The notes under the pieces were generated by a model. It was not told where the DNA came from and did no database searches. It saw only the letters and a list, made by a program, of their open reading frames with translations. A program made the translations under genes and the position numbers. Positions 1 through 64,000 of a stretch of DNA of 64,000 nt are shown piece after piece. Numbering within the stretch: the first letter of the stretch is position 1; the number at the start of each line of letters is the position of its first letter. Origin of the DNA: Blastomonas sp. AAP53. GTDB taxonomy: Bacteria; Pseudomonadota; Alphaproteobacteria; Sphingomonadales; Sphingomonadaceae. Where the stretch lies: contig NZ_ANFZ01000006.1 in NCBI RefSeq assembly GCF_000331245.1, forward strand, positions 186,001 through 250,000, given 5' to 3'.

Positions 1-2
1 GG

Positions 3-374
3 CTGGTGCGGCGGCTGTGCCCCGAGTGCCGCGAACCGGTGCAGGCCGATGGCTCGCTCGCCTCGCTGCTCGGCTTCGACAAGGGCACCGTGGTCTATCG
101 CCCGGTCGGCTGCGATTCGTGCAACCACACCGGCTTTGCGGGCCGCATCGGCGTGTTCGAGGCGGTGCGCGTGGATGAAACCATCCGCCGCCTGATCAAC
201 GACAATGGCGACGAGGCGATCATCGCGCGCCACGCCTTCCTCAATGCGCCCAATCTGGGCTCGGCCGCGCGCGAACTGGTGCGCACCGGCCAGACCACGG
301 CGGAAGAGGCGATCCGCATTTCGCGGCGGGAGGCGGAACCGGCGCCGCCGCCGCCAGAAATGATCAATGGCTGA
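3..374 (+). CDS. gspE: Type II secretion ATPase GspE, C-terminal part (5' cut by window edge)
   Basis: This is the last 123 residues of the cytoplasmic ATPase that powers the type II secretion pseudopilus. The frame is open to the left edge, so the start and the Walker motifs lie outside the window. The visible part begins with LVRRLCPEC and carries the four-cysteine zinc element CPEC...CDSC, then the GRIGVFE segment, all typical of the GspE C-terminal domain. The end is proline-rich (PAPPPPEM). Its stop overlaps the gspF start by 8 bases, so the two are transcribed and probably translated together. Identity is clear; only completeness is limited. Confidence 0.93.
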   Translation: MVRRLCPECREPVQADGSLASLLGFDKGTVVYRPVGCDSCNHTGFAGRIGVFEAVRVDETIRRLINDNGDEAIIARHAFLNAPNLGSAARELVRTGQTTAEEAIRISRREAEPAPPPPEMING

Positions 375-1572
375 CTTTGCCTATCGGGTGATCGATTCGG
401 CCGGGCGCGAGCGCGAGGGGCGCATCCGCGCGCCGTCCGATGCGCAGGCGCGCGCAGCGCTCATCCGCAAGGCGTATCATATCATCACGGTGAGCCCAGC
501 GCCGCCGCGCAAGGCGTTGCTGACGCAGCGCACCGCACGATTGAGCCCAAAGCAGCTCACGCTGTTTACCCGGCAGATGTCTTCGCTGATGAGCGTCAGC
601 CCGCTCGAAGAGGCGCTGCGCACAATCAGCCGCCAGACCGAAAAGGCCAATGCGCGCGAGGTGCTGATCAACGTGCATGGCGGGGTGATGGAGGGTCAGT
701 CGCTTGCGGAATCGATGGCGCGCGAGCCGCGCAGCTTTCCGCCATTGTACCGCGCGATGATCAGCGCAGGCGAAAGTTCAGGCTCGCTGCCGGTGATCAC
801 CGAACGGCTGGCGGCGCTCCTGGAACAGCAGGCCGAGGTGCGCGGCAAGCTCATCTCCGCGCTCGCCTATCCGATCATCCTGAGCCTCGTGGCCTTCGGC
901 GTGGTCGCAGGCCTGATGATCTCGGTGGTGCCGCGCGTGGTCGAACAGTTCGACAACGCGCAGACGCAGCTGCCGCTCATCACGCGCATCGTCATCGGAA
1001 TCTCTGCCGTGCTCGCTGATTACTGGTGGCTGATGGCGCTTGTTGCGCTGCTGGCGGGCCTGGGCTTCTGGCGCGCAATGAAGGTGCCCGCGTTCAAATA
1101 CCGTGTCGATACCTTCGTGCTGAAGCTGCCCTTCATCGGCAAGCTGATCCGCGACATGAACGCGGCACGGCTGGCGCGGACGCTGTCGACCATGGTGCAG
1201 AGCCGCCTGCCTTTGCTCGAAGGCATGAAGCTCACCACCCGCACCGTGCGCAACAGCGTGCTGCGCGAGGCGCTCGAAGAGGCGGTTGAGGCCATCCGCT
1301 CGGGCGGGTCGCTGTCCGCCGCGCTCAGGAATGCGGGGACATTCCCGCCGCTGCTGGTGTATCTTGTCGCCAGCGGCGAGAGTGCAGGCCAGCTCGATAC
1401 GATGCTCGAGCGCGCCGCCGATTATCTGGAGCGCGAGTTCCGCAACTTCACCTCCACCGCGATGGCGCTGCTCGAGCCGGCGATCATCGTGGTGATGGGC
1501 GGCGCGGTGGCGCTGATCATCCTGTCGATCCTGCTGCCGATATTGCAGCTGCAAAACCTGACTGGCTTATGA
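367..1572 (+). CDS. gspF: Type II secretion inner-membrane platform protein GspF
   Basis: GspF is the polytopic inner-membrane platform that couples the GspE ATPase to pseudopilus assembly. The 401-residue length is normal for the family. Two cytoplasmic T2SSF domains (roughly residues 65-190 and 265-390) alternate with three hydrophobic segments near residues 165-195, 215-235 and 365-395. The N-terminal FAYRVIDSAGREREG start is typical. The gene overlaps gspE at the start and lies directly against gspG at the end, in the usual E-F-G-H order. Confidence 0.95.
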   Translation: MADFAYRVIDSAGREREGRIRAPSDAQARAALIRKAYHIITVSPAPPRKALLTQRTARLSPKQLTLFTRQMSSLMSVSPLEEALRTISRQTEKANAREVLINVHGGVMEGQSLAESMAREPRSFPPLYRAMISAGESSGSLPVITERLAALLEQQAEVRGKLISALAYPIILSLVAFGVVAGLMISVVPRVVEQFDNAQTQLPLITRIVIGISAVLADYWWLMALVALLAGLGFWRAMKVPAFKYRVDTFVLKLPFIGKLIRDMNAARLARTLSTMVQSRLPLLEGMKLTTRTVRNSVLREALEEAVEAIRSGGSLSAALRNAGTFPPLLVYLVASGESAGQLDTMLERAADYLEREFRNFTSTAMALLEPAIIVVMGGAVALIILSILLPILQLQNLTGL

Positions 1573-1580
1573 GGACCAAT

Positions 1581-2051
1581 ATGCTGAATTTCCGATCCGC
1601 GCTGCTGAAGCGCCTCTCGCCCAAGGCGCGCAAGCGCGCTAACGGCTTCACGCTCGTCGAGCTGATGGTGGTGATCTTCATCATCGGCCTGCTCGCGACG
1701 ATCGTCGTCATCAACGTGCTGCCCAGCCAGGACCGCGCGATGACCGAAAAGGCGCGCAGCGACATTGCGACGCTGTCCCAGGCGCTCGAAATGTACCGGC
1801 TCGACAACCTGACCTATCCGGGCTCGGCCGAAGGGCTCAACGCGCTGGTGACTGCGCCGCCGACACTGGCGCAGCCGGGCCGCTATCGCAGCGGCGGCTA
1901 TATCAAGAAGCTTCCGCAGGACCCCTGGGGCCGCCCGTATCAGTACATCAGCCCCGGCACGACCGGCGCATTCGACCTCTATTCGCTGGGCGCCGATGGC
2001 GCACCGGGCGGCGAGAACGAGAATGCGGACATCACCGCCGATGGGGCGTAA
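1581..2051 (+). CDS. gspG: Major pseudopilin GspG
   Basis: GspG is the main subunit of the type II secretion pseudopilus. A basic leader (KARKRANG) precedes the prepilin peptidase site G|FTLVELMV, followed by the hydrophobic alpha-1 helix. The C-terminal half has the GspG hallmarks: the YP..EGL turn, LPQDPWGRPYQY, and the acidic calcium loop near GADGAPGGENENADI. I chose the ATG at 1581 because GAGG at 1571-1574 is correctly spaced before it; the ATG at 1569, overlapping the gspF stop as ATGA, would add four residues and has no ribosome binding site. Confidence 0.93.
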   Translation: MLNFRSALLKRLSPKARKRANGFTLVELMVVIFIIGLLATIVVINVLPSQDRAMTEKARSDIATLSQALEMYRLDNLTYPGSAEGLNALVTAPPTLAQPGRYRSGGYIKKLPQDPWGRPYQYISPGTTGAFDLYSLGADGAPGGENENADITADGA

Positions 2052-2574
2052 CTGCCTGAAATCCTCCCCCAGCAAGCTGGGGGAGGAATTGAGGAACGGC
2101 TTCACCCTGATCGAGCTCATGGTGACGCTGTTCATCATCGGCCTGGTCGCAGGCGCGGTGGTGCTGTCGCTTCCCGGCGACAGCGCTGCGCTCTCCGAAG
2201 ATGCCGACCGCTTTGCCGCACGCGTCGCGGCGGCGCGCGATGAGGCGGTGGTGAGCGCGCGGCCGATCGCGGTGTGGATCGCGCCTTCGGGCTATGGCTT
2301 TGATGCGCGGCAGGACCGGCAATGGGTGCCGCTGAACGCGCGCGCACTCGCCAACCGTGACTGGAAGCCGGGCACGGTGGCGCAGATCGAAGGGGAGGCA
2401 GCGGAACAGGCAGCCTCACCGGGGACGGACCCGGCGGCAGCGCCGTCGCGCGCGCGTTTCTGGTTCGACAGTACGGGCTTGCCCAACATGCCGGTCACCG
2501 TGCTGCTGTCGCGCGGGGCGAACAGCGACCGGATCGTCATCAGCGCGACCGGCGAGGTCGGTCGTCCTCGCTGA
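2041..2574 (+). CDS. gspH: Minor pseudopilin GspH
   Basis: This is a minor pseudopilin of the type II secretion tip complex. The prepilin cleavage site is NG|FTLIELMVTLFIIGL, followed by a GspH-type beta-rich domain ending in SDRIVISATGEV. With the ATG at 2041 the protein has 177 residues and overlaps gspG by 11 bases. The stretch encoding the pre-cleavage leader contains a perfect 12-bp-stem palindrome (2062-2087), so the leader is partly repeat-derived. A TTG at 2089, just after GGGGGAGG of the repeat, would give the short leader MRNG and is a real alternative. No gspI, J or K follows: the stop codon directly abuts the stop of the convergent next gene. Confidence 0.88.
   Translation: MGRNCLKSSPSKLGEELRNGFTLIELMVTLFIIGLVAGAVVLSLPGDSAALSEDADRFAARVAAARDEAVVSARPIAVWIAPSGYGFDARQDRQWVPLNARALANRDWKPGTVAQIEGEAAEQAASPGTDPAAAPSRARFWFDSTGLPNMPVTVLLSRGANSDRIVISATGEVGRPR
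2062..2087. repeat. Palindromic repeat inside the gspH leader
   Basis: The 12-bp arms 2062-2073 and 2076-2087 are perfectly complementary with a 2-base loop (arm sequence TCCTCCCCCAGC). The element lies in frame in the 5' end of gspH and encodes residues around SSPSKLGEE of the prepilin leader. Such hairpins are normally intergenic, so its position in coding DNA is notable. Confidence 0.8.
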
Positions 2575-3741
2575 TCACCGCCAGCGTAAATTGTCCCTGC
2601 CAAGCTGATCGAGCCGCGTCACCCCCATCAGCTTCATGCCGCGCTCGATCTCGCCGCGCAGGTTGCCGAGCGTCCGCTCGACCCCGCGCTGGCCCCCGGC
2701 GGCGAGCGCATAGAGGTACAGCCGCCCGCCCGAACACGCCTTCGCGCCAACACTCAAGGCCTTGAGCACATGCGTGCCGCGGGTGATGCCGCCATCGCAG
2801 ATGACCTCGATCCTGTCGCCGACCGCATCGACGATCTCGGCAAGCTGATCGAACGGCGCACGGCTGCCGTCGAGCTGCCGCCCGCCATGGTTCGATACCA
2901 TGATCGCGGTTGCACCGATCGCGACGGCGCGGCGCGCATCCTCGACGCTCATGATGCCCTTGAGGCAGAACGGGCCGTCCCATGCCTTGCGAATATCCTC
3001 GGCCATCGTCCAGTCCATGTTCTGGTCGAGCATGGTGTTGAAATAATCCGCGACCGAGATCGCTGCTTCGCTGCCGGCGGCGATGTGGCTTTCCAGATTG
3101 GGCAACGAAAACCGCTCGCGCCCCAGATAGTTGAGCGTCCATTTTGGGTGCATCGCAAAGCTCGCCGCCGACGAGGGGGTGAGCTTGGGCGGCGATGTGA
3201 AGCCGGTGTGCAGGCAGCGTTCGCGCTTGCCCGACACGATGGTGTCGACGGTCAGTGCCAGGGCGTCGAACTTTGCCGCCTTCGCCGCCTGGATCAGCGC
3301 GGCGTTGAGCCCCTTGTCCTTGTGGACATAGAGCTGGAACAGCTTGGGGCTGGCGATGCTGTCGCCGATCTCGGCGAGGCTGACGGTGGCGAGCGAGGAG
3401 ATACCGAAGAACGTGCCGAATTTCTCTGCCGCCGCGCCCACCGCCTTTTCGCCGCGCCAGTGGAACAGCCGCTGCAGCGCGGTAGGGGAGAGGAAGAGCG
3501 GCATGTCGATCTTCCGCCCCATCAGCGTGGTCGACATGTCGATATCGGACACCCCCGCCAGCACATTGGGGACGAGGTCGCATTCCTCGTAGGCGGTGGT
3601 GTTGCGGTTGCGGGTGATCTCGTCATCCGCCGCGCCATCGATATAGTGGAACACCGGATAGGGCAGCTTGCGGCGCGCCAGCTCGCGGAAATCATCGACC
3701 GTGTGGCAATCGGCCAGCCGCCGAACCGGAAAACGTCGCAT
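2575..3741 (-). CDS. lldD: FMN-dependent alpha-hydroxy-acid dehydrogenase (L-lactate dehydrogenase type)
   Basis: This enzyme oxidises an L-2-hydroxy acid, probably L-lactate, to the 2-oxo acid using FMN and passing electrons to the respiratory chain. It is a 388-residue TIM barrel. Family marks are YIDGAADDE (active-site Tyr near the N-terminus), LTVDTIV, LKGI (FMN-binding Lys), SNHGGRQLDG (catalytic His and Arg) and the ICDGGI phosphate loop. I start at MRRFPVRRLADC because the open frame upstream runs through a palindromic repeat. Substrate choice inside the family cannot be settled from motifs. The gene converges on gspH with no spacer. Confidence 0.88.
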   Translation of the reverse strand: MRRFPVRRLADCHTVDDFRELARRKLPYPVFHYIDGAADDEITRNRNTTAYEECDLVPNVLAGVSDIDMSTTLMGRKIDMPLFLSPTALQRLFHWRGEKAVGAAAEKFGTFFGISSLATVSLAEIGDSIASPKLFQLYVHKDKGLNAALIQAAKAAKFDALALTVDTIVSGKRERCLHTGFTSPPKLTPSSAASFAMHPKWTLNYLGRERFSLPNLESHIAAGSEAAISVADYFNTMLDQNMDWTMAEDIRKAWDGPFCLKGIMSVEDARRAVAIGATAIMVSNHGGRQLDGSRAPFDQLAEIVDAVGDRIEVICDGGITRGTHVLKALSVGAKACSGGRLYLYALAAGGQRGVERTLGNLRGEIERGMKLMGVTRLDQLGRDNLRWR

Positions 3742-3768
3742 CAACAAAAGCCCCCGATCGTTCCAATG

Positions 3769-3850
3769 CCGTTTTCCGGCGAAAGCTGGATTGCAGGTCG
3801 ACGGCAGCAATTTCCCGCCCCTGGACTCCGGCTTTCGCCGGAGAACGGGG
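3769..3850. repeat. Inverted repeat pair upstream of lldD
   Basis: The arms 3769-3791 and 3824-3849 are near-complementary (shared core CCGGCGAAAGC with its inverse GCTTTCGCCGG). The right arm itself folds as a 7-bp stem at 3826-3843 (CTCCGGC / GCCGGAG). It sits in the lldD upstream region and explains why a longer N-terminus for that gene is not credible. Confidence 0.65.
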
Positions 3851-3867
3851 TGAGTTCAAGAGAACTT

Positions 3868-4395
3868 TTACTTCAGGCTCGCAGGTGCCGGTGCCGATGG
3901 GTATTTGCAGCCGCGCTGCTGGCCGATGCCCTTCAGAAAACTGCGCCGCACGACGCCAGCGTAGACCGCAGCATTATAGCGGCGCTCCTGCGCGGCTGCG
4001 CCGGAGATTTCGCGGATGACGCTGCGGAAGGGGATGATCGAGTTGACGATCAATCCGCCCACCTTGCCTGCGGTATCCTTGCGCTTGTCATCCCTCGTGG
4101 CTTCATAAGGCACGTCGAGATCTTCGCCCAGCACCGCGTCCATGTCACCGATGGCGCTACGGATCTGCGCGCAGGTCTTGATGCCGACGAGCGAATAGGG
4201 TTTGTCCTGAATGGCGATCAGGTTCTCCGGAATGTCCTTCTTGTCGATGCCGACATCCTGCACTGGCTGGTTCACGACATCTTCTGCCACTTTCTCGGTC
4301 GTGCGCGGCTTGTCGGTTGGCTGGCTTTGCGCGGTTGCCGGCAGGGCGCTGGTGATGAACGCAAGGCTGGCGAATGTGATGGCGGTGCGGTGCAT
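3868..4395 (-). CDS. Secreted protein of unknown function
   Basis: I do not recognise a named family. The 175-residue protein starts at MHRTAITFASLAF, a signal peptide ending near LPATAQS, so the product is probably periplasmic. The mature part is hydrophilic with one weakly hydrophobic stretch near GGLIVNSIIPF and two cysteines (KTCAQI and QRGCKYP), which could form a disulfide. An upstream in-frame ATG at 4449 would put 18 polar residues before the signal peptide, so I reject it. It is probably transcribed with the zinc metallopeptidase just upstream (78-base gap). Confidence 0.65.
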   Translation of the reverse strand: MHRTAITFASLAFITSALPATAQSQPTDKPRTTEKVAEDVVNQPVQDVGIDKKDIPENLIAIQDKPYSLVGIKTCAQIRSAIGDMDAVLGEDLDVPYEATRDDKRKDTAGKVGGLIVNSIIPFRSVIREISGAAAQERRYNAAVYAGVVRRSFLKGIGQQRGCKYPSAPAPASLK

Positions 4396-4473
4396 AATGG
4401 ATCCCCTCATGTCGGCATCAACCAAGACGCCCGTGTTTCGCATACGCATGACCCGGCAAAACGATGCGCTGGC

Positions 4474-5349
4474 CTACAATCGCGTCGCGCCGAACGTATC
4501 ACACTGGGCAGGATTGCCGGTATTGAGCCCCTTTTTCAGCCACGCCATGCGCTGCGCCGATGTGCCGTGGGTGAAGCTTTCCGGAACCGGTCTGCGCCCG
4601 GCGGCCTTTTGCAGCGTGTCATCACCGATCGCGTTGGCGGCCGTCAGCCCTTCCTCGATATCGCCGGGCTCTATCCGCTCGCGATTGCGCGCCGCCCATA
4701 CGCCGGCATAGCAATCCGCCTCCAGCTCCATCCGCACCTGCAGTTCGTTGCCTTCGGCCTCGCTGGCCTGTTGCTGGGCGCGGCGCACCTGGTTCGATCG
4801 CCCGCTGATCGTCTGGATGTGATGGCCAACCTCATGCGCGATCACATAGGCCTGGGCAAAGTCCCCCGCCGCGCCGAACCGGGTGGCCAGCTCGTCGAAA
4901 AAGCTGGTGTCGAGATAGATGCCGTTGTCGGCAGGGCAGTAGAACGGTCCCATGGCGCTTTGCGCTGCGCCGCAGCCGGACTGGCCGTTGCGATCATAAA
5001 AGGTGAGGGTGGCGGGTTGATAGGCCTGGCCCTGCTCGCGAAACAGTGTGGTCCACGTGTCTTCGGTGCTGGCGAGCACCTGGCAGCTGAACTTGCTCTT
5101 TTCATCGACCGCGCAGCTTTGTGTAGCGTTCTGGCCGCCTGCCTGCGTCTGGACGGGTGCGCCGCCGGGCAGGCCGCCGCCCTGCATCAGTTCCATCGGA
5201 TTGATGCCGAAGACCAAAGCGGCGATGCCCAGAATGATGATGGTGCCGATGCCCATCTTGCCGCCACCTATGGGGAAGCGCGGTCCGCCGCCCGATCCGC
5301 CGCGCTGGTCGGAAATATTGTCGCTGGTGCGGTAATCGTCGAGCTTCAT
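4474..5349 (-). CDS. ypfJ: Neutral zinc metallopeptidase (YpfJ family)
   Basis: This is a membrane-anchored putative zinc metallopeptidase. The 291-residue protein has a Gly-rich N-terminus (about residues 17-33), one membrane segment at about residues 33-50 (GIGTIIILGIAALVFG) and a periplasmic domain with HEVGHH at residues 172-177 supplying the two zinc histidines and catalytic Glu. The GFxDRNGQSGCGAAQ-like region and YLDTSFF are typical of the family. I start at MKLDDYRTSDN; the open frame continues upstream but without family similarity. The physiological substrate is unknown for this family. Confidence 0.88.
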   Translation of the reverse strand: MKLDDYRTSDNISDQRGGSGGGPRFPIGGGKMGIGTIIILGIAALVFGINPMELMQGGGLPGGAPVQTQAGGQNATQSCAVDEKSKFSCQVLASTEDTWTTLFREQGQAYQPATLTFYDRNGQSGCGAAQSAMGPFYCPADNGIYLDTSFFDELATRFGAAGDFAQAYVIAHEVGHHIQTISGRSNQVRRAQQQASEAEGNELQVRMELEADCYAGVWAARNRERIEPGDIEEGLTAANAIGDDTLQKAAGRRPVPESFTHGTSAQRMAWLKKGLNTGNPAQCDTFGATRL

Positions 5350-5504
5350 GCGCGCGGTGTTCCTTCTTGGGCGTCTCGTGACGAACATTAACACTCGCTT
5401 GTGCCATTTAGCACCACAGATTTTTCACGCCGTTTGCCTTATTGTGCAGTGCGGAATAAATGAAGCGTACAAGCGCGCCATGCGCTGCACCTTAAGGAAA
5501 TGTC

Positions 5505-6659
5505 ATGCCTGCCTCCCAGGATACGATCGATACCCAGTCCGCCGCCGTTCCGCTGCCGCCGACCGTCGCGCTGGTGCTGCAGGGGGGTGGCGCACTCGGA
5601 TCCTATCAGGCCGGGGTTTTCAGCGAGCTGGTGCGCCAGAATGTGCGGATCGACTGGGTCGCGGGCATCTCGATCGGCGCGATCAATTCGGCGATCATTG
5701 CGGGCAACGAGCCGGCGCTCGCCTGCCAGCGGCTGCGCGAATTTTGGGAACTGGTGACATCGGGCACGGCGGACCTCGCCTGGGGCAATAGCGATTACCT
5801 GCGTGAACTGAACCATTTCGCAGGAGCCGCAACAGCCGCCACGATCGGCGTGCCCGGCTTCTTCCGCCCGCACATGCTGCCGCCGACCTTCTCCTGGCCC
5901 GGCACGCCGGCGGCGGTCAGCCTGTACGATACGACGCCGATGATCGAGACGCTGAACCGCTTCGTCGACTGGGACCGGCTGAACAATGGCCCGGTGCGGT
6001 TTTCGGTCGGCGCGGTGAACGTGGAATCGGGCAATTTCTATTATTTCGACACGCACGATCCGCACGGACGGCAGATCATCGATGCGCGTCATGTGATGGC
6101 CTCGGGTGCGCTGCCGCCGGGCTTTGCCCCGGTGGAAATCAACGGCAAGCATTACTGGGACGGCGGTTTGGTCAGCAACACGCCGCTCGCCTATGTGCTC
6201 GACAACCAAACCAGTGACATGCTGGCTTTCCAGGTCGATCTGTTCCCCGCGCGGGGTGACCTTCCGACCAAGTTTGCCGATGTGATGAGCCGCGAGAAGG
6301 ATATCCGCTATTCCAGCCGCACCCGCCAGGTCACCGATTACTACCTGAAGCTGCGCCGCGAGCATGAGGCGCTGCGCAACGTGCTGGCGATGCTGCCGCC
6401 CGAAATGGCGACGATGCCCGATGTCGAGCGCATGCGTGCGCTGGTGGAGGACAATGCGGTCAACATCGTCCATCTGATCTACAACGTCCAGAAATGGGAG
6501 AGCGGCATGCGCGATTTTGAATTTTCGCGCGCAACGATGGACATGCACTGGAACCAGGGGATCGAGGCGGTACAGGCCGCGATGAACAAGGGCGACCTGC
6601 TGGCGCAGAATATTCTGGACGGAAAGACCGCCGCGTTCGATCTTGTCCCGCATCGCTGA
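5505..6659 (+). CDS. Patatin-like phospholipase (with DUF3734-type C-terminus)
   Basis: This is a Ser-Asp dyad lipid acyl hydrolase. The N-terminal patatin domain shows the oxyanion loop QGGGALGSYQAG (residues 26-37), the nucleophile elbow GISIG with Ser56, and the catalytic Asp219 in YWDGG. The C-terminal ~130 residues, rich in SREKDIRYSSRTRQ-like helix, match the extension found in the bacterial DUF3734 subgroup. No signal peptide is visible, so it is probably cytoplasmic or membrane-associated. It begins 155 bases after the divergent metallopeptidase and probably heads a short operon with the next two genes. Confidence 0.88.
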   Translation: MPASQDTIDTQSAAVPLPPTVALVLQGGGALGSYQAGVFSELVRQNVRIDWVAGISIGAINSAIIAGNEPALACQRLREFWELVTSGTADLAWGNSDYLRELNHFAGAATAATIGVPGFFRPHMLPPTFSWPGTPAAVSLYDTTPMIETLNRFVDWDRLNNGPVRFSVGAVNVESGNFYYFDTHDPHGRQIIDARHVMASGALPPGFAPVEINGKHYWDGGLVSNTPLAYVLDNQTSDMLAFQVDLFPARGDLPTKFADVMSREKDIRYSSRTRQVTDYYLKLRREHEALRNVLAMLPPEMATMPDVERMRALVEDNAVNIVHLIYNVQKWESGMRDFEFSRATMDMHWNQGIEAVQAAMNKGDLLAQNILDGKTAAFDLVPHR

Positions 6660-6686
6660 GCGTTACAGGACACAGGAGAGGGAAAC

Positions 6687-7277
6687 ATGATTAGCAACAT
6701 TCGCGCGCTGCTGGCGCTGGCCCTGGTAACAGGTACAGGCGCGCTGGCGGCAGAGAGCTGGCGCACGATCGCGACCCCGGCGGATGCAACACGGCTGGAG
6801 CAACGCGATGAAACCTTTGCCGCCGCGCTGGCGGAGGTGAAGGCATCGGAATTTGCTGGCGAGCTGGCGAAGAATCGGCTGCTGTATGACCCGGCGAAAC
6901 GTCTGGACAATCCGCTGCCCCCCGAGGGCCGCTATCTGTGTTCGACGCACAAATTGGGCGGTCAGTATCTGGCATTCATCGCCTATCCCGATTTCGTCTG
7001 CGCGGTCTATGGCAAGGGTGACAGGCGCCAGTTCGTCAAGCTGACCGGATCGCAGCGCCCGGTGGGCTTTATCCACGCCGATGGCAGGCGCAGCGGCGTA
7101 TTCCTGGGCTCGCTGATGCTGGGCGACGACGCGGGGCTGGTCCCTTATGGCCAGGACAAGGAGCGCGATCTGGCGGGAACGGTCGAGCGCATCGGCAAGG
7201 ACCGCTGGCGGATCGTGTTCCCCAGGCCGTTTTACGAATCAACGCTCGACATCATCGATCTGCGTCCGGTGAGGTAA
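6687..7277 (+). CDS. Secreted DUF4893-like protein
   Basis: This 196-residue protein has a signal peptide (ISNIRALLALALVTGTGALA) followed by a mature part beginning ESWRTIATPADATRLEQRDE, which resembles the DUF4893 family known from sphingomonads. There are two cysteines (RYLCSTHK and DFVCAVYG) that could pair in the periplasm. Function is unknown. It follows the patatin gene by 27 bases with GGAGAGGGAAAC as ribosome binding site. Confidence 0.65.
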   Translation: MISNIRALLALALVTGTGALAAESWRTIATPADATRLEQRDETFAAALAEVKASEFAGELAKNRLLYDPAKRLDNPLPPEGRYLCSTHKLGGQYLAFIAYPDFVCAVYGKGDRRQFVKLTGSQRPVGFIHADGRRSGVFLGSLMLGDDAGLVPYGQDKERDLAGTVERIGKDRWRIVFPRPFYESTLDIIDLRPVR

Positions 7278-7283
7278 ACGCAG

Positions 7284-7736
7284 GTGCCAAGCGGAACCGC
7301 GCTGAGTTATTCAGTGATCATGCTGCTGACCGGGATCGGAATTCCGGTCATGGCGGCGCTCAACAGCCAACTCGGTATCAGGCTCGCCAATCCGGCGGCG
7401 GCATCGGTGATCCTGTTCCTCTCTGCCATGCTGATCGCGGTGGCCGCGACCGCTGTTGTTGGTCTGCCAGAGATAGCCAAGGTCCGTGCCGCTCCGCCGC
7501 ACCTGTTTTTTAGCGGTGCATTTGTTGCCTTTTATGTGCTGGCGATCACGTGGATCGGGCCGCGCTTCGGTATCGGCAATGCGGTATTTCTCGTTTTGCT
7601 GGGGCAGATCGTGGCTGCAGCATTGATCGATCATTTCGGCCTGTTCGGTGTGCCACGCAGCCCGCTCACAGCCCTGCGGATCGGCGGTATGGTGGTGATG
7701 ACCATTGGCGTGTTGATGGCCCGGCGGATCGGGTGA
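7284..7736 (+). CDS. DMT-superfamily membrane protein (DUF606/YdcZ type)
   Basis: This 150-residue inner-membrane protein has five hydrophobic segments, with the pattern GIPVMAALNSQLG near the start and MVVMTIGVLMARR at the end that mark the DUF606 half of the drug/metabolite transporter superfamily. The GTG at 7284 has GAGG at 7271-7274 in front of it and is preferred over the ATG at 7320, which would cut the first helix. It lies 6 bases after the secreted DUF4893-like gene. Substrate unknown. Confidence 0.8.
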   Translation: MPSGTALSYSVIMLLTGIGIPVMAALNSQLGIRLANPAAASVILFLSAMLIAVAATAVVGLPEIAKVRAAPPHLFFSGAFVAFYVLAITWIGPRFGIGNAVFLVLLGQIVAAALIDHFGLFGVPRSPLTALRIGGMVVMTIGVLMARRIG

Positions 7737-7807
7737 TCGATTTTTAACTGACATAACAACGGCAAGCCACTAGCCTCCCCTTCAAACTTGTGTCTGGGGA
7801 GACATTC

Positions 7808-9148
7808 ATGCCGGTCGTTCAATCGCTTTTCCGCTCGCTCGCTGCGTCCGCTGTTGCCTTAGCCATCGCTTCGCCGGTGCAGGCGCAGGACACGATCCGC
7901 GCCGATATCGCCGCTGACATGCCCGGTTTGATGGACATCTATCGCGATCTCCACGCCAATCCGGAACTGAGCTTTCAGGAGGTCAAGACCGCCAAGAAGC
8001 TTGCCGATGAGGCGCGCAGGCTGGGCTTCGAGGTCACCGAGGGCGTCGGCAGGACCGGTGTCGTCGCCGTGATGAAGAACGGCGCAGGCCCGGTCGTGAT
8101 GCTGCGCGCGGACATGGATGGGCTGCCGGTGGTCGAGCAGACGGGACTTCCCTTCGCCAGCAAGGTGCGCGCGATGAGCCCGGCGGGAATCGAGACCGGG
8201 GTGATGCACGCCTGCGGGCACGACACGCACATGACCGGCTGGGTTGCCACCGCGCGGCAGCTGGTCAAGCGCAAGGCCGAATGGTCGGGCACCTTGGTGA
8301 TGATCCTGCAACCGGCAGAAGAGATCGGTTCGGGCGCGCTCGCGATGCTGGAGGATGGCCTCTACACCCGCTTTCCCAAGCCGCAATATGTGCTGGGTTT
8401 CCATGACGCCGCGCAGGCGCCCGCCGGGTTCATCGGCTATACGCCGGGCTTTGCGCTCGCCAATGTCGACAGCGTCAATATCAAGGTGAAGGGGCTGGGC
8501 GGCCACGGGGCGTATCCGCAATCGACCAAGGATCCGATCGTCCTGGGCGCCCGGATCGTGTCGACCTTGCAGACCCTGGTCAGCCGCGAGCTCGATCCGC
8601 AGGATGCCGCCGTTGTCACCGTCGGTAGCTTTCAGGCGGGCGCGAAGCACAACATCATCTCGGACGAGGCGACCCTGCTGCTGACGGTGCGCAGCTATTC
8701 GGACGAAACCCGCGCCAAACTGCTCGACGGGATCAAGCGTATCGCCAAGGGCGAGGCAATAGCCGCCGGCATGCCCGATGACAGGATGCCGGTGGTGACG
8801 ATGAACGACCAGTTCACGCCGGCGGTCTACAACAGCCCGGATTTCACTAATGAAACCGGCACCTTCCTCAAGGCGCGTTTTGGCGACAAGCGCGTGGCGC
8901 AGGTGTCACCTTCGATGGGCGGCGAGGATTTCAGCCGCTTTTATCGCGCCGACCCGGACAATATTACCAGCCTGATCTTCTGGGTCGGAGGAGTGCCGCT
9001 GGCCGAATACAACAAGGCGAAGAAGGAGGGCATCGAAATGCCCTCGCTGCACAGCCCGTTCTGGGCACCAGAGGCCGATACCGTCATCGCGACCGCCGCC
9101 GAAGCGATGATCGCGATGACGCTCAAACTGATGCCGAAAAAGCCCTGA
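7808..9148 (+). CDS. M20-family metallopeptidase / amidohydrolase, exported
   Basis: This is a two-metal M20D-type amidohydrolase that would cleave N-acyl amino acids or small peptides. The 446-residue protein starts at MPVVQSLFRSL with a signal peptide ending at VQAQDT. The canonical ligands are intact: MHACGHDTHM (Cys and His), PAEEIGSG (catalytic Glu pair), GLGGHGAYPQ and the late SMGGEDF. The ATG at 7808 follows GGGGAG and is preferred to a GTG 18 bases upstream. The gene converges on mipZ with a 12-base gap. Confidence 0.88.
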   Translation: MPVVQSLFRSLAASAVALAIASPVQAQDTIRADIAADMPGLMDIYRDLHANPELSFQEVKTAKKLADEARRLGFEVTEGVGRTGVVAVMKNGAGPVVMLRADMDGLPVVEQTGLPFASKVRAMSPAGIETGVMHACGHDTHMTGWVATARQLVKRKAEWSGTLVMILQPAEEIGSGALAMLEDGLYTRFPKPQYVLGFHDAAQAPAGFIGYTPGFALANVDSVNIKVKGLGGHGAYPQSTKDPIVLGARIVSTLQTLVSRELDPQDAAVVTVGSFQAGAKHNIISDEATLLLTVRSYSDETRAKLLDGIKRIAKGEAIAAGMPDDRMPVVTMNDQFTPAVYNSPDFTNETGTFLKARFGDKRVAQVSPSMGGEDFSRFYRADPDNITSLIFWVGGVPLAEYNKAKKEGIEMPSLHSPFWAPEADTVIATAAEAMIAMTLKLMPKKP

Positions 9149-9160
9149 AACGCTAGGGTT

Positions 9161-9979
9161 TCAGATCAGCTGCGGCTGGCGTTCGCTGGCGCGGCTGCCG
9201 ACGCCCGGCAGGTTCAGCGCGGAGACCATCTCGCGCAGTTCCTGCCGCGCGATGATGTGGCTGGTGCCCAGGTCCGCCAGATGGCCCTTGTCGAGCAGGG
9301 TGAGGCCCGACGGGAACAGCTCGCGATAGACCACGCGCTCCGACAGACCTTGCACATAGCGGAAGCCGACGCGCTTGGAGAGTTCGGCCAGCGCCGCATC
9401 AAGCCTGCGCTTGTTGCGGGCATCGGTCTGCTGGGTGCGGTTGCGCAGCACCACCCAGTCGATCTCGACGCCATCGGTCTTGGCGCGCGCCTTGCGCGCC
9501 TCCCAGATCAGCTCGGCATAGAAGCTCAGGCGGCGGACCTTGAAGTTCTCAGGGTCCACCTGGCCGATCAGGTCGAAGTCGACGAAGCTGTCGTTGAGCG
9601 GAGTGACGAGCGTATCGGCGCGGGTGGCGACGAAGCGGGCGAACTTGTCGTCGCGGCCCGGCGTATCGTACACCACAAAGTCGCAGTCGGCGCTCATCTT
9701 GGTGACGAGCTGCTCCAGCCGCGCCTGATTGTCGTCCTGAAACACCTCGAACTTGGGCGTGGGCAGGGAGATGTTGCGCCGCTGCAGCGTGGCGACGCGG
9801 TTTTCGAGATACCGGTGCAGCGTGCGCTGGCGCGGATCGAGATCGATCGCAGCGACGCGGAAACCGAGATACGACAAGGCGACCGCGACATGGACCGCGC
9901 TGGTCGATTTGCCGGTGCCGCCCTTTTCGTTGGCAAACACGATATGGTGCGGGGACGCCTTGCGCGTCATCATATCCAT
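9161..9979 (-). CDS. mipZ: Division-plane positioning ATPase MipZ
   Basis: MipZ is a ParA-superfamily ATPase that in alphaproteobacteria forms a gradient from the poles and keeps FtsZ away from them. The deviant Walker A is NEKGGTGKST (Lys24), the Walker A' region is AAIDLDPRQRTLHRYLENR, and the switch is DTPGRDD, all as in MipZ and distinct from plasmid ParA. Length (272 aa) fits. It is divergent from panC with a 113-base intergenic region, and no parB lies nearby, which agrees with MipZ being an orphan ParA. Confidence 0.88.
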   Translation of the reverse strand: MDMMTRKASPHHIVFANEKGGTGKSTSAVHVAVALSYLGFRVAAIDLDPRQRTLHRYLENRVATLQRRNISLPTPKFEVFQDDNQARLEQLVTKMSADCDFVVYDTPGRDDKFARFVATRADTLVTPLNDSFVDFDLIGQVDPENFKVRRLSFYAELIWEARKARAKTDGVEIDWVVLRNRTQQTDARNKRRLDAALAELSKRVGFRYVQGLSERVVYRELFPSGLTLLDKGHLADLGTSHIIARQELREMVSALNLPGVGSRASERQPQLI

Positions 9980-10092
9980 GGTTTTCAGCCCCTTCCAGCA
10001 GGACGACGAATGTGCCAGTGCTGCCTAGTGAATCATGTGCGGGCACGACCCGTACCCTATAGCGGCAGTTCCCTATCGGAGGCTTTACCAAG

Positions 10093-10938
10093 GTGCAAAT
10101 CATACGTCGGGTCGACAGGTTGCGGACGGCAGTTTCGCTTCTGCGGAGACAGGGGGGGCAGGTTGCGCTGGTCCCGACCATGGGCGCGCTGCATGCAGGG
10201 CATATGCAGCTGGTGAAGGAGGCGCGGCAGCGCGCCGACCATGTCATCGCCTCGATCTTCGTCAACCCCAAGCAGTTCGGCGTCAACGAGGATCTGGACG
10301 CCTATCCCCGGCAGGAAGAGGCCGATGCCGCGATGCTGAGCGAGGCGGGCGTCGCGATCCTGTGGGCGCCCGATGTCGATCAGGTCTACCCCTCGGGCTT
10401 TTCTACCAACGTCAGCGTGGCGGGGGTCAGCGATGGCCTGTGCGGGGCTGCCCGGCCGGGGCATTTCGATGGCGTCGCCACCGTTGTCGCCAAGCTGTTC
10501 AACCAGGTCCAGCCGGATATGGCGCTGTTTGGCGAGAAAGATTACCAGCAGCTTGCCGTCATCCGGGCGATGGCACGCGATCTCAACTTCGGGCTCGACA
10601 TCATCGGCGTGCCCACGGTACGCGATGCCGATGGCCTCGCCCTGTCATCACGCAACGCCTATCTGACGCCCGAAGAGCGCGCCGCCGCTGCCATGCTGCC
10701 GCGCGCGATGCAGGCGGGGATCGCGGTGATCGAGGCTGGCGGCGCGGTTCGCGATGCGACAGACGGCATCGAACAGGCGCTGCTTGCGGCCGGTTTTGCC
10801 TCGATCGACTATGTCACGCTCGCCGATGCGGCAACGCTTGCCCCCCTCGACAGGGCAGACAGACCGGCCAGATTGCTGGTCGCCGCACGCCTGGGCACGA
10901 CCCGATTGATCGATAATATGCCGGTAAACCCATCCTGA
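10093..10938 (+). CDS. panC: Pantothenate synthetase
   Basis: PanC joins pantoate and beta-alanine with ATP to form pantothenate, the vitamin B5 step of CoA synthesis. The 281-residue protein shows [11 protein letters not shown] (nucleotide-binding HxGH motif), [10 protein letters not shown], the GEKDYQQL segment and the [14 protein letters not shown] signature. The start is GTG at 10093, with CGGAGG at 10078-10083 ten bases upstream. It is divergent from mipZ and stands alone; panB is not in view. Confidence 0.95.
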
Positions 10939-11044
10939 ATGTAATGTTCTGGCATGGGAACTGCAGTATTAACGGTTTTTTTACCACACTTGCACACTGT
11001 CTGCCCGTCGGGTCCCCCCGACCATGCATAGAGGAGCATGTGAG

Positions 11045-11341
11045 ATGGCAAACAGTCTGAAGTCAGCAACGTTTCTGATCGAAAGTAAACTCGCCGCCGC
11101 GGCGCGTGGAGATATCAACGCCTATTTCGATCTGGGGGTGGCATTCTCCACCGGTGGGCACGGCGTGACCGTCGACCTTATCGAGGCGCACAAGTGGTTC
11201 AACCTTGCCGCCGTGAAGGGGCATGAGGAAAGCCAATTGTGCCGGGCGGAAATATCCGAGGAGATGACCGCACGCCAGATCGCCGAAGCCCAGCGCGAAG
11301 CCCGTGCCTGGCTCCAGCAGATCGCTACACGCGCCGCCTGA
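11045..11341 (+). CDS. Small Sel1-repeat-like protein
   Basis: This 98-residue protein has one Sel1/TPR-like helical repeat (FDLGVAFSTGGHGVTVDLIEAHKWFNLAAVKGHEES), reading as an AYFDLG / EAHKWFNLAA pair. I start at ATG 11045, preceded by GAGGAG, rather than 21 bases upstream. It has no signal peptide. Sel1 proteins act as protein-protein adaptors; no partner can be named. It converges tail to tail with the S9 peptidase gene, 4 bases apart. Confidence 0.7.
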   Translation: MANSLKSATFLIESKLAAAARGDINAYFDLGVAFSTGGHGVTVDLIEAHKWFNLAAVKGHEESQLCRAEISEEMTARQIAEAQREARAWLQQIATRAA

Positions 11342-11345
11342 AGGC

Positions 11346-13394
11346 TCACCGCGCTGCCTTGCGATAGCGTTCGAACCACGCAAGAATTGCCGAGGCCTTG
11401 GCCGCGCTTTGCGACGGCCTTGCCGCGATGCCGCCATGGCTGGCGCCCGGCACCTTGACGAGCGCGGTCGGCACGCCGACGAGCTTGAGCGCGGTGTAAT
11501 ATTGTTCTGACTCGCTCACCGGGGTGCGATAATCCTCGCTGCCGACGACAACCAGCGTCGGCGTCTTCACATTGGCGACCAGCGACAGCGGCGAACGGGC
11601 CCAATAGCTCGCCTGATCTTCCCATGGCAGCTTGCCGAACCAGTATTTCGCAAAGAATGCAGGGCCATCGGCGGTCAGCGCCTGGCTGGTCCAGTTGATC
11701 ACCGGCTTTTGCGTTGCCGCCGCGCGGAAGCGCGTCGTCTTGCCGACGATCCAGCTGGTCAGCACTCCGCCGCCCGATCCGCCGGTGACGAACAGCTGGT
11801 CGGGATCGGCCACGCCATCGGCAATGGCCTTGTCGACGATCGAGATCAGGTCGTCATAGTCGTTGCCGGGATAGGCATGATGGATGAGGTTGGCGAATTC
11901 CGCGCCATAGCTGGTCGATCCGCGCGGATTGACCGAGACGACCGCATATCCCGCCGCTGCGTACAGCTGGTTGTCGGTCGAGAAATGCGGCCCGTAGGCG
12001 GAGAAAGGTCCGCCATGAATTTCCAGCACCAGCGGAACGCGCGTACCGGGCACATGGTCGGGCGGCAGAGTCAGCCAGGCTTCGATCTCGCGTCCGTCAA
12101 AGGTCGAGGCCGTGGTGATCTTGCGTACTTCGCCCAGTCGCTTGGCCGCCATCAGCGTGCTGTTGAGCCGGGTCAGCGCCCGGGTCTTGCCACCGCTCGC
12201 CAGCATCACATCGGCGGGCCTTGTCGCGCTTCCGCCCGAATAGGCGACCGCCCCGGTCTTGGCGACGCTGAACGATCCGCCCGAATAGGGGCGGTCGAAC
12301 GAGGGGCCGGAAAGTCCTCGAACGATTTCGCGCACCGATCCGTCAAGGCCGATGCGGGCGACCAGCGTTTCGCCATGGTCATCATATTGCGCCATCAGCG
12401 CCTGACCGTCGGGAGCCCAGGCGATGCTGTCGATGCTGCGGTCGAGCGCAGGCGCGATCGCGCGCTTGCCGGACCCATCGCGGTTCATCACATAGGCCTG
12501 CGTATTGTGGTAGCCGAGCAGCTTGTCGTCAAAGCCTAGATAGGCGATCCGGCTGCCATCGGGGGAGACGACGGGCGAGGCGTCTGGGCCGTCGCGGTCG
12601 GTCAGCGCCGTGATTGTGCCGCTTGCCACTTCAAGGGCGTAGATTTCCGCGTCCTGGGGGTCGTTCTCCCAATCAGGCGAGCGGTTGCCGGCGAAATACA
12701 GCGTCTTGCCGTCCTTGCTCCAGGTGAGGCCGCCGCCATCGTGATAGGGACCGAAGCTCAGCTGGCGCGGTGCGCCACCAGTCGCAGGCACGACGAAGAT
12801 CTTGTCGAAGCCGGGCTTGAGATAGCCTGCACCATCGGCGCGGTACGACAGCAGGTCATAGGTTTCCAGCGGTGCTGCCCATTGCGCGCCCTCGGGCTTT
12901 TCGGGGGCCTTGCCCAGCTTCAACCCTTCGGCGGGCACGAACATCGCATAGGCCAGCTGCGTGCCATCGGGTGACCAGGCGATGTTGCCCGGGCTTTCAG
13001 GCAGCCCGGTGATGCGCACCGACTGGCCGGTGCCGACCCAGCGGACATAAAGCTGCGGCGCGCCGCCTTCCGCGGTCGAGACATAGGCGAGGCGCTTGCC
13101 ATCGGCCGACCAGCGCGGCTGGCTGTGACTGCCAGGCCCGGCGGCCAGCGGGGTCATCTCGCCGCTGGCGCTGTCCACCAGCCAGATCGACGAGATCGCC
13201 TTGTCGGCCATGATGTCATTGGCGCGGCGGACAAAGGCGATCCGGCTGCCGTCAGGCGAAATCTGTGGATCGGCGGCAACCTCCAGCGCGAACAGGTCCT
13301 GGCCGGTCAGGCGGCTATCGGGCGCATCCTGCGCGAAAAGGGCAGTGGGGCTGACAAAGGCGAGCAGCAGGGCAGCAAGACGGGTCGCGCGCAT
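11346..13394 (-). CDS. S9-family (prolyl oligopeptidase/DPP-type) peptidase, exported
   Basis: This is a serine peptidase of clan SC that removes or cuts next to N-terminal residues of peptides, probably in the periplasm. The 682-residue protein starts with a signal peptide (MRATRLAALLLAFVSPTALFA). An N-terminal WD40-like TolB/beta-propeller region with repeated SPDG..I / WSPDG..LAY units is followed by an alpha/beta-hydrolase domain in the last third with nucleophile GGSGGG, acid GSEDYRTP and histidine PGASHGG. The longer open frame upstream adds 27 residues without a signal peptide, so ATG 13394 is preferred. Confidence 0.88.
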   Translation of the reverse strand: MRATRLAALLLAFVSPTALFAQDAPDSRLTGQDLFALEVAADPQISPDGSRIAFVRRANDIMADKAISSIWLVDSASGEMTPLAAGPGSHSQPRWSADGKRLAYVSTAEGGAPQLYVRWVGTGQSVRITGLPESPGNIAWSPDGTQLAYAMFVPAEGLKLGKAPEKPEGAQWAAPLETYDLLSYRADGAGYLKPGFDKIFVVPATGGAPRQLSFGPYHDGGGLTWSKDGKTLYFAGNRSPDWENDPQDAEIYALEVASGTITALTDRDGPDASPVVSPDGSRIAYLGFDDKLLGYHNTQAYVMNRDGSGKRAIAPALDRSIDSIAWAPDGQALMAQYDDHGETLVARIGLDGSVREIVRGLSGPSFDRPYSGGSFSVAKTGAVAYSGGSATRPADVMLASGGKTRALTRLNSTLMAAKRLGEVRKITTASTFDGREIEAWLTLPPDHVPGTRVPLVLEIHGGPFSAYGPHFSTDNQLYAAAGYAVVSVNPRGSTSYGAEFANLIHHAYPGNDYDDLISIVDKAIADGVADPDQLFVTGGSGGGVLTSWIVGKTTRFRAAATQKPVINWTSQALTADGPAFFAKYWFGKLPWEDQASYWARSPLSLVANVKTPTLVVVGSEDYRTPVSESEQYYTALKLVGVPTALVKVPGASHGGIAARPSQSAAKASAILAWFERYRKAAR

Positions 13395-13471
13395 GGGTCT
13401 GGCTTTCTGTAGGAAGAACAAGGGCTTGGAGATAAGGATCGAGGCGATCGTGCGCCCCGACGCCCCGTTCG

Positions 13472-14620
13472 TCAAGCCTGTCTATCGCCGCGTCGGAAGG
13501 GCAGCATGTCGGTCAGCATCTCGCGGTCGGCGGCAACGGCGGCACGTTCGCGCATCAGAAAATCGCCCACTGCCCGCCGAAATCCGGGGTCGGGAATGTA
13601 ATGGGCCGACCATGTGAGCTCAGGTGCATAGCCGCGCGCCATCTTGTGCCCGCCCTGCGCGCCTGCTTCCACCCGGGTGAGCCCGCGTGCCAGCGCTGCA
13701 TCGATCGCCTGATAGTAGCACAGCTCGAAGTGCAGGAACGGCTTGTCGACGGTGCACCCCCAATAGCGTCCATACATCGTGTCGCTGCCGATGAAGTTCA
13801 GCGCGCCCGCAATCGGCTGGCCTTCGTAGAGCGCCAGGATCAGCAGGATGCGGTCCGCCATCGTCTGCCCCATCAGGCTGAACGCCTCGCGGGTGAGATA
13901 CGGCTGACCCCATTTGCGCGCGCCGGTATCCTGATAGAAGACCCAGAACGCGTCCCAGTGATCCTCGGTGATCATGTCGCCGGTGAGGTGGACGATCTCG
14001 ACGCCCTCCTGCGCCCTCGCGCGCTCCTTGCGCAGGTCCTTGCGCTTGCGCGAGGTGAGCGACCCCAGAAAGCCCTCGAAATCGCCGTAGTTCTCGTCAT
14101 GCCAGTGGAACTGCGTATCGGATCGCAGCAGCCAGCCAGCCTGTTCGAACAGCGGCAATTGCGCTGGATCGATAAAGGTGGCGTGGACCGATGACAGGTT
14201 GTTCTGCTCGGCCAGGTTTTGTGCGGCCGTGAGGATCGGCAGCGACCAGACCGGATTATTGAGCAGAATGCGCGGGCCGCTGGCAGGCGTGAACGGAACC
14301 GAAATCTGCAGCTTGGGATAGTAACTGCCGCCGGCGTTCTCCCAGGCATGTGCCCAGCTGTGGTCGAATACATATTCGCCCTGGCTGTGGCTCTTGAGAT
14401 ACGCAGGTAGTGCGGCGACCAGCGCGCCATCCTCTGCCTTGATGGTGATCGGGGCAGGCGTCCAGCCGGTGCCGCGCCCGACCGAACCGGAGGCTTCGAG
14501 CAGGCTGAGAAAGGCATGGGAAACAAAGGGGTTATCCGGCCCGGCCAGCGCGTCCCACTGGGCCGCATCGAGCGCAGCGATCGAGCGGCCCACCTCGGCG
14601 GTGATCGCTCCTTCGCTCAT
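13472..14620 (-). CDS. FemAB-like / DUF482 GNAT-fold acyltransferase
   Basis: This 382-residue cytoplasmic protein belongs to the PF04339 (DUF482, FemAB-like) family, annotated as peptidogalycan biosynthesis or GNAT-type transferase. Visible marks are DNPFVSHAFLSLLEASGS at the N-terminus, HSWAHAWE, the basic stretch SRKRKDLRKERARAQEG, and the C-terminal FLHFELCYYQAIDAALARGL and AGAQGGHKMARGY. Its substrate is not known. The start overlaps the upstream GDPD stop as ATGA, so it is cotranslated in this leftward operon. Confidence 0.8.
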   Translation of the reverse strand: MSEGAITAEVGRSIAALDAAQWDALAGPDNPFVSHAFLSLLEASGSVGRGTGWTPAPITIKAEDGALVAALPAYLKSHSQGEYVFDHSWAHAWENAGGSYYPKLQISVPFTPASGPRILLNNPVWSLPILTAAQNLAEQNNLSSVHATFIDPAQLPLFEQAGWLLRSDTQFHWHDENYGDFEGFLGSLTSRKRKDLRKERARAQEGVEIVHLTGDMITEDHWDAFWVFYQDTGARKWGQPYLTREAFSLMGQTMADRILLILALYEGQPIAGALNFIGSDTMYGRYWGCTVDKPFLHFELCYYQAIDAALARGLTRVEAGAQGGHKMARGYAPELTWSAHYIPDPGFRRAVGDFLMRERAAVAADREMLTDMLPFRRGDRQA

Positions 14621-15417
14621 GCGGCGGGCGCACTTTCCATGCCAGCGTCACGCTCGAAGATCGGCGCGTCGGCATGTTCGGCCGCAATCGCGTGCTGGTC
14701 GGCGGTGCGCACCGTCCAGGTCAGGACCGGAATCCCGCGTGCCCGCTGGCTCGCTGCAAAATTGCTGGGAAGGTCGCGGATGTCATAGGCCAGGAAATCA
14801 GGCTTGGCGTTCCACAGATCGCGATGGCGTTGCAGGTTGCCCTTCCAGCCGCGATCATCCTCCTCGGTGATCACCAGGCCACGCGTGATATGCTTGGCCT
14901 GGCGGCGGAACCAGCCGCAGACGGCCGGGTCGAAGCTCATCACCGCAGCCTTGCCGCCATAGCCTTCGAGCGCGCGGCGCACCGCCAGGCACAAAGGCGC
15001 GACATGGCCGGTTTCGGTCTTGATCTCGATCAGGATCGGCGCGCGCCCGCGCACCACACCCAGGACCGCGCCCAGCTCTGCGATTGCGCCGTTCTGGCCC
15101 ATCAGGCGGACCTGGGTCAGTTCCGCCGCTGTCCTGCTCGCGACGCGGCCCTGCGCCAGCGTCAGGCGGCTGAGCGAGAAATCGTGGAATACGACCGCGC
15201 GATTGTCGGCGCTGCGCTGGACATCGCACTCGATGCCGTGGCCTGCCGCGATCGCTGCGGTGAACGCAGGCAGGCCGTTTTCCAGAACAGGCCCGTCCCA
15301 CATGCCGTCGTGAAGCCCGCGATGGGCGTACGGCTGCTCACCCAGCCAGCTGATGCGGCGCAGTTCTGGCGGCGGCGCCAGCCAGCGATCAAGCAGGCCG
15401 AATGGCGACAATGGCAT
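14617..15417 (-). CDS. Glycerophosphodiester phosphodiesterase
   Basis: This TIM-barrel enzyme hydrolyses glycerophosphodiesters to glycerol 3-phosphate and an alcohol, recycling phospholipid head groups. The 266-residue protein has YAHRGLHDG with the catalytic His/Arg, ENGLPAF (metal Glu), ECDVQRSAD and VFHDFSLSRLT, all GDPD landmarks. There is no signal peptide. It overlaps the upstream RidA gene by 29 bases and the downstream FemAB-like gene by 4. Confidence 0.88.
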   Translation of the reverse strand: MPLSPFGLLDRWLAPPPELRRISWLGEQPYAHRGLHDGMWDGPVLENGLPAFTAAIAAGHGIECDVQRSADNRAVVFHDFSLSRLTLAQGRVASRTAAELTQVRLMGQNGAIAELGAVLGVVRGRAPILIEIKTETGHVAPLCLAVRRALEGYGGKAAVMSFDPAVCGWFRRQAKHITRGLVITEEDDRGWKGNLQRHRDLWNAKPDFLAYDIRDLPSNFAASQRARGIPVLTWTVRTADQHAIAAEHADAPIFERDAGMESAPAA

Positions 15418-15856
15418 CGATTTCTACCGCTGCGCCCAATGGCAGCACAGGTACGCCCACCGCGCTGCGCGCATGCTGGCCTGCAGGTCCGAACACCTGG
15501 ACCATCAGGTCCGATGCGCCGTTGGCGATCTTGGGCTGGGCGGTGAACTCGGGGGTGCTGGCGATGAACGCGCCCAGCTTCACGATCCGCTCAACCCGGT
15601 CGAGCGAGCCCAGCGCCGCCTTCATCTGCGCGATCAGCATGATGCCGCAGGCGCGCGCGGCAGCTTCGCCCTCTTCGAGCGAGACATTTTCGCCGAGGCG
15701 GCCTGTGACGACCTTGCCATCAACAAACGGAAGCTGGCCCGAAATGAAGAGCATGCCGCCGGCCTCAACTGCGGCGACATAGGATGCCACGGGGGCCGCG
15801 GGCTGGGGCAGCTCCACTCCGATTTCGGCCAGTTTCTGTTCGATCGTGTCAGTCAT
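15389..15856 (-). CDS. RidA family protein
   Basis: RidA proteins hydrolyse reactive enamine/imine intermediates or related compounds. The 155-residue protein starts at MTDTIEQKLAEIGVELP and carries the family fold (FISGQLPF, GRLGENVSLEEG) and the C-terminal HARSAVGV with the key Arg, followed by GAAVEIDAI. The longer open frame upstream is out of keeping with the family. It is in a leftward operon, 29 bases after the HAD gene and overlapping GDPD. Confidence 0.87.
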   Translation of the reverse strand: MTDTIEQKLAEIGVELPQPAAPVASYVAAVEAGGMLFISGQLPFVDGKVVTGRLGENVSLEEGEAAARACGIMLIAQMKAALGSLDRVERIVKLGAFIASTPEFTAQPKIANGASDLMVQVFGPAGQHARSAVGVPVLPLGAAVEIDAIVAIRPA

Positions 15857-15885
15857 GTCATGTCTTTCCTGCAATGGAACGGAGT

Positions 15886-16557
15886 TCAGGCGGCAGCCTG
15901 AACCGCTGGGGCAGGGGCCCCCAGTGTGAAGCGCTCGAGCACCCACGCCAATGCCTCGTCCCAGCGGTCGATGCGCGCATGGGCATGGCCTGCGGTGGCA
16001 GCGCAGGCGATGTGCGGGGCGAGGCCCTCTTCGCCGACCATATGCAAACGCCACACTTCGGGCACATGCTCCGATGCGGATTCATGGTGCTGCGGCAGGT
16101 CATCAACAAAGATGGCGACGCTGGGATTGTGTTCGTCGACGATCCGGCGCAGCGGCTCGCCCTTGGGGCCCTGGTTGCAGACCACGCGGTGATGGATGCC
16201 GAACCGGGCAAGCTGTTCGCTGCGCGCTGCCTGACGGTCATCCATCAGATTGGTGAGCACGACGATATCGGCATGTTCGCCGATCGCCTTCAGCGCTTCG
16301 ATGGCGCCGGGGATCGGCATCTGGCGGTGCATTTCAGTATCGAAGAATGCGCCCAGCAGCGGCCAGATATCGCCAGGCTTGATCGCCTCGCGCGTTTTAC
16401 GGTCGATCAGCGCCTTGGCGAAATCCCCGCCGGAAAAATCGAAATCGATGTCATGGATCTCGCCCAGCCACTCGCGGAACGGGGCAACCATGTACAACAG
16501 CACCTCGTCGCAATCGGTAATCAGCAAGGGACGGGCAGAGGTGGTGGGCGTGTTCAT
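15886..16557 (-). CDS. HAD-superfamily hydrolase
   Basis: This is a cytoplasmic haloacid-dehalogenase-fold hydrolase, probably a phosphatase. Motif I is LLITDCDEV (DxD nucleophile and acid), motif II is VLTNL, the conserved Lys lies in GPKGEPL, and motif III is IFVDDLPQH. I start at MNTPTTSARPLL (223 residues). It follows DUF3572 by 16 bases and precedes ridA by 29. Substrate unknown. Confidence 0.82.
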   Translation of the reverse strand: MNTPTTSARPLLITDCDEVLLYMVAPFREWLGEIHDIDFDFSGGDFAKALIDRKTREAIKPGDIWPLLGAFFDTEMHRQMPIPGAIEALKAIGEHADIVVLTNLMDDRQAARSEQLARFGIHHRVVCNQGPKGEPLRRIVDEHNPSVAIFVDDLPQHHESASEHVPEVWRLHMVGEEGLAPHIACAATAGHAHARIDRWDEALAWVLERFTLGAPAPAVQAAA

Positions 16558-16573
16558 GTATTCTCCATCGGCG

Positions 16574-16834
16574 TCAGCACTGGCGTTCCAGTTCGATGCG
16601 GGCATTGACCAGCCGGGCAGGGCTGATGCCCACCGCTGCAGCGGCCGCCACCAGATCCGTTTCGTTGCCTTCCAGGTATCGGATGAATTCCGCCAGGATA
16701 CCGGGGTTTTCGGCGCCGTTGCGCAGGTCGTCAGCCGTCATTCCGGTCAGGGCCAGCAGCCGTGATGCCCGCTCCGTATCGCTCAGAAGCCATCCCAGAG
16801 CCAGCAGCGCCAGGGTGGCTGAATCGTCTGTCAC
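16574..16834 (-). CDS. DUF3572 family protein
   Basis: This small alphaproteobacterial protein of unknown function (86 residues from the GTG at 16834) reads TDDSATLALLALGWLLSD, matching the usual DUF3572 start, and ends LVNARIELERQC. An upstream in-frame GTG at 16864 would add ten unrelated residues. It is the first gene of the leftward run DUF3572-HAD-RidA-GDPD-FemAB-like and is divergent from divK. Confidence 0.8.
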   Translation of the reverse strand: MTDDSATLALLALGWLLSDTERASRLLALTGMTADDLRNGAENPGILAEFIRYLEGNETDLVAAAAAVGISPARLVNARIELERQC

Positions 16835-16940
16835 GTGCCTGTCCGTCCTGATTGTGTCGCCCACGGCTTTCGCCTACATCCGCATCCCTGAAGGTCAATC
16901 GCCGGAGCCTTCCGGCCCAGCAAATTGGATAAGCGGTTCA

Positions 16941-17303
16941 GTGGCAAAAAGAGTGATGGTTGTCGAGGATAACGACCTTAATCGCAAACTTTTCTGCGAT
17001 CTGCTCACCGCGCACGGTTTTGCCGTCGAAGGGCTGGCCGACGGGCGCGAGGTGATGGAGCGCGCGCGGCAGTTCGTGCCCGGGCTGATCATCATGGATA
17101 TCCAGCTGCCGCATGTCAGCGGGCTGGAGCTGATCGAGGCGATCAAGGGCGACCGCGACCTGCGCCTCATCCCGATCATGGCGGTCACCGCTTATGCGGG
17201 CAAGGGCGACGAGGACCGCATCCGTGCGGCAGGCGCAGAAGGCTATGTGTCGAAGCCGGTGTCGATCGGCCCGTTCATGGCGGCGGTGAACGCGCTGGTC
17301 TGA
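16941..17303 (+). CDS. divK: Single-domain response regulator DivK
   Basis: DivK is the stand-alone receiver that in alphaproteobacteria links DivJ/PleC kinases to DivL-CckA and so to CtrA control of the cell cycle. The 120 residues form just a receiver: acidic pair VVEDND, phospho-acceptor Asp53 in IIMDIQLPHVSG, Thr in AVTAYA and Lys105 in YVSKPVS. The start is GTG 16941 giving MAKRVMVVEDN; ATG 16956 would cut into beta-1. There is no output domain, and the gene is not followed by pleD here. Confidence 0.9.
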   Translation: MAKRVMVVEDNDLNRKLFCDLLTAHGFAVEGLADGREVMERARQFVPGLIIMDIQLPHVSGLELIEAIKGDRDLRLIPIMAVTAYAGKGDEDRIRAAGAEGYVSKPVSIGPFMAAVNALV

Positions 17304-17332
17304 CAGCGCGCCCACCGTTCCACGATTGATTA

Positions 17333-18580
17333 TCAGATACGTTCGATGATGATCGCAGGGGCCATGCCGCCGGCTGCACACATCGTGATCAGGCCATAGC
17401 GGCCACCCGAACGCTCCAGCTCGTCGAGCGCGGTCCCGATCAGCATCGATCCGGTAGCCCCAATCGGATGGCCCAGCGCCATCGCGCCGCCGTTGATGTT
17501 CACCTTCTCGCGGTCGAGATCGAGATCGCGGATGAACTTTTCCGCCACCACCGAAAACGCCTCGTTGATTTCCCAGACGTCGATATCGTCCTTGGTGAGG
17601 CCTGCCCGCTCGAGCGCCTTCTTCGCGGCGGGGACGGGGGCGTTGAGCATCAGCGTCGGGTCATCGCCCATGTTGACATAGGTGACGATGCGCGCGCGGG
17701 GCTTCAGGCCGTTCTTGTCGGCATAGTCCTTCGAGGTGATGAGCACGGCGGCCGCGCCATCGACCACGCCCGAGCTGTTGCCTGCGTGGTGCATGTGCTC
17801 GATCTTCAGATCGGGATAGCGCCGGTTGATCTGCTTGCGGAAGGTCGTGCCGCCGATTTCGAAGTCTGCCATCCCGGCAAAAGCGGGCTTGAGCGCGGCG
17901 AGGCTTTCCGCCGTGGTGTCGGGGCGGGGAAATTCTTCCTTGTCCAGCGCTACGCTGCCATCGGGATTGTGCACCGGGACCACCGACTTGTCGAAACGGC
18001 CTTCGGCAATCGCACGGGCAGCGCGCTGCTGGCTGACCAGGGCGAGCGCATCCAGGGCTTCGCGCGAAATGCCTTCCATCGATGCGATGGCATCGCCGCA
18101 CACGCCCTGATGCGACTGGGGGTGCAGCTCGTCGAGCGCGGGGTTGTGCGATCCCATCAGTGGAGGCGGCATGCCGGCATTGGCTTCGGCTGCGCCCACG
18201 GTCTGGGTGTAGCTCATCATCTCGGTGCCGCCCGCAATCACGCAATCTTCCATGCCGGACATCACCGCTGCGGTCGCGAGGTTCACCGAGGTGATGCCAC
18301 CGCCACAGAACCGGTCGAGCGTCATGCCGCTGGCCTTGACGTCATAACTCGCAGCGAGCGCTGCCATGCGACCCAGATCGCCGCCCTGCTTGCCCTTCTG
18401 CGTCGAGGTCGACCAGATCACATCGTCGACGGTTGCGGTATCCAGGCCGTTACGGTCCTTGATCGCCTTGAGCACGGTGGCGGCGAGATCCTGCGGGTGA
18501 AGGTGCGACAATGCGCCCTTGCCGGGTTTGCCGACACCGCGCGGGGTGCGGACAGCATCGATGATATAGGCGTCGGCCAT
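17333..18580 (-). CDS. Acetyl-CoA C-acetyltransferase (thiolase)
   Basis: This thiolase cleaves 3-ketoacyl-CoA or condenses two acyl-CoAs. The 415-residue protein shows the nucleophilic Cys in MTLDRFCGGGIT, GNSSGVVDGAAAVL, the NEAFSVVAEKF segment, GHPIGATGS with the catalytic His and CAAGGMAPAI with the second Cys near the C-terminus. The ATG at 18580 is followed by the normal AYIIDAVRTPRG. It stands alone as a leftward gene; sequence cannot separate a biosynthetic from a beta-oxidation role. Confidence 0.9.
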   Translation of the reverse strand: MADAYIIDAVRTPRGVGKPGKGALSHLHPQDLAATVLKAIKDRNGLDTATVDDVIWSTSTQKGKQGGDLGRMAALAASYDVKASGMTLDRFCGGGITSVNLATAAVMSGMEDCVIAGGTEMMSYTQTVGAAEANAGMPPPLMGSHNPALDELHPQSHQGVCGDAIASMEGISREALDALALVSQQRAARAIAEGRFDKSVVPVHNPDGSVALDKEEFPRPDTTAESLAALKPAFAGMADFEIGGTTFRKQINRRYPDLKIEHMHHAGNSSGVVDGAAAVLITSKDYADKNGLKPRARIVTYVNMGDDPTLMLNAPVPAAKKALERAGLTKDDIDVWEINEAFSVVAEKFIRDLDLDREKVNINGGAMALGHPIGATGSMLIGTALDELERSGGRYGLITMCAAGGMAPAIIIERI

Positions 18581-18647
18581 TCAGGTATCCTCTCGGTTAT
18601 TGCCATTTAACCGATCAGTTAAACCATCGCCGCAGCGCCGACAAGCG

Positions 18648-20513
18648 TCAATTGAGCGCTTCGAGCTTCTCGTTGCATTCCAGCCAGGCGGCTTCGGCTG
18701 CGGCGAGCTGATCGCCCAGCGTGGCGCGGCGACGTGCCAGTTCGCTCATCGTCAGCTTGGTGAGCTCGGGCTTGGCCGACGAGGGGTCGAACATCGCGCG
18801 GTCGATGTCGGAGCACTGCGCCTGCAGTTCGGCCACGAGCTTTTCTGCGGTCTTGACCTTGTTCTCGATCTTCCGGACCTGGTCGCGGTGGAAGGCGTCG
18901 GCCTTCTTGTCCTTCTTCGACATCTTGGGCTTGGCCTCGCCCTTGGGCTGGTTGATGCCCAGGATGAAGTCCATGTAGTCGCGCATGCTGCCGTTATATT
19001 CGGTCGCGGTCCCGGCATCGACCAGCACCAGCCGGTCGGCGGTCAGCTCGACCATGTGGCGATCATGGCTGATCAGGATCACCGCGCCGGTATAGGCATT
19101 GAGCGCCTGCACCAAAGCCTCGCGCGCATCGACGTCGAGGTGGTTGGTCGGTTCGTCGAGGATCAGCAGGTGCGGCGCATCGCGGGTGATGAGCGCCAGT
19201 GCGAGCCTGGCGCGTTCACCGCCTGACAATGTGCCGACCTGCGAGATCGCACGATTGCCCGAGAAGCCGAACCGGCCCAGCTGCGCGCGCACGGCAGCTG
19301 GCGTGCGGCCCTTCATCGCGCGGGTCATCTGTTCGAGCGGGGTGCTGTCGCTCTCCAGCTCTTCCACCTGATACTGGGTGAAATAGCCGATCTGCATCTT
19401 GCCGGCGGTGTTCATGTCGCCTTCCTGCGGAGGCAGTTGCGCGGCGAGCAGGCGGGCGAGCGTGGTTTTGCCGTTGCCGTTGCGGCCCAGCAGCGCCAGC
19501 CGGTCATCGGGATCGATGCGCAGGTTGAGGCGGCGCAGGATCGGGTTGTTCTCGGCATAGCCGACCGCCGCCAGATCGAGCGTGATCAGCGGCGGGCGCA
19601 GCTCGGACGGATTGGGGAAGTCGAAGCTCAGGCTCGGGTCTTCCATCAGCGCCGTGATCGGCTGCATTTTGGCGAGCATCTTGGCGCGTGACTGCGCCTG
19701 TTTGGCGGTCGAGGCACGGGCGCTGTTGCGCGCGACATAGTCCTGCAGCTTGGCGCGCTGCGCATCCTGCGAGGCCTTGGCGGCGGCGAGCTGCGCTGCG
19801 CGTTCGGCGCGCTGGCGCTCGAAGCTGTCATAGCCGCCCGGATACAGCGTCACCTTGCCGCCCTGCAGGTGCAGGATATGGTCGACGACGTTGTTGAGCA
19901 GGTCGCGCTCGTGGCTGATGACGATCAGCGTGGCGGGATAGGCCTTGAGGAAGTTCTCCAGCCACAAGGTTGCTTCCAGGTCGAGGTGGTTCGACGGTTC
20001 GTCGAGCAGCAGCACGTCGGGCTGCGAGAACAGCAGCGCGCCCAAAGCGACGCGCATTTTCCAGCCGCCCGAAAAGCTGTCGAGCGGGCGGTTCTGCATC
20101 TCGTCATCGAAGCCGAGGCCGGTGAGGATGATCGCCGCGCGCGAAGGCGCGCTATAGGCATCGATCGTCAACAGGCGTTCGTGCAGATCGCCCAGCCGGT
20201 CGGGATCGGTGCAGGTTTCCGCCTCTTCGAGCAGGCTCGTGCGCTCTGCGTCGGCAGCGAGCACGGTATCGAGCGGGGTCATCGCGCCGTGCGGCGCTTC
20301 CTGCGCGATATAGCCCAGCTTTGCGAGCTTTGGCATGTCGATCTCGCCGTCATCGGGCTCGAGTTCGCCGATCATCACCTTCATCAGCGTGGATTTGCCC
20401 GCGCCGTTGCGGCCGATCAGCCCAATGCGGCTGCCCGGCGGAATGGAGGCGGTGGCGCCGTCCAGGATCGTGCGGCCGCCCAGACGGACCGTGATGTTGT
20501 TCATCGAAAGCAT
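18648..20513 (-). CDS. ABC-F family ATPase (ribosome-associated type)
   Basis: ABC-F proteins lack membrane domains and act on ribosomes. The 621-residue protein has two ABC domains: Walker A GRNGAGKST and GRNGNGKTT, signatures SFSGGWKMR and LSGGERAR, Walker B LLLDEPSNHLD and LILDEPTNHLD. A charged linker (RAERAAQLAAAKASQDAQRA) joins the domains and a coiled-coil C-terminal tail follows (KKADAFHRDQVRKIENKVKT), closest to the YheS/Uup-type architecture. It may start at ATG 20513 or three codons in at 20504. Confidence 0.9.
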   Translation of the reverse strand: MLSMNNITVRLGGRTILDGATASIPPGSRIGLIGRNGAGKSTLMKVMIGELEPDDGEIDMPKLAKLGYIAQEAPHGAMTPLDTVLAADAERTSLLEEAETCTDPDRLGDLHERLLTIDAYSAPSRAAIILTGLGFDDEMQNRPLDSFSGGWKMRVALGALLFSQPDVLLLDEPSNHLDLEATLWLENFLKAYPATLIVISHERDLLNNVVDHILHLQGGKVTLYPGGYDSFERQRAERAAQLAAAKASQDAQRAKLQDYVARNSARASTAKQAQSRAKMLAKMQPITALMEDPSLSFDFPNPSELRPPLITLDLAAVGYAENNPILRRLNLRIDPDDRLALLGRNGNGKTTLARLLAAQLPPQEGDMNTAGKMQIGYFTQYQVEELESDSTPLEQMTRAMKGRTPAAVRAQLGRFGFSGNRAISQVGTLSGGERARLALALITRDAPHLLILDEPTNHLDVDAREALVQALNAYTGAVILISHDRHMVELTADRLVLVDAGTATEYNGSMRDYMDFILGINQPKGEAKPKMSKKDKKADAFHRDQVRKIENKVKTAEKLVAELQAQCSDIDRAMFDPSSAKPELTKLTMSELARRRATLGDQLAAAEAAWLECNEKLEALN

Positions 20514-20773
20514 GGGGGCCGCCTATCAGGACACAGCGCATTCGCCAAGCGTGTATGCTGCAACGCAGCGCAATGTCGGTGCGACCTTGCGCGAATGTGA
20601 ACGAAGGGTCAGATCTGATACACTTTGCGACACTTTTGCGCTTTATCCGGCAAAGCTGTGCGACATTGCGCCTCTAGAACGGTTCTCAAGGAAGTCGTCC
20701 CGGTCTCACCCCCCCCTTTGCACCGGCCGGGGCGGCTTCCTCCCTTATGGAATTGATTTAGAAGGAACACCCC

Positions 20774-21397
20774 ATGAAGAAGACCCTTATTGCAGGCGCC
20801 GCGCTTGCCGCGATGCTCACTGGCAGCATGGCTATTGCTCAACCGGCTCCGGGCAAGATGCGCGGCCCCGATGCCAACCAGGATGGCGTTATCACTGAAG
20901 CCGAGGTCCGCGCCCAGGCGCGCACGATGTTCGAGCGCATGGATTTCAACAAGGACGGCAAGATCGACAAGGCCGACCGTGAAGCCCGTCAGGCCGAACG
21001 CTTCAAGATGCTCGACACCGATGGCAGCGGCGAAGTGAGCCTTGCTGAAATGACGGCTGCCCGCGAAGCGCGTGAAGCCAAGCGTGCCCAGCGCATGGAG
21101 ATGCGCGCCGAAGCCGGCAAGGGTGAGCCCGGTGCTCGCGGTGGCGGCAAGTGGCGCGGCGGCCCCGGCATGGGCAAGCGTGGTGGCCATGGTGGCGGCA
21201 TGCGCGGTGGCATGATGCGCCTGGACACCAACAAGGATGGCGCGATCACGCTCGCCGAGTTCGAAGCCGGTGCGCTGGAGCGCTTCAAGCGGCAGGACAC
21301 CAACAACGACGGTCAGGTGACCAAGGCCGAGCGTGACGCGGGGCGCGAAGCGATGAAGCAGCGCTGGCAGGAAAAGCGTGCCGCCCCCAAGGGCTGA
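20774..21397 (+). CDS. Exported EF-hand calcium-binding protein
   Basis: The 207-residue protein has a signal peptide (KKTLIAGAALAAMLTGSMAIAQ) and five EF-hand loops: DANQDGVITEAE, DFNKDGKIDKAD, DTDGSGEVSLAE, DTNKDGAITLAE and DTNNDGQVTKAE. The first three and last two are separated by a basic, Gly-rich linker (about residues 115-150). Each loop has the Asp-x-Asp/Asn-x-Asp/Ser-Gly pattern needed for calcium. It probably acts as a periplasmic calcium buffer or sensor. It is followed by a two-component system; the 260-base leader suggests its own promoter, and GAAGGAAC precedes the ATG. Confidence 0.88.
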   Translation: MKKTLIAGAALAAMLTGSMAIAQPAPGKMRGPDANQDGVITEAEVRAQARTMFERMDFNKDGKIDKADREARQAERFKMLDTDGSGEVSLAEMTAAREAREAKRAQRMEMRAEAGKGEPGARGGGKWRGGPGMGKRGGHGGGMRGGMMRLDTNKDGAITLAEFEAGALERFKRQDTNNDGQVTKAERDAGREAMKQRWQEKRAAPKG

Positions 21398-21496
21398 TCG
21401 CCGACCTGATGACCATCTTCCGGCTCCGATGCAGGTTCCCCGCTGCACCGGGGCCGGTTGCCTTTGCCGCCGCCGCGCGGCACATGCGGAACCACA

Positions 21497-22231
21497 ATGA
21501 CTGAAGCGCCCCACATCCTGCTGATCGATGACGAACCTAGCCTGCGCGAACCGCTGGCCGAGTATCTCGTCGGGCAGGGCTTTGCCGTGACCGAGGCGGG
21601 CGATGCGGCTCGGGCGCGCAGCCTGATGCGCGACCAGCGCTTTTCGATCCTGCTGCTCGACATCATGATGCCCGGCGAGGACGGCCTCAGCCTGTGCCGC
21701 CATGTCGCGGCGCAATCGGAAATCCCGGTCATCCTGCTCACCGCCAAGGGTGAGGCGATGGACCGCATCATTGGGCTGGAGATCGGCGCGGACGATTATG
21801 TCGTCAAGCCGTTCGACCCGCGCGAGCTGGTGGCGCGGATCAAGACCGTGCTGCGCCGCGCCGCGCGCTCGCCCCAGGCGCTTGAGGACGAGGTCCAGGG
21901 CTTCGAGTTCGATGGCTGGCGGCTCGATACCGTCAAGCGCCGACTGATCGACCCGGATGGAGCCCTGGTTCCGATCTCGACCGCCGAGTTCAAGCTGCTT
22001 CTGGTGTTCTGCGAACACGCGGGCCATGTGCTCAATCGCGATCAGCTGCTCGATCTGGCGCATGGCCGCGAGGCGCATCTTTTCGACCGCGCCATCGACA
22101 ATCAGATCAGTCGCCTGCGCAAGAAGGTGGAGGCGGACAACCGGACCCCACGGCTGATCAAGACCGTGTGGGGCGGCGGCTATACGCTCGCTGCCAAGGT
22201 GCGCCGTCTGGCGAGCACTGACACGCCATGA
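21497..22231 (+). CDS. OmpR/PhoB-family response regulator
   Basis: This is a DNA-binding response regulator of 244 residues. The receiver has acidic residues in LLIDDEPS, phospho-acceptor Asp55 in LLLDIMMPGEDG, Thr in LTAKGE and Lys104 in VVKPFDP. A winged-helix output follows (FKLLLVFCEHAGHVLNRDQL, ending VWGGGYTLAAKV). I start at MTEAPHILLIDDE; the longer frame adds 13 unrelated residues. Its stop overlaps the histidine kinase start as ATGA, so they are partners. Confidence 0.92.
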   Translation: MTEAPHILLIDDEPSLREPLAEYLVGQGFAVTEAGDAARARSLMRDQRFSILLLDIMMPGEDGLSLCRHVAAQSEIPVILLTAKGEAMDRIIGLEIGADDYVVKPFDPRELVARIKTVLRRAARSPQALEDEVQGFEFDGWRLDTVKRRLIDPDGALVPISTAEFKLLLVFCEHAGHVLNRDQLLDLAHGREAHLFDRAIDNQISRLRKKVEADNRTPRLIKTVWGGGYTLAAKVRRLASTDTP

Positions 22232-23634
22232 CCCTGCTCCAGCGGCTGTGGCCGTCCAGCCTTGCCGGTCGCCTGCTGCTGACCATCGCGCTTGCCTTGC
22301 TGGTCGGGCAATTGCTGAACGCTGCGCTGATGGTGCGCGCCCAGCGCGAGCAGGCGATGGACCGGGTTGCGGCAGAGGCAGCTGTGCGGCTGATCGCGGC
22401 CACCGACCGGCTGGAGCAGGGCCGCCCCTTGCGCGAGCGCAATTTCGGACGAATGGGACGTGCACCCGGCTTCAGGTTCCGGCGCACCGACCTTGCACCC
22501 GGTAGCCCGGTGACGCCGGACATGCGGCCCATTCCTGAATTGGTCGCGCGACTGAACGAGATCCTCCCAACCTATGGCGTTCCATACCGCAAGATCGAGG
22601 CGGTGGCCGTGAAGGCCCCGCCGCGCGCCCGCCGTGTGGAGCGGCTGGCGGCGCAGATCGGCGGGCGCAGCGATAACCAGGTCCGCGAGCTGGCGCTGAT
22701 CGCGCTGCAGCGATCCGACGGACAATGGCTCAGCGTCCGCGTGCCGGTGGCGGAGGCTTCCGGGCGCATCGTCGCCACCATCATCGCGCAGACGGTATTG
22801 CTGTATCTGGTGATGCTGGTACCTCTGGTCTGGCTGACGCGGCGCATCGCGCGATCGATGGGCGCGCTGCGCGATGGCGTGGCGCAGTTCGAACAGACCC
22901 AGCAGGCGCAGCCGATCGAACCTTCCGGCCCCAGCGACCTTGTCGATCTCACCCGTTCGTTCAACGCGATGAGCGCGCGGATTTCCGCGATGCTCAACGA
23001 GAAGGACGTGATGCTGGGCGCGATCGGGCATGATCTCAAGACCCCGCTGGCGGCGCTGCGCGTACGCGTGGAATCGGTGCCCGACGAACGCCAGCGTAGC
23101 CGCATGGTTGCCAGCATCGACGATATCACCCGTACGCTCGACGACATTCTGTCGCTGGCGCGCATCGGGCGCACGGGCGAGGTGGCAGAGCCGGTCAACC
23201 TGGTCGCCTTGGTCGAGATGATCGCCGACGAGTATCGCGATCTGGGCCAGGATGTCGAACTGGCCGATTGCGAACGGATCGTCGCTCCGCTGCAGTTCAC
23301 CTGGATCCGCCGCGCGTTGCGCAACGTCATCGGCAACGCGGTGCGCTATGGCGCGCGGGCGCGGATCAGCATCGCTCGGCAGAACCGGGCGGTGGCCATC
23401 ACCATCGATGATGATGGCCCCGGCATCGCCGATGATCAGATCGAACGGATGTTTGAACCGTTTACCCGGCTGGAGGCCTCGCGCAACATGGCGACCGGCG
23501 GTACCGGCCTGGGCCTTACGCTCGCCCGCGCGATCGCGCACCAGCATGGCGGGGCGCTGACACTGGCGAACCGGCGCGCTGCGGATGGTACTGTCGAGGG
23601 CCTGCGTGCGGTGCTGACGCTGCCGGTGGGGTAG
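22228..23634 (+). CDS. Sensor histidine kinase (EnvZ/OmpR-type partner)
   Basis: This 468-residue membrane kinase pairs with the upstream response regulator. TM1 is at about residues 13-36, TM2 at about 182-204; the ~145-residue loop between them is the periplasmic sensor, rich in Arg and Pro. A HAMP domain (about 205-255), the H-box AIGHDLKTPLAALR with His268, the N-box RNVIGNAVRYG, G1 DDDGPGIADDQ, F-box FEPFTRLE and G2 GTGLGLTLARA follow. Stimulus unknown; the EF-hand neighbour makes a divalent-cation signal worth testing (inference). Confidence 0.92.
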   Translation: MTLLQRLWPSSLAGRLLLTIALALLVGQLLNAALMVRAQREQAMDRVAAEAAVRLIAATDRLEQGRPLRERNFGRMGRAPGFRFRRTDLAPGSPVTPDMRPIPELVARLNEILPTYGVPYRKIEAVAVKAPPRARRVERLAAQIGGRSDNQVRELALIALQRSDGQWLSVRVPVAEASGRIVATIIAQTVLLYLVMLVPLVWLTRRIARSMGALRDGVAQFEQTQQAQPIEPSGPSDLVDLTRSFNAMSARISAMLNEKDVMLGAIGHDLKTPLAALRVRVESVPDERQRSRMVASIDDITRTLDDILSLARIGRTGEVAEPVNLVALVEMIADEYRDLGQDVELADCERIVAPLQFTWIRRALRNVIGNAVRYGARARISIARQNRAVAITIDDDGPGIADDQIERMFEPFTRLEASRNMATGGTGLGLTLARAIAHQHGGALTLANRRAADGTVEGLRAVLTLPVG

Positions 23635-23660
23635 CGCGTACACCCAGCTGTGTTGTGAAC

Positions 23661-23784
23661 GTCCCTCGATTTCGCTCGGGATAGGCGGGCTGGGGAGTGA
23701 TCGGCTTCAGACACGGCTCATATGTTTGTCGCTGCTGATCCGCTGAAACCCCGTCCCGTGTTCCCGAGCGAAGTCGAGGGACGT
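23661..23784. repeat. Inverted pair of the GTCCCTCGACTTCGCTCGGG repeat
   Basis: The left arm 23661-23680 (GTCCCTCGATTTCGCTCGGG) and right arm 23761-23784 (TTCCCGAGCGAAGTCGAGGGACGT) are complementary with one difference, separated by 80 bases. The same arm recurs at 50103-50167 and inside mtaB at 55059-55114. Together with flanking bases it fills the space between the histidine kinase gene and hemB. Confidence 0.75.
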
Positions 23785-23860
23785 TGTGCAACTCAGGAGA
23801 GATTTGGGCGGAGCCGCAACACACCTTCCCCTTCCCGCAACCAGCCGCTAATGCTCTTGC

Positions 23861-24874
23861 ATGACGCACAATTCTGCCCCGTCCGCCTATCCCGCCACCC
23901 GGCTTCGCCGCACCCGCGCCACCGCGTGGAGCCGCAGCATGGTGCGCGAGACCAGCCTTTCGCCGGCCAACCTGATCTGGCCGCTGTTCGTCACCGAAGG
24001 AGAGGGGGTTGAAGAGCCGATCGCATCGTTGCCCGGCGTGTCGCGCTGGTCGGTGGACCTGATCGTCGAGCGCGCGCGCGAGGCGGTGGCGCATGGCATT
24101 GCCTGCGTGGCGCTGTTTCCCAATACCCAGGCCGACCGCCGCAGCCAGAACGGCGAAGAGGCGCTCAACCCCGACAATCTGATGTGCCGCGCGATCCGCG
24201 CGATCAAGGCAGCGCTGGGCGACAGCATCGGCGTGCTGACCGATGTCGCGCTCGATCCGTACACCGCGCACGGCCAGGACGGGCTGGTCGATGACGAAGG
24301 CTATGTGCTGAACGATGCGACCGTCGCGGTGCTGGTCGGCCAGTCGCTCAACCAGGCAGCCGCCGGCGCGGACATCATTGCGCCATCGGACATGATGGAC
24401 GGCCGCATCGGCGCGATCCGCGCGGCGCTGGAAGCGCACGGCCACCACAATGTCCAGATCATGAGCTATGCCGCGAAATACGCGAGCGCCTTCTACGGCC
24501 CGTTCCGCGACGCAGTGGGTTCGTCAGGGCTGCTCAAGGGCAATAAGAAGGGCTATCAGATGGACCCGGCCAATGCCGAAGAGGCGTTGCGGGAGGTGGC
24601 GATGGACATCGCCGAGGGAGCTGACAGCGTGATGGTGAAGCCCGGAATGCCCTATCTGGATATCGCCGCCAAGGTGAAGCAGGCGTTCGGGCTGCCGACC
24701 TACGCGTACATGGTGTCGGGCGAATATGCGATGATCGAGGCGATGGCCGCGGCAGGCGCAGGAGATCGCGACGCGGTGGTGCTGGAAAGCCTGCTCGCCT
24801 TCCGCCGGGCAGGGTGCAGCGGCATCCTCACCTATCACGCGCTGCACGCGGCCAAGCTGCTGGCGAAGGGTTGA
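23861..24874 (+). CDS. hemB: Delta-aminolevulinic acid dehydratase (porphobilinogen synthase)
   Basis: HemB condenses two 5-aminolevulinates to porphobilinogen in heme synthesis. The 337-residue protein shows LTDVALDPYTAHGQDGLVD, APSDMMDGRI, MSYAAKYASAFYGPFRDA (first active-site Lys) and MVKPGMPYLD (second Lys). The aspartate-rich ALDPYT..G.DG region without the Cys triad points to the magnesium-dependent rather than zinc-dependent type. It is followed 4 bases later by the gamma-carbonic anhydrase gene. Confidence 0.95.
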   Translation: MTHNSAPSAYPATRLRRTRATAWSRSMVRETSLSPANLIWPLFVTEGEGVEEPIASLPGVSRWSVDLIVERAREAVAHGIACVALFPNTQADRRSQNGEEALNPDNLMCRAIRAIKAALGDSIGVLTDVALDPYTAHGQDGLVDDEGYVLNDATVAVLVGQSLNQAAAGADIIAPSDMMDGRIGAIRAALEAHGHHNVQIMSYAAKYASAFYGPFRDAVGSSGLLKGNKKGYQMDPANAEEALREVAMDIAEGADSVMVKPGMPYLDIAAKVKQAFGLPTYAYMVSGEYAMIEAMAAAGAGDRDAVVLESLLAFRRAGCSGILTYHALHAAKLLAKG

Positions 24875-24878
24875 AGCC

Positions 24879-25430
24879 ATGGACGACGTTTCGATCATCA
24901 GCCTGCACGGCAAGACCCCGCGCATCCACGACAGCGCCTTCATCGCGCCGGGTTGCCGCATCATCGGTGATGTCGAGATCGGCCCCGATGCGAGCATCTG
25001 GTACAATTGCGTGATCCGCGCCGACGTCAACCGCATCGTCATCGGCGCGCGAACCAATGTGCAGGACGGCACCGTCATCCATTGCGACAGCCCGCGCCCC
25101 GGCCAGCCCGAGGGCTTTCCCACGCTGATCGGCGAGGACGTGCTGATCGGCCATATGGCGATGGTCCACGGCTGCATTCTGGAAGACCGTGCGTTCGTCG
25201 GCCTGGGCGCGATCGTGATGGACGGTTGCCGCATTGGCGGCGATGCCATGCTGGCGGCAGGCGCGATGCTGACGCCCGGCAAGTCGATGCCCTCAGGGCA
25301 GCTGTGGGGCGGGCGTCCGGCGCAATACATGCGCGATCTGCCCGAACCGGCGATCATGGGCATGCGCATCGGCGTTGCGCATTATGTCGAGAACGCCAAG
25401 GCGCACAAGGCCGCGATCGGCAGCGACTGA
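24879..25430 (+). CDS. Gamma-class carbonic anhydrase family protein
   Basis: This 183-residue left-handed beta-helix (hexapeptide-repeat) protein has repeated [LIV]Gxxxx units (IIGDVEIGPDASIWYNCVIRAD). Three histidines that would bind the metal are in TVIHCD and IGHMAMVHGC, the gamma-CA arrangement. It also carries the GGRPAQYMR C-terminal motif and the YVENAKAHK helix. It could act as a carbonic anhydrase or as a related acetyltransferase-fold enzyme (YrdA/PaaY type). Tightly linked to hemB. Confidence 0.87.
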   Translation: MDDVSIISLHGKTPRIHDSAFIAPGCRIIGDVEIGPDASIWYNCVIRADVNRIVIGARTNVQDGTVIHCDSPRPGQPEGFPTLIGEDVLIGHMAMVHGCILEDRAFVGLGAIVMDGCRIGGDAMLAAGAMLTPGKSMPSGQLWGGRPAQYMRDLPEPAIMGMRIGVAHYVENAKAHKAAIGSD

Positions 25431-25484
25431 GCACGGGCCAATCCAGGCGAGGCTGGCGTTACCCGTGGTCGCGGCAGGCCGCAC

Positions 25485-25739
25485 TCACCGCTTGATATAG
25501 TCGCGCGGCGGCACGAAGCGTTCGCCGCGCGCCCGCGCCATCATCGCCTCGTCGGCAATCGCGGTCTTGCGCTCTACCGCTGCAATGCGAGCCTTGCGCC
25601 GCGCCATCATGCCGCTTTCCTCGCCAATCGCCGTCGCCATCTTCCGAATTTCCTCACCGCGCGTGCCGATGATCAGCGCCATGAAGACCGATGCGAGCGA
25701 GATCGACAGGAATGAAATGAACAGATCGTCCGGTGACAT
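25485..25739 (-). CDS. Small membrane-anchored protein, unknown
   Basis: I do not recognise this 84-residue protein. It has one N-terminal membrane segment (FISFLSISLASVFMALIIG) followed by a charged, helical cytoplasmic tail (EEIRKMATAIGEESG, RRKARIAAVERKT). The start MSPDDLF is preferred to a frame starting ten residues earlier. It stands alone as a leftward gene between rightward ones. The layout resembles a small tethered scaffold, but no function can be given. Confidence 0.6.
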   Translation of the reverse strand: MSPDDLFISFLSISLASVFMALIIGTRGEEIRKMATAIGEESGMMARRKARIAAVERKTAIADEAMMARARGERFVPPRDYIKR

Positions 25740-25902
25740 ACTGACCCCCCATGTTCTGGTGTTGAACAAGATGTGGGTGTTCCTGGTTAAGCCGCTCTTG
25801 GCACCAAAGGTTAAGCAGGCGTTGACGACAGATTTATCTTCTCTTTACCTCCTGAATGCGCGCGCCGTCCCCTAACAAACGCACATCACCCCCATTGCCG
25901 GA

Positions 25903-26139
25903 ATGAATCCCATGCCCAGCCAGATCGCCCCCACCGTGCTGCTGCTCGCGATATCGAACATCTTCATGACGACGGCCTGGTACTGGCACCTCAAGGGCGG
26001 CCCGGAGGCCGCTGCGGCGCGCCCGGTGTTCTGGGTGATCGCGATGAGCTGGGGGCACAAGGCTGCGTTCGCCTGCATCATGGCAGGGGTGGGGTTTCTC
26101 TTCATCGGCAAATCAACGAGCCGTTCGTCGCAGCGGTAA
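25903..26139 (+). pseudogene. DUF486 membrane protein with an internal deletion
   Basis: The N-terminal part TVLLLAISNIFMTTAWYWHLKG..VFWVIAMSWG matches the start of DUF486 (an EmrE-like four-helix membrane protein of about 115 residues). The text then jumps to HKAAFACIMAGVGFLFIGK, which matches the final helix of the family. About 45-50 residues from the middle (helices two and three and the KEPL loop) are missing, and the frame is retained. The 78-residue product probably has no more than two full helices, so it is likely non-functional or reduced. The join lies around 26050. Confidence 0.6.
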
Positions 26140-26173
26140 GGTTTGTTTTACGAGTTCGGCACATCGTCGCGGC

Positions 26174-26716
26174 ATGGCCAGATCCGTGCCCGCACATGCC
26201 CTTGCCCGCGCGCGCCGTCACGACAATTGGCGCCTGACGGGTCTTGCGATTGCGCTGGCTGCCCTCGTCGGCTGGAACCTGCCTGACTGGATCGGTCCGG
26301 ATGCCAGCGCACCGACGGCTTTGTACGGTGTGATGACCTCTCGCACCGCTGCAGCATCGGGCGACAGCATCGCCACTCATTTCCCGATCTGTTCCAGCGG
26401 CTTGCGCTACACCTGTGTGATCGATGGCGACACGTTCTGGCTGCGTGGCCAGAAGATCCGGGTTGCCGATATCGACACGCCCGAAGTGTCGTCGCCGCGC
26501 TGCGCCGCCGAATTGCAGCTGGGCCGCCGGGCGACCGACCGCATGCAGCAATTGCTCAACGCCGGGCCTTTCGCGCTCGAACCTGCCGACCGCGCCGAAG
26601 ACCGCTATGGCCGCAAGCTGTTTCGCGTGACGCGCGGCGGCGAAAGCCTGGGCAACGCACTGGTCGGCGAAGGGCTGGCGGTCTGGTACGGCAATGGTCG
26701 CCCCGATTGGTGCTGA
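26174..26716 (+). CDS. Thermonuclease (SNase-like) family protein, membrane-anchored
   Basis: This 180-residue protein has an N-terminal membrane anchor or uncleaved signal (LTGLAIALAALVGWNL) and a staphylococcal-nuclease-like OB-fold domain with CVIDGDTFWLRGQKIRVADIDTPE, Asp/Arg catalytic pattern, EDRYGRKLFRV and GEGLAVWYG. It would cut DNA or RNA outside the cytoplasm. Two Cys (CSSG, YTC) lie before the domain. It converges on the aspartic-protease gene with 10 bases between. Confidence 0.82.
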   Translation: MARSVPAHALARARRHDNWRLTGLAIALAALVGWNLPDWIGPDASAPTALYGVMTSRTAAASGDSIATHFPICSSGLRYTCVIDGDTFWLRGQKIRVADIDTPEVSSPRCAAELQLGRRATDRMQQLLNAGPFALEPADRAEDRYGRKLFRVTRGGESLGNALVGEGLAVWYGNGRPDWC

Positions 26717-26726
26717 CCTATAAGGG

Positions 26727-27710
26727 TCAGATTCGCGCACGCCCGGGCTTGCGCGGGGCGTCCGATGGCATGTCGAACAGCACGCGGCGCTGCTTGAAAT
26801 CGATCATCATCCGGTTGAACAGCCGCAGCGTGCTCATCCCCAGCAGCAGTGCCGGCGTCTTGTCGAGCCCCAGCTCGCGGAATGCCTCGGCATCGGCGAA
26901 CACGACCGGGACATAGTCGAATTGCGCACGCCCTAAGCGGAAATCGCTGGCCAGCCCGGCATCCGCCAGGATCGTCTGACCGGTGACCGAAGTGAGGCTG
27001 GCCTGCTGCGTGTTGATCGCGCTTGATGTTCCCAGCCGCTTGAGCAGCGCCAGGTTGCCGATGTTCGATTCCGCGCCGGTATCGATGACCACGCTGACGC
27101 GCTTTCCGCCGATGGTGGCATCGGTGAAGATCAGCTGGCCCGACCGCCGCCGGGCGCTGACCACGATTTCAAAATCGCTGGTGCGCACGCGCTCGGTGAC
27201 ATCCTCGACCGTGATCGCGTTTTCCAGAAAGTCGAACAGGATGCGCTGGTCCTGCAGCCCATCCAGCCCCAGTATGCCGTCTGCACCGATGTGCTGCGGC
27301 TCGAGGATGGGCGCGACCAGCTCGCCATAATTGCGGCGGCCCAGTGTCACCTCTGGCAGGTAGACGGTCTGCACCATCTTGGTACCTGCAATGCTCACCA
27401 GCCGGGCGATCTCGGCCAGCTCCAGCGACAGGACGGACGCGATGTCGCGCGACACCACGGTGCGTTCCGACCCGGTATCGATCATGAAAGAAAACGGCCC
27501 GCGCCCGTCGATGCCGACCGGCACGGTCATCCGGTTGGCGCGATCGCGGTCGATGGTGATGGTTTCGGCATCCAGGCCGGGGCCATCGGCGGCGGTGATT
27601 TCGCCTAAGGTCGTTTTTGGGTAAAGCACCGCCTCCTGTGCCGAAGCGGATGGGGCAACCGCCAGTGCTGCCATCAGCGTGAACGCACCGGCCAGCGGGC
27701 GAAACAGCAT
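26727..27710 (-). CDS. Exported bilobal retropepsin-like aspartic protease
   Basis: The 327-residue protein has a signal peptide (LFRPLAGAFTLMAALAVAPSASAQ) and two aspartic-protease lobes in a single chain, each with the active-site triplet: DTGS at residues 78-81 (FSFMIDTGSERTVVS) and DTGA at 210-213 (VVIDTGAESNIG). The ADGILGLDGL stretch after the first lobe is the usual hydrophobic-hydrophobic-Gly turn. Most bacterial retropepsins have one lobe and dimerise; here both are fused, like pepsin. It may process periplasmic proteins. The upstream methionine 18 codons earlier lacks a signal peptide. Confidence 0.82.
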   Translation of the reverse strand: MLFRPLAGAFTLMAALAVAPSASAQEAVLYPKTTLGEITAADGPGLDAETITIDRDRANRMTVPVGIDGRGPFSFMIDTGSERTVVSRDIASVLSLELAEIARLVSIAGTKMVQTVYLPEVTLGRRNYGELVAPILEPQHIGADGILGLDGLQDQRILFDFLENAITVEDVTERVRTSDFEIVVSARRRSGQLIFTDATIGGKRVSVVIDTGAESNIGNLALLKRLGTSSAINTQQASLTSVTGQTILADAGLASDFRLGRAQFDYVPVVFADAEAFRELGLDKTPALLLGMSTLRLFNRMMIDFKQRRVLFDMPSDAPRKPGRARI

Positions 27711-27790
27711 TGTTCTGATCCTCTCACACGCCGAGCTTGAACCATGTTTGCGTGCACGGCCCATCTATCACACGGCCGGATGCGTGCCAA

Positions 27791-30199
27791 TCAATCCGCG
27801 CGCATCGCGGTGGCGGCCAGGCTCTCGGCTTCTACGAGCAATGCGTCGTCGGTGGACCCTTGGGCCACGCTTTCGCGCCCGATCATTACCAGCACCGGCA
27901 CCGCCAGCGGGCTGACCCGTTCCAGATCGATATGCAGCATGGTACCCGCCGCGCGGTCGAGCAGATCGCCCAGCCGCCCGACATCGGTCATCCGCGCGCG
28001 CGCATCGGCCCAGGCGGCCTCGAGCAGCACATGGTCGGGCTCGTACTTGCGCAGCACATCGTAGATCAGGTCGGTCGAGAAGGTGACCTGCCGCCCCGAC
28101 TTCTTCTTGCCCGGATGCTGGCGCTCGACGAGCCCGCTGATCACCGCCACCTCGCGGAAGGCGCGCTTGAGCAGGTACGAATTCTGCACCCAGTCGGTGA
28201 ACTCGTCGGCAAGGATATCGGCGGAAAACAGCGCGGCAGGGTCGGTCACCGGTTTGAGGCTCCACACCGCCAGCGCATAATCATTGGCCACGAAGCCCAT
28301 CGGTTGCAGCCCGCGGCTCTCCATCCGCCGTGTCAGCAGCATGCCCAGCGACTGATGCGCGTTCCACCCTTCGAACGGATAACACACCATGTACTGCCGC
28401 CCGTGGTGCGGGAAGGTCTCGACCAGCAGCTGGTCGGGCTCGGGCATCGCCGAGCGATAGTCCTGCATCTCCAGCCATTCGCGCACGTCATCGGGAAAGC
28501 GCCCCCAGCCCGCGCGATCGGTGAGGAAGCTGCGCACGCGCGAGGACAGATGCGTGGTCAGCGGCATGCGCGCGCCGTTATAGCTGGGGATCTGCGTCGC
28601 CCTGGCCGAGGCCTTGACGACGAGGTCGAGGTCCTTGATCCGCTCGACCTCCAGCCCCATGCCTGCGAACACGAAGGTATCGCCGGGGGAGAGCTGGGCG
28701 GCGAAATCCTCTTCGACCCGGCCCAGCGACCGCCCGTTCTTGAAACGCACGTCGAGCATCGGCGTGTCGACGATGATTCCTGCGTTCAGGCGATATTGCG
28801 CAGCGAACTTGGGGTGCACCAGCCGCCATGTCCCATCGGGCAGGCGCAGCAGCCGCTTGAACTTGTCATAGGCCTTCAGCGAATAGCCGCCGTTCTCCAC
28901 AAACCCCAGAACGCGCTGGAAGGCAGCGCGGTCGAGCGCGCTGTAGGGCAGGGCCGATTGCACCTCGGCCAGCATCGTATCTTCGTGGAACGGTCCCGCG
29001 CAAGCCGCGCCCAGGATGTGCTGCGCCAGCACGTCGAGCCCGCCAGGGCGAAAACTCTCGCCATCGCGCTGGCCCTCGGTCACCGCATCGAACGCGGCCT
29101 GCGCCTCGAGATACTCGAAACGGTTGCCGGGAACCAGGATCGCGCGGCTCGAGCAATCGAGCCGGTGGTTGGCGCGGCCGATGCGCTGCAACAGCCGCGA
29201 CGATCCCTTGGGCGCGCCCATCTGGATCACGCAATCGACATTGCCCCAGTCGACGCCAAGGTCGAGGCTGGCGGTGGCAACCAGCGCGCGCAGCTCGCCC
29301 CGCGCCATCGCGCCTTCGACCTTGCGCCGCGCCTCGACCGAGAGCGATCCGTGGTGGATGCCGATCGGCAGATGCGCCTCATTGAGCTCCCACAGCTTCT
29401 GGAAGATGAACTCGGCGAGGAAGCGCGTGTTACAGAAGACGAGCGTGGTCTGGTTGCGGGTGATTTCCTCCAGAACCTGCGGCACCGCATAGTGGCCGCT
29501 ATGGCCTGCCCAGGGCACGCGGTCGTCGGTGATCAGGATCGACAGGTCGGGCTCTGCGCCGGGCTCGCCCTCGACCAGCGCCACGGTGTCGATATCGCCA
29601 TAAGGCGCCAGCCAGCCGCGATAGGCATCGGCATCGGCGACAGTGGCTGAAAGCGCCACGCGGCGCATCTGCGGCGCAATGCCCTGCAGCCGCGAGAGCG
29701 AGAGGCTGAGCAGATCGCCGCGCTTGGAGGCGGCAAAAGCGTGGACCTCGTCGATGATCACGGTCTTGAGCCCCGCGAACATCTCCGCGCTTTCGGGGTA
29801 CGAGAGCAGCAGGCTCAGCGATTCCGGCGTGGTGAGCAATATGTGTGGCGGGCGGGCGCGCTGCCGCGCCTTGCGGTCGGAGGGCGTGTCGCCGCTGCGC
29901 GTTTCGATGGTGATGCCCAGGCCCATTTGCTGCACCGGGGTGAGCAGATTGCGCTGCACGTCGTGCGCCAGCGCCTTGAGCGGCGAGATATACAGCGTGT
30001 GCAGACCGTCATGGACGGTGCCATCGGCGAAATCTCTCAACGTCGGGAGGAAACCTGCGAGCGTCTTGCCTGCACCGGTCGAGGCAACGAGCAACGCGTG
30101 CCGTCCTGCATCCGCCTCAGCCAGCATCGCCATCTGGTGCTGCCGGGGCGACCAGCCGCGCTGCGCAAACCAGTCGGTGATGATTTGGGGCAGCGCCAT
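27791..30199 (-). CDS. Lhr-like DEXH-box DNA helicase (ligase-associated type)
   Basis: This is a superfamily 2 helicase of the Lhr-core class associated with DNA repair. Motif Ia region: ASTGAGKTLAGF (Walker A), LYISPLKALAHD, TTPESLSLLLS, VIIDEVHAF (DEVH box), LSATVAD; domain 2 has FCNTRFLAEFIF, TASLDLGVDWG and RIGRANHR; a C-terminal winged-helix/beta-barrel region follows (RQVTFSTDLIYDVL). The 802-residue length matches the ligase-associated form. Its usual partners (ATP-dependent ligase, exonuclease, PdeM) are not visible next to it in this window. Confidence 0.9.
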   Translation of the reverse strand: MALPQIITDWFAQRGWSPRQHQMAMLAEADAGRHALLVASTGAGKTLAGFLPTLRDFADGTVHDGLHTLYISPLKALAHDVQRNLLTPVQQMGLGITIETRSGDTPSDRKARQRARPPHILLTTPESLSLLLSYPESAEMFAGLKTVIIDEVHAFAASKRGDLLSLSLSRLQGIAPQMRRVALSATVADADAYRGWLAPYGDIDTVALVEGEPGAEPDLSILITDDRVPWAGHSGHYAVPQVLEEITRNQTTLVFCNTRFLAEFIFQKLWELNEAHLPIGIHHGSLSVEARRKVEGAMARGELRALVATASLDLGVDWGNVDCVIQMGAPKGSSRLLQRIGRANHRLDCSSRAILVPGNRFEYLEAQAAFDAVTEGQRDGESFRPGGLDVLAQHILGAACAGPFHEDTMLAEVQSALPYSALDRAAFQRVLGFVENGGYSLKAYDKFKRLLRLPDGTWRLVHPKFAAQYRLNAGIIVDTPMLDVRFKNGRSLGRVEEDFAAQLSPGDTFVFAGMGLEVERIKDLDLVVKASARATQIPSYNGARMPLTTHLSSRVRSFLTDRAGWGRFPDDVREWLEMQDYRSAMPEPDQLLVETFPHHGRQYMVCYPFEGWNAHQSLGMLLTRRMESRGLQPMGFVANDYALAVWSLKPVTDPAALFSADILADEFTDWVQNSYLLKRAFREVAVISGLVERQHPGKKKSGRQVTFSTDLIYDVLRKYEPDHVLLEAAWADARARMTDVGRLGDLLDRAAGTMLHIDLERVSPLAVPVLVMIGRESVAQGSTDDALLVEAESLAATAMRAD

Positions 30200-30252
30200 G
30201 GGCAGGATATAGGGCGCAGCAGGGGTGAACTAAAGGGGCAGGGCCGAAGGCT

Positions 30253-30933
30253 TTACCACCAGCGGAAGATGCCGGCTGCGCCCACGCCCAGCGGCATGTG
30301 CGCCCATTGCGATGCCAGCCACACGATCGTCCCGCCGATCAGCGCCAGCCAGCCGGGAAAGGCCAGACCGCGACCAAAGGGCAGAAAGCTCGTGCGCGCC
30401 TGCCAGTGCAGCCAGGCATCGCCCATGATGACGAACTTCTTGCCATCCTGCAGCTTCGCCCCGACCAGCGCCAGGATTATGATCGCGCCGCACAGGATCA
30501 GGGTATCAAGCCGTGGCGCGACCAGCATATGCGCAATGCCCCACAGCGCGAAGCTCCACATCATCGGGTGCCGCGTGATGCGGAACACACCCGCTGGCTC
30601 CTTCACCGCGATCTTCTTGGCGGCGGCTTCAGGCACGGGCAGGGCGGGGTTGCCGATCAGCGAGCCTGCAAACAGGATCGATGCAATCAGCATTAGCACG
30701 GTGCTGATCATCCAGATGCCATCGCCCGGTGGCCAAAGCGGCGCTGTTACCGGCGCGCGCTTGAAACCTTCGACCATGAGGAACAGCGTGGCGAACGACA
30801 CCACGGTGTAGGCGACCTGGAAACCCTTGTCTCCCAGCCTTGCAACCATGGGCGCGCGCAGGGGGTGCGACATCGCAAAATGGCTGCCAACAAAGCCGAT
30901 GGCCCCCGCCATCAGCATGGCATAGCCCTGCAT
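30253..30933 (-). CDS. NnrU family integral membrane protein
   Basis: This 226-residue protein has six hydrophobic segments and the NnrU features GFVGSHFAMSHPLRAP near the start and FRITRHPMMWSFALWGIAHM in the middle, with the R-x-x-RHP element seen in NnrU and related isoprenylcysteine methyltransferase-like folds. NnrU was named from denitrifiers, but no nitric oxide or nitrate reductase gene lies near, so a denitrification link is not supported here. It may start at M1 or M6. Confidence 0.82.
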   Translation of the reverse strand: MQGYAMLMAGAIGFVGSHFAMSHPLRAPMVARLGDKGFQVAYTVVSFATLFLMVEGFKRAPVTAPLWPPGDGIWMISTVLMLIASILFAGSLIGNPALPVPEAAAKKIAVKEPAGVFRITRHPMMWSFALWGIAHMLVAPRLDTLILCGAIIILALVGAKLQDGKKFVIMGDAWLHWQARTSFLPFGRGLAFPGWLALIGGTIVWLASQWAHMPLGVGAAGIFRWW

Positions 30934-30992
30934 AGCCGCTCTCCCCCATGCACCGCGCGCCCCAGCGACGAGCGGTCTCGTCAGACGCTATA

Positions 30993-32303
30993 TTACCGAT
31001 CGTACGCCTTGGGCAAAGCCCCTTCCTGCGGCGTGCGATACCGATCGCGCAGCCGCGCCTGGCGGTTGTCGAGCGGTTGCTGCACGCCATCGATCATCAC
31101 CGCGACCGGCGCCGATGACAGTTCGAGCGGATCGCCATCCCAGATCACGACATCGCCCTGGCGGCCGGGCTTGAGGCTGCCAAGCATCGCATCGACGCCC
31201 ATTGCCTGGGCAGGACCCGAAGAGATGGCGGCAAACGCCTGGTCCCAGGTAAGCCCGGTAGCCCCCGGCACGCGCTGCAGCGCCACCAGATTGCCGGCAT
31301 ATTGCGGCGAATAATGCAGCTTGTGCGCGTCGCTGTCGTTGATCATGCCGATCGCAACCGTCACGCCCGCGCGCTTCATGCGGCCGATGTTCGACTGGGT
31401 CGCGGCGGTCTTCTCGAACTCCGATGGCAGGTCGTTCAGCGCCGAGGCGATAACGGGAACCTGTGCGGCGGCAATCTGACCCGCGACCAGCCAGCCTTCC
31501 GACACACCCACCAGCACCAGCTTGAGCAACGGGAATTCCTCGCGCAGCTTGAGCACGTTGAGGATGTCGGCCGCGCGCTCGACATGCACCATCAGCCGGA
31601 TTTCGCCGTTCACCACGGGCACCAGCGCCTCTGCGTCCTGCCGATTGAGCAGCGCGTCATGCGGATGCGCCGCGACCCCGCGCTGGCCGTTTGTCAGGGC
31701 GCGCGCCTCGATCAGCGCGTTGCGGAATTCAAGAAAGGCCGAAGCCCGGCTGCCGCCCGCCTTGGCAGAGCCCGTCTCGCCCAGTTCGACGAACTGGAAC
31801 GCGCGCGCCTTCGTGACGGCGTCATAGTCATCACCCAGATCGATCAGCGCGCCCATTCCGGCAAAGATCGATGCGGGCGCTGCAGGGGCCACCACCGCGC
31901 GGGTGATGCCAGCGGCGCGATTGACCGCGATCGGCGCAACCTTGGCGTTGATCGCGGGGACAACGTCGATTGCGGCGGAAAAGTCGCCGCGACCGGCGCT
32001 GCTGTCGTTGGTCTCATTGACGGCCTCGACCTCGATCAGGCCCAGCCGACTGAACCCTGCGAACAGGCCGGGCGTGACCCAGCGTCCGGCAGCATCGACC
32101 ACCTGCGCACCTGCGGGCACGGCAACGCCGGCGCCAGCAGCCACGACCTTGCCATCGCGCAGCACGACGGTGCCACCCTCGATGGGTGCGCTGCCATCAC
32201 CGATGACGACCTTGCCGCCGGTGATCGCGATGGTCTGCGCGGCGAGCGGGGTGGCGAACAGCGCTGCTGTCGCGACGCCTGCGGAAAAGAGAGCCTTGAT
32301 CAT
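30993..32303 (-). CDS. Amidohydrolase-fold protein lacking the HxH metal motif
   Basis: The 436-residue exported protein (signal IKALFSAGVATAALFATPLAAQ) belongs to the amidohydrolase superfamily by its N-terminal composite domain (GGTVVLRDGKVVAAG, GRWVTPGL) and C-terminal ALNDLPS, IGMINDSDAHK and LKPGRQGDVVIW. However, where family members have GxxDxHxH, this protein reads TPGLFAGFSRLGLIE (residues 77-91): both metal histidines are gone. It is probably a pseudo-enzyme or a structural partner of the preceding amidohydrolase, whose start overlaps it by 4 bases. The pair plus the POT transporter form one leftward operon. Confidence 0.8.
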   Translation of the reverse strand: MIKALFSAGVATAALFATPLAAQTIAITGGKVVIGDGSAPIEGGTVVLRDGKVVAAGAGVAVPAGAQVVDAAGRWVTPGLFAGFSRLGLIEVEAVNETNDSSAGRGDFSAAIDVVPAINAKVAPIAVNRAAGITRAVVAPAAPASIFAGMGALIDLGDDYDAVTKARAFQFVELGETGSAKAGGSRASAFLEFRNALIEARALTNGQRGVAAHPHDALLNRQDAEALVPVVNGEIRLMVHVERAADILNVLKLREEFPLLKLVLVGVSEGWLVAGQIAAAQVPVIASALNDLPSEFEKTAATQSNIGRMKRAGVTVAIGMINDSDAHKLHYSPQYAGNLVALQRVPGATGLTWDQAFAAISSGPAQAMGVDAMLGSLKPGRQGDVVIWDGDPLELSSAPVAVMIDGVQQPLDNRQARLRDRYRTPQEGALPKAYDR

Positions 32304-33718
32304 TTCGTGTCTCCCTCGCCGGGCTGGCCCAGCTCGAAATCGCTCACCGGACGGCGCTTTGGATCGTTCGCGTCATACAGCATCGCGCCATCGATCCAGA
32401 CCTTTTCGGGCCGCGCATAGACCGAGAGCGGGTTGGCGTTCCACAGCACGACATCGGCCATCTTGCCGGGCTTGAGGCTGCCGGTCTTGTCGGCGATGCC
32501 CATCGCCCGAGCGGGGTTGTAGGTGAGCCAGCTGATCGCGGTGGCGTCAGTAATATTGAAGCCCATCCGGCGTCCATCGCCCAAGGCCTTGGCCGCTTCC
32601 TGGTTCAATCGCTGGATCTGGTCCTGATCGTCCGAATGGATGATCGTGCATGCGCCGGCATTCTGGATGATCGCGGCGTTTTCCGGAATGCCGTCATAGG
32701 ATTCCATCTTGAAGCCCCACCAGTCGGCCCAGACCGCCGAACAGATGCCGTTGGCCTTGAGCAGATCGGCGATCTTGTAGCTTTCGACCGCGTGGTGGAA
32801 GGTGGAGACGGTGTAGCCGAACTCCTTGGCCATATCGATCACGATCGCCATTTCATCGGCGCGATAGCAGTGGTTGTGGATCTGGATCTTGCCTTCCAGC
32901 GCACCTTTCAGCGTATCCATGCCGATGTCGCGGGTAGGGGGCGTGCCGCCCTTGCGTTCATACTCGTCCCAGCGCGCCTTGTATTCGGCAGCGCGCGCCC
33001 AGGTCTGGCGGTTGACGGCCAGGTTGCCCATGCGGCTGGCGGGCTTCTGATTGCGGCTGCCATAGACCCGCTTGGGGTTCTCACCGCACGCCATCTTGAG
33101 GCCGTAGGGCGCGCCGGGGAACTTCATCGCCTGCATGGTGCGCGCAGGCACGTTCTTGAGCGTCACCGAGCGGCCACCGAACAGGTTGGCCGAGCCCGGG
33201 AGGATCTGCAAGGACGTGACGCCGCCATTGGCCAGTGCGCGGCTGAAGCCGGGGTCCTGCGGCCAGACCGAGTGCTCGGCCCAGACATCCGCGGTAACCG
33301 GGCTGGTCGCCTCATTGCCATCCGAATGCGCCTGCACGCCGGGCGAGGGATAGTCACCCAGGTGGCTGTGGATGTCGATGATGCCTGGCGTCACGAACTT
33401 GCCGGTGCCGTCGATCACCATGATGTCGGCGGGGATCGGGGTGTCCGCGCCGCCCACTGCGGTGATCTTGCCATCGGAGAAGAACACCACGCCATTGTCG
33501 ATCTGACCGCCCTCGCCATCGAAGATGGTGACGTTGCGGATCGCGGTCGGCGCACCGCCATAGGGCTTGTAGGTGCTGGGATACGGGTTCTCGTCAAAGC
33601 TGACCTTGGCCGCCTTGGGCGCATTGCTGCTGGCAGACGATGGTCCTTCGGTGCTGGTCGTATTGGCGCAGCCGACGACCAATATGGCCGCCAGCGGCGC
33701 AGTGAGCCCGTATCGCAT
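32300..33718 (-). CDS. Amidohydrolase, predicted lipoprotein
   Basis: This 472-residue metal-dependent hydrolase keeps its metal ligands: DIHSHLG (His117, His119), KIQIHNHCYRADE, FHHAVES and SDDQDQ. It would act on cyclic amide or peptide-like substrates. The N-terminus MRYGLTAPLAAILVVGCANT is a lipoprotein signal with Cys17 in the lipobox, so it is membrane-anchored outside the cytoplasm. I start at ATG 33718; the upstream frame of 30 residues has no signal. It lies 40 bases after the POT transporter gene and overlaps the degenerate amidohydrolase as ATGA. Confidence 0.85.
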   Translation of the reverse strand: MRYGLTAPLAAILVVGCANTTSTEGPSSASSNAPKAAKVSFDENPYPSTYKPYGGAPTAIRNVTIFDGEGGQIDNGVVFFSDGKITAVGGADTPIPADIMVIDGTGKFVTPGIIDIHSHLGDYPSPGVQAHSDGNEATSPVTADVWAEHSVWPQDPGFSRALANGGVTSLQILPGSANLFGGRSVTLKNVPARTMQAMKFPGAPYGLKMACGENPKRVYGSRNQKPASRMGNLAVNRQTWARAAEYKARWDEYERKGGTPPTRDIGMDTLKGALEGKIQIHNHCYRADEMAIVIDMAKEFGYTVSTFHHAVESYKIADLLKANGICSAVWADWWGFKMESYDGIPENAAIIQNAGACTIIHSDDQDQIQRLNQEAAKALGDGRRMGFNITDATAISWLTYNPARAMGIADKTGSLKPGKMADVVLWNANPLSVYARPEKVWIDGAMLYDANDPKRRPVSDFELGQPGEGDTK

Positions 33719-33758
33719 AACTATTTCCCTGTCGCAGTTCGGTTTTGGTGTGCGCAGC

Positions 33759-35342
33759 TCAGGCGCCGCGCGTGGCCGGATTGACGCCAGCGGCCTGCGG
33801 CTCGGCAAGCTCTGCCTCGCCCGCCAGCGGTTCTGCGTCCTTGAGCGTATCGAGATGCATCAGCTTCTTGATCAGCGGGGACACCAAGATCACGCCGACA
33901 CCCACGCCGATCGCGATCCAGCCGATGTTCGAATACACGTCGAGCACCGTCTGCTGGCCTGCGCCTTCGCCGCTGGCTGCTTCCGAACCGGTCGCTGCCG
34001 CGATCAGCCCGGCCACGAAATTGCCCGAGGCCGATGCGAAGAACCAGGTGCCCATGATCAGCGATGCCATGTGCGCAGGCGCCAACCGGTTCATCGCGCT
34101 GAGGCCGACAGGCGACAGGCACAGTTCGCCGGTGGTGTGGAGCAGATAGATGAGGAAGATGAACAGCACCGGCGTCGGAACGCCCGCGCCACTCGCCGCC
34201 GCGCCTGCCACCAGCACCAGAAAGCCTGCACCCAGCTGCATCATCGCCAGACCGAACTTGGCAGGGGCCGAAGGCTCAAGCCCCCGGCGGCCCAGCCAGG
34301 TCCAGATGCCCGCAAAGAAGGGTGCGAGCAGCACGATGTACATCGCGTTCACCGACTGGAACACCGACGCGGGAACCCCGCCACGATCGACATAGCGGTC
34401 GGTATAAAGGTTGAGCGAGGAGCCGGCCTGTTCGAACAGCGCCCAGAACAGGATCGACCCCAGAATCAGGAACATCGCCGCGAAGATGCGGTCGCGATCA
34501 TGCGGTTCCAGCTTGGTGACGGCGGTCAGCAGCACATAGCCGACCAGAATGACACCCGAAACCAGCAGCAGCCAGCCCACGACATCCTGATACTGGATCA
34601 GAACCCAGATGCCGAGCACGGCGGCAATGCCAACGGCGTAGATCAGCCATTCCTTCTTGATGCCCATCACCGGCGCTGCCAGCGCGACCGGATCGGGCGC
34701 TTCGCCGCGACCGCACAGCAAAGGCTTGCCGAGGATGAACACGATCAGGCCGAGCAGCATGCCGACACCGGCCGCGCCGAAGCCGTACGACCAGCCATAG
34801 ACCTCACCCAGATAGCCGCATGCCAGCGAGCCCAGGAACGCGCCGAGATTGATGCCCATGTAGAAGATCGTGTACGCGCCATCGCGGCGCACATCGGTGC
34901 GCGGATAGAGCTGGCCGACGATCACCGAGATGTTCGCCTTGAGGAAGCCCGATCCCACGATGATGAACGCCAAGGCCAGCCAGAAGATGCTGAGCGAGGT
35001 CGGATCCTGGCCGCCTGTTCCTTCAAATCCCATCAGCGCATGGCCGAAGGTCAGAATCACCGCGCCGAAGGTTACCGCCTTGCGCTGGCCCAGATAACGG
35101 TCGGCCAGATAGCCGCCCAGCACAGGGGTGATGTAAACCAGCGCGGTATAGGCGCCGTAGATGACGCCCGATTTCTCGTCGGAAAACAGCCAGTGCTTGG
35201 TGAGGTAGAAAATCAGCAGCGCGCGCATGCCGTAATAGGAAAAGCGTTCCCACATTTCCGCGAAAAACAGCACGTACAGGCCCTTGGGGTGACCCAGAAA
35301 CGTGCCTTTGGAATCGCCACTCACGGCATATCCGCTGGCCAT
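33759..35342 (-). CDS. Peptide MFS transporter (POT/PTR2 family)
   Basis: This proton-coupled oligopeptide transporter has 527 residues and about 14 hydrophobic segments. The POT signature FFAEMWERFSYYGMRALL (ExxERFxYYG) lies in the first helix, followed by GGYLADRYLGQRK and FMGxNLGA-like YMGINLGAFLGS. I start at MASGYAVSGDS. It heads the leftward operon with the two amidohydrolases, consistent with import or processing of peptides or amides. Confidence 0.9.
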   Translation of the reverse strand: MASGYAVSGDSKGTFLGHPKGLYVLFFAEMWERFSYYGMRALLIFYLTKHWLFSDEKSGVIYGAYTALVYITPVLGGYLADRYLGQRKAVTFGAVILTFGHALMGFEGTGGQDPTSLSIFWLALAFIIVGSGFLKANISVIVGQLYPRTDVRRDGAYTIFYMGINLGAFLGSLACGYLGEVYGWSYGFGAAGVGMLLGLIVFILGKPLLCGRGEAPDPVALAAPVMGIKKEWLIYAVGIAAVLGIWVLIQYQDVVGWLLLVSGVILVGYVLLTAVTKLEPHDRDRIFAAMFLILGSILFWALFEQAGSSLNLYTDRYVDRGGVPASVFQSVNAMYIVLLAPFFAGIWTWLGRRGLEPSAPAKFGLAMMQLGAGFLVLVAGAAASGAGVPTPVLFIFLIYLLHTTGELCLSPVGLSAMNRLAPAHMASLIMGTWFFASASGNFVAGLIAAATGSEAASGEGAGQQTVLDVYSNIGWIAIGVGVGVILVSPLIKKLMHLDTLKDAEPLAGEAELAEPQAAGVNPATRGA

Positions 35343-35495
35343 AATCGCTTTGCTCCCGTCGATTTTATCATGGCGGCCAGTCCCCGGGTCCGCCATAGCG
35401 TGGGCGCCAACCTAGACAAAAATGCGCAGGTGTGAAGCGCCTTGTTGCAGTTGGTACCAACAGGCCTTTTTCCCACCGGCTGACCGGAGCTTCGC

Positions 35496-36089
35496 GTGAC
35501 CGAATTCAACGACCTTTCCTCGCTGACCCGCTACCTTGCTACTCGCCGGTCGGGCAGTCCGCGCGCCATGATCGCGCCCGGCCCCGATACTGCGCAAATC
35601 CGCGAGATCGTGGAGACCGCACTGCGCACCCCCGACCATGGCAAGCTGAACCCCTGGCGGGTGGTGCACGTGGCGAGCGACCAGCGTGATGCGCTGGCGC
35701 AGGGGCTGACCCAGGCCTATCGCGCGGAAAAGCCCGAGGCTGGGCGGCTGGAGATCGAGGCGATGGAGACCTTTGCGCGCCATGCGCCCGAATTGCTCGT
35801 CGTGCTGTTCAGCCCCCGCGAATCGAGCAAGATTCCGCTGTGGGAGCAGGAGCTGTCCGCAGGCGCGTTCGTGATGAACCTGCTGCACGCCAGCCATGCA
35901 CGCGGCTTTGTCGGCGGCTGGATCACCGGCTGGCCGAGCTACAGCAAGGCGGTGCGCGACCTGTTCGGATCAGAACCGGAGCAAATTGCGGGCTTTGTCT
36001 ATCTGGGAACCGCAGGCCAGCCGCAGGAAGAACGGCCCAGGCCTGAATTCGACGCGGTGTTCAGCGAGTGGCAGCCTGCGGCAGGCTGA
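35496..36089 (+). CDS. Nitroreductase family protein
   Basis: This 197-residue flavin enzyme has the nitroreductase fold: LATRRS (phosphate-binding RRS), TPDHGKLNPWRVVH (FMN contact), AGAFVMNLLHASHARGFVGGWITG and IAGFVYLGT. It is close to the short YdjA-type subfamily. Starts at GTG 35496 with CCGGAGC upstream. It stands alone and ends 5 bases before a convergent small gene. Substrate unknown. Confidence 0.87.
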   Translation: MTEFNDLSSLTRYLATRRSGSPRAMIAPGPDTAQIREIVETALRTPDHGKLNPWRVVHVASDQRDALAQGLTQAYRAEKPEAGRLEIEAMETFARHAPELLVVLFSPRESSKIPLWEQELSAGAFVMNLLHASHARGFVGGWITGWPSYSKAVRDLFGSEPEQIAGFVYLGTAGQPQEERPRPEFDAVFSEWQPAAG

Positions 36090-36094
36090 CCTGG

Positions 36095-36358
36095 CTAGAG
36101 CTGCTCGTCGCCTTCGGGCGCCTCGTCCTCGCCATCCAGGCCTGCCGCAGCTTCGTCAGCAAACTCGCGCGTGATCGCCGCATCCAGCTTGTCGAGCGGT
36201 TCTCCCTTGGTTTCCTGCTTGTGCGCCAGCTGCGCTGCCGTGTCCCAGGCCTTGGCTGCGGACAGGGCGATATCCCGCCGGTTGGAGAGGGTTTCGCTGG
36301 CCGCCTTGGCGATCTGCAGGCTTTCCTGCTCGCGGCAGAATTTCTCGGTGACGCGCAC
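36095..36358 (-). CDS. Small acidic protein, unknown
   Basis: I do not recognise a named family. The 87-residue product starts at a GTG (36358) with a strong AAGGAG eight bases upstream. It is predicted to be largely helical (EQESLQIAKAASETLSNRR, DIALSAAKAWDTAAQLAHK) and ends with an acidic tail (GLDGEDEAPEGDEQL). There is no signal peptide or membrane segment. Codon choice matches the neighbours. Confidence 0.6.
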   Translation of the reverse strand: MRVTEKFCREQESLQIAKAASETLSNRRDIALSAAKAWDTAAQLAHKQETKGEPLDKLDAAITREFADEAAAGLDGEDEAPEGDEQL

Positions 36359-36481
36359 GCATAAGCTCCTTGGCGTTTGGATCTGCTCACCAATCGAGCG
36401 AAGGGCGGCGCACGGCTGCGCAACCTTGCGCTGGTCCCGGCGGATGTCCGGACGATAGCACCACAGCGTGAAACAAGCGAA

Positions 36482-36700
36482 CTATACCTGAGGCATGTCC
36501 GTTTCGTCCTTCGGCGGACGGCCTCGGGGCCGCTGCTCGGGCGCGGCCACCCTGATCCCCCGCCGCGCCAACGCCTCGCGCAGCAGCACCTCGATTTCCG
36601 CATTGACGCTGCGGAACTCGGCTGCCGCTGCGCGCTCGATTGCCGCGTGAAGCGACGGTTCGAGGCGCAGGGCGAAGGGTTTCTTGGGCGGCGCAGCCAT
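36482..36700 (-). CDS. Arc-like ribbon-helix-helix DNA-binding protein
   Basis: The 72-residue protein begins with KKPFALRLEPSLHAAIERAAAAEFRSVNAEIEVLL: a beta strand with basic and polar side chains, helix, turn and second helix, the ribbon-helix-helix fold of Arc/MetJ-type repressors. The C-terminus is basic and Pro-rich (RPRGRPPKDE, an AT-hook-like GRP). It starts 8 bases after the SPFH gene, so the two are cotranscribed. It is a good candidate autoregulator of that operon. Confidence 0.8.
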   Translation of the reverse strand: MAAPPKKPFALRLEPSLHAAIERAAAAEFRSVNAEIEVLLREALARRGIRVAAPEQRPRGRPPKDETDMPQV

Positions 36701-36708
36701 GGCTCAGA

Positions 36709-37620
36709 TCAATAGAGCGACCCGGCGTTGACCACCGGCTGGGTATCGCGCTCGCCGCACAGCACGACCATCAGGTTGGATACCATCGCTGCCTTCCGCT
36801 CGTCGTCGAGGTTGACGACATTCTTCTCGCTCAGCAGCGCCAGCGCGTGTTCGACCATCGTCACCGCGCCCTCGACCAGCCGCGCACGCGCAGCGACCAC
36901 GGCTTCGGCCTGCTGACGGCGCAGCATCGACTGGGCGATCTCAGGCGCATAGGCCAGATGCGTCAGCCGGCATTCGTCGATCTGCACGCCAGCGGCGGCG
37001 ACGCGCTCCTGCAGTTGCTTTTCCAGCTCGTGGCTCACCTCTTCGGCATCGCCGCGCAGCGTGACCTCGTCGACATTGAAATCGTCATAGGGGTAGCGTG
37101 CGCCGATCACGCGGACCGCGCTCTCGATCTGGATGTCGACGAACTCCTGGTAATTCTCGACATCGAACAGTGCCTTCGAGGTGTCTGCCACGCGCCACAC
37201 GACGTTGGTCGCGATCTCGATGGGGTTGCCGCGCAGATCGTTGACCTTCACCTTTTCCGACGTGACGTTGTGAACGCGCACCGAAATCTTCTTGCGGCTC
37301 AGCCACGGCCAGCGCCAGCGCAGCCCGGTGTTGCGATCGGTACCCTTGTAGCTGCCGAACAGCTGGATCGCCGCCGCCTCGTTGGGGTTCAGCATGTAGA
37401 AGCCGCTGATGATCAGCAGGAATGCAAGCGCACCAATGGCAGCGATGGCCAATCCCACCAGATTGCCACCCTTAGCCATGGCCACACCCAGCACCGGCAT
37501 CGCCATCGACACAAGCATCAGCAAGAGGAAGAGATAGCCATTGAACGTGCTGGCCTGGCTTTCATGGCTGGCCACCATGGCCCCCGTTGGCTGGCTGCCG
37601 ATTGGCGAATGGTCCTGCAT
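36709..37620 (-). CDS. SPFH/Band 7 domain membrane protein
   Basis: This 303-residue protein has two membrane segments (about residues 28-45 and 54-75) and then an SPFH/Band 7 domain (LNPNEAAAIQLFGSYKGTDRNTGLRW, SVRVHNVTSEKVKVNDLRG, EIATNVVWRVADTSKALF) and a helical region (AEEVSHELEKQLQERVAAAGVQI, EAVVAARARLVEGA) that drives oligomer formation. Such proteins organise membrane microdomains or protease complexes. Its start has GGAGGGAG upstream and a palindrome-covered -10 box, and an Arc-like gene follows directly. Confidence 0.88.
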   Translation of the reverse strand: MQDHSPIGSQPTGAMVASHESQASTFNGYLFLLLMLVSMAMPVLGVAMAKGGNLVGLAIAAIGALAFLLIISGFYMLNPNEAAAIQLFGSYKGTDRNTGLRWRWPWLSRKKISVRVHNVTSEKVKVNDLRGNPIEIATNVVWRVADTSKALFDVENYQEFVDIQIESAVRVIGARYPYDDFNVDEVTLRGDAEEVSHELEKQLQERVAAAGVQIDECRLTHLAYAPEIAQSMLRRQQAEAVVAARARLVEGAVTMVEHALALLSEKNVVNLDDERKAAMVSNLMVVLCGERDTQPVVNAGSLY

Positions 37621-37644
37621 GCGAAACTCCCTCCGATTCGAAAA

Positions 37645-37665
37645 TATGATATCATAATTATATCA
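37645..37665 (-). promoter_or_regulatory. Candidate promoter and operator of the SPFH/Arc-like operon
   Basis: On the minus strand the -10 box TATAAT (37657-37662) is overlapped by two nested symmetric elements: a perfect 12-bp palindrome TATGATATCATA (37645-37656) and a TGATAT / ATATCA pair (37647-37652 and 37660-37665). The site is 25-45 bases upstream of the SPFH start. The layout is that of a repressor site over a promoter; the cotranscribed ribbon-helix-helix protein is the obvious candidate to bind it. No clear -35 is present. Confidence 0.45.
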
Positions 37666-37833
37666 AAAATCGCACGCGGCAAGAGGGTTTGCGCCTGGGG
37701 CAGGGGGAAATATGCAGTCCGTCACAACCGGCATTCGACGGTCTGCTATCTCAGCAGTCGAACGGTTCATCGCCATAGGAAACCGTTTCGCCGTCCATGC
37801 GTAATGCAACGGACACTTCTGAGGAAACCGCTC

Positions 37834-38112
37834 ATGACGATGCACTATCCCATGCTCGCCTTCGATCCCGCCACGGCATTGGCGGCAGGCCGTTCATTTG
37901 CCCGGCGGATCGCCGAGCGCGGCTTCATGCCCCTGTACCGTTCGGGCGATGTCAATCACTGCCCCGGGTGTGGCGGCAAGAGCTGGCATGTCGGACGGAT
38001 GAGCGCGGAATGTGCGATCTGCGAGACGGCGATCCCGCTGGCAGATGTCGCCGCGCAGCCGATGCAGCCGCTTTATCACGTAACCCGCAGCCGGACCGTA
38101 TCAGCTGATTGA
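37834..38112 (+). CDS. Small zinc-ribbon protein, unknown
   Basis: This 92-residue protein has two CxxC pairs, CPGC and CAIC (NHCPGCGGKSW ... ECAICETAIPL), which together make a plausible zinc ribbon. The rest is Ala/Arg-rich (ATALAAGRSFARRIAERGF). The ATG at 37834 has GAGG at 37821-37824. I recognise no named family; proteins like this can bind nucleic acid or protein. It ends 23 bases before a convergent hemerythrin-like gene. Confidence 0.65.
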   Translation: MTMHYPMLAFDPATALAAGRSFARRIAERGFMPLYRSGDVNHCPGCGGKSWHVGRMSAECAICETAIPLADVAAQPMQPLYHVTRSRTVSAD

Positions 38113-38135
38113 CAGCGGGTGTCGCAGGTGTCGCG

Positions 38136-38564
38136 CTATGCGTTGCCGCGCACCATTCTGCCCAGCACAGCCGGGTAGAATGCCTTTTCTTCCCAGCGGA
38201 CGCGTGCTTGAAGCCGCTCGCTCAGTCCGTTGAACACGGTCAGGAAACCATCCGGGTCACTGGTCACCTTGCGCTGCGGCCAGCTGGCATTGCATTCCAT
38301 TAGGTCGCCGCGCCATGCGAGAAGTTCGTCGTGGAATCTGCGGATGAGGGCCGTTTTCGCAGGGTCATCCCGCAGGCGGGGCGCGTGGGCGTTGATCAGC
38401 GCAATCTCTTCACCGCAATGAACATTGACCATCTTCGACAGCGCCATGCGCTGTGCGGGAAGATCCCGCAATGCTTCGGATGACCCCGTCGATACCGTCG
38501 CCACAATTCCCTTGGCCATGCCGACAAGCTGGTCATGATGGTCGGCAAATGCTGTGCTCGTCAT
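38136..38564 (-). CDS. Hemerythrin-like four-helix-bundle protein
   Basis: The 142-residue protein follows the hemerythrin/DUF2383-like pattern: ADHHDQLVG at the start, HCGEEIAL (HxxxE), FHDELLAWRGDL and RVRWEEKAFYPAV near the end. Some of the usual di-iron ligands are missing: the third helix has only one His and the last-helix His is Arg (RVRWEE). It could bind a single metal or serve a non-oxygen role. Start MTSTAFADHHDQ. Confidence 0.6.
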   Translation of the reverse strand: MTSTAFADHHDQLVGMAKGIVATVSTGSSEALRDLPAQRMALSKMVNVHCGEEIALINAHAPRLRDDPAKTALIRRFHDELLAWRGDLMECNASWPQRKVTSDPDGFLTVFNGLSERLQARVRWEEKAFYPAVLGRMVRGNA

Positions 38565-38714
38565 GAACCGTGCCCGTCCTAGCGATGCCCACCGGCAGAA
38601 GGTGGCACCGTCTGCGCAGTTTTAAGTTGGCTAAGTTTACAGGAGGTTACCGCTTGCACCGTTCGTCGCACTGATCCACTCTGGCTTATCCAAGCCATCG
38701 AGGGGTCAGCCACA

Positions 38715-40256
38715 ATGTCCACATCAAGCCCATCTTCCGCCAGTCGCCGCGACATGCTCCGCTCGGCGGCCCTGCTTGGATCCGGCGTGGCGCTGACGGC
38801 CGGCGGTGGCGCTGCCATTGCAGCGGCAGACAGCGAGATGGCGCGGATCCGCAAGGCGGCCGAAAGCAACCGCGATGCCGACATCCGGCGCATCCAGGAC
38901 TGGATAAAGCTGCCCTCGATCGCGGCGGAAAATCTCAACATGGCAGAAGGCGCTGCCTATATGGCCGACCTTGCCAGGTCGGCAGGCTTCACTGGCGTCA
39001 CCACGGTGCCATCCGATGGCCACCCCGGCGTATTCGGCGTAATGGACAACGGTGCCAAGCGGACGCTGGGCATCTATTTCATGTACGACGTCAAGCAGTT
39101 CGATCCGGCGGAATGGTCCTCGCCGCCGCTGGAGGCGCGCATCGTCGACAAGCCCGGCTGGGGCAAGGCGATTGTCGGGCGCGGCGCGATCAACCAGAAG
39201 GGCCCGCAGGCGACCTTCCTGGCCGCGCTGCACGCCATGAAAGACGCCGGCGTCAAGCTGCCGGTCAACATCGTGTTGCTCGCAGAAGGCGAGGAAGAGA
39301 TCGGGTCGCCCAACTTCAGGCAGATTGCCACCAACCCCGGGGTGCTGGCCGCTCTCAAGCGCTGCGAGGGCATCTTCATTCCCGCATGCTGGCAGGGCGC
39401 AAATGGCGAGGTGCAGGTCAACCTGGGTTCCAAGGGCATCATCGAGCTCGAACTGATTGCCAGCGGAGAAAAATGGGGGCGCGGGCCGAAGGGCGACGTG
39501 CATTCCAGCTACAAGGCGATGATCGATTCCCCGACCTGGCGGCTGGTGCAGGCGCTGCAAACCCTTGTCTCGGCTGATGGCAACAACGTCGTCATCGGCG
39601 GCTGGTCAGAGAATGTCCGCCCGCTGACGGCGCGCGAAAAGGCGCTGATCGCAGAAGCGGCCAGAGGCATGGACGAGGCCCAGATGAAGGCGTCGTTCGG
39701 CGTCACCCACTGGATCGATAATCTTCCGCTCGAACAGGCGCTTGTCCGGCTGGCGCAGGAGCCAACCGCCAATATCGAGGGGCTCGTCGCGGGCTATACC
39801 GGCCCCGGTGGCAAGACCGTGCTGCCCGGCAGGGCGGTCGCCAAGCTCGACTTCCGCCTCGTCCCCAACCAGACCCGCGCCGAAGCCGAAGCCAAGCTGC
39901 GAGCGCATCTCGACAGCCAAGGCTTTACCGACATCGAGGCCAATGTCTCGGGCGGCTATGACCCCACCGAGGTCGCCGAGGACAGCCTGCTGATCAAGGC
40001 GGAAATGGCCGCCTATGCCAAGATGGGGGTGAAGGCCAATCTGAACCCGCGGCTGGCGGGATCGTGGCCGGGCGCAGTGTTCACCGCCCCCCCGGTGAGC
40101 ATCCCCGCCGGCCATTTCGGCATCGGCCATGGCAGCGGCGCGCATGCCCCCGACGAATATTTCGTGGTGGACTCCAGCAACCCCAAGGTTGCCGGGATCA
40201 CCGATGCGACCATGGGTTTTGTCGAGATGCTCTACCAGATGGCCGCTGTCCGCTAG
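38715..40256 (+). CDS. Tat-exported M20-family protein with altered metal ligands
   Basis: The 513-residue protein has a twin-arginine signal (SRRDMLRSAALLGSGVALT) and M20 dipeptidase architecture. Landmarks are FMYDVKQFDPAEWSSPP (the first metal His of the usual GHYDVQP is Met123), GRGAINQKGP (the bridging Asp of the usual DDKG is Asn160), AEGEEEIGS (Glu194/195 intact) and the late GHGSGAHAPDE (His intact). Two of the usual ligand positions are thus substituted. It may bind one metal or use a different mechanism. GAGGGG precedes the ATG. Confidence 0.82.
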   Translation: MSTSSPSSASRRDMLRSAALLGSGVALTAGGGAAIAAADSEMARIRKAAESNRDADIRRIQDWIKLPSIAAENLNMAEGAAYMADLARSAGFTGVTTVPSDGHPGVFGVMDNGAKRTLGIYFMYDVKQFDPAEWSSPPLEARIVDKPGWGKAIVGRGAINQKGPQATFLAALHAMKDAGVKLPVNIVLLAEGEEEIGSPNFRQIATNPGVLAALKRCEGIFIPACWQGANGEVQVNLGSKGIIELELIASGEKWGRGPKGDVHSSYKAMIDSPTWRLVQALQTLVSADGNNVVIGGWSENVRPLTAREKALIAEAARGMDEAQMKASFGVTHWIDNLPLEQALVRLAQEPTANIEGLVAGYTGPGGKTVLPGRAVAKLDFRLVPNQTRAEAEAKLRAHLDSQGFTDIEANVSGGYDPTEVAEDSLLIKAEMAAYAKMGVKANLNPRLAGSWPGAVFTAPPVSIPAGHFGIGHGSGAHAPDEYFVVDSSNPKVAGITDATMGFVEMLYQMAAVR

Positions 40257-40316
40257 GCGGTCGCGAACCGCGCGTCGTGCTTGCAGCCGCGCGCCTGCCA
40301 CTGCATGACAGCGCGC

Positions 40317-41438
40317 ATGAAGATCACCGCAGCCATTCTCGATAGCATCGGCCACACCGGCCCGTTTGCCGATAGCCACCCGTTGCGCCTCGCCGAGGTC
40401 GATCTCGCTCCGCCGGGTGCGGACGAGATGCTGGTCAAGATCGAGGCGGCGGGGCTGTGCCATAGCGACCTTTCGGTCATCAACGGCGACCGGCCGCGTC
40501 CGATGCCGATGGCTCTGGGGCATGAGGCAGTCGCGACCGTCATCGAACCGGGCGCGATCGCCGCCAAGCATTTCGCGCCGGGCGACCGCGTGGTGCTGAG
40601 CTTCCTGCCCCTGTGCGGATATTGCCCCAGCTGCCATTCGGGTGAGGGATATCTCTGCGGCAACGGTGCGGCGGCGAATGGCGCGGGCACGTTGCTGGGC
40701 GGCGAGCGGCGTCTGTCCGAGAACGGCACGCCGGTGCAGCATCATCTGGGTTCGTCGGCATTTGCCAGCCATGCGGTGGTCGACCGGCGCTCGGCGGTGA
40801 AGATCGACAGCGACATTCCGGTGGAGATTGCAGCTCTCTTCGGCTGCGCGGTGCTGACCGGCGCGGGCGCGGTGCTCAACAGCGGCGCGTTGCGCGCGGG
40901 CGAAAGCGTGGTCGTCTATGGCCTGGGCGGCGTCGGCCTTGCCGCGCTGATGGCAGCGATCGCGGGCGGCGCGCATCCGGTGATCGCGATCGACCCGGTG
41001 CCCGCCAAGCGCGCGCTGGCGCTGGAACTGGGCGCGCTCGCCGCCGTCGATCCGCAAGATGGCGAGGACGCGGTGATCGCGGCATTGGGCCGCAAGCCCG
41101 ATCTGGTGATCGAGACCGTCGGCAAGGCGGCAGTGCTGGCCAAGGCGTACGGCCTGGCGCGGCGCGGCGGGCGGATCGTCACCGTGGGCCTGCCCAACCC
41201 GGCGGACATGCTCTCGATCCCCGCGGTCTCTTTGGTCGGCGACGGCAAGACGCTGATGGGCAGCTACATGGGCAACGCCATCCCCTCGCGCGACATCCCC
41301 CGCTACATTGCTTTGTGGCGCGCAGGCCGGATGCCGGTGGAGAAACTGCTGAGCTCGGTGAGCCCGCTGTCCGAGATCAACGCGCTGTTCGATGAACTGG
41401 CGAGCGGGACGGCGATTAGGCAGGTGGTGGTGCCTTAA
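40317..41438 (+). CDS. Zinc-dependent alcohol dehydrogenase
   Basis: This 373-residue medium-chain dehydrogenase has catalytic-zinc residues in AGLCHSDLS, GHEAVATV and FGCAVLTG; a structural-zinc loop CGYCPSCHSGEGYLC with four Cys; and the NAD-binding GLGGVGLAAL. It oxidises an alcohol to an aldehyde with NAD, in the class III/formaldehyde-like subset of zinc ADHs. ATG 40317 is preferred to upstream methionines. It stands alone; a repeat element follows immediately. Confidence 0.88.
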   Translation: MKITAAILDSIGHTGPFADSHPLRLAEVDLAPPGADEMLVKIEAAGLCHSDLSVINGDRPRPMPMALGHEAVATVIEPGAIAAKHFAPGDRVVLSFLPLCGYCPSCHSGEGYLCGNGAAANGAGTLLGGERRLSENGTPVQHHLGSSAFASHAVVDRRSAVKIDSDIPVEIAALFGCAVLTGAGAVLNSGALRAGESVVVYGLGGVGLAALMAAIAGGAHPVIAIDPVPAKRALALELGALAAVDPQDGEDAVIAALGRKPDLVIETVGKAAVLAKAYGLARRGGRIVTVGLPNPADMLSIPAVSLVGDGKTLMGSYMGNAIPSRDIPRYIALWRAGRMPVEKLLSSVSPLSEINALFDELASGTAIRQVVVP

Positions 41439-41446
41439 GTAACACC

Positions 41447-41552
41447 GTCCACTCAGCCTGAGCTTGTTGAAGGCCCGACTATACGGCTAAAGTGGGCGCG
41501 GGTCCTTCGACTTCGCGGGCTGCGCCCGCTGCTCAGGATGAGCGGGGGTGGT
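41447..41552. repeat. Copy 1 of a ~105-bp composite repeat
   Basis: This unit contains the arm ACTCAGCCTGAGCTTGTTGAAGG (41451-41473), a spacer, GGTCCTTCGACTTCGCGGGC and GCTGCTCAGGATGAGCGGGGG. Copy 2 at 41899-42010 is in the same orientation and reads nearly the same from end to end, so the pair forms direct repeats flanking the gene at 41588-41854. The arm belongs to the CCGCTCAGCCTGAGCCTGTCGAAGG family seen also at 46017-46121. Confidence 0.75.
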
Positions 41553-41587
41553 TAGGCAGTTTTTCACGAGGATTGAAGTTTGACGCT

Positions 41588-41854
41588 TCAATTGAGCAAA
41601 CGGCTTTCATGGGGTTCGATTTGTTGCTCGGTTCCCGGTGGATATTCTCTCAGGTGCAAATCCCAATCTTCACCGGCCCGGATTAGCTGAATGTGAAAAC
41701 TCGGCCCTTCCCCTCCGCTGTTCATATACCAGCAATGGATAAGATTGCCGTCGACAGCTAAGAATTCAATGCCTTCAGCATGGACATAAGAGCCAATTTG
41801 CTGGTGAATTGCTTCTGCGATATCGAGCGCGCCAATGCGTTTTAACCGGGCCAT
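41588..41854 (-). CDS. Orphan protein of 88 residues between direct repeats
   Basis: I do not recognise it. It reads MARLKRIGALDIAEAIHQQIG with two plausible amphipathic helices, then beta-rich HAEGIEFLAVDG and HIQLIRAGEDWDLHLREY. There is no signal peptide. Its base composition is visibly lower in GC than the genes on either side and it is flanked by two ~105-bp direct repeats. GGGGA ends directly at the ATG, so the ribosome binding site is weak. Probably a foreign or recently acquired gene. Confidence 0.5.
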   Translation of the reverse strand: MARLKRIGALDIAEAIHQQIGSYVHAEGIEFLAVDGNLIHCWYMNSGGEGPSFHIQLIRAGEDWDLHLREYPPGTEQQIEPHESRLLN

Positions 41855-41898
41855 TCCCCATGTATTTATCTAGCCATGACTAATTGCAAGTCACAAAC

Positions 41899-42010
41899 TC
41901 CGCTCAGCCTGAGCCTGTCGAAGGCCCCGCTATATGGCCAGCGTGGGCGCGGGTCCTTCGACTTCGCGGGCTAAAGCCCGCTGCTCAGGATGAGCGGGGG
42001 TGGTGCGGGG
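41899..42010. repeat. Copy 2 of the ~105-bp composite repeat
   Basis: CGCTCAGCCTGAGCCTGTCG at 41901-41920, then GGTCCTTCGACTTCGCGGGC and GCTGCTCAGGATGAGCGGGGG, in the same order and orientation as copy 1 at 41447-41552 with only scattered differences. Together with the next element it fills the 319 bases between the orphan gene and the LysR gene; I see no gene there. Confidence 0.75.
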
Positions 42011-42022
42011 TTCGCCGAATTG

Positions 42023-42160
42023 CCCTCTCCCCTTGCGGGAGAGGGAGGAGACGCCGCAGGCGTCGGAGGGAGAGGGGGTGTGCGCTTCCCCCCTCTCAAC
42101 TGCGGCTAGCGAACTGCGCTCGCAAGCCTTCGTATCTCTCCCGCGAGGGGAGAGAGGGAT
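42023..42160. repeat. CTCTCCC-type hairpin repeats
   Basis: Arms 42023-42031 and 42037-42045 (CCCTCTCCC / GGGAGAGGG) form a 9-bp stem; a second stem CTCTCCC-GCGAG-GGGAGAG lies at 42136-42154, with the Ser/Gly-type GGAGGGAGAGGGGG stretch between. These are another family of sphingomonad-type palindromes, placed at the 3' end of the LysR gene. Confidence 0.65.
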
Positions 42161-42173
42161 GTTGTTGCGAGCC

Positions 42174-43073
42174 TCAGGTGGCGGGGGTATCAACCACCCC
42201 CGGCGCGATCTTCCGCGCGACGTCATCCAGCCAGCCGATAAACGCATCCACCCGCGCGAGCTTGCGCATGTCGCGGTGTACGACCAGCCAGAAGCTGCGG
42301 TGGATGGTCACGCTGCCTTCCAGCACGCGCTCCAGCCGCGCGTTCTGCTCTCCCATGAAGCACGGCAAAATGCCCACGCCCGCCCCGGACGCGATCAGGC
42401 TGTGCTGCACGTTGATGCTCGAGCTGGTCAGCACCGGCTCCAGCCCGGGGCCGATCTCGTCGAGATAGCGCAGTTCGTCGGCATAGATGAAATCGGGGAT
42501 ATAGCCGATCAGCGGGTGGCGGCGCAGGTCGTCCACGCTGGCAATCGGCCCGGCGGCGGCGAGGTAATCGCGGTCCGCGTAGACGCCGAGCTGATAGTCG
42601 ACCAGCTTGCGCACCTTGAGCGGCCCGGCAGTCGGCCGCGAAAGCATGATCGCCAGGTCCGCTTCGCGCTTGCTCGGGTTGAGGAAGCCGTTGGTCGCGA
42701 CCAGCTCGATGCGGATCGCGGGGTGGCGGCGGTGGAAATCGGGGAGGTTGCGCGCAATGATCCATGCGGCGAACCCCTCGGCAACACTGACCCGGATGGT
42801 TCCGGCAAACACCGTCTGCTCGCCGGTCAGCTCGGTGCGCGCATCGACCAACGATTGCTCTGCGCCTTCCGCATAATGCAGCAGCTTGCGGCCATGTTCG
42901 GTGAGCGCGATGCCCTTGCCGCTCGCCTCGAACAATGTGGATTGCAGGTCGCCCGACAGCCGCGCGAGCCTCCGCGCCACGGTGGTCGGGTCGATCTCGA
43001 GCCGCCGCGCGGCTTCCGCCACAGAGCCCGCGCGCGCGAGCATCAGGAAGATGCGCAGATCGTCCCAGTTCAT
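42174..43073 (-). CDS. LysR-family transcriptional regulator
   Basis: The 299-residue protein has an N-terminal winged helix-turn-helix (DDLRIFLMLARAGSVAEAARRLEIDPTTVARRLARL) and a periplasmic-binding-like effector domain (EGFAAWIIARNLPDFHRRHPAIRIELV, DLAIMLSRP). It is divergent from mmsA with 123 bases between, so it probably regulates the mmsA-VOC-mmsB genes (inference); its inducer may be a valine-pathway intermediate. Its stop is followed by repeat DNA. Confidence 0.9.
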   Translation of the reverse strand: MNWDDLRIFLMLARAGSVAEAARRLEIDPTTVARRLARLSGDLQSTLFEASGKGIALTEHGRKLLHYAEGAEQSLVDARTELTGEQTVFAGTIRVSVAEGFAAWIIARNLPDFHRRHPAIRIELVATNGFLNPSKREADLAIMLSRPTAGPLKVRKLVDYQLGVYADRDYLAAAGPIASVDDLRRHPLIGYIPDFIYADELRYLDEIGPGLEPVLTSSSINVQHSLIASGAGVGILPCFMGEQNARLERVLEGSVTIHRSFWLVVHRDMRKLARVDAFIGWLDDVARKIAPGVVDTPAT

Positions 43074-43196
43074 ATCGCACCCGCTCTCCGACCATGGCTT
43101 TTATGCAGCCTGTTGTGACGTTTTTACGCAATTGCTTGCAGTTATGCCAGAGGCTAATGCGCTCCCTAAGCGACAAGCACATTCAGGAGAGCGATC
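43074..43196. promoter_or_regulatory. Divergent control region between LysR gene and mmsA
   Basis: The 123-base region must hold both promoters. It is more AT-rich than the flanks in its centre and contains the perfect palindrome GCAATTGC (43128-43135) within TTTTTACGCAATTGCTTGCAG, the type of symmetric site a LysR tetramer uses. AGGAG at 43185-43189 is the mmsA ribosome binding site. I cannot place -35/-10 boxes securely. Confidence 0.35.
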
Positions 43197-44696
43197 ATGC
43201 GCACCGTCACCCACCGTCTGGCCAGCGGGACCACCGTCCCCGCCAGCCCCCGCCAGTCCGACATTTTCGATCCCAATAGCGGCACCGTGCAGGCCAAGGT
43301 CGATCTGGGCGACAAGGCCGTGCTCGATGCTGCGGTCGATGCCGCGCTCGCCGCGCAACCCGCCTGGGCCGCGACCAACCCGCAGCGCCGCGCCCGCGTG
43401 ATGTTCAACTTCAAGGCGCTGGTCGAAGCGAACATCGATGAACTCGCCGCGCTCCTTTCCAGCGAGCACGGCAAGGTCCATGCCGACGCCAAGGGCGATA
43501 TCCAGCGCGGGCTTGAGGTCATCGAATTCTGCTGCGGTATCCCGCACGCCTCGAAGGGCGAGTATACGCATGGCGCGGGCCCGGGCATCGATGTCTATTC
43601 GATGCGGCTGCCGATCGGCATCGGCGCTGGCATCACGCCGTTCAACTTTCCCGCGATGATCCCGATGTGGATGTTCGGCCCCGCGATCGCCACCGGCAAC
43701 GCCTTCATCCTCAAGCCTAGCGAGCGCGACCCCTCGGTGCCGGTGCGCCTGGCCGAACTGATGAGCGAGGCGGGGCTGCCCGATGGCATTCTGCAGGTCG
43801 TCCACGGCGACAAGGAAATGGTCGACGCGATCCTCGATCACCCCGCGATTGCTGGCGTGTCGTTCGTCGGATCGTCCGATGTCGCGCATTATCTCTACCA
43901 GCGCGGCGTTGCTGCCGGAAAGCGCGTCCAGGCGATGGGCGGCGCGAAGAACCATGGCATCGTCATGCCCGATGCCGATCTCGACCAGGTGGTCAAGGAT
44001 CTCGCAGGCGCTGCCTTCGGCTCGGCGGGTGAACGCTGCATGGCGCTGCCGGTCGTCGTCCCCGTGGGCGACGAGACCGCCGACCGCCTGCGCGCCAAGC
44101 TGATCCCCGCGATCGAGAAACTGCGCCTTGGCGTCTCGTCCGATCCCGATGCCGATTACGGCCCCGTCGTCACCGCCGCGCACAAGGCCAAGGTCGAAGG
44201 CTGGATCCAGACCTGCGTCGATGAAGGCGCAGAGCTGGTCGTCGATGGCCGTGGCTTCACGCTGCAGGGTCACGAGAACGGCTTCTTCGTTGGCCCTACC
44301 TTGTTCGACCACGTTACCACCGAGATGAGCAGCTACAAGGAAGAGATCTTCGGCCCCGTGCTGCAGATCGTCCGCGCCAAGGATTTCGAGGAAGCGGTCG
44401 CGCTGCCCAGCAAGCACCAGTATGGCAACGGCGTCGCGATCTTCACCCGCAACGGCCACGCGGCGCGCGAATTTGCCGCGCGGGTCAATGTCGGCATGGT
44501 CGGCATCAACGTGCCGATCCCGGTGCCGGTCGCCTACCACACCTTCGGCGGCTGGAAGCGCAGCGCGTTCGGCGACACCAACCAGCACGGCATGGAAGGC
44601 GTGAAGTTCTGGACCAAGGTCAAGACGATCACCTCGCGCTGGCCCGACGGCGCGGTCGATGGCGGCAACGCCTTCGTCATCCCGACAATGGGTTGA
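43197..44696 (+). CDS. mmsA: CoA-acylating methylmalonate-semialdehyde dehydrogenase
   Basis: MmsA converts methylmalonate semialdehyde to propionyl-CoA (and malonate semialdehyde to acetyl-CoA) in valine and inositol breakdown. The 499-residue aldehyde dehydrogenase shows FNFPAMIPMWMFGPAIA, LKPSERDPSVP and the Cys281 nucleophile in GSAGERCMALP, with no general-base Glu in the NAD-ALDH position, as expected of the CoA-dependent family. Followed by a VOC gene and mmsB in the same direction. Confidence 0.95.
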   Translation: MRTVTHRLASGTTVPASPRQSDIFDPNSGTVQAKVDLGDKAVLDAAVDAALAAQPAWAATNPQRRARVMFNFKALVEANIDELAALLSSEHGKVHADAKGDIQRGLEVIEFCCGIPHASKGEYTHGAGPGIDVYSMRLPIGIGAGITPFNFPAMIPMWMFGPAIATGNAFILKPSERDPSVPVRLAELMSEAGLPDGILQVVHGDKEMVDAILDHPAIAGVSFVGSSDVAHYLYQRGVAAGKRVQAMGGAKNHGIVMPDADLDQVVKDLAGAAFGSAGERCMALPVVVPVGDETADRLRAKLIPAIEKLRLGVSSDPDADYGPVVTAAHKAKVEGWIQTCVDEGAELVVDGRGFTLQGHENGFFVGPTLFDHVTTEMSSYKEEIFGPVLQIVRAKDFEEAVALPSKHQYGNGVAIFTRNGHAAREFAARVNVGMVGINVPIPVPVAYHTFGGWKRSAFGDTNQHGMEGVKFWTKVKTITSRWPDGAVDGGNAFVIPTMG

Positions 44697-44711
44697 TTGG
44701 GGGCTGATTGC

Positions 44712-45119
44712 GTGAGGCTGGCCTACACCGCCTATCTGGTCCGCGAGTATGACGAGGCCATCGCCTGGTTCGTCAGCGCGGTGGGTTGGACGCTGCTCGA
44801 AGACACGGACCTCGGCGGCGGCAAGCGCTGGGTTCGGGTGGGGCCACGCGACGGCGGCGAGCTGCTGCTGGCGCGGGCGACCTCGGCCGAGCAGGCAGCC
44901 GCCGTCGGCAGGGAAGCAGGCGGGCGTGTCGCCTTCTTCGTGCACACCGGCGATTTCGACCGCGATTACGCGCGGATGCTGGCAGCGGGCGTCACGTTTG
45001 CTGAGATCCCGCGCAACGAGGCCTATGGCCGGGTCGTGGTGTTTGCCGACCTGTATGGCAACCGGTGGGACTTGATCGAATCGCGCGCAGACGCGGTTGA
45101 AGACAATGGAGAGACGTGA
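44712..45119 (+). CDS. VOC (glyoxalase/bleomycin-resistance fold) family protein
   Basis: The 135-residue protein has the paired beta-alpha-beta-beta-beta VOC modules, visible as YDEAIAWFVSAVGW, KRWVRVGP, GGRVAFFVHTGDFDRDYARM and RVVVFADLYGNRWDLIE. The GTG at 44712 gives MRLAYTAYLVREYD; a TTG at 44697 would add five residues. It lies between mmsA (15 bases) and mmsB (stop and start adjacent), so all three are one operon. VOC enzymes include epimerases and lyases on CoA thioesters or dicarbonyls; function not assignable. Confidence 0.82.
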   Translation: MRLAYTAYLVREYDEAIAWFVSAVGWTLLEDTDLGGGKRWVRVGPRDGGELLLARATSAEQAAAVGREAGGRVAFFVHTGDFDRDYARMLAAGVTFAEIPRNEAYGRVVVFADLYGNRWDLIESRADAVEDNGET

Positions 45120-45995
45120 ATGGCAACCATCGGATTTATCGGCCTGGGCAACATGGGCGGCGGCATGGCCGCTAACCTCGCTAAGGCGGGGCACAAGGTC
45201 ATCGCGTTCGACCTTTCGGGCGAGGCGCTGGCGCGGGCAGGGGCGGCGGGATGCAACCCCGTCTCCGACCCCGTGCAGGCGGTCAGCGATGCCGATGTCA
45301 TCGTCACCATGCTGCCCGCGGGCAAGCATGTTGCCTCGGTCTATAACGAAACCGTGTTCGGCGCGGCGCGATCGGGCACGCTGCTGATCGATTGCTCGAC
45401 CATCGATGTCGATACCGCGCGCGATGTCGCAGCAGCCGCCAAGGAGCGCGGGCTCGAGGCGGTGGATGCACCGGTCTCGGGCGGCATCGCGGCAGCCAAT
45501 GGCGGCACGCTCACCTTCATGGTCGGCGGCAGCGCGCAGGGTTTCGCGCGCGCCGAACCGATCCTCGCCGACATGGGCAAGGCGGTAATCCATGCGGGCG
45601 ACAATGGCGCAGGCCAGGCCGCCAAGATCTGCAACAACATGCTGCTGGGCGCGACGATGGCCGCGACCTGCGAGACCTTTGCGCTGGCCAGGAAGCTTGG
45701 GCTCGACCTCCAGACCTTTTACGACATCTCGTCCAAGGCCTCAGGCCAGAGCTGGTCGATGACAAGCTATTGCCCCGTCCCCGGGGTCGGCCCTGCCAGC
45801 CCTGCCGACAACGGCTATGCGGGCGGCTTTGCCGCCGCGCTGATGCTCAAGGACATGCGGCTGGCGCTGGAAGCTGCCAAGGCCAACGGTGCGCAGGTGC
45901 CGATGGGCGAGCGGGCGGAGGCAATCTACGCGGCGTTTGTCGAAGCTGATGCGCAGGGGCTCGACTTCAGCGCGATCATCACCGCGCTGGAGTAA
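45120..45995 (+). CDS. mmsB: 3-Hydroxyisobutyrate dehydrogenase
   Basis: MmsB oxidises 3-hydroxyisobutyrate to methylmalonate semialdehyde with NAD in valine catabolism; its product is the MmsA substrate. The 291-residue protein shows the Rossmann GLGNMGGGMAANL, DAPVSGGIAAANGGTLTFMVGG, KICNNMLLGATMAATCE (catalytic Lys) and KDMRLALEAAK. It is the third gene of the mmsA operon and ends at a 31-bp inverted repeat. Confidence 0.94.
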   Translation: MATIGFIGLGNMGGGMAANLAKAGHKVIAFDLSGEALARAGAAGCNPVSDPVQAVSDADVIVTMLPAGKHVASVYNETVFGAARSGTLLIDCSTIDVDTARDVAAAAKERGLEAVDAPVSGGIAAANGGTLTFMVGGSAQGFARAEPILADMGKAVIHAGDNGAGQAAKICNNMLLGATMAATCETFALARKLGLDLQTFYDISSKASGQSWSMTSYCPVPGVGPASPADNGYAGGFAAALMLKDMRLALEAAKANGAQVPMGERAEAIYAAFVEADAQGLDFSAIITALE

Positions 45996-46016
45996 GCGCC
46001 TGGGGGCGGTGTCAGC

Positions 46017-46121
46017 GCGGGGCCTTCGACAGGCTCAGGCTGAGCGGAGGGGGGATGCGCGGGGCAGCGTGGCGATGTAATGCCCAAAGCCCGCTCAGCC
46101 TGAGCCTGTCGAAGGCCCCGC
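46017..46121. repeat. 31-bp perfect inverted repeat between mmsB and the aldo/keto reductase gene
   Basis: Arms 46017-46047 and 46091-46121 are exactly complementary over 31 bases, core CAGGCTCAGGCTGAGCGG and its inverse, with a 43-base spacer. It lies between two convergent genes, so it may act as a shared transcription terminator or is a REP-type element. It belongs to the same family as the arms at 41451-41473 and 41901-41923. Confidence 0.85.
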
Positions 46122-46140
46122 GAAACCCTTTGCGATAAGC

Positions 46141-47126
<986 letters not shown>

Positions 47127-47130
<4 letters not shown>

Positions 47131-48347
47131 TGCGTGTCTCCTTCTGCACGGGCGATAGTCGTTGTCACCGCCATGTCCATCGTGACATTGCCCAGGGTCC
47201 GCATGATATCGGGGAACACCTCGATCGCCAACAGCAGCGCCAGCGGCTCGATGGGCACGCCCATGGCGATGCAGATGGGCGTGATCGAACCGATGAAGCT
47301 GATCGATCCGGGCAGCGACACCGACCCCATCGTGGTGATCGCCGCAGCAGCCAGTCCCGCCAGCAAAGCCACCGGGCCCAGCTCGACCCCCATCAGATGC
47401 GCGACATACACCGCGACCGCCATGTTCATTGCAGGGCCCGTGGCGCGAAACAGCGCGACAGCGATCGGCAGCACGACGTCTGCGGTGCGCTCGCCAGCGC
47501 CAAGGTTGCGCACGCCTGTCAGCATGGCGGGCAGCGAAGCGAGCGACGATTGCGTGGAAATCGCCACCGCTTGCGCCGGGATCGACGCGCGGAGGAACGC
47601 CAACGGACCGATCCGCCCGCCGATTGCCGCGATGACAAAGGCCGTGATCCACACCACCGATCCGACCGCGACGACTGTCAGGACATAATGGCCAAGCGCG
47701 CCGAATGCAGCGCCGCCCGCCCGCGACCCGACCACCAGACCCAGTGCGAACACGCCGATCGGGGCGAGGGTCAGCACCCAGCCGATCAGGATGATCATCG
47801 CATCGCCAATGGCGCCGAAAAAGCCCTGCATCGGGCGGCGCTCGTCTTCTGGCAACCGGGTCAGGGCGAAAGCGAAGGCCAGGGTGAAAACGATCAGCGG
47901 CAGGATGGCGTCATTCGCGGCTGCGGCGATCGGATTGGTCGGTACCAGCGCGCGCAGAAAATCCGTGAACGGGGGGACTTCGCCGGTGGGTTCGGCGTTG
48001 GCCAGCGCCCCCTGCAGCGCCGCGCGGGCGGCTTCGGGCAAGGGAAATGCGCCCAGCAGCGCGGGGGTTACCAGCGCCGCCATCGCGGCCGATAGCCACA
48101 GCAGCACGATCATCGTGGTGATCGTGCGCACCGTCAGCCGGCCTGCGGTCGCCATCTGGGCCGTGCGCAGGATCCCGGTGATCAGCAGCGCTACAACCAG
48201 TGGAACCACCGTCATCTGCAGGCCGCGCAGCCACAGCGATCCGATCAGGTCGGCGGCCTCGATGGCACCCGGCGCGCCGTTGCCGATCGCGATCCCCAAC
48301 CCGATGCCGATGATAAGGGCTCCCAGGACCAGCAGTGTTTTCAGCAT
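47127..48347 (-). CDS. Dicarboxylate/amino-acid:cation symporter (DAACS family)
   Basis: The 406-residue membrane protein has about eight helices and two re-entrant loops. The second-loop [14 protein letters not shown] (Asn-Met-x-x-x) and the earlier SLASLPAM motif are the DAACS sodium and substrate sites, as in GltP/DctA. It would import C4-dicarboxylate, glutamate or aspartate with cations. It heads the two-gene leftward operon with the aldo/keto reductase. Confidence 0.87.
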
Positions 48348-48500
48348 TCAAAAGCCCCCGTCATGTTTTCGCCCTGCCTGTGCGGCGCAGATTTTCCGTG
48401 GTTCTTTACCCCATTGTGTCACCATAGATGTGCGCGGATGGCTGGCAAGCGGCAACGCAATCGGTTACGTGCACTACCCGGCAATTGGGGAAGAATATTC

Positions 48501-49844
48501 GTGACACGCAAGTTTTTCGGAACAGACGGCATACGCGGCCGCACCAACAGTGGTTTCATGACCGCCGCGATGGCGATGGCCGTCGGCCAGGCGGCAGGCG
48601 CGCACTTTCTGCGCGGCACGCACAAGCATCGCGTGGTGATCGGCAAGGACACCCGGCTTTCCGGATACATGATGGAGAACGCGCTTGTCGCGGGCTTTAC
48701 CAGCGTGGGCATGGATGTGGTGCTGGTCGGGCCGATGCCGACACCTGCGGTGGCAATGCTCACCCGGTCGATGCGCGCCGACCTGGGCGTGATGATCTCT
48801 GCCAGCCACAACCCGTTTCAGGACAATGGCATCAAGCTGTTCGGCCCCGACGGCTTCAAGCTGTCTGACGATGACGAGATGCGGATCGAGGCGCTGCTGG
48901 AGGCGGGCGAGCCCAAGCTGGCGGAATCCGAATCGATCGGCCGGGCCCGGCGGATCGAGGATGCGCGCGGCCGTTACATCCATGCGGTCAAGGAATCGCT
49001 GCCCGACCGGGTGCGGCTGGACGGCCTCAAGATCGTGATCGATTGCGCGCATGGCGCCGCCTACCAGGTCGCACCCTCGGCCTTCTGGGAGCTGGGCGCG
49101 GAGGTGATCGCCATCGGCGTCACCCCCAATGGTCTCAACATCAACGATCGCGTCGGATCGACGCATGTCGAGACACTGCAGGAGCGCGTTGTCGCATCGG
49201 GCGCAGATATCGGCATCGCGCTGGATGGCGATGCCGATCGGCTGATTGTGGTCGATGAAAAGGGCGCGCTTGTCGATGGCGACCAGATCATGGCGCTGAT
49301 CGGCGGCAGCTGGGCGCGGCAGGGTCGGCTGCGCGGCGGCGGTGTGGTCGCGACTGTGATGTCGAACCTGGGGCTGGAGCGTTACCTGAAGGCGCAGGGG
49401 CTTGACCTGATCCGCACCAAGGTGGGTGACCGCTATGTGCTCGGCGCGATGCGGGCGGGCGGATACAATGTCGGCGGCGAGCAGTCGGGGCACATGATCC
49501 TGCTTGATCATGCCACCACCGGCGACGGCACGGTTGCCGCGCTGCAGGTGCTGGCCGAGCTGGTGCGCGAGGGCAAGCCGGCGAGCGAACTGCTCCACCT
49601 GTTCGATCCGGTGCCGCAGCTGCTGAAGAATGTGCGCTTTGCTGGCGGAAAGCCGCTGGAGAACCATCGCGTGCAGCAGGTGATCGCAGACAGCGAGGAC
49701 GAACTGCGCGGCAAGGGGCGGCTGGTGATCCGGCCATCGGGCACCGAACCTGTGATCCGCGTGATGGCCGAAGGCGACGATGCCGCGCAGGTCGAGGCGG
49801 TGGTGGATCGCATCTGCGCGGTCGTTGCAGAGGTCGCGCTCTGA
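48501..49844 (+). CDS. glmM: Phosphoglucosamine mutase
   Basis: GlmM interconverts glucosamine 6-phosphate and glucosamine 1-phosphate for peptidoglycan and lipopolysaccharide. The 447-residue protein shows FGTDGIRGR, the phosphoserine loop [19 protein letters not shown], magnesium loop [13 protein letters not shown], and sugar-binding GGEQSGH and [15 protein letters not shown]. Start is GTG 48501, with GGGGAAG upstream. Its stop overlaps the next gene as TGATG. Confidence 0.96.
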
Positions 49845-50074
49845 TGCTGGAAATGCGCCCCGATTGCGAACGCTGCGGCGCCGATACGCCTGCCGAGGCC
49901 CCCGGCGCGTTCATCTGTTCGTTCGAATGCACCTTCTGCGCCGAATGCAGCGAAGCGCTGGACGACATCTGCCCCAATTGCGGCGGCGAACTGGTCGACC
50001 GCCCGGTGCGTCCGAAGAAGCTGCTGGCCAAGTTTCCGGGATCGGCCGTGCGGAAGTTCACGCAGCATGGGTGA
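49844..50074 (+). CDS. DUF1272 zinc-ribbon protein
   Basis: The 76-residue protein has the conserved DUF1272 pattern: [25 protein letters not shown] and [15 protein letters not shown], with four CxxC-type pairs suited to two zinc sites. Function unknown. It starts inside the glmM stop codon (49842-49844), so it is translationally coupled to glmM. Confidence 0.85.
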
Positions 50075-50102
50075 GCACATCCTCCGCACGTCGCTCCGTT
50101 TG

Positions 50103-50167
50103 TCCCGAGCGAAGTCGAGGGACGTATGCGCAACGGTAGCGCGCGCGTCCCTCGACTTCGCTCGGGA
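50103..50167. repeat. 22-bp perfect inverted repeat (GTCCCTCGACTTCGCTCGGG family)
   Basis: Arms 50103-50124 and 50146-50167 are exactly complementary (right arm starts CGTCCCTCGACTTCGCTCGG) with a 21-base loop. It lies between the DUF1272 gene and thiD and shares its arm with 23661-23784 and with the copy inside mtaB. Confidence 0.85.
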
Positions 50168-50184
50168 ATGCGGGAGAGGTTAGC

Positions 50185-51330
50185 GTGCCTAGAGTTACCC
50201 GCATCCTAACCATCGCAGGCTCGGATTCCGGCGGTGGCGCGGGCATCCAGGCGGATATCAAGACGATCACGATGCTGGGCGGGCATGCGATGACCGCGAT
50301 TACCGCGATCACCGCGCAGAATTCGCGCGGGGTTGATGCGGTGCAGGTGCTGGGGGCCGACATGGTCATCGCGCAGATCGATGCGGTGGCGCGCGACTTC
50401 GGGCTGGATGCGATCAAGATCGGCATGCTGGGTTCGCCCGCGGTTGCCGAGGCGCTTGCGGACTGGCTGGCGGGGCAGGGCGGCGTGCCCGTAGTGTTCG
50501 ATCCGGTGATGATCGCGTCAAGCGGCGCGGTGCTGGCCGATGCTGCCACCATCGCGGCCTTCCGGCGGCTGATGGCCTGCGCGACGCTGGTCACGCCCAA
50601 CCTGCCCGAACTCGATGCGCTGGGCGGCGAGGCGGCGGTGCTCGACCTGGCGCCGGCGCTGCTGATCAAGGGCGGGCATGCCGGGGGCGACACCGTCACC
50701 GACCGGCTGGTGACCCACGCAGGCGAAATTGGGCGCTGGGACGATCCGCGCATCGACAGCCCGCACAGCCATGGCACCGGCTGCACGCTCTCAAGCGCCA
50801 TCGCGACGTTGCTGGGGCAGGGCGTTCCGCTCGAGCAGGCGGTGGAGCGTGCGCGGACCTTTGTACGGCTGGCGTTGCGCGATGCCCCGGCGTTCGTCGC
50901 CAGCAACGGCCCGATGGGGCACCATAGCGTGCGCAACGATGCGCTGAGCCCCGGCTGGCACCTCAATCAGATCACGCTGGGCGCAACCGATTATGCCGCC
51001 TCGGTGACCTTCTACCGCGCTTTGGGCCTGCGCCAGATCGTCGACAGCCCGGATAACTATTATGCCCGGTTCGAGGCGGATAATGGCGCGACGCTCTCTA
51101 TCCATGTCGGCGAGGATGCAGGCGGAGCAGTGGCCTATCTCGAATGCGCCGATCTCGACGCGCGCGTCTCGGCGCTGGCATCGGAGGGGTTCGCTTTCGA
51201 CCAGATGCCGCAGGACGAAAGCTGGGGCTGGCGCGAGGCGCGGCTCAGCGATCCGGCGGGCAATGTGCTGTGCCTGTATTTCGGCGGCGAGAACCGGCGC
51301 TATCCGCCGTGGCGCATCGCAACCGATTGA
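50185..51330 (+). CDS. thiD: HMP-P kinase ThiD fused to a C-terminal VOC domain
   Basis: Residues 1 to about 250 are a hydroxymethylpyrimidine (phosphate) kinase of thiamine synthesis: [69 protein letters not shown] and [14 protein letters not shown] (anion hole and catalytic Cys). ThiD normally ends around 265 residues, but this frame continues to 381 with a VOC/glyoxalase-fold domain ([38 protein letters not shown]). There is no frameshift or stop at the junction. The role of the second domain is unknown. Start is GTG with GGGAGAGG upstream. Confidence 0.88.
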
Positions 51331-51442
51331 GCCACGCGCCGTAATTGCTGCAACCCCTTACGCTTTGGCCCTTTACCCGCAATGGCAATTGCCCATATGC
51401 GTTTCGGCAACAGATTATCCGTTCCCAAACAGGAGATGACCC

Positions 51443-52066
51443 ATGGCTTTCGTCCTTCCCGCACTTCCCTTCGACAAGACCGCCTTTGGCGACATCATGT
51501 CGGCTGAAACCTTCGATTATCACCATGGCAAGCACCACAATGCCTATGTCGGCAAGGCAAACGACATGGTGAAGGGCACGGACCTCGAAGGCGCGAGCCT
51601 CTCCAAGGTCATCGTCGCCGCGAAGGACAAGGGCAACAAGGGCCTGTTCAACAACGCCGCGCAGATCTGGAACCACACCTTCTTCTGGCATTGCCTCAGC
51701 CCCGAAGCACAGACGATCCCCGGCTCGCTCGAAGAGCGCATCAATGCCGATTTCGGTTCGGTCGCCGACATGAAGGACAAGCTGAAGGCAGAGGCCGTCG
51801 GCCATTTTGGCAGCGGCTGGGCGTGGCTGGTGCTGAACGGCGACAAGCTGGAAATCACCTCGCTGCACGACGCGGATTCGCCGGTCGCGCACGAAGGCAT
51901 GAAGCCGCTGCTGACGCTCGATGTGTGGGAACACGCCTATTACATCGACTACCGCAACGCGCGCCCCGATTACCTGTCGACCGTGCTCGACAAGGCGATC
52001 AACTGGGAATTCGTCGCGCAGAACCTCGACGGCAAGGGCACTGAGCGGGCTGACCAGGAGGGTTGA
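51443..52066 (+). CDS. sodB: Iron superoxide dismutase
   Basis: SodB converts superoxide to oxygen and hydrogen peroxide. The 207-residue protein has the four metal ligands in DYHHGKHH (His27), NHTFFWH (His74) and DVWEHAYY (Asp and His), with the second-sphere Gln in AAQIWNHTF at the position typical of the iron form. FGSGWAWLV and YRNARPDYL complete the family. AGGAG at 51431-51435 precedes the ATG. Confidence 0.95.
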   Translation: MAFVLPALPFDKTAFGDIMSAETFDYHHGKHHNAYVGKANDMVKGTDLEGASLSKVIVAAKDKGNKGLFNNAAQIWNHTFFWHCLSPEAQTIPGSLEERINADFGSVADMKDKLKAEAVGHFGSGWAWLVLNGDKLEITSLHDADSPVAHEGMKPLLTLDVWEHAYYIDYRNARPDYLSTVLDKAINWEFVAQNLDGKGTERADQEG

Positions 52067-52081
52067 TAGGTTGTGATAAAA

Positions 52082-52113
52082 CTCCGTCCTTCGCAATTAG
52101 CCGAGGGACGGAG
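52082..52113 (+). terminator. Possible terminator hairpin after sodB
   Basis: The arms 52082-52093 (CTCCGTCCTTCG) and 52102-52113 (CGAGGGACGGAG) form a 12-bp stem with one G-U pair and an 8-base loop, 15 bases after the sodB stop. No T-run follows, so it could instead be a relic of the GTCCCTCG repeat family. Confidence 0.4.
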
Positions 52114-52172
52114 CGTCACAATCAATATCGATTTCACGGTCAATGTAATCTGATCACACAGATTATTTGCTT

Positions 52173-52469
52173 TTAACTCCTGCGGGTATCTAGAATTTTA
52201 TTGCAAATAGCCGCGCCATATTCATTGCCCGCTTTCTTTATGTTCTGCCATTCATCTGAAGTAAATTCTGTTTCATCGTATTCGGCATACTCTCTAAGCC
52301 CGAAGTATGTCGAGAACACGATAACCGATCCATTTTCCTGTGTTTTGGTTTTACAAGCTACTGTCCTACCATCCCGTCTTTTGCCGTAGACATAGAAACC
52401 TACTGCATTCGGATTGCCAAATGCCCCGTATTTAGCCAAGAAACGAACGTTTCTAATATCGCTTCTCAT
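52173..52469 (-). CDS. Orphan 98-residue protein in an AT-rich patch
   Basis: I do not recognise it. The protein reads DIRNVRFLAKYGAFGNPNAVGFYVYGKRRDGRTV and ends NEYGAAICNKILDTRRS: mostly beta-like first half, helical end, no signal. TTAGGAAG supplies a ribosome binding site 8 bases before the ATG. The gene and its flanks (52115-52510) are strikingly AT-rich next to the GC-rich surroundings, with codons such as AAA, ATA and TTT that are otherwise rare, which suggests horizontal gain. Confidence 0.6.
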   Translation of the reverse strand: MRSDIRNVRFLAKYGAFGNPNAVGFYVYGKRRDGRTVACKTKTQENGSVIVFSTYFGLREYAEYDETEFTSDEWQNIKKAGNEYGAAICNKILDTRRS

Positions 52470-52537
52470 TTTTGCTTCCTAAGCAAGTCTCAATTATCAT
52501 CTCAACGTAGCTGGGTCATCGTTTGCAATCAACGAGA

Positions 52538-53182
52538 CTATTCTCCCTTTGTCCCCTCGATCGCCAGACCATGCTTCATCAGCATCGGGATCTGGCTCAT
52601 CGCGAAGAGGAACGACAGCGCGGTGACGCCCCAGACCTTGACCGTCAGCCAGGTCTCGAAATCGAGGCTGTAGCGCAGGCCTTCGTTGATCAGCGCCATG
52701 CCTGCGAAGAACAGGCCCCAGTTGCGCGACAGCTTCATCCAGCCGGTTTCGTTCAGCCCGTCATAGGCGGCCTGCAGCAGATAGCGCAGCAGCGGGCGGC
52801 CGGTCATCCAGCCGCCGAGCAGCAGCACCGCAAAGGCGGTGTAGATGATCGTCGGCTTGATCTGGATGAAGCTTTCGTCATTGAAATACACCGTCAGCGC
52901 GCCGAAGCCGACGACCAGCACGGCGGACAGCCACAGCATCGGCGAGACGCGGCCGAGCTTCCATTTCGAGACTGCCACCGCCACCAGGATCGCGGCCATG
53001 AACGCCAGCGTGCCGTTGATCGCGGCGCGGGTCGAGGCGAGCGCGGCGCCGTCGCTCTGGGTGAGCTTGAACACCGCGAAGAAGATCAGCAGCGGGCCGA
53101 AATCGAGCAGCAGCGGCAGGAAGCTGCTCTCTGATTTCTTCGGCGCGGCAACGGCGGCGCTCTGGGGCAGTTCTTCGCTCAT
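52538..53182 (-). CDS. ispZ: Intracellular septation protein IspZ/YciB
   Basis: The 214-residue membrane protein has about five helices, including LLLDFGPLLIFFAVFKL near the N-terminus and FNDESFIQIKPTIIY in the middle, both characteristic of the YciB/IspZ family, and WMKLSRNWGLFF. It is involved in envelope or septum integrity. It follows ftsY with ATGA overlap, ending the dapF-mtaB-ftsY-ispZ run. Confidence 0.9.
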   Translation of the reverse strand: MSEELPQSAAVAAPKKSESSFLPLLLDFGPLLIFFAVFKLTQSDGAALASTRAAINGTLAFMAAILVAVAVSKWKLGRVSPMLWLSAVLVVGFGALTVYFNDESFIQIKPTIIYTAFAVLLLGGWMTGRPLLRYLLQAAYDGLNETGWMKLSRNWGLFFAGMALINEGLRYSLDFETWLTVKVWGVTALSFLFAMSQIPMLMKHGLAIEGTKGE

Positions 53183-54105
53183 TTCGCTCCTCCGGCGATC
53201 ACATGCGCCAGATATTCGGGGTCAAAGGGCCTGAGGTCATCGATGGTTTCACCGACGCCGATGGCATGAATGGGAAGGCCGAACTTTTCCGCCGCCGCGA
53301 CCAGAATGCCGCCGCGCGCGGTGCCATCGAGCTTGGTCATCACCAGACCTGTAACGCCGGCGACCTCCTTGAAGGTCTCGATCTGCGACAGGGCGTTCTG
53401 CCCATTGGTCGCATCGAGCACCAGCACGACATCGTGCGGCGCTGCCGGGTTGAGGCGGCCCAGAACGCGGCGGATCTTGGACAGCTCGTCCATCAGCTCG
53501 CGCTTGTTCTGCAACCGGCCTGCGGTGTCTACGATCAGAACATCGATGCCCGTCGCCGTCGCCTGCTTGACCGCGTCGAACACGATGCCCGCCGCATCGC
53601 CGCCTTCCTTGCCGCTGATGATCGGGATGCCCAGCCGTTCGGCCCAGACCTTGAGCTGGCCGATCGCCGCTGCGCGGAAGGTATCGCCTGCCGCCAGCAT
53701 CACGCCATAATCCTGTTCCTGGAACAGGTGCGCGAGCTTGGCGATGGTCGTTGTCTTGCCCGACCCGTTGACGCCGATCACCAGGATCACCTGCGGGCGC
53801 GGGAAGGCGATGATGTCGAGCGGTTCAGCGACATTGCGCAGCGACTTGGCGATCTCCTCGCCGACGATCGCGCGCAATCCGTCCTCGTCCAGTCCGCGCT
53901 CGAACCGTCCTTCGGAAAGCCGCGCGCGCACCTTGCCCGCCATCTGCGGCCCCAGATCGCTGACGATCAGCGCCTCCTCGATCTCGTCGAGCTGGTCCTC
54001 ATCAAGCCGCGACTTTGTGACCAGCCCGGTGATGTTCTGGGTCAGCTTGTCGGACGTCTTGCGAAAGCCGCCCAGCAGGCGCTCGCTCCAGCTGCCCTCG
54101 CTCAT
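53179..54105 (-). CDS. ftsY: Signal recognition particle receptor FtsY
   Basis: FtsY is the SRP receptor GTPase that docks Ffh-bound ribosomes at the membrane. The 308-residue protein has the N domain (LGGFRKTSDKLTQNI), G1 GVNGSGKTTTIAKLA, DTAGRLQNK (G3), TKLDGTARGG (G4 region) and GVGETIDDLRPF (C-terminal). It lacks the long acidic A domain of E. coli FtsY, as usual in alphaproteobacteria. Overlaps mtaB and ispZ by 4 bases each. Confidence 0.95.
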   Translation of the reverse strand: MSEGSWSERLLGGFRKTSDKLTQNITGLVTKSRLDEDQLDEIEEALIVSDLGPQMAGKVRARLSEGRFERGLDEDGLRAIVGEEIAKSLRNVAEPLDIIAFPRPQVILVIGVNGSGKTTTIAKLAHLFQEQDYGVMLAAGDTFRAAAIGQLKVWAERLGIPIISGKEGGDAAGIVFDAVKQATATGIDVLIVDTAGRLQNKRELMDELSKIRRVLGRLNPAAPHDVVLVLDATNGQNALSQIETFKEVAGVTGLVMTKLDGTARGGILVAAAEKFGLPIHAIGVGETIDDLRPFDPEYLAHVIAGGAK

Positions 54106-55505
54106 ATTCTTATCTCCGCTGTCAGCGTGTCGCCATCCTGCCCTGTGATCGTCACTGGCACGATCCTTCCGATATGGGAAGGATGCGCCTCTGGCAAAGC
54201 GATGCGCACAAAGTTTTCGCCATGGCCGGTGCGCCCGTCGCGCTCGACCAGCAGGTTCTGGTGGGTGCCGACCAGCGAGCCGCGCCAGCGATGGGCGCGG
54301 GCCGAGGCTGCCGCGCGCATTTCGGCGGCGCGCGCCTTGACCAGGGCGCGATCGAGCTGCGGCATCCGCGCGGCGGGCGTTCCGGTCCTGGCTGAGAAGG
54401 GGAAGATATGGCCGTGGACGACATCGCAGGCATCGAGGATCGAGAGGTTCTGCGCGTGCATCGCGTCATCCTCGGTGGGGAAACCCGCGATCAGGTCTGC
54501 GCCGATGGCGATGTCGGGCCGCTTCGCCTTCATCCGCTCGACCAGCGTGATGGCCTGGGCGCGGCTGTGGCGGCGCTTCATCCGCTTGAGGATCATGTCG
54601 TCACCCGACTGCAGCGACAGGTGTACGTGCGGCATGATGCGGGGTTCGCCGGTGATCAGGTCGAACAACCGGTCGTCCACCTCAACCCCGTCGAGCGAGG
54701 ACAGGCGCAGGCGTTGCAGCGCTGGCACGAGCTTGAGAATACGTTCGACCAGCATGCCCAATGTGGGCGATCCGGGCAGGTCGGGGCCATAGCTGGTGAC
54801 GTCCACCCCGGTCAGCACGACCTCGGCATAGCCGCGCTCGACCAATGCGCGCACCGCATCGACGACCGCGCCTGCGGGGACCGAGCGGCTGTTTCCGCGG
54901 CCATAGGGGATGATGCAGAAGGTGCAGCGATGGTCGCAGCCGTTCTGCACCTCGACAAACGCGCGGGCATGTTCGGCAAAGCTGGTGACCATGTGCGGCG
55001 CGGTCTGGCGCACGGCCATGATGTCGGAGACCTTCACCCGGTCACCAACATCTCCGAGTTCCCGAGCGAAGTCGAGGGACGTTTCGCTGCCCTCGCGCGC
55101 ACGTCCCTCGACTTCAGCAAATGGCTGAAGTTTATCCTGAGTGACGCCGACAGGCGGCGTCGAAGGGCTCGGGACAGACGGAAAGGGGAAGAAAGCTGGG
55201 AGCAACTTCTCCACATTCCCCAGCACCCGGTCGACCTCGGGCATCGCGGCGAACATCGCAGGGTCGGTCTGCGCCGCGCAGCCGGTGACGATGACCTGCG
55301 CGTCGGGCCGCGCCTTGCGGGCCTTGCGGATGGCCTGGCGGGTCTGGCGCACCGCCTCGTTGGTGACCGCGCAGCTGTTGATGACGATCACGTCGTCGCG
55401 CCCCGCGAGCAGCCCGCGCATCGCCTCGCCCTCGGCAATGTTGAGGCGGCAGCCCATCGAGATGATCTCGGGGCCGGTCGGGGCAGGGGCAGGCAATGCG
55501 GACAT
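54102..55505 (-). CDS. mtaB: tRNA t6A37 methylthiotransferase MtaB with a repeat-derived insert
   Basis: MtaB adds a methylthio group to t6A37 of tRNA. The 467-residue protein has the N-terminal cluster Cys (Cys19 in MGCRLN, Cys45 in NSCAVT, Cys76 in VTGCAAQ), the radical-SAM CxxxCxxC at Cys190-Cys194-Cys197 (NGCDHRCTFC) and a TRAM-type C-terminus. Between the N-terminal domain and VSDIMAVRQTAPH, residues about 104-152 are an insert rich in Pro and Ser (PSVPSPSTPPVG) that family members lack; its DNA is a palindromic repeat (55050-55196). The frame is preserved. Start ATG 55505, five bases after dapF. Confidence 0.9.
   Translation of the reverse strand: MSALPAPAPTGPEIISMGCRLNIAEGEAMRGLLAGRDDVIVINSCAVTNEAVRQTRQAIRKARKARPDAQVIVTGCAAQTDPAMFAAMPEVDRVLGNVEKLLPAFFPFPSVPSPSTPPVGVTQDKLQPFAEVEGRAREGSETSLDFARELGDVGDRVKVSDIMAVRQTAPHMVTSFAEHARAFVEVQNGCDHRCTFCIIPYGRGNSRSVPAGAVVDAVRALVERGYAEVVLTGVDVTSYGPDLPGSPTLGMLVERILKLVPALQRLRLSSLDGVEVDDRLFDLITGEPRIMPHVHLSLQSGDDMILKRMKRRHSRAQAITLVERMKAKRPDIAIGADLIAGFPTEDDAMHAQNLSILDACDVVHGHIFPFSARTGTPAARMPQLDRALVKARAAEMRAAASARAHRWRGSLVGTHQNLLVERDGRTGHGENFVRIALPEAHPSHIGRIVPVTITGQDGDTLTAEIRI
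55050..55196. repeat. Palindromic repeat element inside mtaB
   Basis: The element contains the GTCCCTCGACTTCGCTCGG arm at 55059-55082 and an inverted copy at 55101-55114 (14-bp perfect stem AAGTCGAGGGACGT / ACGTCCCTCGACTT), plus a second stem GACGCCG/CGGCGTC at 55143-55161. It encodes about 49 extra residues of MtaB in frame. The same arm is intergenic at 23661-23784 and 50103-50167. Confidence 0.8.
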
Positions 55506-55510
55506 GATCG

Positions 55511-56305
55511 TCAGAGGTCGATCTCGCCGGTGAAGACGTGGCTTGCGGGCCCTGCCATGCGGACGGTGCTGCCGGGCTGCCAGTCGATGGTGAGTGTGCC
55601 GCCGGGAAGATGCACCGCCACCGGGCCCGTCACCAGCTTGCGCCGGATCGCGGCCACGGCGGTGGCGCACGCGCCTGTGCCGCAAGCCAAGGTCAGGCCC
55701 GCACCGCGTTCCCACACGCGCAGATGGATGCCATCGTCGGCGATCTGCGCGACATTGACGTTGACGCGTTCGGGAAACAGCGGGTCCTGCTCGATCAGCG
55801 GCCCCAGCCGGTCGAGTTCGACCGCGTGGGCATCGGCCACGAAGAAGATGACATGCGGGTTGCCCATGTTGACCGCCGCAGGGTCGGTCAGATGCTCCCA
55901 GCCTACCGGCATGGTCAGCGTATCCATCGGATAGGCCAGCGGGATCGCATCCCAATCCAGCGCGGGCAGGCCCATGTCGATGGTCACTGCGTTCTCACCC
56001 AGCTGGCCCTGCAACAGGCCTGCCCCGGTCGCGATCGTCACATCGCGTCCGGCCAGCGCAACCACGCAGCGCGTGGCATTGCCGCAGGCACTGACCTCGC
56101 TGCCGTCATGGTTGAAGATCTGCATGAAGAAATCGGCATTCTGCGCGGGGCGCATCACGATCAGCTGATCGCAGCCGATGCCGAGGTGGCGGTCGGCAAG
56201 CGCGCGCACCTGATCAGCCGTCAGTGAAAGATCCTGGTCGCGGGCGTCGAAAACGACAAAGTCATTGCCGAGCCCATGCATCTTGTGAAAGCGAAGTTGC
56301 GCCAT
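55511..56305 (-). CDS. dapF: Diaminopimelate epimerase
   Basis: DapF converts LL-DAP to meso-DAP for lysine and peptidoglycan. The 264-residue protein has MHGLGNDFVVFDARD, the two active-site Cys in VSACGNATRCV and LACGTGACAT, and a DNDGSE-like NHDGSEVSACGN. It heads the leftward dapF-mtaB-ftsY-ispZ operon; mtaB starts 5 bases downstream. Confidence 0.95.
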   Translation of the reverse strand: MAQLRFHKMHGLGNDFVVFDARDQDLSLTADQVRALADRHLGIGCDQLIVMRPAQNADFFMQIFNHDGSEVSACGNATRCVVALAGRDVTIATGAGLLQGQLGENAVTIDMGLPALDWDAIPLAYPMDTLTMPVGWEHLTDPAAVNMGNPHVIFFVADAHAVELDRLGPLIEQDPLFPERVNVNVAQIADDGIHLRVWERGAGLTLACGTGACATAVAAIRRKLVTGPVAVHLPGGTLTIDWQPGSTVRMAGPASHVFTGEIDL

Positions 56306-56346
56306 GGCGGCGCTTTATACGCTGGGTCGGCGCTTGTTAAGCGCTA

Positions 56347-58038
56347 TCACTCGCCGCGTGCGGCGCGCAGCTGCGGTTCGGTCATGATGACAGGCTCGTC
56401 CTGCGCTGAAGTCTGCTGCTGCGCCCAGCCCAGGCCCAGCAGGTTGCGATCCGCCAGCAGGCGGCGTGTCTGCTCGACCGACAGGGGCTGACCAAAGTGG
56501 AAGCCTTGGCCCTTGGCGCAACCAATCTCGGTCAGGTGGGCGATCAGATCGCCATCTTCGATGCCCTCGGCGGTGATCGGCAGCCCCATGGATGCACCCA
56601 GCATCGCGATGGTCTGAACGATGGCGCGGCTTTCCTTGCTCTCGTTCATCGATGTGACGAAGCTGCGGTCGATCTTGATCCGGTCGAACGGCAGCGCGCG
56701 CAGATGCGCCAGCGAGCTGTAGCCGGTGCCGAAATCGTCGAGTGCAACGCGCACGCCCTGGTTCTTGAGGCTGCCGATGATCGACTGGGCCAGGCCCATG
56801 TTCTCGAACAGGCAGCTTTCGGTGATCTCGATTTCCAGTCGGCTGGCGGGGAATCCGGTTTCGACCAGCAGCTTGACGATCTTCTGCGCCAGCCACGGAT
56901 CGCGCAGTTGCACCGGCGAGATGTTGACCGAAATGGTCAGGCTCTGGTCCCAGCCACGCGCATCTTCCATCGCCTGGCGGATGACGCAGGCGGAAAGGTC
57001 GCCGATCATGCCGGTGTCTTCGGCAATCGGGATGAAGATGTCCGGCGCAATCTGGCCCAGCTCGGGCGAGTTCCAGCGGGCGAGCACTTCGAAGCCGATC
57101 AATGTGCCGGTGGCAAGGTCGATCTGCTGTTCGTAAAAGGGTACGAACTCGCCGCGCCCGATGCCGATGCGCATCCCCGATTCGATCTTGTTGCGGAACT
57201 GGACTTCGCTTTCCATGCGCGGGTCGAACCAGCAATAGCGGTTACGGCCGTGCTTCTTGCTCGCATACATCGCGATGTCGGCACGGCGCATCAGCACATC
57301 GAGGCTGTTGTCGCACAGGTCGGCACGGGCCACGCCGATCGACGCGGTCACGGTGAGTTCGGCATCGCCGTTGCTGGCAGGTCCGGCAATCGGCTTGCTG
57401 ACCTGTTCGATCAGGTCTTCGGCCACGCGCTGAACCGTTTCAGGGAAGTCGGCGTCGAAGATGAAGGTGCAGGCAAATTCATCGCCGCCCAATCGCGCGA
57501 CATGGCTGTTGGGGGGCATGGTGCCCTTGAGCCGCCGCGCGACTTCGACAAGAACCTTGTCGCCCGCATCATGGCCTTGGATATCATTGATATTCTTGAA
57601 GTTGTCGAGGTCGAGCATCAGGTACGCGACCGTCATGTCGCGCCGCGCTGCCTGGGCGATCAGGCTGGCGGTGGCCTCGCCGATCGCGCGCCGGTTGAGG
57701 CATCCGGTCAGCGGGTCGGTGACGGCGAGCGTCTTGGCCTGTTCTTCGGCGCTCTTGTGGTGGGCGATCTCGCGGTGGAGCGCACTGTAACGCCGCCAGC
57801 CGAAGATGATTAGCGCGATGTTCAACAGCAGCGCGGTCACTGCGATATTGTCTGGCGAGACGGCGGCGCCGTAATAGCGGCCGATCACATCGGGCAGCAC
57901 GCTGCCTGCCGTGCCGACGAACATCAGGATGGCTGCGGTCATGATGCCGCCTGCGACGAAATCCCGCCCCCGAACGGCGCGACCGGTCAACTGGTCGGTG
58001 CGGCTGTTGCTGCTGCTGGCGGTGTTTTCATGAAGCAC
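56347..58038 (-). CDS. Membrane GGDEF-EAL cyclic-di-GMP enzyme
   Basis: The 563-residue protein has two N-terminal membrane helices (about residues 28-50 and 65-80), a GGDEF domain with intact active site LGGDEFA, and an EAL domain with EVL in place of EAL (GFEVLARW), EITES, DDFGTGYSSL and AEGIED preserved. It may therefore both make and break cyclic di-GMP. A ~30-residue C-terminal tail follows. It is leftward and alone, facing ffh across 417 bases. Confidence 0.9.
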   Translation of the reverse strand: MLHENTASSSNSRTDQLTGRAVRGRDFVAGGIMTAAILMFVGTAGSVLPDVIGRYYGAAVSPDNIAVTALLLNIALIIFGWRRYSALHREIAHHKSAEEQAKTLAVTDPLTGCLNRRAIGEATASLIAQAARRDMTVAYLMLDLDNFKNINDIQGHDAGDKVLVEVARRLKGTMPPNSHVARLGGDEFACTFIFDADFPETVQRVAEDLIEQVSKPIAGPASNGDAELTVTASIGVARADLCDNSLDVLMRRADIAMYASKKHGRNRYCWFDPRMESEVQFRNKIESGMRIGIGRGEFVPFYEQQIDLATGTLIGFEVLARWNSPELGQIAPDIFIPIAEDTGMIGDLSACVIRQAMEDARGWDQSLTISVNISPVQLRDPWLAQKIVKLLVETGFPASRLEIEITESCLFENMGLAQSIIGSLKNQGVRVALDDFGTGYSSLAHLRALPFDRIKIDRSFVTSMNESKESRAIVQTIAMLGASMGLPITAEGIEDGDLIAHLTEIGCAKGQGFHFGQPLSVEQTRRLLADRNLLGLGWAQQQTSAQDEPVIMTEPQLRAARGE

Positions 58039-58455
58039 TATTCATCCCCTCAACCGGCGTGAGGCAACCGGTCGAATGGCGAGAGACTAGGTCACGAGCG
58101 TTAAAAGAGTGTTTATGCTGAAACCATCATTATGGGGGGAAGTTCAGCTTTGCTGCGGGTTACGGTGGTAAACCACCAGTTAATGGCGTGGTCCGGCCAT
58201 TCCTGGCAGGGTGCCCAGGCAAGCGGGGCTTGCCAGCGACAGTCGATTGCGCTAGGGGCCGCATCAGCTTTTTGCGCAGACCCTGTGCAACGGGCATCCA
58301 GTTCAGCCGCCAAGGACCGCAATGCCGGTTCAAGTGCGCGCCGGTCGGCGAGGTTTCGCCCACCGGCGTTTTGTGCGTTTGGCGCAACATGGGCGGGGTG
58401 TTCTTGATCGGGGCTGCATGGGCATCCATGTGGGCGAACAGAAGGAGAAGCGGAT
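58039..58455. other. 417-base intergenic region upstream of ffh
   Basis: This region lies between the divergent GGDEF-EAL and ffh starts. I see no convincing gene: short open frames on either strand are low-complexity and match no family. It ends with AAGGAG (58442-58447), the ffh ribosome binding site. It contains a hairpin at 58340-58367 (12-bp arms with one mismatch, loop GGTT) and otherwise no clear regulatory motif or 4.5S RNA. Confidence 0.5.
58340..58367. other. Hairpin in the ffh leader
   Basis: Arms 58340-58351 (GCCGGTCGGCGA) and 58356-58367 (TCGCCCACCGGC) pair with one C-C mismatch and a 4-base loop, followed by GTTTTGTGCGTTT. It could be a leader structure or a terminator for an unseen transcript. 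It is unrelated to the repeat families described. Confidence 0.35.
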
Positions 58456-59946
58456 ATGTTCGATAATCTGACTGATCGCCTTGGTGGCGTGTTCGACAAG
58501 CTGCGCGGTCGTGGCGCGCTGAAGGAAGAGGACGTCCGCTCGGCGATGCGCGAGGTCCGCATCGCGCTGCTCGAGGCCGATGTCGCGCTGCCCGTTGTCC
58601 GCGATTTCATCAATACCGTCACCGAACAGGCCGTGGGCCAGTCGGTGCTCAAGTCGGTCGCGCCGGGCCAGCAGGTGGTCAAGATCGTCAACGACGCGCT
58701 GACCGAGATGCTGGGCTCCGAAGCCAGCGATCTCGATCTGGCCGTCGCCCCGCCCGCCGTCATCATGATGGTCGGTCTGCAGGGTTCGGGCAAAACCACC
58801 AGCACCGCCAAGATCGCCAAGCTGCTCAAGGAAAAGCACGGCAAGAAGGTCATGATGGCCTCGTTGGACGTGCAGCGTCCCGCCGCGCAGGAACAGCTCA
58901 AGGTGCTGGGCGAGCAGATCAATGTCGCCACGCTGCCGATCGTCGCGGGCCAGATGCCGGTCGATATCGCGCGGCGTGCGCTGCAATCGGCCAAGCTGCA
59001 GTCGTTCGATGTCGTGATGCTCGATACCGCAGGCCGCCTGCATGTCGACCAGCAGCTGATGGACGAAATGAAGGCGGTCGCTACCGAAGCGACGCCGAAG
59101 GAAATCCTGCTCGTCGTCGATTCGCTGACTGGCCAGGACGCGGTCAACGTCGCGCAGAACTTCTCCGAGCAGGTGCCGCTGACCGGCGTCGTGCTGACCC
59201 GCATGGATGGCGATGCGCGCGGCGGTGCTGCCCTTTCGATGCGCGCGGTTACCGGGCGCCCGATCAAGTTCGTCGGCATGGGCGAAAAGATGGACGCGAT
59301 CGAGCCGTTCCATCCGGGCCGGGTCGCAGGCCGCATCCTGGGCATGGGCGATGTCGTCAGCCTGGTCGAAAAGGCCGCAGCGACCGTCGAGAAGGAAGAC
59401 GCCGACAAGCTCGCCGCCAAGATGTCCAAGGGTCAGTTCGACATGAACGACCTGCGCACCCAGCTGCGCCAGATGACCAAGATGGGCGGAATCGGTGCGC
59501 TGGCCGGCATGATGCCTGGCATGAAGAAGGCCAAGGCCGCGATGAGCGCCAGCGGCGTCGACGACAAGGTGCTGGTGCATATGGACGCCATCATCGGATC
59601 GATGACTCCCAAGGAGCGCGACAAGCCTGCATTGCTCAACGCCAAGCGCAAGATCCGCATCGCCAAGGGATCGGGCACCACCGTTCAGGACGTCAACCGG
59701 GTGATCAAGATGCATCAGGAGATGGAAGGCGCGATGAAGAAGATCCGCAAGATGGGCGGATTGAAGGGCCTGGCCGCGATGTTCGGCGGCGGCGGAGGCG
59801 GCGGCGGTCCTCTGGGCGGCGGCAAGATGCCGAACGAGGATGACATTGCCGGGCTGCTGGGCGGCGGTGGCAAGGGCATGTCCGGCGGCTTGCCGGGTCT
59901 GCCCAACGGGCTTCCCCCCGGATTTCAGAATTTCAAGAAAAAGTAA
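58456..59946 (+). CDS. ffh: Signal recognition particle protein Ffh
   Basis: Ffh is the SRP54 GTPase that binds signal sequences on 4.5S RNA. The 496-residue protein has the N domain (MFDNLTDRLGGVFDKLRG), G1 GLQGSGKTTSTAKIAK, DTAGRLHVD (G3), TRMDGDARGG (G4), and the Met-rich M domain (MTKMGGIGALAGMMPGMKK). A Gly-rich C-terminal tail of about 55 residues follows (MFGGGGGGGGPLGG) as in many alphaproteobacteria. It heads the ffh-rpsP-rimM-trmD-rplS cluster. Confidence 0.96.
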   Translation: MFDNLTDRLGGVFDKLRGRGALKEEDVRSAMREVRIALLEADVALPVVRDFINTVTEQAVGQSVLKSVAPGQQVVKIVNDALTEMLGSEASDLDLAVAPPAVIMMVGLQGSGKTTSTAKIAKLLKEKHGKKVMMASLDVQRPAAQEQLKVLGEQINVATLPIVAGQMPVDIARRALQSAKLQSFDVVMLDTAGRLHVDQQLMDEMKAVATEATPKEILLVVDSLTGQDAVNVAQNFSEQVPLTGVVLTRMDGDARGGAALSMRAVTGRPIKFVGMGEKMDAIEPFHPGRVAGRILGMGDVVSLVEKAAATVEKEDADKLAAKMSKGQFDMNDLRTQLRQMTKMGGIGALAGMMPGMKKAKAAMSASGVDDKVLVHMDAIIGSMTPKERDKPALLNAKRKIRIAKGSGTTVQDVNRVIKMHQEMEGAMKKIRKMGGLKGLAAMFGGGGGGGGPLGGGKMPNEDDIAGLLGGGGKGMSGGLPGLPNGLPPGFQNFKKK

Positions 59947-59981
59947 TTTAAGTTCAAGTATCTCAGAAAGGTAAGGTTCAC

Positions 59982-60431
59982 ATGTCGATTTCCATGCGTC
60001 TGTCGCGCGGCGGTTCCAAGAAGCGCCCGTATTACAAGATCGTCGTCGCCAACAGCCGCGCGCCGCGCGACGGCAAGTATCTTGAGCAGATCGGCGTCTA
60101 CAACCCGCTGCTCGCCAAGGATTCGGGCGAGCGCGTCAAGATCAACGAAGAGCGTGCGAAGCACTGGCTCTCGGTCGGCGCACAGCCCACCGATCGCGTT
60201 GCCCGTTTCCTCGATGTCGCCGGCATCAAGGAGCGCAAGGCTACCGTGAACCCCAAGAAGGGCGAACCAGGCGAAAAGGCCAAGGAACGCGCTGAGGAAA
60301 AGGCGGCCAAGATCGCTGAAGCCGAAGAAGCCGCTCGCGCTGCTGAAGAAGCCAAGAACGCACCGGCCGAAGAGCCTGCTGCTGAAGAAGCACCCGCTGA
60401 AGAAGCCGCTGCTGAGCAGGCTGAAGGCTGA
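59982..60431 (+). CDS. rpsP: 30S ribosomal protein S16
   Basis: S16 is a 30S subunit assembly protein. Residues 1-85 are the conserved core ([41 protein letters not shown]). The protein then has a 60-residue Ala/Glu/Lys-rich tail ([24 protein letters not shown]), much longer than the E. coli protein (82 residues) but typical of sphingomonads. AAGGTAAGG precedes the ATG. Followed by rimM after a repeat-containing gap. Confidence 0.95.
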
Positions 60432-60441
60432 AGATGAAAAG

Positions 60442-60494
60442 CCCCTCCCTTTCGGGGGAAGGGTTTGGAGTGGGGCCTGCGGTTGCAGGTCCCC
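60442..60494. repeat. Hairpin repeats between rpsP and rimM
   Basis: Two adjacent stems fill the 90-base gap: CCCTCCC with GGGGGAAGGG at 60442-60463 (one bulge) and GGGGCCTGC/GCAGGTCCCC at 60472-60494 (one bulge, loop GGTT). They resemble the other palindromic repeats in the window and could also tune rpsP-rimM expression. Confidence 0.5.
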
Positions 60495-60521
60495 GCTTGC
60501 TCTCCGATGATGGGTACACGC

Positions 60522-60995
60522 ATGTCTGACCGCCCGATAACCCTGGCCGTCATCATCGGCGCGCATGGCATCACCGGCGAAGTCCGCTTGAAGCTGTTTG
60601 GCTCGGGCCTGGACGGCGTAAAGGCGCACAAGAGCTTCAACCTTGGCGCGCTGACGCTCAAGACGCTGCGTCCGCAAAAGGACGGTGGCATCGCGCGCTT
60701 TGCCGAGATCACCGACCGCAACGCCGCCGAAGCCGCACGCGGCACCGAACTCACGGTGCCACGCTCTGCGCTCCCGCCCTTGGGCGAGGGCGAATATTAC
60801 CACGCGGACATGGTCGGTTTGCCCGTGGTGTCCGAAACCGGCGAGCCTTTGGGCACCGTCCGCGGGATCGAGGATTTCGGCGCGGGCGACCTGCTCGATA
60901 TCGCCAAAGCCGACGGCAAGACCTTCATGGTCCCGGTCGCCGCCGCCGATATCGGCGAGGACCGCATCGCGATTGACCCCGTCTGGGCCGAATAG
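60522..60995 (+). CDS. rimM: Ribosome maturation factor RimM
   Basis: RimM assists 30S head assembly around S19. The 157-residue protein has the N-terminal ITLAVIIGAHGITGEVRLK and the PRC-barrel GEYYHADMVGLPV...DFGAGDLLDI. ATG 60522 is preferred to in-frame methionines at 60507 and 60510 lying in repeat DNA. It is followed directly by a vapBC pair whose operator overlaps its stop codon. Confidence 0.93.
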   Translation: MSDRPITLAVIIGAHGITGEVRLKLFGSGLDGVKAHKSFNLGALTLKTLRPQKDGGIARFAEITDRNAAEAARGTELTVPRSALPPLGEGEYYHADMVGLPVVSETGEPLGTVRGIEDFGAGDLLDIAKADGKTFMVPVAAADIGEDRIAIDPVWAE

Positions 60996-61015
60996 TATAT
61001 ACATCGCGTATATAC
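60995..61015 (+). promoter_or_regulatory. Tandem GTATATAC operator upstream of vapB
   Basis: Two identical palindromes GTATATAC lie at 60995-61002 and 61008-61015, with their starts 13 bases apart. The first overlaps the rimM stop, and the vapB ATG begins 11 bases after the second. This is the symmetric layout expected for autoregulation by a VapBC complex. AGGAGG at 61016-61021 is the vapB ribosome binding site. Confidence 0.6.
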
Positions 61016-61026
61016 AGGAGGCCGTG

Positions 61027-61302
61027 ATGGGCAAGGAATACCGCGCAAAGAGCTTCAAGTCGGGCAATTCCGTCGCCATCCGCATGCCTGCGGCACTGGG
61101 GATCGAACCCGATCGGGAGTGGACGATCACCGAACAGAATGGCGAATATGTCGTTCGGGAAATCGGCGCGCCAAGGCGCAAGTTCAATATCGATAAGGTG
61201 GCGGGGTCAGCGACCAACCTCAAACCGATCAAACCCGAGGACAGGGTGTTTGAAGAGCGGCCGCTGCGGTGGGATCTATTGGGCGGCAGTGACGGTTCAT
61301 GA
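61027..61302 (+). CDS. vapB: VapB-type AbrB-fold antitoxin
   Basis: The 91-residue protein starts with the AbrB/SpoVT swapped-hairpin DNA-binding domain (AKSFKSGNSVAIRMPAALG) and ends with a C-terminal toxin-blocking tail (DRVFEERPLRWDLLGG) typical of VapB partners of PIN toxins. Overlaps vapC as ATGA. It lies inside the ribosomal ffh-rplS cluster. Confidence 0.88.
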   Translation: MGKEYRAKSFKSGNSVAIRMPAALGIEPDREWTITEQNGEYVVREIGAPRRKFNIDKVAGSATNLKPIKPEDRVFEERPLRWDLLGGSDGS

Positions 61303-61673
61303 AATACCTGCTCGACAGTAACGTCATCATTGCCCTGACGATGAACGCAGACGATCGTGTTGTCGGTCGCGCCGGTGAGTGTTTTGAGGGGGACATCGTC
61401 ACGTCCGCCATCGCGATCGCCGAGGTTGCGCTCGGATCGGTTCGGGGAAAGCCCCCTGGGTTCGCTCAACTGCAAGCATTTCTCGAGGAAGTACCGGTTT
61501 TGGCCTTCGATATCGCCGCAGCCCGCGCCTATGCCGCGTTGCCGTTCAAGCGTCGCAGCTATGACCGGCTGATTGCTGCACAGGCATTGTCTCAGAATCT
61601 TATTATGGTCACAGACAATGAGAAGGATTTCGTCGACATCCCCGGCCTCAAGGTCGAGAACTGGACCCAATGA
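61299..61673 (+). CDS. vapC: VapC-type PIN-domain ribonuclease toxin
   Basis: The 124-residue PIN domain has the acidic active-site residues Asp6 ([10 protein letters not shown]), Glu42 (IAEVALG), Asp89 ([13 protein letters not shown]) and Asp106/Asp110 (VTDNEKDF). PIN toxins of the VapC family cut tRNA or rRNA. Its stop overlaps the trmD ATG as ATGA, so toxin and tRNA methylase are translationally coupled. Confidence 0.9.
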
Positions 61674-62401
61674 CCTTCGCAGCTCAAATCCTCACGCTCT
61701 ACCCCGAGATGTTCCCCGGACCGCTCGGCCAGAGCATTGCCGGGCGCGCGCTGGCCGAGGGGCGCTGGTCGCTGGACGCCATCCAGATCCGCGACTTTGC
61801 CACCGACAAGCACCGCAGCGTCGATGATACGCCCGCAGGTGGCGGGGCAGGGATGGTGCTGCGCGCCGATGTGCTGGCGAGCGCGGTCGATCATGCACTC
61901 GAGCGCTCGCCAAACGCGCCGGTGATCGCGATGACGCCGCGTGGTGCACCGCTCACTCAGGCGCGGGTACGGCAGTTTGCCGATGGTCCGGGAGTGACGA
62001 TCCTGTGCGGACGATTCGAGGGGTTTGACGAGCGCCTGTTCGAGGCGCGGCCGATCGAGGAGATTTCGATCGGCGATTACGTGCTTTCGGGCGGAGAAAC
62101 CGGGGCTTTGGTGCTGCTTGACGCTTGCGTTCGGCTGCTCCCCGATGTAATGGGCGCCTCTTCCAGCGGAGACGAAGAATCGTTCGAGAACGGTTTGCTC
62201 GAATATCCGCACTACACCCGACCTCAAATCTGGGAAGGGCGTGCGATCCCCGAAGTGCTGCGATCGGGGGATCACGCGAAAATCCGGGCATGGCGTGACA
62301 GCCAGGCTGCGGAGATAACACGGCTAAGGCGGCCGGATCTTTGGGAGCGCCATGGGGGCACTCCGGATCAGTCGCCCTCTGGTGCGCGGCGAAAAAGATA
62401 G
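61670..62401 (+). CDS. trmD: tRNA (guanine-N1)-methyltransferase TrmD
   Basis: TrmD methylates G37 N1 of tRNAs, an essential activity for frame maintenance. The 243-residue protein has the trefoil-knot SAM site: [43 protein letters not shown] and [12 protein letters not shown]. Its ATG overlaps the vapC stop. Followed 10 bases later by rplS. Confidence 0.94.
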
Positions 62402-62411
62402 GACAGGTCAC

Positions 62412-62801
62412 ATGAACCTCATCCAGACGCTCGAAGCAGAAGCTATCGAGGCATTCAAGGCTACCAAGTCCATCCCCGAGTTCCGGGCTGGCGATACCAT
62501 CCGCGTCGGCGTGCGCGTGGTCGAAGGCGACCGTACCCGCGTCCAGAATTACGAAGGCGTGTGCATTGCACGCTCGAACCGGGGCCTCGGCTCCAACTTC
62601 ACCGTGCGCAAGATTTCGTTCGGTGAAGGCGTCGAGCGCGTATTCCCGCTCTATTCGCCCAACATCGATTCGATCACCGTCGTCCGTCGCGGCGTCGTGC
62701 GTCGTGCGAAACTTTACTATCTGCGCGGCCTGACCGGCAAGCGCGCTCGTATTGCCGAGCGTCGCGACAACCGTCCCGCCAAGGGCAGCACCGAAGCCTG
62801 A
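62412..62801 (+). CDS. rplS: 50S ribosomal protein L19
   Basis: L19 lies at the 30S-50S interface. The 129-residue protein shows [58 protein letters not shown] and [18 protein letters not shown] precedes the ATG at 62412. It is the last gene before a strong terminator. Confidence 0.96.
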
Positions 62802-62830
62802 TCGTTTCACGACAGTCTTTCGAATTCTGC

Positions 62831-62863
62831 AAAAGGGCGGTCCACCAGGGCCGCCCTTTTTCG
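62831..62863 (+). terminator. Rho-independent terminator after rplS
   Basis: The stem AAAAGGGCGG (62831-62840) pairs perfectly with CCGCCCTTTT (62851-62860) over a 10-base loop, and the T-run continues in TTTTTCG. It is 29 bases after the rplS stop and ends the ffh-rpsP-rimM-vapBC-trmD-rplS transcript. Confidence 0.85.
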
Positions 62864-63083
62864 TTGCCACCCTGCTGCACCTGCACCGTTCGCCTTTGCC
62901 CACCGCAAAGCACCGGCGCGAATATTGTGTGATCGAAGTCGTTCAGACGGGGTGGTTTGTTTCTTAAGCTGCGAACATTGCGCAATAATATCTTCGAACT
63001 GGCGCATCCTTGCCACTCGCAGCTTGTATTGCCGGGGTTGAGCCGCTAGGCGCCCCGGTGCATTGCACTGGAGGAATTGATCC

Positions 63084-64000
63084 GTGGGTTATCGAGTAGT
63101 CGTTGTCGGCGCGACCGGAAATGTCGGGCGTGAAATGCTGGCCATCCTGGCTGAGCGCGAGTTTCCGATTGAAGAACTGGCAGCCGTTGCCTCGTCGCGT
63201 TCGACGGGCACGACGGTCGAGTTCGGCGATACCGGCAAGATGATCAAAGTGCAGAATATCGAGCACTTCGATTTCACCGGCTGGGATATTGCGCTGTTCG
63301 CCGCTGGCTCTGCCGCGACCAAGATCTACGCGCCCAAGGCCGCCTCGCAGGGCTGCGTCGTCATCGACAACTCGTCGCTCTACCGCATGGAGCCCGACGT
63401 GCCGCTTATCGTGCCCGAAGTGAACCCCGATGCGATCGACGGGTACAAGGCGCGCAACATCATTGCCAACCCCAATTGCTCGACCGCGCAGCTCGTCGTG
63501 GCGCTCAAGCCGCTGCATGATGCCGCGACGATCAAGCGCGTTGTCGTTGCCACCTACCAGTCGGTCTCCGGCGCGGGCAAGGACGGCATGGACGAGCTGT
63601 TCGAGCAGTCGCGCAACATCTTCGTCGGCGACAGCGCCGAGGCGAAGAAGTTCACCAAGCAGATTGCCTTCAACGTCATCCCGCATATCGACGTGTTCCT
63701 GGACGATGGTTCGACCAAGGAAGAGTGGAAGATGGTCGTCGAGACCAAGAAGATCCTCGACCCCAAGATCAAGCTGACTGCCACCTGCGTGCGCGTGCCG
63801 GTGTTCGTCGGCCACTCCGAAGCGGTGAACATCGAGTTCGAGAACGAGCTGAGCGCCGAGGACGCACAGAAGATCCTGCGTGAAGCCCCCGGCATCATGC
63901 TCGTCGACAAGCGCGAGGACGGCGGATACGTCACCCCGGTCGAATGCGTCGGCGATGGCGCGACATACATCAGCCGCGTGCGCGACGATAGCACGGTCGA
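63084..64000 (+). CDS. asd: Aspartate-semialdehyde dehydrogenase (3' cut by window edge)
   Basis: Asd reduces aspartyl phosphate to aspartate semialdehyde for lysine/DAP, methionine and threonine. The open frame runs off the window after 305 codons, about 35 short of the family length. It starts at GTG 63084 with GGAGG ten bases upstream and shows VVGATGNVGREML (NADP fold), SGSAATK-like AAGSAATK, NPNCSTAQLV with the nucleophile Cys132, VSGAGKDGM and VPVFVGHSEAVN. The strand and frame are unambiguous. Confidence 0.95.
   Translation, partial: MGYRVVVVGATGNVGREMLAILAEREFPIEELAAVASSRSTGTTVEFGDTGKMIKVQNIEHFDFTGWDIALFAAGSAATKIYAPKAASQGCVVIDNSSLYRMEPDVPLIVPEVNPDAIDGYKARNIIANPNCSTAQLVVALKPLHDAATIKRVVVATYQSVSGAGKDGMDELFEQSRNIFVGDSAEAKKFTKQIAFNVIPHIDVFLDDGSTKEEWKMVVETKKILDPKIKLTATCVRVPVFVGHSEAVNIEFENELSAEDAQKILREAPGIMLVDKREDGGYVTPVECVGDGATYISRVRDDSTV

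Follow-up and report, generated by a model that had tools for sequence, protein, structure and literature searches.

The mtaB gene of Blastomonas sp. AAP53 carries in its reading frame a copy of a palindromic repeat that is dispersed through the genome, and repeats of several kinds were found in the same inter-domain linker of MtaB, the tRNA N6-threonylcarbamoyladenosine methylthiotransferase, from other sphingomonads. The explanation that very probably accounts for the whole of these observations is that a dispersed palindromic element was inserted in the linker and tolerated there, and that the linker is a recurrent landing site. The original prediction, made from the window (the whole 64,000-nucleotide stretch of DNA analyzed here), had placed a dispersed palindromic repeat in frame between the domains of this one protein; because further sphingomonads have repeats from other families in this linker, the mtaB insert is not a single odd case.

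The palindromic element in mtaB and its genomic copies

The ORF was assigned to MtaB because its product scores above the cut-off of the equivalog model (NCBIfam TIGR01579; E 4.9e-121, 404.9 bits versus a cut-off of 357.05) and contains both Pfam domains, UPF0004 (residues 15-97) and Radical_SAM (residues 185-349). The nearest named mtaB loci are from Sphingomonadaceae. The bounds of the element were set by eye from the ends common to its genomic copies and from two genomes of the same genus, G001 and G095; the window's own genome is labeled G000.

54105-55505, minus strand: mtaB, tRNA N6-threonylcarbamoyladenosine methylthiotransferase, with in-frame insert (ORF, 467 aa from ATG)
55054-55181, minus strand: long composite palindromic element, in frame, about 128 bp, residues ~109-151 (shared ends of copies)
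55068-55082: left arm of a 15-bp perfect inverted repeat (inverted-repeat search)
55101-55115: right arm of the same inverted repeat (inverted-repeat search)
55112-55130: CTTCAGC/GCTGAAG hairpin inside the long-form module (by eye; hairpin predicted by RNA folding)
55143-55161: GACGCCG/CGGCGTC hairpin inside the long-form module (by eye; hairpin predicted by RNA folding)
23661-23782: another genomic copy, with arms in plus and minus orientation (a 310-aa ORF with no Pfam match runs through it)
50105-50165: another genomic copy, a short dimer (arm matches)

The interval first proposed, 55050-55196, located the element to within some 15 bases but was slightly wide, and the perfect hairpin, given as 14 bp, is 15 bp long. 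Nor is the insert a single hairpin: in mtaB the repeat takes a longer, composite form, in which a module with two further hairpins splits one arm. The CTTCAGC/GCTGAAG hairpin is missing, as judged by eye, from the short copy in the G001 mtaB. Other stretches of G000 match the composite, i.e., C2:183934-184063 (query 12-141, 84%), C7:62736-62856 (query 19-138, 84%), and C11:64545-64638 (query 13-106, 90%). The minus-strand RNA from 55045 to 55200 was predicted to fold at -77 kcal/mol, whereas 200 shuffles gave -52.9 (sd 3.8), corresponding to a z-score of -6.3.

Because the element contains no stop codon and the reading frame is kept through mtaB, the cell should translate it, and the open frame, taken together with the selection on the gene described below, suggests that it does. 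Translation would yield a disordered loop, about 43 residues long, which MtaB would tolerate. In an AlphaFold2 model built from 37 sequences (mean pLDDT 76.0), the longest stretch with pLDDT below 50 is formed by residues 110-152, the others being 1-7, 195-205, and 302-309. The insert region is therefore predicted to be a disordered, length-tolerant linker between the UPF0004 and radical-SAM domains, in agreement with the early suggestion that an insert at this position may be tolerated.

The arm of the repeat, GTCCCTCGACTTCGCTCGG, occurs five times in the window at up to three mismatches (positions 23661, 23764, 50105, 50147, and 55062), where 0.05 matches were expected from shuffles; the two sites outside mtaB that had been named beforehand, 23661 and 50103, are among them, the latter at 50105. 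Genome-wide, there are 66 exact matches and 83 at up to two mismatches, compared with none for the reversed control, which bears out the claim of dispersal. In the stretches of G000 that were read, 50 loci hold 85 arms at up to three mismatches. A frequent arrangement is a dimer in which CCGTCTGT-CCCGAGCGAAGTCGAGGGACGT, or a similar sequence, is separated by about 20 variable bases from its reverse complement; elsewhere the arms are single or reversed in order. Sizes are about 62-80 bp for the short dimer and about 130 bp for the longer composite. On average, 5.0 of the six frames are free of stops in the short dimers of G000 (n=16 dimers), which would help their survival in genes. No ORF with at least 20 residues on both sides runs through the copy at 50105-50165.

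Recurrence of repeats in the MtaB linkers of sphingomonads

Three states of mtaB exist in the window's genus: the long form of the element in G000, the short form in G001, and an empty site in G095. The search for the insert in relatives, proposed with the original prediction, confirms the extra residues, as the VLGN-to-DIM stretch comprises 67 residues in the window's MtaB and 24 in that of G095; the latter lacks both the residues and the repeat, the reverse of a homolog having the same residues without the repeat DNA. The G095 genome nevertheless contains many repeats of families 2, 3, and 4, defined below (34, 27, and 64 matches, respectively), so having many repeats in the genome is not enough for the site to be filled. 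Target-site duplication was not evident by eye in pairs of filled and empty mtaB, including L160.

For the survey, mtaB was read in 136 loci from the 147 family genomes with a match and in 80 named GTDB loci, giving 216 rows and 212 distinct MtaB sequences, and the linker census was based on their alignment. G030, G113, and G072 were left out of the family loci; L020 and L052, whose long linkers hold no recognizable repeat, were scored as unclear, and L022 as having no insert. An assigned repeat is present in the linker of 27 of the 212 distinct sequences, all from sphingomonads: 21 of the 136 family loci, leaving 115 without an assigned insert, and six further GTDB loci. Inserts were absent from the 18 GTDB loci titled as other orders, where the longest linker is 48 residues. 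Assignment to the four motif families was made by motif and by eye.

Family 1 (the window's, TCGACTTCGCTCGG): L009, L010, L012, L015, L016, L017, L042, L058, L158, L170
Family 2 (GAGC..GTCGAAGG and relatives): L018, L040, L173
Family 3 (CGTC REP type): L013, L014, L019, L050, L051, L053, L165, L180, L245
Family 4 (CCTCCC/GGGAGG): L037, L232, L167, L258, L251

Families 1 and 2 have a GAGC...GTCGA core in common and may be related, while families 3 and 4 are unlike these and each other, which leaves at least three mutually unrelated kinds. The GN-to-RAF linker is mostly about 25 residues long without the DIM stretch and 38-66 with an insert; where the DIM stretch is present, the corresponding lengths are 37-48 and 62-102. 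The longest perfect inverted repeat exceeded the best of 20 shuffles in 15 of the 25 nonduplicate insert rows (L170 and L245 stand outside this comparison), and the other 10 rest on the reading of motifs by eye. L037 and L232, from one genus, share an 82-residue stretch of linker from GN to DIM, which consists of a pair of GGGAGGGG palindromes around some 40-50 further residues.

The other families, too, are dispersed repeats in carrier genomes. The CGTC-type pattern of family 3 gave 17-161 matches in six carriers (reversed control, 0), and the CCCCTCCC/GGGAGGGG pattern of family 4 gave 32-133 in five carriers (reversed control, 0-1). The family-2 pattern, CCTTCGAC..GCTCAGG, has 61 matches in G128 (reversed control, 0); in G027, whose L173 is filed under family 2, the exact pattern has none. 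This repeat is also found in the window, at 41908-41924, 46023-46039, and 46099-46115, and 47 times in its genome. The exact arm of family 1 is present in 23 genomes, seven of which have the family in mtaB. Beyond the window's genus the count is five of 20 exact-arm genomes (two of the five are from one genus), compared with about 0.04 expected in 20 genomes if about eight host genes are drawn from some 3,800, the gene number being assumed.

Changes of state and selection on mtaB

On a single FastTree tree of MtaB without bootstrap (linker excluded, 216 rows, 362 columns), the presence of an insert requires at least 21 changes, or 19 if the two unclear rows are treated as empty, and 25 if the family is taken as the state, gains and losses being pooled in each count. 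Close relatives also differ: L014 (family 3, CGTC type) and L015 (family 1), in genomes G129 and G053, belong to one genus, and two Sphingobium species have a family 1 insert (L042) and a CGTC-type insert (L051), their relatives L045 and L047 being empty. L019 is filled and L160 of the same genus is empty at a distance of 0.042, and the same holds for L040 and L021 at 0.076.

A single ancestral insert that was later lost, or overwritten through recombination between dispersed copies, might be considered, given that G000 and G001 carry the long and short forms at the same place and that the repeats are abundant donors. This scheme is very unlikely, however, because homology cannot let unrelated families overwrite each other and because the empty linkers between filled lineages have the usual length. 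The pattern is better explained by repeated insertion, in which four repeat families, at least three of them unrelated, would have entered the sphingomonad mtaB linker many times.

In eight pairs involving insert carriers, dN/dS in both domains is 0.03-0.15. The linker values, taken from same-family pairs because pairs of mixed family or with an empty partner compare unrelated letters, are 0.39, 0.15 (with synonymous change saturated), and 0.44, above those of the domains in each of the three pairs. MtaB is hence under constraint, its linker less so, and the enzyme with the insert is presumably active. It is scarcely credible that mtaB is dispensable and decaying and that the inserts are mere damage. 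Some genomes may have lost the gene, since eight of 147 (G010, G019, G022, G029, G040, G105, G106, and G112, counted as without mtaB) yield weak matches only, of paralog strength (1e-41 to 1e-46), two of these being less than 90% complete; but MtaB is split across two ORFs at none of the 216 loci, and the low dN/dS of the domains comes from pairs that include insert carriers.

The insert might alternatively be adaptive, if an mRNA hairpin or a longer linker aided cotranslational folding or iron-sulfur loading and its gain was selected. The many state changes at one domain boundary and the strong predicted fold in the window would fit such a role, which we regard as highly improbable because 115 of the 136 family loci carry no assigned insert, the site in same-genus G095 is empty, 10 of the 25 inserts have no strong perfect hairpin, and the linker has a higher dN/dS than the domains in the three same-family pairs. 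A broader version, that the linker serves as a landing pad on which unrelated hairpin repeats were gained because a structured mRNA or an extended linker was useful, for example for a folding pause, is also unlikely. If it were true, mtaB would represent a natural, replicated experiment in the growth of proteins from mobile DNA. With about twenty state changes, several families, close relatives that are empty or differently filled, and a paralog control, the mtaB linker allows measurements of the conversion of dispersed DNA into protein sequence, including which frames survive, at what rate the new residues change, and whether tolerance or benefit is the driver.

Tolerance rather than benefit would explain the hot spot. 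A small dispersed palindromic element was presumably inserted into the part of mtaB that encodes the inter-domain linker; such elements would insert widely, most hits in genes would be lost, and those that keep the frame would survive where extra residues are tolerated.

Comparison with MiaB and the second loop of MtaB

MiaB has the same architecture as MtaB, and by eye its equivalent linker holds no such insert in any of 30 genomes. Because these genomes, 19 with an insert in mtaB, were selected for mtaB inserts or repeats, they form a paired rather than a random control. This difference would be expected if the mobilizing enzymes of several families recognized some feature of the DNA in the mtaB linker that biased insertion, and by eye the inserts do start no more than a few codons past a conserved GN..K......(F/Y) motif. 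Such a target preference is nonetheless rather unlikely: unrelated families would need one common target, the starts scatter across several codons with no shared target or duplication visible by eye, and repeats also seem to be present in a second loop of MtaB, which lies in the C-terminal TRAM region. In that loop, family-2 motifs were recognized by eye in L077 and L089, a CGTC-like repeat in L167, and family 4 in L170, so that it, too, seems from its sequences to have been entered. L094 has probably repeat-derived residues in the TRAM-region loop, again as judged by eye, and L033 and L067 are doubtful cases.

Relation to known repeats

In-frame palindromic repeats have so far been described as scattered cases in Rickettsia and other bacteria. 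Rickettsia palindromic elements are characterized in a review as dispersed palindromes of about 100-150 bp that lie in frame within conserved genes (PMC2229807), and the element in the window's mtaB resembles them in being a dispersed palindrome in frame in a conserved protein-coding gene. The resemblance noted at the outset thus holds for the manner of insertion but not for identity with a Rickettsia element: the organism is different, several families occupy one linker in many genera, and the comparison is one of form and placement. Coding MITEs (ERIC, Yersinia RU-2, and Correia) are outlined in the same source as small nonautonomous repeats whose open frames are fused into genes (PMC2229807). 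The window's element, with its open frame within a gene and its terminal 15-bp inverted arms (outer ends set by eye), is similar to these; no target-site duplication was seen by eye in filled and empty pairs of mtaB, and the search for a parent transposase covered PF01797, with no match in G000 or G001.

The CGTC REPs described by Di Nocera et al. (2013) are composed of a CGTC tag, a stem of 8-9 bp, a loop of 4-5 nt, and a CCA tail, have intragenic copies and no dedicated transposase, and include REPs at about the same recB site in Xanthomonas campestris and X. oryzae (PMC3733652). Family 3 linker repeats such as GTCATCCCGGCGAAGGCCGGGATCCA in L019 look like them, with tag, stem, and CCA tail; by eye, the tag and hairpin are seen in L014, L019, and L180, and the tail in L019 and L180. 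The family 1 arm of the window follows a C (CGTCCC...) and has a short stem of its own by eye, and from these features it is not clearly a CGTC REP. The sections of that paper on CGTC families and genome distribution do not mention a linker entered repeatedly by several families, as we report here, and methylthiotransferase and MiaB are absent from its main text, the list of host genes being in the supplement (PMC3733652). A search of the open-license literature in PubMed Central found no report on repeats in MtaB.

The REP-associated tyrosine transposase (Y1_Tnp, PF01797) was matched in 24 of 149 family genomes and in five of 14 control genomes, and in neither G000 nor G001. An origin of the repeats through a REP transposase in the window's genome was set aside on account of this absence.

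In-frame repeats in other genes

MtaB is not alone in carrying such repeats in frame. Among the 50 repeat loci of G000, two lie in genes (mtaB and ispE) and two more probably do, in genes for a BchD-like protein and a periplasmic binding protein; 35 ORFs running through repeats were listed, and 30 were scanned with Pfam. The ORF for the BchD-like protein (AAA lid and VWA; L123 6980-8761) contains the long composite form. In G021, a genome of the same family whose MtaB is identical to that of Sphingobium boeckii, eight of the 71 repeat loci listed near exact arms are in genes: mtaB and, with Pfam support, hrpB, a SIR2 protein gene, putA, ligA, a lipoyl acyltransferase gene, carA, and ychF (26 loci have a through-ORF, of which 24 were scanned, one is mtaB, and L378 was left out). 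Both censuses sought ORFs open through the element, a design by which gene-breaking repeats would be missed. Among the loci listed for G021, mtaB is the only host gene in common with G000.

The ispE-like GHMP kinase gene of G000 (L136 2231-3160; C9:553230-554156) contains an in-frame short dimer of family 1 at residues 84-104, which is common to G000 and G001 and of which G095 keeps a short remnant. In other genomes, IspE has a CGTC-like insert (G053) and another insert in a different loop (G129), and no further insert of at least 10 residues was seen between query residues ~60 and 205 in the 30 genomes (L338 of G094 is partly unreadable). IspE has therefore also been entered, but in fewer of these 30 genomes than MtaB and at two places. 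Repeats that are in frame within Pfam domains were also observed in G021, in the SIR2 protein (L348 1698-2510), LigA (L358 160-2376), and YchF (L370 3876-4973).
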